Source of the DNA: Bacillota bacterium
Lineage (GTDB): Bacteria; Bacillota; Dethiobacteria; DTU022
Length of the DNA: 39,165 nucleotides
Direction: 5' to 3'
Assembly (NCBI GenBank): GCA_016874655.1
Contig: VGTO01000005.1
Coordinates: 1-39,165, forward strand
The position numbers were made by a program, and so were the translations under genes. Each line of letters opens with the position of its first letter. The first letter of the stretch is position 1. The notes under the pieces are model-generated. The model searched no databases and was not told where the DNA came from. It worked only from the letters and a program-made list of their open reading frames with translations. Positions 1 through 39,165 of this stretch are shown here, in pieces.

Positions 1-786
1 ATTCTGATCACTGTAAACCGAAATGTAGGGACGGGTAACCCTGCCTTTGAGATAGTCAAAAGTAATTTGATCGGGCTGGATATAGCCGCACTTACCACCA
101 GCTTCTATCGCCATATTGGCCATAGTCAGTCTGCCATCCATCGGTAAGTTGTCTATTACCGGCCCGGCAAACTCCATCGCCCGGTATCGGGCTCCTTCGA
201 CCCCGATCTGGCCGATCGTAAAGAGGATCAGGTCTTTACCACTCACCCATGGCGCAAGAGTTCCTTTGTATTCAAAACGCATTGTGTGCGGCACCTTGAA
301 CCAGGTTTCACCAATCGCCATTGCCGCAGCCAGGTCGGTGCTGCCAACCCCGGTTGCAAAAGCGCCAAGTGCCCCGTATGTGCAGGTGTGGGAATCGGCG
401 CCAATAATGACCGCGCCGGGCCAGACCAGGCCTTTTTCAGGAAGAAGAGCGTGTTCGATACCCATTCGCCCCACATCATAAAAATGCTTGATGCCTTGCT
501 GATCAGCAAAAAGTCGCACAACCTTTACCTGTTCTGCAGAAGCAATGTCCTTGTTAGGGGTAAAATGATCGGGCACCAACACTATCCGGTCCGGATCATA
601 AACCCGATCGAGTCCGAAACGTTTAAATTCTCTGATCGCCACTGGGGCAGTTACATCGTTGCCAAGAGCCAGATCAACAATTACACTAACCAAATCCCCG
701 GGTGCTACTTTTGCCTGGCCGGCTTTTGCCGCCAAGATCTTCTCAACCATTGTTGATCCACTATAGCGGAACTGTTCTGTGTTCAT
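1..786 (-). CDS. leuC: 3-isopropylmalate dehydratase large subunit (partial, C-terminus off the left edge)
   Basis: LeuC isomerises 2-isopropylmalate to 3-isopropylmalate in leucine synthesis; it works with a small subunit LeuD and carries a [4Fe-4S] cluster. The reading frame stays open from the ATG at 786 to base 1, giving 262 codons without a stop. The protein has the aconitase-family stretch GADSHTCTYGALGAFATGVG at about residues 129-148, including the cluster-region Cys, and an N-terminal region typical of the shorter clostridial/archaeal type. A GAGG sequence lies just upstream of the start. It follows ilvN by 72 bases on the same strand and is probably the next gene of the T-box-controlled branched-chain operon. 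Homoaconitase is the main alternative, since the two families are close and the C-terminal half is not visible; the ilv context favours LeuC. Confidence 0.88.
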   Translation of the reverse strand, partial: MNTEQFRYSGSTMVEKILAAKAGQAKVAPGDLVSVIVDLALGNDVTAPVAIREFKRFGLDRVYDPDRIVLVPDHFTPNKDIASAEQVKVVRLFADQQGIKHFYDVGRMGIEHALLPEKGLVWPGAVIIGADSHTCTYGALGAFATGVGSTDLAAAMAIGETWFKVPHTMRFEYKGTLAPWVSGKDLILFTIGQIGVEGARYRAMEFAGPVIDNLPMDGRLTMANMAIEAGGKCGYIQPDQITFDYLKGRVTRPYISVYSDQN

Positions 787-858
787 ATGATGTCCTCTTT
801 CTGTATACTGCTTATGCTTTTTTAAGATGGTAATAACGGATTAGTGCTGTAATATAAA

Positions 859-1353
859 TTAAGCTTCCCGGGTTGTTTTCGCTCCTCTGAGCAGAGCTAC
901 CTTCCCGGTGCGGACGATCTCCTTGATACCAAAGTGCTCAAGCATCATTTTAATTGCCTCAAGCTTATCTTCTGTCCCGGTTACCTCGATGATCATTGAA
1001 TCGGGTGAGACATCAACCACCTTGCCCCTAAAGGTCTCAACAATCTGCTGGATATCACTGCGACTGCCGGTCTCGGACCTGACCTTGATCAGCATCAGCT
1101 CACGCATTACTGAAGGTTCCTTCGATAGGTTGCTGACTTTCAAGACATTGATCAACTTGTGCAACTGTTTCATTACCTGTTCAATTACCGGATCGCTGCC
1201 CTCAACGGTGATCGTCATCCGAGCCACACCGGGTGTGACTGTTTCTCCAACAGCAATATTTTCAATATTAAACCCGCGCCTGCTGAACAGACCTGAAATC
1301 CTGGTCAGAGCGCCAGCTTTATTCTCGACGAGAATTGCCAAAACATGTTTCAT
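859..1353 (-). CDS. ilvN: acetolactate synthase small (regulatory) subunit
   Basis: This is the regulatory subunit of acetohydroxyacid synthase, which binds the catalytic subunit IlvB and normally confers feedback inhibition by valine. At 164 aa it has the family's usual length. It opens with an ACT domain (about residues 4-75, with the motif ENKAGALTRISGLFSRRGFN) followed by the small-subunit C-terminal domain. Its ATG overlaps the ilvB stop by one base (TAATG), which indicates translational coupling with ilvB. It lies between ilvB and leuC on the minus strand. ilvC, which often follows ilvN, is not here. Confidence 0.95.
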   Translation of the reverse strand: MKHVLAILVENKAGALTRISGLFSRRGFNIENIAVGETVTPGVARMTITVEGSDPVIEQVMKQLHKLINVLKVSNLSKEPSVMRELMLIKVRSETGSRSDIQQIVETFRGKVVDVSPDSMIIEVTGTEDKLEAIKMMLEHFGIKEIVRTGKVALLRGAKTTREA

Positions 1354-3044
1354 TAGAAGTCACCCCCGGTGATGATTTGATTAATCGGGTGATTGGGCGC
1401 TACCATTGGGTATACGTTTTCCTCCGGATTGACCACAAAGTCGATCAAAACAGGTCCCTTTATCCGAAAAGCCTCTTCGATTGCCTGCGTTGCTTCTACT
1501 TCTGTGGAAGCGCGCAGCGCTCTAGCCCCGTAAGCTTCCGCAACTTTAATAAAATCGGGGCTACCAACCAACAGTGTATGAGAATAGCGCTTTTCATAGA
1601 AGAACTCCTGCCACTGGCGAACCATGCCCAGGGAGCCATTATTGATCAGCGCTATCGTTAGATCAAGGTTGTTATTAACCACAGTGGCCAACTCCTGAAT
1701 GTTCATCTGAAAGCTGCCATCGCCGGTGATACAGAGCACTCTCTGTTCGGGAGCAGCAAGACGGGCGCCGATTGCTGCCGGAAAACCATAGCCCATTGTT
1801 CCTAAGCCACCGGAAGTTAAGAATCTTTTCGGTGCACGAATAATAAAATGCTGGGCAGTCCACATCTGGTGCTGCCCCACATCGGTAGCAACGATAGTAT
1901 CGGGCTCGGAAAGCCGGCTTAGTTCCCTGATTACAAATTGCGGCAGCAAGCTGCTGCTGGCGCCTTTTGAGCCAGCTGGCATCGGATATTTTTCTTGCCA
2001 ACTTTCGATTTGCTTAAACCATTTTTCGGTGTTACCGGGCTTTAGTTTGCAAAGCAGATCCTCCAATACCAGGCGCACATCCCCGACAATCGGAATGTCG
2101 ATAATAACGTTTTTGCCGATTTCGGCCGGATCAATGTCAATGTGAATAATTTTTGCTTTTTCTGCGAAGTTTTCGAGCTTCCCCGTAACCCGGTCATCAA
2201 ACCGAACCCCGGCAGCAATGATTAAATCGGTTTCGGTCAGGGCATAGTTGGCAGTTACACTGCCGTGCATACCGGGCATCCCAAGGAATAGACTGTTGTC
2301 GCCCGGAAAAGCGCCGAGGCCCATCAACGATAGGATAACCGGAATCCTTGCTGTCTCAGCCAGTTCACGTAAGACCTGGTCTGCACCGGCCCTGATCAGG
2401 CCTCCCCCGCCAAAGATAACCGGTCTGCGAGCATCACGGATCGCCTTGACCGCCCGGTTAATCTGGCCTGCATGTCCGGAGTAAGTGGGGTTATAGCCGG
2501 CAATGTGGCACTTTTGATCATAATTAAAAGGGGCTTCATGATCAAAGAGATCTTTTGGTATATCGATCAGCACCGGGCCGCGTCTTCCGGTTGAGGCAAT
2601 AAAAAACGCCTCGCTCAAAATGGACGGTAGCTCTTCAACGTTTTTTACCAGGTAATTATGCTTAGTGATCGGCAGGGTAATCCCGGTGATGTCGGCTTCC
2701 TGGAAGGCATCGGTACCGATGAATGGGCTGGCCACCTGACCTGTGATCAAAACAAGGGGGACCGAATCCATGTAGGCGTTGGCTATTCCTGTAACCAGGT
2801 TGGTTGCACCCGGTCCCGAGGTGGCAAAAACCACCCCCGGCTTTCCGGTAACCCGGGCATATCCGTCCGCAGCATGAACTGCCGCCTGTTCGTGTCGTAC
2901 CAACAGATGCTTCAGCGGTGAGTCATAAAGCTGGTTATAGAGGGGGAGCACAGCCCCTCCGGGAAATCCGAAGATCTGGTCGACGCCCTCAATTTCCAGC
3001 GCTTTAAGGATCATCGCTGATCCTTTTACCATTTTATTCTTCAC
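1353..3044 (-). CDS. ilvB: acetolactate synthase large (catalytic) subunit
   Basis: This thiamine-diphosphate and FAD-dependent enzyme condenses two pyruvates to acetolactate, or pyruvate with 2-oxobutyrate, the first shared step of valine, leucine and isoleucine synthesis. The protein has the ThDP N-terminal domain with the catalytic-Glu region (LLVRHEQAAVHAADGYAR), a central FAD-associated domain and the C-terminal ThDP-binding motif GDGSFQMNIQELATVVNNN. Length is about 560 aa, as usual. The frame is open from a GTG at 3053, inside the end of ilvD, but the AAGGG in the last ilvD codons is 8 bases before the GTG at 3044, so I place the start there; an ATG at 3032 is also possible. It is coupled to ilvD upstream and ilvN downstream. 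Confidence 0.95.
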   Translation of the reverse strand: MKNKMVKGSAMILKALEIEGVDQIFGFPGGAVLPLYNQLYDSPLKHLLVRHEQAAVHAADGYARVTGKPGVVFATSGPGATNLVTGIANAYMDSVPLVLITGQVASPFIGTDAFQEADITGITLPITKHNYLVKNVEELPSILSEAFFIASTGRRGPVLIDIPKDLFDHEAPFNYDQKCHIAGYNPTYSGHAGQINRAVKAIRDARRPVIFGGGGLIRAGADQVLRELAETARIPVILSLMGLGAFPGDNSLFLGMPGMHGSVTANYALTETDLIIAAGVRFDDRVTGKLENFAEKAKIIHIDIDPAEIGKNVIIDIPIVGDVRLVLEDLLCKLKPGNTEKWFKQIESWQEKYPMPAGSKGASSSLLPQFVIRELSRLSEPDTIVATDVGQHQMWTAQHFIIRAPKRFLTSGGLGTMGYGFPAAIGARLAAPEQRVLCITGDGSFQMNIQELATVVNNNLDLTIALINNGSLGMVRQWQEFFYEKRYSHTLLVGSPDFIKVAEAYGARALRASTEVEATQAIEEAFRIKGPVLIDFVVNPEENVYPMVAPNHPINQIITGGDF

Positions 3045-3045
3045 T

Positions 3046-4731
3046 TTAATCACCCTTCATTTCAAAAACATCTTCGTCAAGCACGGCTCCTGAAGCAGCT
3101 GATGATACTAATGCCGCGTAGCGTTTCAGATAGCCGTGCGCGATTTTTGGTTTAGGTTTTTTTAGCAACTTCCGGCGCTCCTCAAGTTCCTCTTTTTCCA
3201 CCAGCAGGTCAAGCTTACGGTTCGGCAGATCAATAACAATCTGGTCTCCCTCTTCTACCAAAGCGATCGGCCCGCCGGCAGCCGCCTCGGGAGAGATATG
3301 ACCGATTGAAGCGCCACGGGTGGCTCCCGAAAAACGGCCGTCAGTTATCAACGCCACATCTTCATCCAAACCCATCCCGGCCAGTACGGAAGTAGGGGCA
3401 AGCATTTCTCGCATTCCAGGTCCCCCGCGCGGGCCTTCATAGCGGATTACGACAACACTGCCGGGTTTTATTGAGCCACTGCCAATTGCGTCAACAGCAG
3501 CTTCCTCGCTGTCAAAAACCCTGGCTGTTCCTTCAAATCGCTGCATTTTCTCGGAGACGGCTCCCTGTTTGACCACTCCGCCGTCAGGAGCCAGGCTGCC
3601 GAAAAGAACCGCCAGGCCACCTTCACTGCGATAGGGTTCTTTTACCGGACGGATCACCTGACGATCATAAACCTTCTTATCGGCGACATTCTCCGCCACT
3701 TTTCTGCCGGTAACTGTAATCAATTCGCCATCAAGCAACTTTGCGTCCAAGAGCTCTTTCATTACCGCGCCAACCCCTCCGGCCCGGTGCAGATCTTCAA
3801 TCCGGTCTGCTCCGGCTGGGCTTAAAAGACAGAGCTGAGGTGTTTTACTGCTGATTTTATTAACCTGGTCTAAGTCAAGGCGGTAACCTCTCTCATAAGC
3901 AATAGCCGTTAAGTGCAGCAGAGTATTGGTAGAGCAGCCAAGAGCCATATCCACCGCCAGGGCATTTTCAAACGCCTTCTCAGTCATGATCTGTCCGGCA
4001 GTAATGTTGCTGCGCACCAGATCTAAGATTTGCATACCGGCTTCTTTGGCTAAAATCAGCCGCTCTGAGCTGACGGCCGGAATTGTTCCATTACCGGGCA
4101 GCGCCAAACCGAGCGCCTCGGCCATACAATTCATTGAGTTTGCCGTAAACATACCAGCACAGGAACCACAGCCGGGGCAGGCTTTAGATTCGACATCCAT
4201 TAAGTCCGCTTCGGTAATCCGACCGGCTTTCAAAGCGCCGACGGCTTCAAATACTGTGCTTAAATCGATCTTCTGCTCTTGCCGTCGGCCGGCCAGCATA
4301 GGCCCCCCGCTAACCAGGATTGCCGGCAAATCAAGCCTTGCTGCGGCCATCATCATCCCGGGTGTAATTTTATCGCAGTTGGTGATCAGGACCAGGGCAT
4401 CGAAGCAGTGGGCCTCGGCCATCAACTCAACACTATCGGCTACCACTTCGCGGCTGGCCAGCGAATAGTGCATCCCAGCATGATTCATTGCGATCCCATC
4501 ACAGATGCCGATCGTTGAAAACTCGATCGGTGTTCCACCGTTCATCCGCACTCCCGCTTTAACCGCTTCAGCGATCTGCCGCAGCTGGGTATGCCCGGGA
4601 ACGATCTCATTTGCCGAGTTAACAATCCCGACCAGCGGACGTTCTAGCTCTGCGGGATGAAAGCCGGCCGCCTTGAATAGCGAACGATGCGGCGCGCGGT
4701 CAGCGCCTTTTAAAACCTGGTAACTGCGCAT
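3046..4731 (-). CDS. ilvD: dihydroxy-acid dehydratase
   Basis: IlvD dehydrates 2,3-dihydroxy-isovalerate and 2,3-dihydroxy-3-methylvalerate to the corresponding 2-oxo acids in valine and isoleucine synthesis, using an Fe-S cluster and Mg2+. Family signatures are visible: [11 protein letters not shown] near residue 120 and the cysteine-rich [19 protein letters not shown] near residue 190. The open frame begins at an ATG at 4746, but an AGGAGG lies inside that extension, 6 bases before the ATG at 4731, so the protein most likely starts MRSYQVLKG and is 561 aa, the normal family length; the neighbouring ATG at 4734 is the alternative. The gene lies between ilvE and ilvB in the same operon. Confidence 0.96.
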
Positions 4732-4782
4732 CATGAACCTCCTCATCCAAACCCGGAAGATTCGGGTTCTTTTTAGTTACTG

Positions 4783-5658
4783 TTACTCAAGGGGTGTTCC
4801 TTCATTCTGGGTCAGATCCCTGAATAGTTTGATCAGCCGTTTGGTGATCGGCCCTGGTTTACCGCTACCGATCAACCGCTGATCGACCTCGATCACCGGA
4901 ATCACTTCAGCAGCAGTTCCAGTCAGGAAGCATTCTTCAGAGACATATAGATCATGCCGGGTGAAAGGGACATCTCTTAGAGGGATCCCCTCTCTGGCAG
5001 CCAGTTCAATGATCGCTTCGCGGGTAATCCCTTCCAGGATCCCCAAATAGGCTGGCGGGGTAAGCAGCTCTCCGCGGCGATAAATAAAGACATTGTCACC
5101 GGTGCCTTCACAGATGTAGCCCTGGTTGGTCAACATCAGTGCCTCGAGCACACCGGCTCTGTTGGCCTCGATCTTAGCATGAATATTATTGAGGTAGTTA
5201 AGTGACTTGATTTTCGGCTCAAGAGCTTCGGCAATATTACGGCGGGTTGCCACCGTGATCACTTCCAGCCCCTTTTCATAAAGCTCCACCGGGTAGAGGG
5301 TGATTTTGTCAGCAATAATGAACACCTGAGCCTGCTTGCATTTACGTGGGTCCATTCCCAAATCTCCGACGCCCCTGGTCACCACCAGACGAATGTAGGC
5401 ATCACGCAGCTGATTGGCATTAACCGTGTCTATAACCGCCTTGATCATCTCCTCCTGGCTTAAGGGAATCGCCAGTAAGATCGAATGGGCTGACTCGTAA
5501 AGCCTCCTGATATGCTCCGCCAGCCGGAAGACCCTTCCGTTGTAAGCCCTGATCCCTTCAAAAACCCCGTCTCCGTAAAGTAAACCATGATCGAAAACAG
5601 AGATTACCGCTTCTTCATCCGGAACCATCTTGCCATTTAAATAGATTAACCTGCCCAC
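4783..5658 (-). CDS. ilvE: branched-chain amino acid aminotransferase (fold class IV)
   Basis: This PLP-dependent class IV aminotransferase makes the last step to valine, leucine and isoleucine, transferring an amino group from glutamate to the 2-oxo acid. At 291 aa it is the usual length. Motifs include GVFEGIRAYNGRVFRLAEH near residue 32, KSLNYLNNI containing the likely PLP lysine near residue 156, and the cofactor-binding CEGTGDNVFI near residue 185. The start is GTG at 5658, preceded by a near-perfect Shine-Dalgarno AAGGGGTGA. It is the first gene after the T-box leader and so leads the ilvE-D-B-N-leuC operon. D-amino-acid aminotransferases share the fold, but the operon context supports IlvE. 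Confidence 0.93.
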   Translation of the reverse strand: MGRLIYLNGKMVPDEEAVISVFDHGLLYGDGVFEGIRAYNGRVFRLAEHIRRLYESAHSILLAIPLSQEEMIKAVIDTVNANQLRDAYIRLVVTRGVGDLGMDPRKCKQAQVFIIADKITLYPVELYEKGLEVITVATRRNIAEALEPKIKSLNYLNNIHAKIEANRAGVLEALMLTNQGYICEGTGDNVFIYRRGELLTPPAYLGILEGITREAIIELAAREGIPLRDVPFTRHDLYVSEECFLTGTAAEVIPVIEVDQRLIGSGKPGPITKRLIKLFRDLTQNEGTPLE

Positions 5659-5693
5659 AAACCATCACCCCTTCAGTTAAGGTATGGAAAAGT

Positions 5694-5726
5694 ATAAAAA
5701 TACCCCTCGCCCAAAGGGGCGAAGGG
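5694..5726 (-). terminator. T-box intrinsic terminator
   Basis: On the minus strand CCCTTCGCCC pairs with GGGCGAGGGG over ten base pairs around a short loop, followed by a U-rich tract (ATTTTTATA). It sits just after the T-box sequence, 36 bases before the ilvE start, and is the terminator arm of the switch. The alternative antiterminator would pair the 5' side of this stem with the T-box sequence. Confidence 0.9.
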
Positions 5727-5954
5727 AAATCCTCCGCGGTACCACCCTTTTTAACTGCTCTCTGTCAGCAAAGAGATAGTGCACTCAGTGATATTGATAA
5801 CGGTATCAACCCGGTCCGGTTTACTTGTAAATTTCAACCGGACGGCTCCAGACCGACTTTCAGTACCTGGCTTTGCCGGTTTTCAGCTGCTCCGACTCTC
5901 TGTAAAAGCTGGTCGCCTACTCCTGTCCTTCCTGGCCGTTACTTAAAAGATTGC
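5694..5954 (-). promoter_or_regulatory. T-box leader controlling the ilvE-D-B-N-leuC operon
   Basis: A T-box riboswitch senses uncharged tRNA and lets transcription continue when the cognate amino acid is scarce. The diagnostic sequence AGGGTGGTACCGCGG lies at 5734-5748 and is followed by an intrinsic terminator. Upstream are Stem I signatures: GGAGTAGGCGA (AGTA/GA motif) and TTACAGAGAG. A hairpin GTCCGGTT/AACCGGAC separates Stem I from the antiterminator region. By spacing from the conserved TGAA, the likely specifier triplet is GUC (5855-5857), a valine codon. That fits the genes controlled, but I did not fold the RNA, so the specifier call is tentative. Confidence 0.93.
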
Positions 5955-5959
5955 CTCTC

Positions 5960-5988
5960 ATTATAGCTTCACAGCCCTTTGGTGTCAA
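5960..5988 (-). promoter_or_regulatory. sigma-A-type promoter of the T-box/ilv operon
   Basis: On the minus strand there is TTGACA (5983-5988), a 17-base spacer and TATAAT (5960-5965), a full consensus match. Expected transcription start is near 5953, just ahead of the T-box Stem I. Confidence 0.9.
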
Positions 5989-6042
5989 CCGATAGCAGGC
6001 ATTTTTCAGGCATATGCTAGTTGCTTTCCATTGATCACTATG

Positions 6043-7542
6043 CTACGCCGGATAGGCAGAATGATCATCGTCTCCGGAAAGTAGCCGCTCGTCGACCCCG
6101 TAAAGGTTTTCAGGCTTCAACTCGTTCGCTGAAGGGCTTTTTGGTTTGGTGGTATTTACCACTTTGCCGCTCTCGCAACTGCTGGTCAGTTCGAGCGGAG
6201 GCAGTTCGCCTCTTCGTCTTTTGAAAAAATCGAGAGCGACGTTAGGAAATATAATATATGAAAGCAGGTCTTCATCCTGTTCCATGTATGCTTCAATTTC
6301 ACGTCGGGCGTCTTCAAGCTGAGGAGCCAACTGGTCAGCCGGCCTGCCGCTGATTGGCTTTTCACCTTTTAATACTTTTTTTAGTAGTTCGGCATTAACC
6401 AACCCCGGTGGACGACCGTATAACCCGCGTAGATAATTTTTTATTTCCGTCGATACCATTTTGTACCGTTCGCCAGTCAGCACGTTAACCACTGCCTGGG
6501 TGCCTACAATCTGGCTACTGGGTGTAACCAGCGGGGGAAAACCAAGATCTTCCCTGACCCTGGGCACCTCTTCGAGAACCTCGCGTAGAAGATGGGTGGC
6601 CTTCTGCTCAGCCAGCTGAGAGGTAAGATTCGAGATCATTCCCCCGGGAATCTGATAGCTGAGAACATTTGTATCAACACCCATCACTTCCCGGGGCACC
6701 TCGTAACTACAGCTGATCTCCTTGAAATAATCACTGACCTGCGAGAGAAGCAGTAAGTCGAGCCCAGTATCATAAGCCGTGCCCTTCAGCGCTGCTACCA
6801 GGGTGTCGGTAGCCGGCTGGCTGGCACCCATGGCCAAGGCGGCATTGGCTGTATCGATTACATCAACCCCGGCTTCAACCGCCTTCAGGTAAGCCATCGA
6901 TGCCATGCCACTGGTATAATGACAGTGCAGCTGCACCGGAAGCCCGACATCTTCTTTCAGACGCTTGACCAGGTCATAGGCATCATAAGGGGCAATCAGG
7001 CCGGCCATGTCTTTGATGCAGATTGAGTCAGCGCCGAGTGCTTTTAATTCATGCCCGACTTGCACAAAATAATCATTGCTATGAAAGGGGCTGATTGTAT
7101 AGCTGATCGTTCCCTGGGCGTGAGCTCCTTCCTGTTTGGTGGTGCGAATAGCCTGCTCCATATTGCGCAGGTCATTTAAGGCATCAAAGATGCGGATAAT
7201 GTCGATCCCGTTGGCAACCGCTTTTTTCACAAACTCTTCCAGCACATCATCCGGATAGTGGCGGTAGCCGACAATATTCTGACCGCGCAGCAGCATTTGC
7301 AGTTTCGTATTTTTCAAACCCTTACGCAGCTGCCTCAGCCGTTCCCATGGATCTTCATCGAGGAAGCGCATGCAGGCATCGAAAGTCGCCCCACCCCAGA
7401 CTTCAAGGGAGTGATAACCGATCTGATCCATCAGCTCGACTATAGGCAACATTTCAACCAGCCGCATCCGAGTGGCCAGCAGCGACTGATGGGCATCGCG
7501 CAGTGAAGTATCGGTGATACCTACTTTCCTCTTTTCCGGCAT
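6043..7542 (-). CDS. pyruvate/oxaloacetate carboxyltransferase subunit without biotinyl domain (PycB/OadA/5S type)
   Basis: The protein belongs to the carboxyltransferase family that moves CO2 between biotin and pyruvate/oxaloacetate (pyruvate carboxylase subunit B, oxaloacetate decarboxylase alpha, transcarboxylase 5S). Visible are the DRE-TIM-like start TDTSLRDAHQSLLATRMR (residues 11-28), the metal/lysine region ICIKDMAGLIAPYDAYDLV and the metal-binding HCHYTSGMAS, then the PYC_OADA domain up to about residue 455. At 499 aa it is shorter than full OadA/PycB. The C-terminal biotin-carrier domain with its AMKM lysine is missing; the end is a Ser/Asp-rich tail. Biotin must therefore come from a separate carrier, as in the 5S subunit. 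It lies 19 bases after gyrA and may be cotranscribed. The exact reaction is not fixed by sequence. Confidence 0.85.
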   Translation of the reverse strand: MPEKRKVGITDTSLRDAHQSLLATRMRLVEMLPIVELMDQIGYHSLEVWGGATFDACMRFLDEDPWERLRQLRKGLKNTKLQMLLRGQNIVGYRHYPDDVLEEFVKKAVANGIDIIRIFDALNDLRNMEQAIRTTKQEGAHAQGTISYTISPFHSNDYFVQVGHELKALGADSICIKDMAGLIAPYDAYDLVKRLKEDVGLPVQLHCHYTSGMASMAYLKAVEAGVDVIDTANAALAMGASQPATDTLVAALKGTAYDTGLDLLLLSQVSDYFKEISCSYEVPREVMGVDTNVLSYQIPGGMISNLTSQLAEQKATHLLREVLEEVPRVREDLGFPPLVTPSSQIVGTQAVVNVLTGERYKMVSTEIKNYLRGLYGRPPGLVNAELLKKVLKGEKPISGRPADQLAPQLEDARREIEAYMEQDEDLLSYIIFPNVALDFFKRRRGELPPLELTSSCESGKVVNTTKPKSPSANELKPENLYGVDERLLSGDDDHSAYPA

Positions 7543-7561
7543 TTACCGCGCCACTCCTTTC

Positions 7562-9991
7562 TTATTCCTGCTCAGCGTCAAGACCGACCAGGTTGACCAC
7601 CCGGTCGTTTTCATCCAACCTAATCAGGGTAACACCGCGGGCATAACGTCCCATCAGTGAAACCTTCTCTATACGCTGCCGATTAACGACTCCATTAGCG
7701 GTTACAATTATAAATTCTTCAAAAGATCTTTTCAACACGATAAAAATCGAAAGTGGGCCGCTTTGCGGGGTTGTTTTGATGCCAATCATCCCTTTCCCGC
7801 CACGGCGGTGCAAAGCAAACTCGCTGACTGCCACTCTTTTACCAAAACCTTTCTCAGAAGCGAGCAGCAACTGCTGCTCGCCGGTTACCAGATCAGCCCC
7901 AACCACCCGGTCCCGAGCGCCTAAGGATACTGCTTTAACGCCCCTGGCAGTCCTTCCCATCGGCCTCACCTGACCTTCCGGAAAGCGGACAAATAACCCG
8001 GCACTGGTGCCGACAATTACCTCTTTTTTCCCGTCAGTAAGCCTTACAGCGATCAGTTCGTCGTCCTCCAACAGGGTCAGGGCTGTGAGCCCAGTCTTAC
8101 GCGTGTTCTTATAATCGATTAAGGGAGTCTTTTTGATCAAGCCCTTGGCCGTGATCATCAGCAAGAATCGATCTACACTGAATTCAGAAATGGAGAGAGT
8201 TGCCGTAATAAATTCCTTCTCTTCAAGCGGCAGCAGGTTCACCAGTGCTGTTCCACGTGACTGTCGGCCTGATTCGGGCACTTCGTAAGTCTGAAGCAGG
8301 TAAACCTTCCCGCGGTTACTGAAACAGAGCAGTTTGTCGTGGGTTGAGGCAACGAGACACTGTTCAACAACATCATTTTCGCGGGTTTGAATACCCTTAA
8401 CGCCCCTTCCTCCCCGATGCTGGCTGTGGTAAGTATTTAGCGGCAAGCGCTTGATATAACCGCGATCGGTTAAAGTAATGACCACATCTTCCTGTAAGAT
8501 CAAATCAATCAGCACCGTTTCACCTTCGTCGGCAACAATCTGGGTTCTCCTCCGGTCACCATGTTTGTCCTGGATCACCGTTAATTCATCAGCGATGATC
8601 TGCAACACCAGTGATTCACTGCCAAGAACACCTTTTAAATAGGCAATTTTCTCCATCAATTGCTCGCGCTCTTCCGTCAGCTTGGATATTTCCAACTGGG
8701 TAAGGCGTTGGAGACGCATATCGAGAATGGCCTGAGCCTGTTTCTCCGAGAGTGCCAGCAGCTCCATTAATCCAGTACGTGCTGTCTGGACATCAATCGA
8801 GGCCCGGATCAGGGCAATCACTTCGTCCAGGCGATCAAGGGCGGTAAGCAGCCCCTCGACAATGTGCATTCGCTCTTCTGCCCGATTCAAATCAAACTGG
8901 GAGCGACGCGTGATTATCTCTTTCTGATGCTCCAGGTAATAAGCCAAAATCTGCTTTAAATTCAAGACCCGTGGCTGACCATCCACCAGAGCCAACATGA
9001 TAATGCCATACGTTTGCTGGAGTGGTGTAAATTTATAGAGCTGATTGATGATTACCTGTGCCTGAAAATCGCGCTTAACTTCCATTACAACGCGAACCCC
9101 AGAGCGATCAGACTCATCGCGCAGATCGGTAATTCCCTCAATTTTACGTTCTTTTACCAACTCTGCTATCTTTTCTACCAATCGGGCTTTGTTTTGCTGA
9201 TAAGGCACCTCAGTAATAACAATCTGCTCCCGGTTTTTATCTTTCTCTTCAACATGAACTAGACCGCGAACCTTGATAATACCGCGACCGGTCTGATAAG
9301 CGGAGACTATCCCCTCGTGGCCGACAATCAGGCCACCGGTGGGAAAGTCCGGGCCCTGAATATGGCGCATAATATCTCGCACTGATGCATCCGGGCGATC
9401 GATGATGAATTTAATTGCCTCAATTAGCTCGCCAAGGTTGTGCGGGGGGATATTAGTAGCCATCCCGACGGCAATACCGGAAGACCCATTGGCCAAAAGA
9501 TTGGGATAGCGTGAGGGTAAAACAGCCGGCTCTTCTAAGCTTTCATCAAAGTTGGGTCTGAAGTCAACTGTTTCTTTTTGCAGGTCGGTCAGCAGCTCAC
9601 CGGCAATTGATGAGAGTCGTGCCTCAGTGTAACGCATTGCTGCAGCCGAGTCTCCATCAAGGGAACCGAAGTTGCCGTGTCCATCTACCAGGGGATAGCG
9701 GGTAGAAAAAACCTGAGCCATACGCACCAAGGTGTCATAGAGAGCAACATCGCCGTGAGGATGGTATTTACCAAGCACTTCACCAACAATACGGGCAGAT
9801 TTGCGGTGTGGTTTGTCGTGTGTGGAACCCATTTCGGACATGGCATATAAAATCCGCCGATGCACCGGTTTAAGACCATCGCGCACGTCAGGCAAAGCAC
9901 GGCTCACAATTACACTCATGGCGTAATCAAGGAATGAAACCTTTACCTCGTCATAAATATTAACCGGTACTACGCTGTCCCTGTTGGCCAT
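7562..9991 (-). CDS. gyrA: DNA gyrase subunit A
   Basis: GyrA is the DNA-cleaving and rejoining subunit of gyrase (A2B2), which introduces negative supercoils. At 809 aa it has the usual size. The N-terminal breakage-reunion domain shows the active-site Tyr in [10 protein letters not shown] (Tyr121). The C-terminal six-bladed domain contains a GyrA-box variant QHRGGRG and a second RRGGKG-like repeat. The quinolone-determining region reads [17 protein letters not shown], so the residue matching E. coli Ser83 is Val82, while the Asp87 equivalent (Asp86) is kept. The ATG at 9991 has GGAG upstream. ParC is the paralogue, but the GyrA box and the gyrB neighbourhood identify GyrA. Confidence 0.97.
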
Positions 9992-10023
9992 CTTATCTCC
10001 TTTACAAGGCGCATCAATATATC

Positions 10024-10051
10024 AGTATACTATCCTTTAATTTTACCACAA
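10024..10051 (-). promoter_or_regulatory. probable gyrA promoter
   Basis: The minus strand reads TTGTGG (10046-10051), a 16-base spacer, then TATACT (10024-10029), about 35 bases before the gyrA start codon. The match is partial and the spacer slightly short, so this is a candidate only. Confidence 0.5.
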
Positions 10052-10119
10052 AGAAGCGACTGACGAAACAGCCTGATTGTCTGCAGGCACTGACTGCAGG
10101 GCTTACCAGGATCTCGTAA

Positions 10120-10638
10120 TCAGTTTTTCTTTTTTCGAGCCTGATTTTTTTCGACCTTTTGTTTTAGGACCTGTTCAATTTCTTTTTTAGAACCTGGCAC
10201 AAGTTGCCAGGATTCCGCCCGTTTTCGTTTTCCGCGCAAAAAGGTGATCGTCAGCACGTCCTTCGTCCAGCGATAAGTTTCAACTTCCGTCCAGGCCCAA
10301 AAACCGCGAGCAGTTGCAATACCTTTTTCACGAAACGAAGGTTGCTCGATTTCCCGGGCGATTACTACCAGTAAGAGTGCCCCATAAAAGAAAACATAGG
10401 TATAGGGACCCAGCAGCATCGGATCATCCGGAAACTGGTTCCGCAGCTCGAATCGCATTAGCAGGTAGGAAGTGCCGGCAAGAATCAGGATCAAAAAAAG
10501 GGAATCAGAGTTGAAGCGACTGAACAGCGCCCGATTAATCTTTAACAGAACCGGGCCCAGCTTCTGATGACGATAATATAGATAGCCGATAACAATCATG
10601 AATAAAATAAAATAAGGAAAAACCAGCCTCAGCAACAT
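10120..10638 (-). CDS. small membrane protein, DUF5673-like
   Basis: This 172-aa protein has three hydrophobic segments (about residues 3-20, 48-62 and 78-95) and a soluble C-terminal half rich in Arg and Lys, ending ARKKKN. The stretch EKGIATARGFWAWTEVETYRW followed by a beta-rich segment resembles DUF5673, a domain of unknown function found on bacterial membrane proteins and related in layout to membrane PH-like domains; this is recognition by eye. The ATG at 10638 has an excellent GGAGGGG five bases upstream. It lies between gyrB and gyrA, on their strand, where the two gyrase genes are normally adjacent. No function can be assigned. Confidence 0.7.
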   Translation of the reverse strand: MLLRLVFPYFILFMIVIGYLYYRHQKLGPVLLKINRALFSRFNSDSLFLILILAGTSYLLMRFELRNQFPDDPMLLGPYTYVFFYGALLLVVIAREIEQPSFREKGIATARGFWAWTEVETYRWTKDVLTITFLRGKRKRAESWQLVPGSKKEIEQVLKQKVEKNQARKKKN

Positions 10639-10694
10639 AATGACCCCTCCGGGAAGAAAGATGAAAGGCTAACTGAATTGTTTCAGCAAGCAGT

Positions 10695-10711
10695 ATGGTT
10701 TATTAAACCAT
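10695..10711. repeat. perfect palindrome, possible operator
   Basis: ATGGTTTATTAAACCAT is an exact 17-base palindrome around a central T. It lies 57-73 bases upstream of the DUF5673-like start codon, a typical operator position. It has no adjoining T-run, so it is not a terminator. Confidence 0.5.
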
Positions 10712-10905
10712 GAAAAAGCTCTTCCGTAAATGTTTTAAAATTGTTTTAAAAAGCTGCTTTTGTTACTCTAAGGGTTTATATTTAATTACCCTTTAAATCC
10801 CTCACTGGGAAATGAAGTTCTGTTTCACTACATCGGAGAGCAAAAAACAGCTGTACTAATCTGCAATCTTTTGCTACTTGATAACTGAGGCCAGCAAGTG
10901 AAAAC

Positions 10906-10931
10906 GCCCTGACGGCTAAAACCGACAGGGC
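10906..10931 (-). terminator. gyrB terminator
   Basis: On the minus strand GCCCTG-TCGG-TTTTAG-CCGT-CAGGGC forms a GC-rich hairpin (outer six pairs perfect, one internal mismatch) followed by GTTTTC, 44 bases after the gyrB stop. The U-tract is short. It implies that gyrB and gyrA are in separate transcripts. Confidence 0.75.
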
Positions 10932-10974
10932 ATCTGAATAATAAATCCGACATCCAATCTTTTAACCTTAAAGA

Positions 10975-12894
<1,920 letters not shown>

Positions 12895-12927
12895 TCACCC
12901 CCACAACCTGTTTATGATAGCTGATCC

Positions 12928-12936
12928 ATTATAGCA
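12928..12936 (-). promoter_or_regulatory. extended -10 promoter of gyrB
   Basis: On the minus strand TGC-TATAAT is a perfect extended -10 element 36 bases before the gyrB start. No good -35 is present, which is usual for extended -10 promoters. Confidence 0.6.
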
Positions 12937-12970
12937 TTTTTGCTGCCTGACAGATTGCTGGCTCTGATTA

Positions 12971-13204
12971 TTATTTATTGCTGCGACCAGCCAGGGTCAG
13001 AGGCGAGATCGGGGCCGAAAACAATTCCCGGTCCGTAACAACTATTGATTGACTTCGCCCTTTTTTAGCCTTCAGCTCATTTACATTTTGCTGCCAGATC
13101 TTTTCGTTATTATCGAGCTGATCGCTGTCAAACAGGTCATAATTAAAAATTCCGATCAGTTCACGCTTAAAAATAATCCGACTGTTTCCTGTGTGAATAT
13201 ACAT
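12971..13204 (-). CDS. remB: RemB-like regulator (DUF370)
   Basis: This 77-aa protein matches the DUF370/RemB (YaaB) family, small proteins encoded between recF and gyrB in Bacillus and linked there to extracellular-matrix control. It begins MYIHTGNSRIIFKRELIGIF, typical of the family, and has the short C-terminal motif SIVVTDRELFSAPISPLTL. Position between recF and gyrB agrees with the Bacillus order. The AGGAGG-like sequence before the ATG at 13204 supports the start. What it controls in this organism cannot be told from sequence; RemA, a DNA-binding paralogue, is normally elsewhere. Confidence 0.88.
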   Translation of the reverse strand: MYIHTGNSRIIFKRELIGIFNYDLFDSDQLDNNEKIWQQNVNELKAKKGRSQSIVVTDRELFSAPISPLTLAGRSNK

Positions 13205-13276
13205 CTACTACCTCCTGCCCAATTCCTACCGGTGGACTTTTGCGCACAGAAAGGTTATTTTCCAGTACACTATTCT

Positions 13277-13588
13277 TTATTCTTTATGCGCAGTAACAAT
13301 ATCTTCCAGACTGATTGAAAAAAAAATATCTTTTACGACAACCGCTCCGGCTTCTCTATTTAATTTCGCGATCAGCTGTGGTTTGAGCATAGTCAGGTGA
13401 TAAGCCCAAACCGAATCCTTGACTAAAACTTTTAATTTCCCCCTGCTGATCGAGTCTGCTTTTGTGACCTCACTAAGAGGGGGGCCAACTATTACCGCCC
13501 ATTTTTCTACGACCAGAAACTGCAGGTAGCCCTGCCAAAGATCATATTTCTTGAGCAGCTGTTCAAGAACCGGGCCCATCTTTTTCAT
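13277..13588 (-). CDS. DUF721 / DciA-like protein
   Basis: This 103-aa protein has the DUF721 layout: an N-terminal helical part (VLEQLLKKYDLW), then a KH-like core with EKWAVIVGPPLSEVTKADSISRGKLKVLVKDSVWAYHLTMLKPQLIAKLN. The W-x-x-x-V-G-P-x-L and V-x-V-x-D/S-x-x-W-A motifs are those of DciA, a helicase-loading or helicase-assisting protein that acts with DnaB in many bacteria. It overlaps the end of recF by 26 bases, so it is cotranscribed with dnaA-dnaN-recF. That position near recF also occurs for DUF721 genes in Actinobacteria. A DnaB-related role is inference; dnaB is in this window at 30402. Confidence 0.8.
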   Translation of the reverse strand: MKKMGPVLEQLLKKYDLWQGYLQFLVVEKWAVIVGPPLSEVTKADSISRGKLKVLVKDSVWAYHLTMLKPQLIAKLNREAGAVVVKDIFFSISLEDIVTAHKE

Positions 13589-14693
13589 GACTGATTATTC
13601 CCCGTTGAACATTTATTTTATAATAGCAGCCTGCCAACTCAGCCGGTAACTTTTCCAGAGCAACCGCTGAAGTTAAAAAACACTGGCTGTTGATGCCGGC
13701 TAAAAAATCAAGTAGTTGTTCTTTACGTTGACCGTCAAACTCTGAGAAAACATCATCAAGTAAAAGAATAGGCCAGCTGCCGTTTTTTTGACGAAGCATC
13801 GTGACTTCGGCCATTTTGAGGGCTAGAGCTGCGGTTCTTTTTTGCCCCTGGGAAGAATATTTCCTAGAATCTCGTCCGTTTATGATAATGCATAGATCAT
13901 CTAAATGTGGCCCAACAACAGTAGTCTGTCTTCTAAATTCCAGCTCTCTTTTTTTTAGTAAAGCCTCGCGAAATTGTTTCTCCAGGTCTACACAGTTATC
14001 GTCGCTCGCAAACGAACAGGTATAATTAAGTGACAGTTCTTCCTGTTCAACACTCATCCTGGAAAAGATGGGAGCCGCTTCTTTTGCCAGTTGGCGGACC
14101 AGCTCTTTCCTGAATCTGATTACCGCTGAGCCATGAGTTATTAAAGAATCATCCCATGGTTCAAGTAGTTTCTCAAGATCCCTTCTGTTCCTATTTTCTT
14201 TTAGCAACTTACTCCGTTGCAGCAAAACCCGGTGATAAGCGCGTAATTCCAGAAAATAGAGCTGGTTTAATCGCGATGCCTCTAAGTTTATATAGCGTCG
14301 GCGGATGGCCGGCCCTTCCCTAACAATTAAAAGATCATCCGGGCTGAAAGCTACGATCGGGAATTGCTGCAGATGATCAAAACGGCCTTTTCGATCATTG
14401 TCGATGACCACCTTAAGCTGTTTATCATTGTAGCTGATTTGTAGTAGATTATTAAAGTCGTCCTTGACAAATTGTCCTTTAATAAAAAAATACTGTTCCG
14501 GTAAACCCGCCAGATCCTGATCACGGTTAGTCCTAAACGAGCGAGTGACAGAGAGAAAAAAAACTGCTTCAATCAGGTTTGTTTTTCCCTGTCCATTTTC
14601 ACCGAGGATGATATTTAAACGCGGATGGAAGTCAATACGCAACTTCGAATAATTACGAAAATTATTTAAAAAAAGACTCTCCAGGTAAAACAA
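13563..14693 (-). CDS. recF: DNA replication and repair protein RecF
   Basis: RecF is an SMC-like ABC ATPase that helps load RecA at gaps through RecR/RecO. It has Walker A GENGQGKT, the signature-motif region YSSQGQKRTAALALKMAEV and Walker B ILLLDDVFSEFD. The frame is open from a TTG at 14717 that overlaps the dnaN stop. However, an AGGAG sits nine bases before the TTG at 14693, which gives MFYLESLFLNNFRNYSKL and puts Walker A at residues 31-38, the same position as in known RecF proteins. I therefore prefer 14693; the protein is then 376 aa. It lies directly after dnaN, without the S4-domain gene yaaA that separates them in Bacillus. Confidence 0.95.
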   Translation of the reverse strand: MFYLESLFLNNFRNYSKLRIDFHPRLNIILGENGQGKTNLIEAVFFLSVTRSFRTNRDQDLAGLPEQYFFIKGQFVKDDFNNLLQISYNDKQLKVVIDNDRKGRFDHLQQFPIVAFSPDDLLIVREGPAIRRRYINLEASRLNQLYFLELRAYHRVLLQRSKLLKENRNRRDLEKLLEPWDDSLITHGSAVIRFRKELVRQLAKEAAPIFSRMSVEQEELSLNYTCSFASDDNCVDLEKQFREALLKKRELEFRRQTTVVGPHLDDLCIIINGRDSRKYSSQGQKRTAALALKMAEVTMLRQKNGSWPILLLDDVFSEFDGQRKEQLLDFLAGINSQCFLTSAVALEKLPAELAGCYYKINVQRGIISHEKDGPGS

Positions 14694-14713
14694 AGTGTTT
14701 TGCTCCTGGGTTT

Positions 14714-15823
14714 TCAATTAAATTTTTTGATCGGTAAAGCCAGGTAGAGGTAATCCTGCCTGCCAGGCATTCTAAAAATTAGCGGCCCTCCATCACCGTG
14801 AAAATCTATACTCACTTTTTCCACATCAAGCTGTTTGATTAAATCCAGGATGTAGCGGGAATTAACATAAAGTTCCAGCAAATCTCCTTCCCTCTCCACC
14901 GGGAGGATCTCTTCCATTCTACCTTCCTGGCCGCTTGCCTTAATCTGTAATTCCTCTTCTTGAATTGAAAAATGGATCGCCTGGTTTTTACCCTCCGCCA
15001 ATAAGTTTGCTCTTGCCACAGTTTCTTCCAATAATTTGCGATCGACAATAATCCTGGTTTTATATTCTTTTGGGATAACACCGCTAACATCCGGATATTT
15101 TTCTTCCAAGAGCCTGGTAGCAAAATAGACATCTCCAAACTCAAAAGATAAAATACTTTTATCAAACTTAAGCTTGACCGGAAGCTGACTATCGTTAGCA
15201 ATCCTTAAAAATTCCCTCAGCGTCCGGGCCGGCACCAGTAGCCTGAACTCCTTACCATCCCACTCTTCGTTAAAGGTTTTATTAACCGCAAGGCGGTAAG
15301 TATCGGAGGCAGTAAAAGTCAGTATACCACCTTCAAGCTTAATCAAAATCCCATTAAACGCAGGACGGCTTTCTTCTGTTGATGCGGCAAACACAACCAT
15401 GCGTAGCATTTTCTTCAGAAGACCTTGTTCGATCTCTATCGCTTGACCTGAATCATTTTCCGGGCCCAAAGAAGTTGGAAAATCTTCAGGATCTGATCCA
15501 AATAGATGAAACTGGGCCTGACCACCAAAAATTTCTATTCTTTTGTTATCCCAATTAACATTAATTGTGACATCCGGTGTCGGAAAATATCGCATGATAT
15601 CAACAATTTTAGGAGGTAATAATATCTTTCCACTCTCTTTTCCATTGTAGTGCATTGAAACACTGATAAACATTTCGAGATTTGTGGCAGCGATGATCAG
15701 TGAGCCAGGGTTTGTATCAAGATAAATATTATTTATGACGGGCATTGTTGAACGTGTAGGAAGGATTTTCTCAACACTTTCGAGACAATCTTTAAACTCC
15801 GTTGAATTTATTACAATCTGCAT
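14714..15823 (-). CDS. dnaN: DNA polymerase III beta subunit (sliding clamp)
   Basis: DnaN forms the ring-shaped dimer that tethers DNA polymerase III to DNA. The protein is 369-370 aa, the family length, with three clamp domains; family motifs include TRSTMPVINNIYLDT, FTASDTYRLAV and the C-terminal end YLYLALPIKKFN. The GGGAGG upstream is four bases from the ATG at 15826 and seven from the ATG at 15823, so 15823 (MQIVINSTEF) is the better start. It follows dnaA across an AT-rich gap that carries DnaA-box matches, and is coupled to recF. Confidence 0.97.
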   Translation of the reverse strand: MQIVINSTEFKDCLESVEKILPTRSTMPVINNIYLDTNPGSLIIAATNLEMFISVSMHYNGKESGKILLPPKIVDIMRYFPTPDVTINVNWDNKRIEIFGGQAQFHLFGSDPEDFPTSLGPENDSGQAIEIEQGLLKKMLRMVVFAASTEESRPAFNGILIKLEGGILTFTASDTYRLAVNKTFNEEWDGKEFRLLVPARTLREFLRIANDSQLPVKLKFDKSILSFEFGDVYFATRLLEEKYPDVSGVIPKEYKTRIIVDRKLLEETVARANLLAEGKNQAIHFSIQEEELQIKASGQEGRMEEILPVEREGDLLELYVNSRYILDLIKQLDVEKVSIDFHGDGGPLIFRMPGRQDYLYLALPIKKFN

Positions 15824-15924
15824 CATAAAACCTCCCGCTAGGTTTAAATTTGTTTTTCAACAGCTATAGATTTTAGAATTACTTATTTTATATATAAGGT
15901 AGAAGTAGTAAACCATGTTTATAC

Positions 15925-15933
15925 TGTGGATAG
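15925..15933 (-). promoter_or_regulatory. DnaA box (one mismatch)
   Basis: The minus strand reads CTATCCACA, one mismatch to TTATCCACA. Confidence 0.55.
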
Positions 15934-16021
15934 AGATAATAAAAAATCATTTTGTTATTAGCAGTATAACAATATTATAGAAGAGCAATTTATTATTGCT
16001 GTTTAAAAAACACCACTAAGC

Positions 16022-16030
16022 TGTACATAA
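16022..16030 (-). promoter_or_regulatory. DnaA-box-like site (one mismatch)
   Basis: The minus strand reads TTATGTACA, one mismatch to TTATNCACA. Weak taken alone; listed because of its place among the other boxes. Confidence 0.4.
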
Positions 16031-16077
16031 ATCAGATAAAGATGTTGTAAACTTTAAAGAGCCGGGCAACAACGAAC

Positions 16078-16086
16078 TTATACACA
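16078..16086 (+). promoter_or_regulatory. DnaA box (perfect)
   Basis: TTATACACA matches the TTATNCACA consensus exactly and lies seven bases beyond the dnaA stop codon. Confidence 0.75.
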
Positions 16087-16092
16087 TCTTGA

Positions 16093-17490
16093 TCAGGAGT
16101 TATCCAGAATGTTATTCATGATCAATTCAATACGATTTTTAAGTTCGTTATTTTTTTGGATTAAAAGGTCGATCTTTTTAAAAGCATGCAAAACAGTTGT
16201 ATGATCTCTACCTCTAAATTCATCACCGATTTTGGGTAGAGAAAGGTCGGTTAACATCCTGCATAAGTACATAGCAACATGCCTGGCGAAAGCAATATCC
16301 TGAGTTCTCTTTTTGGAAAGAAGTTCTTCCGGATTCAGATTAAAATTATCAGCAGTCTCACTAATGATCATAGATACGGTAATAATCTTTTGTCTGGTGT
16401 TGATAATATCCTGGAGGGCTGTTTCAGTCAGTTCTATAGTAACCGGAGTCTTAAATAGTGAAGCATAGGCAACAATCCTGATCAGGGCTCCTTCAAGTTC
16501 TCGGATATTTGAGTTTACCTTTCCGGCAATGTACTGGATTACCTGATCCGGCATCTCTATACCGTCGGAATTTGCTTTTTTCTTCAAGATAGCTGTTCTT
16601 GTTTCCAAATCAGGAGGTTGCAAATCTGTAATTAAGCCCCACTCAAACCTGGAGCGAAGACGATCCTCCAATGTTGGGATCTCTTTAGGAGGACGATCGC
16701 TGGAAATGATTATCTGTTTGTTGTTATCGTGAAGGGCATTAAAAGTGTGAAAAAATTCTTCCTGAGTTTGTTCTTTACCGGCTAAAAACTGAATATCATC
16801 TATTAATAATACATCCATATAACGATACTTATTACGAAAATCTAATGTTTTGTTGTCACGAATGGCGTTAATAAATTCATTAGTGAATTTTTCGGATGAG
16901 AGATAGTAGACTCTGTTGAAACCATGATTTATCAGGGTATACTGGCCAATGGCATGCAGAAGATGGGTTTTACCGAGGCCCACACCACCGTAAATAAAAA
17001 GTGGGTTATAAGCGCGGGCAGGGCTCTCTGCTACAGCCAGAGATGCAGCATGAGAGAGACGGTTACAGGCTCCGACAACAAAAGTACTGAAAGTATAACG
17101 GGGATTGAAATTTGAAACGATTTTATGGTTATGCTGGAGAAATTCATTATCGCTGTTTTTCAGCGAAGGAATGTTTTTGGGATAATTATTTCCGGCTATA
17201 GCTGTCTGAAGGTCGATGCTGTCTTCTTCTGACTGGAATTGCGTTGATATAACAAAATTAACCCGGTGATCGTCTGTAGTCACTTCTTTTAGGGCGTTTA
17301 TAATCTGCTGGCGAAAACGGGTTTCAAACCACTCCTTGGTAAAATCATTTGGAACCTCAATAACCAGACATCCATTGTCTAAAGATACCGGTTTGGTAAG
17401 CTTAAACCAGGTCTCAAAACTAGGTTTGTTGACATCTTTGCTCAACTCTTCGAGGGTGAGTTGCCAGATTTCATTTAACTGATTGTTCAT
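16093..17490 (-). CDS. dnaA: chromosomal replication initiator protein DnaA
   Basis: DnaA binds the origin boxes, opens the duplex and recruits the helicase. The 465-aa protein has domain I (residues 1-80, WxxxLxxLS-type start, FETWFK), a variable linker, the AAA+ domain with Walker A GGVGLGKT (168-175) and Walker B LLIDD (about 228-232), and a C-terminal DNA-binding domain with GRDHTTVLHAFKKI. The ATG at 17490 has a GAGAGG six bases upstream. It leads the dnaA-dnaN-recF-DUF721-remB block. DnaA boxes on both sides suggest self-regulation. Confidence 0.98.
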   Translation of the reverse strand: MNNQLNEIWQLTLEELSKDVNKPSFETWFKLTKPVSLDNGCLVIEVPNDFTKEWFETRFRQQIINALKEVTTDDHRVNFVISTQFQSEEDSIDLQTAIAGNNYPKNIPSLKNSDNEFLQHNHKIVSNFNPRYTFSTFVVGACNRLSHAASLAVAESPARAYNPLFIYGGVGLGKTHLLHAIGQYTLINHGFNRVYYLSSEKFTNEFINAIRDNKTLDFRNKYRYMDVLLIDDIQFLAGKEQTQEEFFHTFNALHDNNKQIIISSDRPPKEIPTLEDRLRSRFEWGLITDLQPPDLETRTAILKKKANSDGIEMPDQVIQYIAGKVNSNIRELEGALIRIVAYASLFKTPVTIELTETALQDIINTRQKIITVSMIISETADNFNLNPEELLSKKRTQDIAFARHVAMYLCRMLTDLSLPKIGDEFRGRDHTTVLHAFKKIDLLIQKNNELKNRIELIMNNILDNS

Positions 17491-17558
17491 TAATTACCTC
17501 TCAGGAAAAGCTACCTTCGGAATGGTTATTAACAATGCCTCGAGTTGTTAACAAAAGC

Positions 17559-17567
17559 TGTGGATAA
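17559..17567 (-). promoter_or_regulatory. DnaA box (perfect)
   Basis: The minus strand reads TTATCCACA, the exact consensus, 69 bases upstream of the dnaA start codon and downstream of the candidate dnaA promoter, a position suited to autorepression. Confidence 0.8.
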
Positions 17568-17607
17568 ACAAACAGATCGGCGAAATAGCTGCTGCTTCGT
17601 AAGATAC

Positions 17608-17637
17608 ATATTAACAGATCAGCTGCGTGGCTGTAAA
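17608..17637 (-). promoter_or_regulatory. candidate dnaA promoter
   Basis: The minus strand has TTTACA (17632-17637), an 18-base spacer and TAATAT (17608-17613). Two mismatches in the -10 and the long spacer make this tentative. Confidence 0.35.
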
Positions 17638-17689
17638 GCTTAGTTTGTGCAAAAAATAGAAGATCAGGCCTTGTTTTACGAAGGTTTTC

Positions 17690-17718
17690 TTGACACATAT
17701 ATTATTATTACGTATAAT
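17690..17718 (+). promoter_or_regulatory. promoter of the rpmH-rnpA-yidD-yidC-jag operon
   Basis: TTGACA (17690-17695), a 17-base spacer and TATAAT (17713-17718) match the sigma-A consensus exactly, 37 bases before the rpmH start. Confidence 0.9.
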
Positions 17719-17755
17719 TTTTTTACATTATGAACGATTAGCAAAGGGGTTACCG

Positions 17756-17890
17756 ATGAAGAGAACATATCAGCCTAAAACAAGACAAAGAAAAAGAGTG
17801 CACGGCTTTTTAAAACGCATGAGCAGCCAGGCCGGAAGGCAGGTTATCAGCAGAAGAAGGAAAAAAATGAGAAAAAGATTAAGCGCATAA
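17756..17890 (+). CDS. rpmH: 50S ribosomal protein bL34
   Basis: bL34 is a small basic protein of the large ribosomal subunit. The 44-aa product [20 protein letters not shown]... has the family's full length and ends [12 protein letters not shown]. The frame is open further upstream, but that stretch overlaps the promoter; the ATG at 17756 with AAAGGGG six bases before it is the real start. It is followed three bases later by rnpA, the near-universal arrangement next to the origin. Confidence 0.98.
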
Positions 17891-17893
17891 AAG

Positions 17894-18223
17894 ATGCCAC
17901 TGTTCAGGCTTAAAAAAAACTGGGAATTTAAGCGGGTTTACCGCTACGGCAGGACGGTTGTTTCAAAAAATATCGTCCTTTATTACTGCCCAAACGGATC
18001 GGAATGCAACCGAATCGGCTTTTCCATCAGTAAAAAAGTTGGTGGTAGCGTCATCAGGAACCGGATTAAAAGGTTTTTTAAGGAAGCGTTTTTAAACCTG
18101 GAAAATAGGTTAAAAAAGGGTTATGATATTATTCTCATCGCCCGTAATCCTTCTGCAGATCTGGACTTTCATGAAGCACTCAGGGAGTTGACTAAACTGT
18201 GCCAGAAAGGGCAGCTTTTTTAA
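17894..18223 (+). CDS. rnpA: ribonuclease P protein component
   Basis: RnpA assists the RNase P RNA in removing 5' leaders from tRNA precursors. The 109-aa protein shows the signature region FSISKKVGGSVIRNRIKRFFKEAF (RNR motif near residue 56) and an N-terminal start PLFRLKKNWEFKRVYRYGR. There is no strong Shine-Dalgarno before the ATG, so translation may be coupled to rpmH. It overlaps yidD downstream. Confidence 0.97.
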   Translation: MPLFRLKKNWEFKRVYRYGRTVVSKNIVLYYCPNGSECNRIGFSISKKVGGSVIRNRIKRFFKEAFLNLENRLKKGYDIILIARNPSADLDFHEALRELTKLCQKGQLF

Positions 18224-18462
18224 AGAGAGCAGTAAGCAAGCCGGAGCAGCTGGTTACAAAAGGTTGTATGGCTTTGATTAGCTTGTATCGCCTCTTTATT
18301 TCACCATTGAAACCTAAGGTTTGCCGTTTTTATCCATCCTGTTCACAGTACACCTATGATGCCCTGAACAAGTATGGTCTTTGCAGGGGTTTGGTGATGG
18401 GACTAAAGAGATTATCCCATTGCCACCCCTTTAACCCAGGAGGATATCACCCTGTAGAATAG
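18199..18462 (+). CDS. yidD: membrane protein insertion efficiency factor YidD
   Basis: YidD is a small protein thought to help YidC-dependent membrane insertion. The signature CRFYPSCSQYTYDALNKYG and the C-terminal CHPFNPGGYHPVE are clear. The frame starts at a GTG at 18199 inside the end of rnpA and encodes 87 aa; an ATG at 18268, with an AAAGG four bases upstream, would give 64 aa beginning MALISLYRLF and fits the family N-terminus better than the longer form. The choice is open. It lies between rnpA and yidC as usual. Confidence 0.93.
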   Translation: MPERAAFLKRAVSKPEQLVTKGCMALISLYRLFISPLKPKVCRFYPSCSQYTYDALNKYGLCRGLVMGLKRLSHCHPFNPGGYHPVE

Positions 18463-18484
18463 GGTCCATATAGGAGGTAAAAGA

Positions 18485-19327
18485 ATGATTGATGCTATAG
18501 CTCAATTTTTTGGGGTTGTTATCAGCGCTATATACGAGTATATCCCTAACTTTGGAATGGCGATTATCATTATGACCGTAATGGTTAAGCTGGTAACGTT
18601 TCCCCTAAATAACAAGCAGATTCAGTCCGCAAAAAAAATGCAGGCACTACAGCCTGAGATGAAAAAGATTCAACAAAAATATAAGGATGATAAAGAGAAA
18701 CAAAACCAGGCGATGTCTGAATTCATGCGGGAGAACAACATGAATCCACTGGCCGGCTGTCTACCGCTTTTGGTGCAGTTTCCGGTTCTTATTGGCATCT
18801 TCAGGCTGTTGCAGGATGCCGGTAAATATTTGGATATGAATGTTATCAATCAATATCTTTTTCAGTCAGCGGAACTGATTGATCTACTGAAAATTCCCCT
18901 GACCAACTTGAGTTTTTCTGCTTTTACGAGTCAATTCAGCTATTACTATATATTCCCTTTAATCGCCGGAGCAACAACTTACCTCTATTCACAAATGTCG
19001 ATGTCCTCGGACAGCAGTCAAAAAATGATGCTTTACATGATGCCGGTTATGATTACCGTTTTCAGCTTCAGTTTTCCCGTAGGATTGGTAATCTACTGGA
19101 TCATGAATAATGTTTTTTCTATCGGACAGCATAAACTGATTGTGCACCTCGATGCCATAAAAGAGAAAGAAAAAGCCCCGGTAGCTGCTGAAGCTCAGGA
19201 CAAGAAGAGCAATAAAGATCAGCTAATTGCTGATCGGGAAGATCGGACAGATGCAAAAACGGAGACACCAGAAAAGGAAGAAAAGACAGCTAAGCCGCGG
19301 TCAAAAAAGGGAAAGGGAAAAAGATGA
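18485..19327 (+). CDS. yidC: membrane protein insertase YidC/SpoIIIJ
   Basis: YidC inserts membrane proteins with or without the Sec translocon. The 280-aa protein is the short Gram-positive type, with about five transmembrane segments, a cytoplasmic hairpin after TM1 (QSAKKMQALQPEMKKIQQKY) and a lysine-rich cytoplasmic C-tail. Lys35 in TVMVKLVTFPL stands where Bacillus SpoIIIJ has its essential groove arginine, a conservative change. No lipobox cysteine is seen at the N-terminus. The start is supported by AGGAGG. It overlaps jag by four bases (ATGA). Confidence 0.97.
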   Translation: MIDAIAQFFGVVISAIYEYIPNFGMAIIIMTVMVKLVTFPLNNKQIQSAKKMQALQPEMKKIQQKYKDDKEKQNQAMSEFMRENNMNPLAGCLPLLVQFPVLIGIFRLLQDAGKYLDMNVINQYLFQSAELIDLLKIPLTNLSFSAFTSQFSYYYIFPLIAGATTYLYSQMSMSSDSSQKMMLYMMPVMITVFSFSFPVGLVIYWIMNNVFSIGQHKLIVHLDAIKEKEKAPVAAEAQDKKSNKDQLIADREDRTDAKTETPEKEEKTAKPRSKKGKGKR

Positions 19328-19944
19328 GCGGATATGAAGAAACTGGTAAAACTGTCGATGAAGCAGTTGAGAAAGCGCTATTAAAATTGGGCATAAAGAA
19401 AGATAATGCCAGGATTGAAATCTTAGGTGAGCCGTCATCGGGCATCTTGGGTCTGATCGGTAGCAAAGAGGCAAGGGTAAAGGTTAGCCCCCTGCAAACA
19501 ACAGACCAGTTTCTAAAAGAGTACCTATCCACCCTGCTCAAGTTGATGAACATCAGTGGCATAGTATGGGTTGATGAAGATGAAGAAAAGCTGGAAGCAG
19601 AAATAGAGGGAAACGAAGTTGGAGCCCTGATCGGCAGGCGCGGTAGGACACTGGGTGATTTACAGTACTTACTAAACATCATTGTCAGAAGGCAGTTTCC
19701 CGGCCTGAATAAAATGGTGGTTGTTGATGTTGAAAAGTATCGCCAAAGGCGGGAAAAAACCCTCACACAGCTGGCTCGGAGTGTCGCAAAAAAAGTAAGC
19801 TCCGGAGGCTATGAACAGGCACTTGAACCGATGACTCCGCAGGAACGGCGCATTATTCATTTAGCCTTGCAGGATGATTTGGATGTTACCACTTACAGTT
19901 CGGGGCAGGAGCCTTTCAGAAAAGTTATTGTAGCTCCACGCTAA
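19324..19944 (+). CDS. jag: Jag/KhpB RNA-binding protein
   Basis: Jag (SpoIIIJ-associated, also called KhpB) is an RNA-binding protein linked to cell elongation and sporulation. At 206 aa it shows the Jag N-terminal domain (residues 1-50, VDEAVEKALLKLGIKKDNA), a KH domain with GALIGRRGRTLGDLQYLLNI and a C-terminal R3H domain (MTPQERRIIHLALQ). It is coupled to yidC and is the last gene before a terminator. Confidence 0.96.
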   Translation: MSGYEETGKTVDEAVEKALLKLGIKKDNARIEILGEPSSGILGLIGSKEARVKVSPLQTTDQFLKEYLSTLLKLMNISGIVWVDEDEEKLEAEIEGNEVGALIGRRGRTLGDLQYLLNIIVRRQFPGLNKMVVVDVEKYRQRREKTLTQLARSVAKKVSSGGYEQALEPMTPQERRIIHLALQDDLDVTTYSSGQEPFRKVIVAPR

Positions 19945-19958
19945 AATGGTTGATTACT

Positions 19959-19993
19959 GCCGCCCCAGTACTGTATTTGGGGCGGCTTTTATT
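19959..19993 (+). terminator. terminator after jag
   Basis: GCCGCCCCA (19959-19967) pairs perfectly with TGGGGCGGC (19978-19986), followed by TTTTATT. It ends the rpmH operon 15 bases after the jag stop. Confidence 0.93.
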
Positions 19994-20007
19994 ATGCCTG
20001 AAACAAC

Positions 20008-21429
20008 ATGAAAAGATGTGATTATGTGGCGATAGAAGCTAAGAAAAACAGCAATGATACAATTGTGGCTATCAGCACTCCTCTTGGCGAAGGTGGCATC
20101 GGTATTGTCAGATTGAGCGGTTCGGAGTCCTTCCCTTTAGTCCGGAAAATATTTGAATGCCACAAAAGCAACGAGCCGGACTATCCGAAACCGAGATACC
20201 TTTATTATGGAACAGTGAAAGATCAAAATGGTGAAATCATTGATGAAGCATTGGTCTCCTTCATGCCTGCTCCTCATACCTACACCCGTGAAGATCTGGT
20301 TGAAATAAATTGCCACAGTGGGATCATTAACCTGCGTGCTGTTTTAAAGATCTTATTGGCTATGGACATCAGGCTTGCCGAGCCGGGTGAATTTACAAAA
20401 AGAGCTTTTCTAAACGGGCGCATCGATCTTAGCCAGGCGGAGGCGGTCATTGGTCTGATCCGCGCCCGTTCAGAAGAGGCAACGAAAGCGTCCCTGCGAA
20501 CCCTCCAGGGAATGCTGGCAAAAACAGTAAACGACATCCGGGATCGGATCATTGAGGTCAGGGCTCCAATTGAAGCCGAAATAGATTATCCGGAGGAGTT
20601 CATGGACGAACTGCCAACCATCGCAGCAACGCAGATCGAACTGCTGGCGATTAAAGATAAATTAGAGACGCTGTTGCAAGGAGTTACCAGGAACAGAGCT
20701 TATCAGGAGGGAGTGGCCGTTGCAATAATCGGCAAGCCAAATGTTGGCAAGTCCTCCCTTCTCAACAGGTTACTGGGAGATCAGAAAGCGATTGTGCATG
20801 AGCTTCCGGGCACCACCCGCGATCTGCTCGAAGGATCCTTGATGCTCGGCGGTTATCCGCTGCGATTGATTGATACGGCTGGGATTCAGGGGTCAGATGA
20901 TCCGGTTGAGGTTGAGGGTATAAAGAGAGCCAGGTCTGTTGCGGCAGAGGCTCAACTGATCCTACTGGTGATCGATGGCTCCTTGCCCTTTGATCCGGAC
21001 ATCGTCAAGATGATTTCCCCGATCAGCGGAGAACAACGATTAATTGTTATTATCAATAAAAGCGATTTACCGCAAATAGTTACAGCTGATCAAGTGAAGA
21101 AACAATTTGGAGAAGTGACGGCAGTTTCCGTCTCTGTTTTAAAAGGCTCTGGTATCCCTTTACTGGAAAAGGCCGTGGCCGATGGACTGGACCAGCATTT
21201 TGGAGAGCTTAGCGACAGTCCGATTCTGATTACTTTCCGTCAGGAAGAGATCCTTACTGAGGCCTTGCTCGGAATCAGGCAAGCTGAAAGGGCGCTGCTT
21301 TCTGAACCGGCAGAGATCACCAGCTTGTTGTTACAGCAGGTCTGGTTAACCTTGGGGCAGATCACCGGGGACACAGCCGGTGATGATCTGCTGGATCGGG
21401 TTTTCAGTCAGTTTTGCCTGGGCAAGTAA
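20008..21429 (+). CDS. mnmE: tRNA modification GTPase MnmE
   Basis: MnmE, with MnmG, places the carboxymethylaminomethyl group at wobble uridine 34 of certain tRNAs. The 473-aa protein has an N-terminal tetrahydrofolate-binding domain, a helical domain carrying a G domain with G1 GKPNVGKS (242-249), PGTTRD, DTAG (289-292) and NKSD, and the C-terminal CLGK motif with the conserved Cys. The start is unclear: the ATG at 20008 has a weak ribosome site, and a GTG at 20026 is possible. MnmG, normally next, is not present here. Confidence 0.96.
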   Translation: MKRCDYVAIEAKKNSNDTIVAISTPLGEGGIGIVRLSGSESFPLVRKIFECHKSNEPDYPKPRYLYYGTVKDQNGEIIDEALVSFMPAPHTYTREDLVEINCHSGIINLRAVLKILLAMDIRLAEPGEFTKRAFLNGRIDLSQAEAVIGLIRARSEEATKASLRTLQGMLAKTVNDIRDRIIEVRAPIEAEIDYPEEFMDELPTIAATQIELLAIKDKLETLLQGVTRNRAYQEGVAVAIIGKPNVGKSSLLNRLLGDQKAIVHELPGTTRDLLEGSLMLGGYPLRLIDTAGIQGSDDPVEVEGIKRARSVAAEAQLILLVIDGSLPFDPDIVKMISPISGEQRLIVIINKSDLPQIVTADQVKKQFGEVTAVSVSVLKGSGIPLLEKAVADGLDQHFGELSDSPILITFRQEEILTEALLGIRQAERALLSEPAEITSLLLQQVWLTLGQITGDTAGDDLLDRVFSQFCLGK

Positions 21430-21453
21430 CCGAAAGGCTTCAGGTGCGTAAAA

Positions 21454-22182
21454 ATGAATCAAGCGATTAAACCGGAAATTGTTCTCAATGAGGCCATCAA
21501 GAATCTCGGGCTGACCCTGGAAGAGCAGAAAAAGGGTTTGCTTCTAGAGTATTGTTCACTCTTGCTGGCCGGCCTCAAAAAGCAGCGCCTCACCGGAGAA
21601 AATTCAATTGAGGATTTGATTAACCGACAGATTTACGATTGCCTTTTCCCAGTTAAGAGCAGATCATTTGAAAAAAACAGTCGTATTATTGATCTGGGAA
21701 GCGGAGGAGGACTGCCGGGTATTCCGCTGGCCATCTGCTTACCGGAATGTAAGCTATTTCTGCTTGATGCCAGTCAGAAAAAAGCTGCTTTTCTGGAAGA
21801 AACAGTACATTCACTGGAACTTAAAAATGTCAATATCATCAGGGAAAGAGCAGAAAATTGCGGACGGGATAGTGCTTATCGTGAAAAATTTGATTACGTC
21901 TTGAGCAAGGCCGTTGCCAAAGCAGCTGTGCTGGCAGAGCTTGCACTGCCGCTCTTATTCCCCGGAGGGAAGGCCGTTTTTTATAAGGGGCCACGTGGAG
22001 AGCAGGAGATGAAAGCAGCAGCAAGAGCGCTTACATTATGCGGAGGGAAGCTGACGGAACGTTTAGACTACACATTGCCAACAGGTGAAAAAAGAGTTAT
22101 CTATATGGTGGAGAAAGTCGTATTGACACCCGCACAATACCCACGTACAGAAGGCAAACCAGCGCGTCGACCAATAAAATAA
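21454..22182 (+). CDS. rsmG: 16S rRNA (guanine-527-N7)-methyltransferase
   Basis: RsmG methylates G527 of 16S rRNA with S-adenosylmethionine; its loss gives low-level streptomycin resistance. The 242-aa protein has the SAM-binding motif DLGSGGGLPGIPLAI near residue 74, followed by LLDASQKKAAFLEE and the FDYVLSKAVA segment. AGGTG lies seven bases before the ATG. It directly follows mnmE (24-base gap) and precedes noc. Confidence 0.96.
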   Translation: MNQAIKPEIVLNEAIKNLGLTLEEQKKGLLLEYCSLLLAGLKKQRLTGENSIEDLINRQIYDCLFPVKSRSFEKNSRIIDLGSGGGLPGIPLAICLPECKLFLLDASQKKAAFLEETVHSLELKNVNIIRERAENCGRDSAYREKFDYVLSKAVAKAAVLAELALPLLFPGGKAVFYKGPRGEQEMKAAARALTLCGGKLTERLDYTLPTGEKRVIYMVEKVVLTPAQYPRTEGKPARRPIK

Positions 22183-22190
22183 TGGATTTA

Positions 22191-22204
22191 TTACCGATAG
22201 GTAA
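22191..22204 (+). terminator. weak hairpin after rsmG
   Basis: TTACC-GATA-GGTAA forms a five-pair stem with a tetraloop eight bases after rsmG and is followed by CTGTTTTTC. Too weak to call a terminator with confidence. Confidence 0.25.
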
Positions 22205-22289
22205 CTGTTTTTCAGGCTGAATTGAAGGAAAGCAGGGCTGCTTGTCAAATTAGAACTAAGTATCATATCTTAGAAAAGGTGCTGGTGAA

Positions 22290-23141
22290 ATGACAGAAGA
22301 ATGGATGGATCAATTTCCACTCCAAGAAAGTGAACCGACTACAGAAAATGTTCTCGCCATCGATCTGGCCCGGATCAGGCCGAACCCCTTTCAGCCCCGC
22401 CGTGAAATAGCGGAGGAGAAAATTAGTGAACTGGCCCAGTCAATTAAATCCTGCGGACTTATTCAGCCGATTGTGGTCCGGCGAGTTGGAGATGGTTATC
22501 AAATAGTTGTGGGAGAGCGTAGATATCTAGCCTGCCGTAAACTGGGTTGGAAAAAGATGGCCGCTTCAGTCAAGACTCTTTCAGACAACGCCATGGCAAC
22601 AGTTGCCCTAATTGAGAACCTGCAGCGTGAAAATCTGAACTATATTGAAGAAGCCATGGGCTATACCAACTTGATGAAAAATTTCAATCTTACTCAGGAG
22701 CAACTGGCGCAGCGGTTAGGGAAAAGCCAGTCCACAATCGCCAACAAAATCAGGCTGCTTAAGCTCAGTGATGATATCAGAAATAAACTCCTAAAGAACG
22801 GGCTTACAGAGCGTCATGCCCGGGCCCTGCTCAGGCTTGATTCTGAAGAAGTACAACTGAAAATGATCCACGAGATATCGGAGAGGGGTCTTACCGTCAG
22901 TCAGGCCGAAAAAAGGATCGATCGGATCCAGGAAACCAGGGGAGAGCGGAAGACGAACGGACGAACCAAGCCGATTATTCGTGACATGAGGATCGTTTTG
23001 AACACAATCAGGGAGGCAGTGTCTGTAATGCACAACGCGGGCCTTTACCCTGAGGTGGACGAGACGGTTGAACAAGATTATATTGAGGTAACGATTCGCC
23101 TGACGAAAGAGATGATTGAAGCGCGAAATAACAGGGTTTAA
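22290..23141 (+). CDS. noc: ParB-family nucleoid occlusion protein Noc
   Basis: Noc is a ParB paralogue that binds its own DNA sites and prevents division over the nucleoid in Bacillus. The 283-aa protein has the ParB N-terminal CTPase domain (NPFQPRREI, GERRYLACRKLG for CTP binding), the ENLQRENLN motif, a helix-turn-helix around QEQLAQRLGKSQSTIANKIRLL, and a variable C-terminal dimer domain. Assignment as Noc rather than a second Spo0J rests on its place between rsmG and parA. The N-terminus, MTEEWMDQFPLQESE, is acidic and does not look like the basic amphipathic membrane helix of Bacillus Noc. Confidence 0.85.
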   Translation: MTEEWMDQFPLQESEPTTENVLAIDLARIRPNPFQPRREIAEEKISELAQSIKSCGLIQPIVVRRVGDGYQIVVGERRYLACRKLGWKKMAASVKTLSDNAMATVALIENLQRENLNYIEEAMGYTNLMKNFNLTQEQLAQRLGKSQSTIANKIRLLKLSDDIRNKLLKNGLTERHARALLRLDSEEVQLKMIHEISERGLTVSQAEKRIDRIQETRGERKTNGRTKPIIRDMRIVLNTIREAVSVMHNAGLYPEVDETVEQDYIEVTIRLTKEMIEARNNRV

Positions 23142-23184
23142 AAACCGGGTAGCTTATAGATTGTGAAAAGTTAGGAGAGATGAA

Positions 23185-23943
23185 ATGGGACGTGTAATGG
23201 CCATCGCCAACCAGAAGGGAGGCGTGGGTAAAACCACAACAGCCATCAACCTGAGTGCTTCTCTGGCGGCCGGCGGTTCAAAGGTCCTGCTGATCGACAC
23301 AGATCCTCAGGGTAACTCAACAAGCGGCGTTGGATTCAATAAAAACGAAGAGAAAAGCTGTATTTACAACGTTTTAATTGACGATCTTCCTTTGATGGAA
23401 GTAATCAGGGCCTCAAAATGGCCAGGTCTATCTGTTGTTCCGGCAACCATCCAACTCGCTGGCGCAGAAATTGAACTAGTGGATATGGATAAGCGGGAGG
23501 GGCGAATGAAAAGGGCCTTGGAACCGATTCGTAGTAAATATGACTTTGTCATCATCGACTGCCCGCCTTCACTCGGTCTCCTTACCCTCAACGCTCTCAC
23601 GGCAGCTGACGGTATTCTGATTCCTATCCAGTGCGAGTACTATGCCCTGGAAGGTTTGGGACAGCTGATGAACACAATAGCCCTGGTCCGCAAACATTTA
23701 AATAAGGATCTACGCATTGAAGGTGTCTTGCTGACCATGTATGACAGTCGCACCAACCTCTCCGAGCAGGTTGCCGAAGAAGTCCGCAAGTATTTTAAAC
23801 AATACGTATTTAATACTGTTATTCCGAGGAATGTCAGGTTAAGCGAAGCGCCTAGTTATGGAAAGCATATCCTTGAATATGACCCCCGCAGCAGGGGAGC
23901 GGAGCTACACCTTGATCTGGCCCGGGAGGTGCTGACAAGATGA
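23185..23943 (+). CDS. parA: chromosome-partitioning ATPase ParA (Soj)
   Basis: Soj/ParA is a dynamic ATPase that works with ParB at parS and, in Bacillus, also controls DnaA. The 252-aa protein has the deviant Walker A motif KGGVGKTT (11-18), DTDPQGN (about 40-46) and DCPPSLG for Walker B. It lacks the N-terminal extension of plasmid ParAs. AGGAGA precedes the ATG. It overlaps parB by four bases (ATGA). Confidence 0.97.
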   Translation: MGRVMAIANQKGGVGKTTTAINLSASLAAGGSKVLLIDTDPQGNSTSGVGFNKNEEKSCIYNVLIDDLPLMEVIRASKWPGLSVVPATIQLAGAEIELVDMDKREGRMKRALEPIRSKYDFVIIDCPPSLGLLTLNALTAADGILIPIQCEYYALEGLGQLMNTIALVRKHLNKDLRIEGVLLTMYDSRTNLSEQVAEEVRKYFKQYVFNTVIPRNVRLSEAPSYGKHILEYDPRSRGAELHLDLAREVLTR

Positions 23944-24809
23944 GCGACAAAAGACGACTGGGAAAAGGGCTAGGTGCCCTGATCCCCGATGCGTTTGACA
24001 CCGAATCCGATGTAGAGAAAAGCGAGATAGCACTCGAAAAAATCAGGCCGAACCCTTATCAGCCGCGAGAAAACTTTGACCAGGAGAAGCTTGAAGAGCT
24101 GGCTCAGTCAATCAGGGAGCACGGGGTTCTGCAGGCGATTGTCGTTTGCCCAACCGGCAGTGACGCTGATTACTACCTGGTTGCCGGTGAACGTCGGTGC
24201 CGGGCGGCGAAGCTGGCCGGCTTGAAGAGCATCCCGGCGATTGTCAGAAGCTACGATAACAAAGCAATGCTCGAAATTGCTCTGATTGAGAACCTTCAGC
24301 GAGAAGATTTAAACCCCGTTGAAGAAGCCGCCGCATACCGGCAACTGATGAAGGATTACAACTACACCCAGGAAGATCTGGCGCAGAGACTGGGGAAGAG
24401 CCGTCCGGCGATCGCAAATAGCGTCAGGCTTCTAGCCCTTCCCAAAAATATCCTCGACCTGATAGCCCGGGGAAAGTTAACTGCAGGGCAGGCCAGACCG
24501 CTGCTTACTATCACTGACCAGCTAAAACAGGAAGAGTTCGCCCAAAAAATAGTCGAAGAAGGGCTAACGGCGAGAGAAGCTGAAAAGCTTTCGGAGCGAA
24601 CAGAAAAGAAAAACAGGACGAGCATGGAGAATAAGCGGGTAGCGGCAGAAGATCCACTTACATCAGAACTGCAACTCCAGATTCAGCGCCGTTTGGGAAC
24701 AAAGGTGAGAATTAAGCCTTTAAAGAGCGGAGGCACGATCGAGATTCATTATTATGGAGAAGAAGATCTCGAGCGCTTAATTGCCAAGTTGCTGCCCGAA
24801 GGTCTTTAA
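23940..24809 (+). CDS. parB: chromosome-partitioning protein ParB (Spo0J)
   Basis: ParB binds parS, spreads as a CTP-dependent clamp and loads SMC. The 289-aa protein begins with a short basic segment MSDKRRLGKGLGALIP typical of Spo0J (a ParA-activating region), then NPYQPRENF, the CTP motif GERRCRAAKLAG, ENLQREDLNPVEEA, a helix-turn-helix (QEDLAQRLGKSRPAIANSVRLL) and a C-terminal dimer domain. Two parS sites follow the stop codon directly. It is coupled to parA. Confidence 0.97.
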   Translation: MSDKRRLGKGLGALIPDAFDTESDVEKSEIALEKIRPNPYQPRENFDQEKLEELAQSIREHGVLQAIVVCPTGSDADYYLVAGERRCRAAKLAGLKSIPAIVRSYDNKAMLEIALIENLQREDLNPVEEAAAYRQLMKDYNYTQEDLAQRLGKSRPAIANSVRLLALPKNILDLIARGKLTAGQARPLLTITDQLKQEEFAQKIVEEGLTAREAEKLSERTEKKNRTSMENKRVAAEDPLTSELQLQIQRRLGTKVRIKPLKSGGTIEIHYYGEEDLERLIAKLLPEGL

Positions 24810-24813
24810 ATAA

Positions 24814-24829
24814 TGTTTCACGTGAAACG
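24814..24829. promoter_or_regulatory. parS site 1
   Basis: TGTTTCACGTGAAACG differs from the Bacillus parS consensus TGTTTCACGTGAAACA only in the last base. It begins four bases after the parB stop. Confidence 0.92.
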
Positions 24830-24845
24830 CCATGCTATGCCCGGG

Positions 24846-24861
24846 TGTTTCACGTGAAACA
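24846..24861. promoter_or_regulatory. parS site 2
   Basis: TGTTTCACGTGAAACA is an exact 16-base parS palindrome, 32 bases from the first copy (start to start, about three helical turns). Confidence 0.96.
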
Positions 24862-24891
24862 TTTTCTTGTTTACGGTAACTGATTACCCTT

Positions 24892-24921
24892 TTGTCTGGT
24901 TCGGAAAAACTGTGTTATAAT
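24892..24921 (+). promoter_or_regulatory. promoter upstream of the M23 peptidase/bactofilin pair
   Basis: TTGTCT (24892-24897), an 18-base spacer and TATAAT (24916-24921). The -10 is perfect; the -35 has two mismatches. Confidence 0.6.
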
Positions 24922-24988
24922 CGACAAAGTGTTTTAATCGGTCGCGCAGTAGCTGTTGGCTGTCCGGTTTGTAAAGGACTGTTATTGT

Positions 24989-25924
24989 ATGTCTGTTAAA
25001 AATAAGCGAAGCTTTACTATAATGATCATTCCTCATTCTGAAGAGTCGACTTATTCTGCTCGGCTTCCACTTTTTGCTGTACAGTTGGCTGTTTCTTTAC
25101 TAGTTTTGATAGTAGCCGGACTTTGTTTGCTCGTTTTTTCTTATATCAGGGTTTTGGCGGACGCGCGTGAGGTCTATGCTTTGAGAGAGATGAACCGGGC
25201 TCAGCAGGAGGAGATTAATGCTCTGGCGGCCGAGACACAGAGGATGGTCGAGCAAGTCAGGGTGATCGATGATCTGGTCATATTTGTAACTGAAAAGCTT
25301 GATCTCGATGTTGAGGAGATCTTAAATGAGGTGAATGGAGATTCAGGAGAGGGTTTTGGTTACTACCGTGGCGGATCTGATGAGCCTGATTTATTCGCAG
25401 GGTCACTTTACGGTGGCGGATCGGAGGCAGATGGTGTCTTGGGGAGGGCCTCTCAAAATATAATTATCCTGCAGAGTCTGGTGCCGGAACGTTCGGAAAC
25501 TCTCGATCTGGTCAGCGAATATGTTGTTCAGGCTGACGCCAAGCCTTCAATCTGGCCGGCAAGGGGTCGGATTTCCTCCGGTTTTGGGATGCGTAAAATT
25601 CCCTATACCAGTGGCTATCAGTTTCATACCGGGGTTGACATTATCGGGGCTTACGGATCGGCAATCTGGGCCTCTGCTGATGGAAAAGTGATTTTTACCG
25701 GTTACCGGGGCAGTTATGGTCATACTGTTGTCATCGATCACGGGTATGGTTATGAAACGCTTTATGCCCACCTATCCGGTTTTATCGTCGATGACGGCGA
25801 TCTGGTCGAGCGAGGACAAACTGTTGGGTATATGGGGGCCTCCGGAAGGACTACCGGAACACACCTTCATTATGAAGTTCTCTTTAAAGGTTCTCCTGTC
25901 AATCCTTCTAATTATTTGCAGTAG
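24989..25924 (+). CDS. M23-family peptidoglycan endopeptidase, membrane-anchored
   Basis: The C-terminal domain is a LytM/M23 zinc peptidase that cuts peptide cross-links of peptidoglycan. Visible are FHTGVDI (metal His and Asp), the YAHLSG motif and THLHYEV (third ligand and catalytic His), so the active site is intact. The N-terminus has one membrane segment (about residues 22-44), then a coiled-coil-like stretch (REMNRAQQEEINALAAETQR) and a glycine-rich linker. The frame opens at a TTG at 24956, but the ATG at 24989 (MSVKNKRSF, with AGGA upstream) is the likelier start, giving 311 aa. It is followed 36 bases later by a bactofilin gene, a common pairing. Confidence 0.88.
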   Translation: MSVKNKRSFTIMIIPHSEESTYSARLPLFAVQLAVSLLVLIVAGLCLLVFSYIRVLADAREVYALREMNRAQQEEINALAAETQRMVEQVRVIDDLVIFVTEKLDLDVEEILNEVNGDSGEGFGYYRGGSDEPDLFAGSLYGGGSEADGVLGRASQNIIILQSLVPERSETLDLVSEYVVQADAKPSIWPARGRISSGFGMRKIPYTSGYQFHTGVDIIGAYGSAIWASADGKVIFTGYRGSYGHTVVIDHGYGYETLYAHLSGFIVDDGDLVERGQTVGYMGASGRTTGTHLHYEVLFKGSPVNPSNYLQ

Positions 25925-25960
25925 CAAGCATTTCCAGCTTTTAAATCGGGAGGGATATGA

Positions 25961-26377
25961 ATGTTTAAAAAAGACAATTTGGATACACCGCCAGACAAAG
26001 TGAACACCCTAATTGGTAAGGATACTTCTTTTAAGGGAACACTGGAAAGTAAAGGCTCTATTCGCATTGATGGCAAAGTGGAAGGTCAGGTTGATAACAA
26101 AGGAGACTTAATAGTTGGTGAAAGTGGTGTAGTAGCGGCGGATCTCAAAGTTCGTAATGTCACTATTGCTGGTCGTTTTGAGGGTTCAATCGAAGCCGGA
26201 GGCAGGCTTGAGCTGAAAAGAACAGCAGTGGCCAAGGGTAACTTTAAAGCGAACGCTTTACATGTAGAAGACGGAGCTGTCTTAGATGGCAGCCTGGATA
26301 TGAAAACCAGCGAAGGCGCCACCCATTTTCAAACAGGAAAAGATAAAAGCAGTGAACAGGCGAAACCACAATCCTGA
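25961..26377 (+). CDS. bactofilin (polymer-forming cytoskeletal protein)
   Basis: Bactofilins self-assemble into nucleotide-free beta-helical filaments on the inner membrane and position cell-wall enzymes. The 138-aa protein has the bactofilin core (about residues 18-115) with repeated G-x-(I/V)-x-(I/V)-x-G patterns, such as GSIRIDGKVEGQV and AGRFEGSIEAGG, flanked by short charged tails (MFKKDN at the start, KDKSSEQ at the end). GGGAGG precedes the ATG. It lies directly after an M23 peptidase; the two probably work together on cell shape or sporulation, as for other bactofilin-M23 pairs. Confidence 0.92.
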   Translation: MFKKDNLDTPPDKVNTLIGKDTSFKGTLESKGSIRIDGKVEGQVDNKGDLIVGESGVVAADLKVRNVTIAGRFEGSIEAGGRLELKRTAVAKGNFKANALHVEDGAVLDGSLDMKTSEGATHFQTGKDKSSEQAKPQS

Positions 26378-26450
26378 TCAGTTGCTTACAAGGTTGCACT
26401 GTCGTTGATCTGTCTCGTAGGCTGACTATTTTTATCGGAAATGAGGGGTC

Positions 26451-27101
26451 ATGTTGTTAATTATTCTGTTGGGTCCTCCGGGCGCCGGTAAAGGCACTCA
26501 GGCGGAAAGGATAGTCAAAGAAAAGCAGCTGGCTTATATAGCGACAGGAGATATGCTCAGGAATGCAGTAAAAACAGCGACTGCTTTGGGCCGTAAGGCC
26601 AAGCAGTTCATGGATCAGGGGCAGCTTGTTCCTGATGAGCTGGTTGTTGAAATCGTCAGGGAACGGCTACAGGATCCTGACTGCGCAAAGGGGGCATTGC
26701 TGGATGGTTTTCCGCGAACGGTAAGTCAGGCGATATTTCTGGAGCAGGTACTGCCAACCGTTTGTTCTGGAATTGATCGGGTATTCTCGATCGAAGTTGA
26801 TGAGAAAGAGCTGATTGAAAGGTTAACGAGCCGCAGGGTTTGTTCAGACTGCGGTGCCAGTTATCACTTGAAATTCAAGCCTCCCCAGGTTCGCAATGTT
26901 TGTGACCAGTGTGGTGGAGATCTTTTTCAGCGGGAGGATGATACTCTGGAAACTGTTCGAGAGCGGTTGCAGGTTTACAAGAATCAAACCGAACCACTGG
27001 TTAAATTTTACCAGGATAAAAATCTGCTGGAACGCATTGATGGTAACCTTGAAATTGATCAGGTCTACAAGCAAATAGCCGGGATTATCGAAAAGCTTTA
27101 G
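26451..27101 (+). CDS. adk: adenylate kinase
   Basis: Adenylate kinase interconverts ATP + AMP and 2 ADP. The 216-aa protein has the P-loop GPPGAGKGT (8-16), the AMP-binding TGDMLR and DGFPRT segments, and a long LID carrying a four-cysteine zinc site (Cys131, Cys134, Cys151, Cys154), typical of Gram-positive enzymes. The GAGGGG is only two bases before the ATG, so a TTG at codon 2 or 3 may be the real start. In Bacillota adk normally sits with secY in the ribosomal-protein operon; here it stands between a bactofilin and a DUF951 gene. All catalytic motifs are intact. Confidence 0.95.
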   Translation: MLLIILLGPPGAGKGTQAERIVKEKQLAYIATGDMLRNAVKTATALGRKAKQFMDQGQLVPDELVVEIVRERLQDPDCAKGALLDGFPRTVSQAIFLEQVLPTVCSGIDRVFSIEVDEKELIERLTSRRVCSDCGASYHLKFKPPQVRNVCDQCGGDLFQREDDTLETVRERLQVYKNQTEPLVKFYQDKNLLERIDGNLEIDQVYKQIAGIIEKL

Positions 27102-27119
27102 ACTCCGGTGCAGGTGGAT

Positions 27120-27320
27120 ATGGATAATTATACAGTGGGTCAGAGAGTGCAAATGAAAAAAGGTCATCCCTGTGGCGCCAATAGCTGGCTAATCATTAGG
27201 GTTGGAATGGATTTTCGCCTGAAGTGTGAAAACTGCGGTCGTAGTGTGCTGATTCCCCGTTCTCGCTTTGTCCGCAGAGTTAAAACAGTTTTTGATCCGG
27301 ATCAAGAGCAGGAAGACTAA
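27120..27320 (+). CDS. DUF951 protein (YyzM-like)
   Basis: This small protein has the DUF951 pattern VGQRVQMKKGHPCGANSWLIIRVGMDFRLKC..CGR..LIPRS.F, an SH3/OB-like beta fold with a CENC cysteine pair that may bind metal. Function is not known. The family is encoded next to ychF in Bacillus (yyzM), as here. The frame is open from GTG at 27108; the ATG at 27120 gives the N-terminus seen in the family (MDNYTVGQ) and is preferred. Length is 66 aa. Confidence 0.85.
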   Translation: MDNYTVGQRVQMKKGHPCGANSWLIIRVGMDFRLKCENCGRSVLIPRSRFVRRVKTVFDPDQEQED

Positions 27321-27337
27321 AGATTTAGGGGTGCAAG

Positions 27338-28396
27338 ATGGGTTGGAGTTGTGGCCTGGTCGGTTTGCCGAATGCTGGAAAATCAACAATCTTTAAAGCA
27401 ATAACAGCCCATGATGTCACAATTGCTAGCTATCCCTTTTCCACCGTTGACCCGAACAAAGCAATCGTCTCGCCTGAAGATCTGCGCCTTATCTCGCTTG
27501 CGGCTGCCTGTGGCTCAAAAAAAATGACCCCGGCAACCATTGAAATAATTGATGTAGCTGGTTTGGTCAAAGGGGCTAGCCGGGGTGAAGGCCTGGGTAA
27601 TCAGTTTCTTGGGCATTTACGCAATGTTGATCTTCTTATTCACGTGGTGGCGTTATTTGATCGCGAGCAGGGTGGCTTTGATAACCAGGCTGAAAAAATA
27701 GAAATCATTAACCTCGAATTAGCACTTGCCGATCTCGAGACGATTAGAAGGCGCAGAGAAAAGACGGAACCGAAGTTGAAAAGTGGCGATCAAGGTGCCC
27801 GTTTTGAATTGGAAACACTGGTAATGATGGAACGTTACCTCAATGAAGGAATGCCTCTCCGTAACTTAACTTTCACCCCGGAAGAGAAAATTATTGTCGA
27901 GCAACTCTCACTGCTAACTGGAAAAACGATGCTCTATGTCTACAATCATGAAGATGACTTTAATGATGGTGATCCGCTTACTTTCTTTGGCGATCAAACC
28001 TATTTGGCCCTCTGTGGTCGCCTGGAAGCTGAATTAATAGATTTACAACCCGGTGAGAGATCTCAGTACCTGGAAGCATTCGGAATGAAAGAAAGCAGGA
28101 TTACCATGCTTTTACAGCGTTGCTTTGATTTGCTGCAACTGCTCACTTTTTATACGGTAAAAGGCGATGAAGCTAAGGCCTGGGTTGTTCCCCGGGGGAC
28201 CAAGGTGGTTAAAGCGGCCGGAAAGATTCATACAGAGATGGAAAAAGGATTCATCAATGTGGAAGTCATTAGCTGGGAGCAGTTAGCCTTTACCGGTTCC
28301 CTGACAGCGGTGCGAGACCGGGGGCTAAGCCGGACTGAGGGTAAAGATTATCAGGTTCAGGATGGTGATGTACTCTTCGTCCGTTTTCGCTCCTGA
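27338..28396 (+). CDS. ychF: ribosome-binding ATPase YchF (Obg family)
   Basis: YchF is an Obg-type P-loop protein that prefers ATP over GTP and associates with the ribosome and stress responses. The 352-aa protein has G1 GLPNAGKST (9-17), DVAGLVKGASRGEGLGNQFL for G3, and NHED in place of the GTPase NKxD motif, as expected for its ATP preference. A coiled-coil insert follows, and a TGS domain forms the C-terminus with the ending DGDVLFVRFRS. The ATG at 27338 has a GGGG upstream. It precedes rpsF. Confidence 0.96.
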   Translation: MGWSCGLVGLPNAGKSTIFKAITAHDVTIASYPFSTVDPNKAIVSPEDLRLISLAAACGSKKMTPATIEIIDVAGLVKGASRGEGLGNQFLGHLRNVDLLIHVVALFDREQGGFDNQAEKIEIINLELALADLETIRRRREKTEPKLKSGDQGARFELETLVMMERYLNEGMPLRNLTFTPEEKIIVEQLSLLTGKTMLYVYNHEDDFNDGDPLTFFGDQTYLALCGRLEAELIDLQPGERSQYLEAFGMKESRITMLLQRCFDLLQLLTFYTVKGDEAKAWVVPRGTKVVKAAGKIHTEMEKGFINVEVISWEQLAFTGSLTAVRDRGLSRTEGKDYQVQDGDVLFVRFRS

Positions 28397-28472
28397 CCAA
28401 CAGGTTCCTTGGCGGTAAATTTGCCACGAGGGGCAAACACAAATGGTGGCACACTAACGGTGGCACAAAAGC

Positions 28473-28501
28473 TTGCTTCAGATTTAAGGATATGCTATCA
28501 T
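28473..28501 (+). promoter_or_regulatory. candidate promoter of the rpsF-ssb-rpsR operon
   Basis: TTGCTT (28473-28478), a 17-base spacer and TATCAT (28496-28501). It leaves a leader of about 55 bases before rpsF, in a 168-base gap that also holds two copies of GGTGGCACA (28445-28453 and 28459-28467). Confidence 0.45.
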
Positions 28502-28564
28502 GTTTCAGGAAATTCCCTGCTCCTTGTCAGTAAGGGGCCACTAGTCCAGAGGGAGGTGAAAAAG

Positions 28565-29110
28565 ATGGGTCTATACGAGATTATGATGATCATTCGTACC
28601 GATCTTGAGGCGAATGAGCAGGAAGAAGCAGTAAGCGGTTTGACTGCGGTTATTGCCAAGCAGGGCGGCACGGTTTCAACCGTCTTGGATTGGCGGAAAC
28701 GAAAACTATCCTATGAAATCAACAAACTCCGCGAAGGTCAGTACTATCTGGTTTACTTCAGTGGTGATGGTGCTATCATCCCCGAACTCGAACACTACTT
28801 TAGGGTAACAGATGCGGTTATTCGCTACATGGTCGTGGCGATTGACGAGAAGGATTTCGAAGCTGCTGCGGACAAAGCTGCCGCTGAGGCTGCTGCGGTT
28901 GATACACTTCAGGAGGAAGAAGCGGTTACAGAGGAAACAGAAGTGCTTGCCACAGGCACTGATGAAAGAACCGACACTGAAGATGAAGAAGCTGAAGATG
29001 AAGAAGCTGAAACTGTTGCAGAAGGGGAAGACGAGACAGAAGATGCCTCTGCTGATGCAGAGCAACAAGAAGCTGAAGCAGAACCGGAAGAAGAGAAGCC
29101 TGCAGAGTAG
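28565..29110 (+). CDS. rpsF: 30S ribosomal protein bS6 with long acidic C-terminal tail
   Basis: bS6 binds S18 in the platform of the small subunit. The first 95 residues are a normal bS6 (MGLYEIMMIIRTDL, DWRKRKLSYEI, GQYYLVYF, FRVTDAVIRYMVV). They are followed by an extension of about 85 residues made almost only of Glu, Asp, Ala and Thr, so the protein is 181 aa against the usual 95 or so. The DNA of the tail shows imperfect GAA/GAT/GCT repeats. A longer frame upstream is not real: GGAGGTG lies before the ATG at 28565, which gives the family N-terminus. It is followed by ssb and rpsR. Confidence 0.95.
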   Translation: MGLYEIMMIIRTDLEANEQEEAVSGLTAVIAKQGGTVSTVLDWRKRKLSYEINKLREGQYYLVYFSGDGAIIPELEHYFRVTDAVIRYMVVAIDEKDFEAAADKAAAEAAAVDTLQEEEAVTEETEVLATGTDERTDTEDEEAEDEEAETVAEGEDETEDASADAEQQEAEAEPEEEKPAE

Positions 29111-29132
29111 TTTTGAAGGGACGGTGTCATAA

Positions 29133-29543
29133 ATGCTAAACCAGGTTGTTTTAATCGGTCGCCTAACTCGCGACCCCGAGTTGCGCTACACACCCGGTAA
29201 CGGAGTGCCGGTGGCTTCTTTCACCCTTGCGATTGACCGTCCGTATACCAACCAGCAGGGAGAAAGAGAAGCCGATTTTATTAACATCGTTACCTGGCGA
29301 AAGCTGGCCGAGAACTGTGCTAATTACCTGCAAAAAGGCAGTATGTCGGCAGTAACCGGGCGCTTGCAGATCCGGTCATACGAAGATAATCAGGGCGTAA
29401 AGCGCAAAGTAGCGGAAGTGGTTGCCGACAATGTCAGGTTCTTAGACCGTGGTGGTCGTTCTGCCGAAGATGCAAAAAGCAGTGAGGATTATGGTCCCAA
29501 TGTTGATGATATTAATATCAGTGAGGACGATGTCCCCTTTTAG
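29133..29543 (+). CDS. ssb: single-stranded DNA-binding protein
   Basis: SSB coats single-stranded DNA in replication and repair. The 136-aa protein has the OB fold ([39 protein letters not shown]) and a short linker ending in the acidic partner-binding tip EDDVPF, the equivalent of DDDIPF. The linker is short for the family. It lies between rpsF and rpsR, the standard Gram-positive arrangement. Confidence 0.97.
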
Positions 29544-29560
29544 TGGAAGGAGGTTTTTAC

Positions 29561-29791
29561 TTGAGGCGCGATCGAGGACGGAAACCTAAAAGAAAAATAT
29601 GCAGCTATTGTGTTGATAAAATAGTAAATGTTGATTACAAACAATATGAGAAGCTAAAGCGTTTTGTCACGGAGAGAGGCAAAGTACTGCCCCGCCGTAT
29701 TTCCGGCAACTGTGCCAAGCACCAACGCCAGCTGACCAAAGCAATCAAGAGAGCCAGAATTATGGCGCTGATGCCTTTTACCTCCGAGTAA
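29561..29791 (+). CDS. rpsR: 30S ribosomal protein bS18
   Basis: bS18 is the partner of bS6 in the 30S platform. The family motif [22 protein letters not shown] and [20 protein letters not shown] are present; with Cys-x2-Cys and Cys-x3-His it could bind zinc. The frame is open from a GTG at 29543, but an AGGAGG is seven bases before the TTG at 29561, which gives a normal 76-aa protein. It follows ssb by 17 bases and ends before a terminator. Confidence 0.95.
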
Positions 29792-29837
29792 AAACCGGAG
29801 GAAAAAGAGAGCAGCTTGTAAATCGAAGAGAGAAGGT

Positions 29838-29866
29838 GCCTGGATAATAAACCGGGCCCTTTTTTT
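29838..29866 (+). terminator. terminator after rpsR
   Basis: GCCTGG (29838-29843) pairs with CCGGGC (29852-29857), one G-U pair, followed by a T-run of seven bases. It separates the rpsF operon from rplI. Confidence 0.75.
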
Positions 29867-29936
29867 ATGCAGGATAGAAAGCTCCAAGCAGCGAATAATG
29901 TTTATGCGTTCGAACCAAGCGAAGGGAGCGTTTCCA

Positions 29937-30383
29937 ATGAAAGTAATCCTCAATCAGGATGTTGCCAACCTCGGTAAGCGCGGTGAGTTAAAAGAGGTGG
30001 CAACTGGTTACGCCCGTAACCATTTACTACCACGACGGCTGGCTTTTGAGGCTACCGCCCAGCGTCTGAAAGAATGGCAACAGCAAAAAGCAAAGCTTGA
30101 AGCTGATCACAAAGAGCAGGAAGAGGTGGCCAGGCAGCAGGCTGATCGACTCTCCCGGCATAATCTCTTATTTACAATGCCAGCCGGTGAGGGAGGGCGC
30201 CTCTTCGGGTCGGTAACCCCGGGGGATATTGCCGAAAAACTAAAACAAAGCGGATTTGAAGTAGAAAAAAAACGGATCGAGCTTGAAGAACCGATCAAGT
30301 TAATCGGATGTTTTAAAGCCTATGTCCGCCTTTATCCGGGGATCAAGGCAGAGCTCAAAATCCTGGTTGAAAAGGAAGCTTAA
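29937..30383 (+). CDS. rplI: 50S ribosomal protein bL9
   Basis: bL9 is a two-domain protein of the large subunit that reaches between neighbouring ribosomes. The 148-aa protein begins MKVILNQDVANLGKRGELKEVATGYARNHLLPRRLA (first 20 and following residues are the N-domain), has a long charged helix, and a C-domain with GRLFGSVTPGDIAEKL. The frame is open 39 bases earlier, but the ATG at 29937 has GGGAG at proper spacing and gives the family start. The gdpP (yybT) gene often found before rplI is absent. Confidence 0.97.
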   Translation: MKVILNQDVANLGKRGELKEVATGYARNHLLPRRLAFEATAQRLKEWQQQKAKLEADHKEQEEVARQQADRLSRHNLLFTMPAGEGGRLFGSVTPGDIAEKLKQSGFEVEKKRIELEEPIKLIGCFKAYVRLYPGIKAELKILVEKEA

Positions 30384-30401
30384 AGACCAAAAGGGGGCAG
30401 G

Positions 30402-31754
30402 ATGGCCGTGGTTGTAATCAGTGACCGGGTTCCGCCACAAAGCAAAGAAGCAGAGCAATCAGTGCTCGGTTCGATGATTATCGATCGGGAAGCAATTTTT
30501 GCTGCTGCCGAACTGCTGGTGGAAAATGATTTTTACAGCACTGCCCACCAGAGAATATTTGCAGCGGCAGTGGCTTTAAGTGAAAAAGGTGAGCCGGTAG
30601 ATACCATCACCCTTAGCGCCGAACTGCAAAAGAATAAATGTCTGGAAGAGATTGGCGGCAGTGCTTACCTGGTGCAATTGGCCAATGTTGTTCCCACGGC
30701 AGCCAATGTCCAGTATCATGCACAAATAGTCCGGGAAAAAGCTATCTTACGTTCCCTAATTCAGGCAGCGACCGGTATAGTAACCCGAAGTTTTGATGCT
30801 CCTCACAACGTGGATGAGTTCTTGGATGAAGCAGAGCGGTTGATTTTCGAAATCGGCAGTCGTGGAAAATATCAAGGCTTCGCATCCCTAAAAGAAGTGC
30901 TGGTTCAGGCTTTTGATCGGATCGAAAAATTATACGATGAAAAGAAAGGCATTACCGGACTTTCGACTGGCTTCATTGACTTAAACCGCATAACCTCTGG
31001 CCTGCAAGGTTCCGATCTGATCATTATTGCCGCCCGCCCCAGTATGGGTAAAACCACACTGGCTCTTAATATGACGCAACAGATTGCGGTGAAAGAAAAA
31101 AAGCCGACGGCTTTCTTTAGCATGGAAATGTCAAAAGAACAGCTGGCTCAACGTCTGCTTTGTGCCGAGGCACAGATTGATGCCCAGAATATGCGTCGGG
31201 GAAACCTGACGCAAGATGAATGGTCGAAGCTGACCCGGGCAGTGGGGCCGCTGAGTGATTCGCCACTATATATTGATGACAGCGGCAACCTTTCAGTGAT
31301 GGAGGTTCGTGCAAAGGCTCGCCGGCTTAAAGCAGAAAAGGGTCTTGATGTGATATTTGTTGACTATTTGCAGCTGATGCGTGGATTTAGCCGCTCGGAA
31401 AACCGCCAACAGGAGCTCTCCGAGATTTCCAGATCACTTAAAGCGCTTGCCAAGGAACTCAGCATACCGGTGGTAGCTCTTTCGCAGTTAAGCCGCGCGG
31501 TGGAAAAACGCAATGATAAGCGGCCAATACTGAGCGACCTGATGGAATCCGGCGGAATTGAAGCCAATGCTGATTTAGTTATGTTTATCTACCGGGATTC
31601 CTACTACGATAAAAATTCTGATAAAGGAAATCTCACAGAGATTAACATCGCCAAGCAGCGAAATGGCCCCACCGGCCAGATTGAACTTTATTTTATCGAT
31701 CGGTTTACCAAGTTTACAAACAAGGCCAGCGAATCGCTGCGTGAAGAAGGTTAA
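30402..31754 (+). CDS. dnaB: replicative DNA helicase DnaB
   Basis: This hexameric helicase (DnaC in Bacillus naming) unwinds DNA at the fork. The 450-aa protein has the N-terminal primase-interacting domain (PPQSKEAEQSVLGSMIID), a linker, and the RecA-like domain with Walker A ARPSMGKTTLALN, Walker B VIFVDYLQLM and the ESGGIEANADLVMFIYRD arginine-finger region. GGGGG precedes the ATG. It lies after rplI. No helicase loader of the DnaI type is in the window, whereas a DciA-like gene is (13277-13588). Confidence 0.97.
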   Translation: MAVVVISDRVPPQSKEAEQSVLGSMIIDREAIFAAAELLVENDFYSTAHQRIFAAAVALSEKGEPVDTITLSAELQKNKCLEEIGGSAYLVQLANVVPTAANVQYHAQIVREKAILRSLIQAATGIVTRSFDAPHNVDEFLDEAERLIFEIGSRGKYQGFASLKEVLVQAFDRIEKLYDEKKGITGLSTGFIDLNRITSGLQGSDLIIIAARPSMGKTTLALNMTQQIAVKEKKPTAFFSMEMSKEQLAQRLLCAEAQIDAQNMRRGNLTQDEWSKLTRAVGPLSDSPLYIDDSGNLSVMEVRAKARRLKAEKGLDVIFVDYLQLMRGFSRSENRQQELSEISRSLKALAKELSIPVVALSQLSRAVEKRNDKRPILSDLMESGGIEANADLVMFIYRDSYYDKNSDKGNLTEINIAKQRNGPTGQIELYFIDRFTKFTNKASESLREEG

Positions 31755-31756
31755 TT

Positions 31757-33148
31757 ATGAATAATTTGAAGCCAAGCTATGATGTGATTATTATCGGCGC
31801 CGGTCCGGCCGGGATCTTTGCTGCCCTGGAGCTGACAGCCAAATGCGATGCCAGGATTTTAATTATTGATCAAGGCGCACCGCTGGATAAAAGAAAATGT
31901 AAAACCCAGAGGGAGTACGGACGTTGTCTGCGTTGTAATCCCTGTGCAATCACCAGTGGCTGGGGTGGAGCCGGCGCTTTCAGCGATGGCAAGCTCACCC
32001 TGACCCCTGCGTTCGGAGGATTTCTGAACGAGTTTATTGATCAGGATTTGGTAGAAAGGCTGATTGATGAAGTTGACCGGATCTACCTCTCCTATGGCGC
32101 AACGGAAAAGATTTACGGCACGGATCTGGAAGCTGTTAAAGATATGGAGCGCCGGGCAGCTGCTGCAGGTTTAAATCTGGTTCCAGCAAAAATCAGACAC
32201 CTTGGTACAGAAAACTGTTATCGAGTCTTAGAAAAGATGCACAACTTGCTATCCGGCCGGGTTGACATTCTCATGCAGACAACTGTATCTGAAATTATGG
32301 TCAGGGACGGGGTTGTGAGTGGAGTTAAGCTGGCCAACGGTGATAATTACGAAGCTAATTATGTGATCTGCGGCCCGGGACGTGTTGGAGCTGAATGGAT
32401 GCACCGGGAGTCAATTCGCCTGGGCTTAAAAGGGATGAATAATCCGGTAGACATCGGGGTTAGGGTTGAAGTGCCAGCAGTGATCATGGAAAATATAACC
32501 AACCAAATCTATGAGTCAAAATTGATCTATTTTACCAGCCAGTTTGATGATCGGATTCGCACTTTCTGCATGAACCCTTACGGGGTGGTGGTAACTGAAA
32601 ACAGCGACGGTCTTGTTACCGTTAACGGTCATAGCTTCGCTGAAACCCACACCAATAATACTAACTTTGCCCTCCTGGTCAGTAAATCCTTTACTGAACC
32701 ATTCAATGAGCCAATTCGTTATGGACGCTATATAGCAAGCCTGGCTAACATGCTAGGGGACGGAGTCATTGTTCAACGCTTAGGTGACCTGCTAATGGGC
32801 AGACGTTCAACGGAGGAACGTATTCGCCGCGGTCTGGTCCGTCCAACACTGACTGAGGCAACTCCCGGAGATTTAAGTCTAGTTCTACCCTACCGCTACC
32901 TGCTGGCTATTGTGGAGATGCTCGAAGCCCTTGATAAGCTGGCGCCAGGAGTTCACTCGAGACACACCCTGCTTTACGGGGTGGAAGTCAAGTTTTACTC
33001 TTACCGGCTAAACCTGAGCGCTAAATTAGAGACAGAGATTAAAAATCTTTTCGCTGTCGGCGACGGTGCAGGGATCACCCGCGGTTTAATTCAGGCTTCA
33101 GCTACCGGAATGCTTGCCGCAAGGGAAATTCTTACTCGCTTGCCCTGA
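31757..33148 (+). CDS. FAD-dependent oxidoreductase (COG2509-like)
   Basis: The protein (463 aa) belongs to the large FAD/NAD(P)-binding group, closest by eye to the uncharacterised COG2509 family of Bacillota. The N-terminus has the dinucleotide-binding GAGPAGIFAALEL (14-26). Four cysteines follow in the pattern C-x8-C-x2-C-x2-C (48, 57, 60, 63), in a stretch ending SGWGGAGAFSDGKL. The C-terminus has the FAD-contact motif FAVGDGAGITRGLIQASATG. The ATG begins two bases after the dnaB stop, so the two are translationally linked. Substrate unknown. The cysteine motif could hold an Fe-S cluster or metal, which is inference. Confidence 0.82.
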   Translation: MNNLKPSYDVIIIGAGPAGIFAALELTAKCDARILIIDQGAPLDKRKCKTQREYGRCLRCNPCAITSGWGGAGAFSDGKLTLTPAFGGFLNEFIDQDLVERLIDEVDRIYLSYGATEKIYGTDLEAVKDMERRAAAAGLNLVPAKIRHLGTENCYRVLEKMHNLLSGRVDILMQTTVSEIMVRDGVVSGVKLANGDNYEANYVICGPGRVGAEWMHRESIRLGLKGMNNPVDIGVRVEVPAVIMENITNQIYESKLIYFTSQFDDRIRTFCMNPYGVVVTENSDGLVTVNGHSFAETHTNNTNFALLVSKSFTEPFNEPIRYGRYIASLANMLGDGVIVQRLGDLLMGRRSTEERIRRGLVRPTLTEATPGDLSLVLPYRYLLAIVEMLEALDKLAPGVHSRHTLLYGVEVKFYSYRLNLSAKLETEIKNLFAVGDGAGITRGLIQASATGMLAAREILTRLP

Positions 33149-33168
33149 TTGCCCTCAAATGTTATAAT
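33140..33168 (+). promoter_or_regulatory. promoter upstream of the G5/M23 peptidase gene
   Basis: TTGCCC (33140-33145), a 17-base spacer and TATAAT (33163-33168), overlapping the end of the FAD oxidoreductase gene. Transcription would start about 130 bases before the next gene, leaving a long leader with a T8 run near 33205. Confidence 0.6.
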
Positions 33169-33304
33169 ACTTCTGCTTAGCGGATCGCTTAACAGGCCAC
33201 GCCGTTTTTTTTATTCGGCTGATCTGCCGTTTCAGGTGTTTCATGAATAGACTAATAATATGCAGGATTGACCACAGCATCAGTATAGAGAAAGGATCTA
33301 CTTA

Positions 33305-34771
33305 ATGAAAAAATGGTCTGTCCAAATGGTGCCTGCAGGTAAAAGGCCAAAGATTAGAGGATCCATATTTACAAATAGCATCAGCAAATTGTTAAAAAGC
33401 AGATTCAGCTCCGGAAAGGTCAGCAGGCTTTCTTTTCTGGTATTGGTGGTCTGTACAGTAGTTTTGTCGCTTGGCATGCACGACTATCTTAGTAACTACG
33501 TGTATGTTGTTAAATTAAATGAACGGGAAGTCGGCATTGTTAAAAGCGCAAAAGAGGTCGAAGGGTTTATTGCCCATTTAACTGACCGCTGTGGTAATCT
33601 ATACGGTATGACGATGAAACCCGCTGCGGAAGTATTGCTGATCAAAGAATTCAGGCCCGGCGCGAAGCCTACCATCAATGAGGTTCAGTCGGAAATCAGA
33701 CAGCAGCTTACTTTTACAACGGATGCTTATGTGATTACTGTAGATGGCGAACCATTTGTTGCGGTCCGCGACGAAGATGCCCTTGACCTGGTCGTTGGCG
33801 AATTGAAAAGTATCTATACTACAAATGGTTACGGAACAAAAACCATTACTGCTAAGATCGATCAAGAACTGGCCATTGAGCCAGGTACAGCTGATCCCGA
33901 ATCAATTTTAGAACCCGAAGATGTGGTAGTCCTGCTTACGGGTATTACATCGCAAGAGGATCGGCAGTTGGCTCTTTTACCGCCCTCAGTAGATCTGCTG
34001 GTGCAAGGTAATGGTTCTGCCCCGGGGTATTATGATCTTCCTTTCTCAATCATTTACTTATCCGAAGATCCGGAAGAAACAGCCGATCTGCCGGTAATCA
34101 AAAAGCAGAATGTCAGTGTCACTACGGTTGAAGAAGCGGTGGTTAGAGAAGAGATCCCCTTCGAGGTCGAGTATGTTTATAACGATCAACTGTGGGTGGT
34201 GCAAAGGGAAATTACCGTTGAGGGAGAAGAAGGCCTCAAAGAGGTGGTTTACCATCTAACTCGTGAGAATGGCGTTGAAGTGGATCGAATCAAGGTCAGG
34301 GAAGAGATTATCTCCGAGCCGGTAACCCAGGTTGAAACTGTTGGAACAGCAAAAGTTCCTGCTGTGGGAACAGGCCGTTTCATTTGGCCGGTGGAAGGCG
34401 GTGGGGAGATAACCCCTGGCCGGGGCTTCAGCTCCTGGCATACAGGCATTGATATTCATGCCAACACAGGTACCAACATTTTGGCTACAGACAGCGGAGT
34501 TGTCTGGTTTTCCGGCTACGGTGGTCCTCAGGGCAATTATCTTATTTTGTACCACGGGTCTTTCTGGACATTATACCTGCACAACAGTCAAAACCTGGTA
34601 AAAGAAGGCGATGCTGTCCAGCAGGGAGACATAATTGCCAAGGCTGGTTCAACAGGACGTTCAACGGGTCCTCACCTCCATTTTGAAGTGCGGCTTGACG
34701 ATGGTACCGGTGAATGGCTAACTTATTACCAGCATACTCCGATTGATCCACTGCAATTTTTCACTCCGTAA
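33305..34771 (+). CDS. G5-domain M23 peptidoglycan endopeptidase
   Basis: This 488-aa protein has a basic cytoplasmic N-terminus, a membrane anchor (about residues 42-58), an extracellular region, a G5 domain (about 270-350, starting KQNVSVTTVEEAVVREEIPF) and a C-terminal M23 peptidase domain with WHTGIDI, YLHNSQN and HLHFEVR zinc/catalytic motifs, all intact. It should cleave peptidoglycan cross-links at the cell surface; G5 domains probably bind wall sugars. It has its own promoter and terminator and lies just before the walRK genes, which control wall hydrolases in related bacteria, so WalR control is a fair guess, but no clear WalR site was seen. Confidence 0.9.
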   Translation: MKKWSVQMVPAGKRPKIRGSIFTNSISKLLKSRFSSGKVSRLSFLVLVVCTVVLSLGMHDYLSNYVYVVKLNEREVGIVKSAKEVEGFIAHLTDRCGNLYGMTMKPAAEVLLIKEFRPGAKPTINEVQSEIRQQLTFTTDAYVITVDGEPFVAVRDEDALDLVVGELKSIYTTNGYGTKTITAKIDQELAIEPGTADPESILEPEDVVVLLTGITSQEDRQLALLPPSVDLLVQGNGSAPGYYDLPFSIIYLSEDPEETADLPVIKKQNVSVTTVEEAVVREEIPFEVEYVYNDQLWVVQREITVEGEEGLKEVVYHLTRENGVEVDRIKVREEIISEPVTQVETVGTAKVPAVGTGRFIWPVEGGGEITPGRGFSSWHTGIDIHANTGTNILATDSGVVWFSGYGGPQGNYLILYHGSFWTLYLHNSQNLVKEGDAVQQGDIIAKAGSTGRSTGPHLHFEVRLDDGTGEWLTYYQHTPIDPLQFFTP

Positions 34772-34790
34772 CATTATTTTATGGCAGGTT

Positions 34791-34823
34791 AGCCCTTCTC
34801 TTATGCTAAGGGAAGGGCTTTTT
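34791..34823 (+). terminator. terminator before walR
   Basis: AGCCCTTC (34791-34798) pairs with GAAGGGCT (34812-34819) and runs into TTTTT. It ends the peptidase transcript. Confidence 0.9.
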
Positions 34824-34937
34824 ATGCAATTCTCTGTTCTAACAGGGTTTTCTGGACAGATCGCGAAACAGTATTCAGGTTAAACTTTTAAGAATCAATC
34901 TTCATCTAAAACATCTGTTTTAGGGGTGAATGATCGT

Positions 34938-35630
34938 TTGAAGAAAATACTGATTGTTGATGATGAAAAGCCGATTGTGGAAATCCTTCAGTATAATCTC
35001 GAAAAAGAAGGGTACCTGGTTCATACAGCATATGATGGTGAAGAAGCTCTGCGCATGGTCGGGGAGAATGATCCAGACTTGATCGTTTTAGATATTATGC
35101 TGCCAAAGAAGGATGGCTTCACGGTCTGCCGTGAAATCCGGGCGACCCGCGATATACCGATCATTATGCTGACTGCAAAAGAACTGGAGACCGATAAGGT
35201 ACTGGGTCTGGAGTTGGGTGCGGACGACTATGTTACAAAGCCTTTCAGCGCCAGGGAAATCACCGCCAGGATCAGAGCGATCCTGCGGCGCAGCGATGCC
35301 GGCAGCAAAAGACTCCAGACAGAACAGGGCAAGTTAAGCATCGGTCCGGTGACCGTCGATCGCGATCTGATGCAGGTTAGTTTCCAGGAACAGCCTGTAG
35401 AGCTTACTTTTAGGGAATATAACTTATTGCTATTCCTGATGAACAGACCTGGTTTTATTTTTAGCCGGGAACAGCTACTAAATCAGGTTTGGGGTTATGA
35501 GTATGTGGGCGAAGAGCGAACCGTTGATGTGACCGTTCGCCGCTTGCGTGAAAAACTGGAAAATAACCCGGCAAAACCAGAAATCATTCACACAAAAAGA
35601 GGTGTCGGCTATTATTTTAAGTGGAGGTAA
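34938..35630 (+). CDS. walR: two-component response regulator WalR (YycF)
   Basis: WalR is the OmpR-family regulator of cell-wall metabolism genes. The receiver domain has DD at 8-9, the phospho-acceptor Asp52 in LIVLDIMLPKKDG and Lys in VTKPF; the C-terminal winged helix has EERTVDVTVRRLREKLE. The stretch ELETDKVLGLELGADDY is typical of WalR. The frame is open from GTG at 34926, which falls inside the AGGGGTGA ribosome site; the TTG at 34938, seven bases after it, gives MKKILIVDDEKP and is preferred. It is followed by walK. Confidence 0.95.
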   Translation: MKKILIVDDEKPIVEILQYNLEKEGYLVHTAYDGEEALRMVGENDPDLIVLDIMLPKKDGFTVCREIRATRDIPIIMLTAKELETDKVLGLELGADDYVTKPFSAREITARIRAILRRSDAGSKRLQTEQGKLSIGPVTVDRDLMQVSFQEQPVELTFREYNLLLFLMNRPGFIFSREQLLNQVWGYEYVGEERTVDVTVRRLREKLENNPAKPEIIHTKRGVGYYFKWR

Positions 35631-37425
35631 ACTCTTTAATAGCCTCCAGTGGAAAATTATTTTTGTTTTTCTAATGCTCATTCTCTTTTCGCTGCAGCTG
35701 ATCAGCGTCTATCTTGTCCAGTCACTGGAGCAGTACTATTTAAATAATTATAAAGAAGGCTTAGAAAATCAGGCACGACTGCTCTCCGTTTTTATGCAGC
35801 CGACTCTCGGAGAAGGCCAGGGCTGGGCGGAAGATACCGTGCGCCTGGCCCGTGAATTTAGGGATCTTTATACGATGGAGATCATCATTCTTGACAGTTA
35901 TGCCCAGATTGTTGGCACTTCCGGCAGTCAGGCCTTGATCGGTCGTCGTCTGATCAGAGATGAAATTACCCGTGCTCTGGCCGGCCACATGAGCGATGTG
36001 ATTCGCTTTGACCCGGTAGGCCAGGAAAGGCGCTACTATCTGGCTTATCCCGTAACCAGCGAACAGAGCACCATTGGCGTGATCTACCTGAGCGGTTCGC
36101 TGCAGGCGGTTGATCATACTCTAAACGAAGTAAAAACCATTTTACTGACTGGAGTCTTGCTGGCCTTACTGATTTGCTTTTTCTTAGGGGTGATCCTCAC
36201 CAGGACAATTACTTCACCGATTAAGGAAGTCACGGATCAGGCTAATTATATGGCCGGTGGTGATTTTTCTGTCAAGATCAAGGTCCAGACTGCAGATGAG
36301 ATTGGCCAGTTGGGTCATACTTTCAACTACCTGGCAGAGCAGCTCAGTCAGACCATTGATGAGATGTCCTCGGAAAAAAGTAAGGTAGAGGCGATTATTA
36401 ATAATATGACTGACGGGATTATTGCTCTTGATGGAAAAGGTTATGTGATTCAGATCAATCCATCGGCACGTAACTTAATCCGGATCATGGATTTAAAGGT
36501 CCCAACGATGGGCCGCTCCGGATTTCATCTTTTGCGCAACTTAATCGGACAAGGTGCCGTGCGCCATTATTTACACGACCAGGAGCCATACATGGCTGAG
36601 ATAGCAGGCCCCGCTGACAGTTATACTGTAGAGATTAAGATTGCCCCTTTTAAAATAGAAAAAGGCAAGCTAAACGGGACCTTGATCGTGATCCACGATG
36701 TCACGCGGGAAAGAGATTTAGCCCGGATGCAGGAAGAATTTGTCGCTGACGTATCCCACGAACTGCGAACCCCGCTTTCTACAATAAAGAGCTATGTTGA
36801 AACCCTGCTGGACGGCGCTGCTGAAGATCCGCAGGTACGCAATCGATTCTTAAAAGTTTTATCGGCAGAGACGGACCGTATGGTAGCAATGGTAAAAGAT
36901 TTGCTCACCTTATCACAAATGGATGCAGGGCGCATTTACTGGCAGAAAACATTGATTAACCTCAAAGATTTGGCACAGGAAGCGGTAGATAATCTTAAAC
37001 TTAAACAGGGGGTAATACACCCAAAAATCAGCATAGCCACAGACTTTGCTGATTGTCCGGTGTTAGTTGATCGCGATAAGGTGATGCATGTTTTTTCAAA
37101 CCTTTTGATCAACGCTATTAAATATACCGGAACGGGTGGTAGCATTGACATTAGCGCCACAGCTGACACAGAAAGTGTCAAAGTTTGCATTGCCGACACC
37201 GGTTCAGGAATTCCAGAAAAGGAGTTGCCGCGCATTTTTGAACGCTTCTACCGGGTTGAGAAGACGCGCAGCAGAGATTTTGGCGGGACAGGGCTGGGTC
37301 TTTCGATTGTTCGCAAGGTAGTTGAAGGACATGGTGGCAGAATCTGGATAGAAAGTGATCCAGGCAGGGGAACAAGAGTCTATTTTACCCTGCCCGGACC
37401 GGTTGAAGGAGCTGTTACCATTTGA
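35602..37425 (+). CDS. walK: sensor histidine kinase WalK (YycG)
   Basis: WalK senses cell-wall state and phosphorylates WalR. It has TM1 (starting near WKIIFVFLMLILFSL), an extracellular PDC/Cache-like domain, TM2 (ILLTGVLLALLICFFLG), HAMP, PAS (around AIINNMTDGIIALDGKG), HisKA with DVSHELRTPLSTIKS and HATPase with NLLINAIKY, DTGSGIP and GGTGLGLSI. The start is uncertain: the expected position has no ATG, GTG or TTG. I give the nearest upstream GTG (35602); a GTG at 35548 would add 18 residues. A hairpin with the only GGAGG lies at 35622-35648, downstream of the GTG. Confidence 0.93.
   Translation: MSAIILSGGKLFNSLQWKIIFVFLMLILFSLQLISVYLVQSLEQYYLNNYKEGLENQARLLSVFMQPTLGEGQGWAEDTVRLAREFRDLYTMEIIILDSYAQIVGTSGSQALIGRRLIRDEITRALAGHMSDVIRFDPVGQERRYYLAYPVTSEQSTIGVIYLSGSLQAVDHTLNEVKTILLTGVLLALLICFFLGVILTRTITSPIKEVTDQANYMAGGDFSVKIKVQTADEIGQLGHTFNYLAEQLSQTIDEMSSEKSKVEAIINNMTDGIIALDGKGYVIQINPSARNLIRIMDLKVPTMGRSGFHLLRNLIGQGAVRHYLHDQEPYMAEIAGPADSYTVEIKIAPFKIEKGKLNGTLIVIHDVTRERDLARMQEEFVADVSHELRTPLSTIKSYVETLLDGAAEDPQVRNRFLKVLSAETDRMVAMVKDLLTLSQMDAGRIYWQKTLINLKDLAQEAVDNLKLKQGVIHPKISIATDFADCPVLVDRDKVMHVFSNLLINAIKYTGTGGSIDISATADTESVKVCIADTGSGIPEKELPRIFERFYRVEKTRSRDFGGTGLGLSIVRKVVEGHGGRIWIESDPGRGTRVYFTLPGPVEGAVTI
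35622..35648 (+). promoter_or_regulatory. hairpin covering the GGAGG at the walR-walK junction
   Basis: TGGAGG (35622-35627) is exactly complementary to CCTCCA (35643-35648), separated by 15 bases. The stem covers the walR stop region and the best Shine-Dalgarno match near the start of walK. Confidence 0.4.
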
Positions 37426-38777
37426 TGAAAGAGCGCTTAAAGAGCATTATTCTACTGGTCTTGGTCTGTTTAAGCCTATTTCAGACCTATCAACTATGGT
37501 ACGGGCAGCAACCTGCCGAGTTGGCAACCGCCGAGGATATTTATGAAAGGGTGATTATCGAGCAGCCCCGCCCGCCGGAACAGATTATTTTTCCTGAAAC
37601 CATTGTTATACCGGTCGAAAATGGTTACTATGCTTACCGGGAAGGTGAACAGATCTATACCAGGCTCTGGGAAACACTGCTAGAACAGTTGCATAGCTCT
37701 TTCGTAAGCAATCAGGCGGGAACTGTTTCCGACTTCCCGGAAGGGGCACCACGGCTTCTCAGTTGTTACCTGAGACCCTTGCTGCCAGTTGGCAGTGAAT
37801 CGTCACTGCTACCTTTACTTCCCGAAAGTGAACTGGCCAGGCTTGATCTGATCGGAGGTAGTGAAACTTATTGGGTCAGGCTCTTTACAGCTGAAGAAGA
37901 AGTTTTGGCTGAGGCGAAACTCACATCCACGCAGGTTGCAGTACTACAAAATTTAATAAGCGTTGCGAAAGCAGAGGAGCGAGTTTTGCACAATCTGCTT
38001 ACCGGAGATGCTGCTGCTTCGGCCGCAGGCTTAAATGTCACTGTCAACGAGGTCATCTTTTTACCGCAGGCACAGATCGATCTGGCCAGGCTCCCGGTCA
38101 AACCAGAAACGATCAACCGGGAGCAGCTACTGAAAACCTTTTTTGTTGACTATAGCCTGGCCCGCTCGATTGAGGAGAAAGACGGAGCTGTAATCTATAC
38201 AGATGGTGAAAGAGGCTTGCGCCTCACCACAGGGGGGTTTGAATTCTCATACCCGCGCCTTGAGGAAGGCGAAGCAAACCAGACTGTAGCGGAGGCTCTG
38301 AACAGCAGCGGTGCGCTGATCAGTTTTCATGGGGGATGGCCATCAGGCCTAAGGCTGGAAATAATTGAGCAAGCTCGCCTGGGACGTTCAGTCACTTATA
38401 GCACCCAGTGGAGAATGTATTACCTGGGCTATCCACTTTATGCCGCCAAACCGACCAGGATTGTTTTTAACGATCGGGGTCTGATACATTTCAACCGGTT
38501 AATCTATAATCTTCAGAACCTAAATCAGGATCTGGCTGAAAACCGCATGACGGCCGGATGGCAGGAGGCCCTGCGGGCCGCCCTGGAAGTCATATTCGCA
38601 GAAGCCTCAGAGCAACCTGAAGATTTAAAATTGGAAGCGTTTAACCTCGGTTACGCTATTGTTACCGGGGGGAATGAATTGTGGGCAGAACCGGTATGGC
38701 ACCTGCAAATAGACGGCCAGCGCATTCTGCTGCGGGCTGATAATCTGGTGCAGATCCAAGTGGAGGATTTAAGGTGA
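37425..38777 (+). CDS. yycH: WalK-regulatory protein YycH-like
   Basis: YycH is a membrane-anchored extracytoplasmic protein that, with YycI, modulates WalK in Bacillus and Staphylococcus. The 450-aa protein has one N-terminal membrane segment (about residues 6-25, SIILLVLVCLSLFQTYQLW) and a long extracytoplasmic part with no other recognisable domain. The assignment rests on layout and position straight after walK; sequence conservation in this family is low. The ATG at 37425 overlaps the walK stop by one base (TGATG). Confidence 0.8.
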   Translation: MKERLKSIILLVLVCLSLFQTYQLWYGQQPAELATAEDIYERVIIEQPRPPEQIIFPETIVIPVENGYYAYREGEQIYTRLWETLLEQLHSSFVSNQAGTVSDFPEGAPRLLSCYLRPLLPVGSESSLLPLLPESELARLDLIGGSETYWVRLFTAEEEVLAEAKLTSTQVAVLQNLISVAKAEERVLHNLLTGDAAASAAGLNVTVNEVIFLPQAQIDLARLPVKPETINREQLLKTFFVDYSLARSIEEKDGAVIYTDGERGLRLTTGGFEFSYPRLEEGEANQTVAEALNSSGALISFHGGWPSGLRLEIIEQARLGRSVTYSTQWRMYYLGYPLYAAKPTRIVFNDRGLIHFNRLIYNLQNLNQDLAENRMTAGWQEALRAALEVIFAEASEQPEDLKLEAFNLGYAIVTGGNELWAEPVWHLQIDGQRILLRADNLVQIQVEDLR

Positions 38778-39165
38778 ATTTAGGCCGGGCTAAACTAATT
38801 TTAATCATTGCTTTTGCAGCTCTTAACATTTTTCTGGGCTACTATCTCTTCTGGCCTGATTTTGGCCGTCTGACCAGTGTGGCTGTATCGGCGGAAGAAC
38901 TGCGTCTGACAGAACAGATGTTGGCAGAGAACAACTATAAACTTGAATCCCCAATCAACCGGGCTATTCAAACTGTTGACTTTTTAACGGTATCGCAATC
39001 GCTGTCTGTACAGCGAGCAGTTTTACTGCGTTTTCTGAGGGAGGGTGCCAGTATCAGCCAGGAGGAAGAGGCCAATTACTATTATATTGAAGGCGAGACA
39101 GCGGTTATTCATGCCAGCGGTCTGATCAGTATCCTCTACAACCCGTCTGTTCCACTGGGCGAAAA
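38774..39165 (+). CDS. yycI: YycI-like protein (partial, C-terminus off the right edge)
   Basis: The frame begins at GTG 38774, overlapping the yycH stop (GTGA), with GGAGG seven bases upstream, and stays open for 130 codons to the end of the window. The start MNLGRAKLILIIAFAALNIF is a membrane anchor like that of YycI, the second WalK-regulating protein, followed by an extracytoplasmic domain (EELRLTEQMLAENNYKLES). Family and position agree; the C-terminal part is not visible. Confidence 0.8.
   Translation, partial: MNLGRAKLILIIAFAALNIFLGYYLFWPDFGRLTSVAVSAEELRLTEQMLAENNYKLESPINRAIQTVDFLTVSQSLSVQRAVLLRFLREGASISQEEEANYYYIEGETAVIHASGLISILYNPSVPLGE

Follow-up and report, generated by a model that had tools for sequence, protein, structure and literature searches.

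The rpsF locus and the extended bS6 protein

The window, i.e., the whole stretch of DNA analysed here (39,165 bases, the entire contig C5), comes from a 2.13-Mb genome assembly that consists of 152 contigs (G000). It contains rpsF, the gene for ribosomal protein bS6, with the genes for SSB, bS18, and bL9 directly downstream in the order ssb-rpsR-rplI (Table 1). The rpsF product was recognized by Pfam Ribosomal_S6 (PF01250) with 93.2 bits against a cut-off of 27, and by NCBIfam S6 (TIGR00166) over residues 2-93 with 81.8 bits against a cut-off of 42.9. The sequence gggaggtg was located upstream of rpsF in 29 of 30 family rows. Elsewhere in the window, a T-box leader (RF00230, 106 bits; 5712-5942, minus strand) lies upstream of an ORF at 4783-5658 on the same strand.

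Table 1. Features of the rpsF region, in window positions.
Feature	Position	Strand	Basis and remarks
Shine-Dalgarno-like agggaggtg before rpsF	28550..28558	+	Read from the sequence
rpsF, ribosomal protein bS6	28565..29110	+	ATG 28565 to stop 29110, 181 aa plus stop; ORF, Pfam and NCBIfam matches
bS6 core fold, residues 1-95	28565..28849	+	Pfam residues 4-91; AlphaFold pLDDT blocks 94-98; best Foldseek match B. subtilis ribosome chain f
Ala/Glu-rich predicted helical linker, residues 95-125	28847..28939	+	AlphaFold helix; pLDDT in blocks of ten 96, 87, 76, end 56
Predicted disordered acidic tail, residues 126-181	28940..29107	+	AlphaFold pLDDT blocks 45-60, without secondary structure; composition
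In-frame 15-bp direct repeat, CTGAAGATGAAGAAG x 2.3	28977..29011	+	Tandem Repeats Finder, 100% match
ssb, downstream of rpsF	29133..29543	+	ORF list, Pfam, relatives
rpsR, bS18, bS6 partner	29561..29791	+	Start TTG 29561 inferred; nearly alike in tailed and tailless species
rplI, bL9, without tail	29937..30383	+	Start ATG 29937 inferred from sequence

The preliminary description had reported a genome-encoded acidic tail from residue 96 of bS6, and both the coordinates and the composition given there were right. Codon 96 begins at nucleotide 28850, and residues 96-181 comprise 28 Glu, 20 Ala, 10 Asp, and 9 Thr (67 of 86) together with four Val, three Lys, three Gln, one Arg, and a few others. 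The net charge of this part is -34 and that of residues 1-95 is -5. The tail extends bS6 at its C-terminus, is encoded in the gene itself, and is specific to a lineage. AlphaFold2, run on bS6 with an alignment of 43 sequences, supports a predicted shape in which about 30 residues form an Ala/Glu-rich helix and the remainder is disordered and strongly acidic. An Ala/Glu-rich beginning of the tail was seen in many rows of the window's family (f1), less so in genus g4.

An overlapping gene was rejected as an explanation of the tail DNA, because the alternative frames of 25 tails were not depleted of stop codons, apart from one antisense frame with slightly too few (39 observed vs 57.7 expected); the remaining alternative frames gave 55/48.0, 276/261.8, 29/29.0, and 27/29.6 stops observed/expected. 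A Lys-rich ORF of 106 aa that passes through the tail in a second frame (28812-29132 of the window, plus strand) was also discarded, the stop counts of relatives giving no sign of a gene. The tail RNA folded no better than shuffled sequences (z -0.44), and no Rfam match reaching the gathering score was found at the rpsF region.

Distribution and repeats of the tail

In a survey of the class, 97 of the 140 genomes requested were returned; 90 had a bS6 match and 43 of the 97 belonged to f1. An rpsF match was lacking in five f1 genomes (G020, G023, G352, G353, and G355), and the 38 with a match comprised 26 tailed and 12 tailless genomes in the class genome search, with the tail in the same frame and at the same place. 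A frameshift or assembly error, which the preliminary description had named as a possible objection, is unlikely since 26 of 38 family members carry the tail in this way. The 12 tailless proteins end directly after the core at 95-96 residues, one of them reading 107 through the scripted choice of start codon. The tailed bS6 was complete in 23 genomes; in G005 and G022 the gene runs off the contig end inside the tail, and the G035 protein is without a start.

A midpoint-rooted tree was constructed from the bS6 core, SSB, bS18, and bL9 of 51 chosen rows, 13 of which had less than half of the columns. The 25 tailed f1 rows formed one clade (support 100/98) with no visible loss, and seven tailed rows of f5 and f3, from the same order, formed a separate clade (support 99/88). 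Tail presence required a minimum of two changes on the tree, for which two gains and one gain plus losses are indistinguishable under the midpoint root; inside f1, the trait changed once.

In an even draw across the phylum, a bS6 match was obtained for 143 of 144 genomes. Lengths were taken from stop-to-stop frames, which give an upper limit, and all 12 frames of at least 145 were read. Five of the 143 proteins had at least 50 residues beyond the core, namely those of the window, G123, G153, G072, and G115, and only that of the window was strongly acidic; the other four extensions were Ala/Pro-rich or charge-balanced, with 4, 1, 2, and -5 acidic minus basic residues, respectively. A larger draw gave a bS6 match in 297 of 299 genomes; the counts stated here are those of the even draw. 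The tailed bS6 proteins of f5 and f3 and the short tails elsewhere in the phylum (e.g., G098) are like that of the window in having extra, mostly net acidic residues past the core, but they are mostly shorter and lie apart from the window's clade on the tree. The extensions of G153 (L083), G072 (L084), and G115 (L085), which run 58-71 aa past the core and are charge-balanced or basic, represent a different type of tail.

C-terminal extensions of bS6 have already been published, and the tail of the window probably belongs to that kind. The earlier statement that bS6 is usually about 95 aa long holds for most of this phylum, but not for the PDB chains of 131 aa (non-modified) and 135 aa (fully modified), which we take to be those of E. 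coli. The longest bS6 among 60 of 85 PDB sequences was 7ooc_E with 215 aa, presumably from Mycoplasma pneumoniae. With 181 aa, the bS6 of the window is 46-50 residues longer than the 131- and 135-aa chains, a comparison by length only and not by the alignment procedure of Xue et al. (2022), in which, according to the available part of the paper, a C-terminal extension is one of more than 20 residues past the E. coli C-terminus (PMC9534751). The same part of the paper states that such extensions are widespread in bacteria and that their functions are largely elusive; in M. pneumoniae, secondary structure is reported for the bS6 extension, whose long C-terminal loop was traceable in the ribosome (PMC9534751). 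The terms "acidic" and "negatively charged" are absent from its main text. The M. pneumoniae protein is similar to that of the window in that the bS6 core is followed by a long gene-encoded C-terminal extension; however, the lineages differ, and the likeness drawn here concerns the extension itself. No paper on bS6 tails in f1 was found among the matches listed in the open-licence literature. The presence of one family with and without the tail, the repeats in the tail, and the size of its charge are apparently undescribed.

The repeat at 28977-29011 (score 70) was the highest of 11 Tandem Repeats Finder rows in the window. Arrays with a score of 40 or more were detected in 13 of the 26 f1 tails; every period was a multiple of three (3 to 57 bp), and the units differed between species, as in G007 (18 bp x 10.1 at 97%), G030 (45 bp x 3.2 at 97%), G008 (57 bp), and G006 (27 bp x 3.8). 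G052, from the same order, carries an array of 15 bp x 8.4 at 98%, inside which its contig ends. The difference in units between species points to a tail that is older than the arrays it now contains. Replication slippage had been proposed in the preliminary description, and the in-frame arrays with species-specific units support growth and shrinkage of the tail by this probable route. The contigs of G052 (L063), G005 (L010), and G022 (L012) all end inside the bS6 tail, where repeats probably break assembly.

Charge of the tail and candidate partners

Net charge was negative, at -12 to -47, in each of the 24 f1 tails that run to a stop codon (the value of -13 for G035 was counted on the protein without a start and is too small in magnitude), and the last residue was acidic in 20 of the 24. 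The comparison of rpsF among relatives thus bore out a tail that varies in length (145-228 aa for the complete proteins) and stays acidic. In 10 sequence pairs, which reuse two sequences (L016 and L097) and of which several are near saturation, dN/dS was 0.07-0.57 for the tail and 0.03-0.39 for the core; the tail exceeded the core in nine pairs and was below 1 in all. dS was above 1 for the tail in five pairs and for the core in two. Of 221 replacements in the tail, 123 remained in the same charge class, 91 were between neutral and charged residues, and 7 were reversals. Same-class replacements (0.557) were not in excess of the 0.55 expected from single-base mutation, and those between neutral and charged residues (0.412) were not rarer than the expected 0.33-0.39. 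Charge reversals, at 7 of 221 vs 5.6-11.8% expected, were the sole depleted class. Simulated neutral drift from the tail of the window led to a median net charge of -10 at 0.5 substitution per site and of -1 at 1 substitution per site (5-95%: -9 to 6), although the simulation contained no base-composition bias or indels and so exaggerates the difference should slippage restore acidic units. These results support the view that the net charge of the tail is probably under selection, helped by slippage that copies acidic units.

The net charges of the neighbouring proteins were compared between tailed and tailless f1 species, a set from which G020, G023, G037, G043, and G044 were left out. The mean values were +15.8 (18 species) vs +15.5 (11 species) for bS18 (p 0.09), -3.8 (19) vs -3.4 (12) for SSB (p 0.27), and +1.7 (18) vs +4.7 (9) for bL9 (p 0.16). 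The S1-domain region was slightly more acidic in the tailed species, with a net charge per residue of -0.056 (20) vs -0.034 (11), which argues against simple docking of the acidic tail on S1. The preliminary description had also suggested that the tail could mimic RNA or recruit partners, but the comparisons made of bS18, bS21, and S1-domain proteins gave no pointer to a tail-binding partner. Loss of bS21 was rejected as a cause of the tail, bS21 being present in 53 of 60 genomes of both tailed and tailless groups, and so was loss of S1, since S1-repeat matches were found in 60 of 60 genomes (long in 58) of both groups, none of them exceeding the rpsA cut-off. Of the 25 ribosomal proteins counted in the S10-L17 cluster of G000, whose names we assigned from gene order and sequence, none has a comparable tail.

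In G000 and G002, the two genomes in which its reading frame was read whole, the S1-repeat protein is fused behind a protein that we take to be IspH-like. The fused protein of G000 (L122 805-3042, C11) ends in a Lys-rich repeat tail with KAKAEEVEAKPKK-like units. Pairing of this tail with the acidic bS6 tail was considered and rejected, because the repeat was seen only in G000 among 42 genomes read. The C-terminal part of the S1 protein was net negative in 36 of 38 copies that reach a stop, in tailed and tailless genomes, with G000 and G037 as exceptions; for G012 and G023, some S1-domain residues fall within the counted stretch. Near the C-terminus of this protein, 38 of 38 stop-reaching copies (L126-L165, L122, and L124) have a peptide similar to VTLGDVFGDLF. 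It mostly precedes a variable acidic tail, with or without a bS6 tail, and has the look of a binding motif, judged from sequence.

Possible role of the tail

In our leading explanation, to which we give a probability of roughly 0.42, the coded acidic extension of bS6, with a predicted helix and disordered part and altered by slippage with its charge kept, would serve the 30S platform as a constitutive electrostatic brush. The brush action is proposed by analogy. Next to bS18 on the platform, the flexible acidic chain would extend outwards from bS6 and would tune the engagement of mRNA and S1-type proteins with the platform; the effect would resemble that of RimK-added or engineered poly-Glu tails of bS6, which change translation in Pseudomonas. 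We propose that net charge matters more than sequence, so that the length and order of the tail would be free to drift. The 12 tailless sister species in f1 manage without a tail, which counts against this reading.

In E. coli, RimK reportedly adds glutamates to bS6, and the preliminary description had suggested a similar effect for the coded tail. A search for RimK (TIGR00768, cut-off 143.4 bits) gave no match above the cut-off in 60 genomes, including the tailless sisters and the 96.5% complete genome of the window; 7 of 14 controls were above it. Sub-threshold matches of the ATP-grasp type were found in 54 of the 60 genomes, the best with 110.2 bits (G049) and that in the genome of the window with 24 bits. 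The best hit of PF08443 in the latter genome, with 19.4 bits against a cut-off of 21, falls in an ORF that presumably encodes a D-Ala-D-Ala ligase. As the tailless relatives are equally without RimK, the tail does not track RimK loss, and replacement of RimK by the tail, a candidate that was therefore dropped, is not demonstrated. The bS6 of the window was also not assigned to the RimK-modified class, there being no ligase over the cut-off and the tail lying in the gene itself, though further modification is possible. RimK-glutamylated bS6 of E. coli and Pseudomonas is alike in that negative charge is added to the same protein at the same terminus; however, in that system the acidic residues are added post-translationally under regulation and are trimmed by RimB in Pseudomonas, whereas the tail of the window is coded, much longer, and mixed with Ala and Thr.

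As an analogy, the coded poly-Glu tails of P. fluorescens are a better precedent than the parallel with RimK. According to the available part of that study, in a strain without rimBK the coded rpsF4glu allele shifts the translation of 159 genes and rpsF10glu that of 45, indicating that more acid does not simply have more effect (PMC7343187). In the same part, the authors propose a possible shift in S1 binding for these alleles and mention reported contacts between S1 and the mobile tails of both bS6 and bS18 in E. coli (PMC7343187). Family f1 offers a natural experiment on the long-open role of the acidic bS6 C-terminus. Its members resemble one another in the bS6 core and differ little in bS18, yet some carry a net acidic tail of 50-133 residues and others do not, and no RimK match exceeded the cut-off. 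Tail swaps between f1 relatives would distinguish what tail charge does from what RimK regulation does. As a highly speculative extension, to which we attach very little credence, the repeat number might serve as a heritable tuner of translation, in which slippage would alter the length and charge of the acidic brush on every ribosome in a contingency-like manner, as a hard-wired stand-in for regulated glutamylation of bS6.

An adaptation to salt or alkali is a doubtful but serious alternative, in which the tail would serve haloalkaliphiles for hydration and solubility as one element of a general trend towards acidic proteins, and would have no particular function in controlling translation. 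The bS6 proteins of f1 genomes G010 and G022 match those of Syntrophomonadaceae MAGs labelled CSSed, which we take to mean Cock Soda Lake sediment. The available part of one report describes more than 50 Syntrophomonadaceae MAGs that came from sediments of soda lakes and had Dethiobacter-related 16S rRNA (PMC6146748); the CSSed MAGs may be among them. The mean of the median pI was 5.78 in 13 tailed vs 7.27 in 12 tailless f1 genomes (p 0.0002; proteins of at least 200 aa from roughly 5 to 76 kb of each genome, with ORFs called by a simple rule), and 5.85 vs 7.16 when ORFs of at least 100 aa and the ribosomal cluster of G000 were included, but this f1 comparison amounts to one evolutionary event. 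The trend fails outside f1, with 6.76 in nine tailed f5/f3 genomes vs 6.39 in four tailless f4/f2 genomes, one with only two ORFs (p 0.60); a pI of 8.09 goes with the 85-residue tail of G051, and the tailless G042 and G040 stand at 5.37 and 5.57. Strongly acidic C-termini were found in 7 of 407 proteins from tailed vs 9 of 320 from tailless genomes among all those sampled, a count that is misleading alone because the S1-domain protein, whose contigs had been sampled, makes up 8 of the 9 cases in tailless and 1 of the 7 in tailed genomes; when it is left out, the numbers are 6 of 406 vs 1 of 312 (Fisher p 0.15), in the direction of a general shift. The less basic bL9 and the more acidic S1 region of the tailed species point the same way, but the charges of SSB and bS18 hardly differ.

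It is rather unlikely that the tail is a mere by-product of slippage, that is, a cheap low-complexity sequence grown from repeats with no selected function. The great variability of length and sequence, the species-specific units, the absence of the tail from sister species, the higher dN/dS of the tail than of the core in 9 of 10 pairs, the near-neutral proportions of charge-class replacements, and the repeat tail on the IspH-S1 gene of the same genome would all fit such an origin. However, the 25 tailed rows of one clade show no visible loss, acidity was kept against simulated drift, and the 25 proteins of the S10-L17 cluster are free of a comparable tail. The kept acidity, the dN/dS values below 1 in 10 of 10 pairs, and the mostly acidic C-termini argue against pure junk, and the charge test per substitution is weakly supportive. 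We consider it quite improbable that the tail is an aid to assembly, i.e., a built-in acidic chaperone shielding the very basic bS18 or nearby rRNA until the bS6-bS18 pair takes up its position in the 30S subunit. The two proteins are established partners, their genes lie together here, and the mean net charge of bS18 is near +16, but the sequence and charge of bS18 barely differ between tailed and tailless species.
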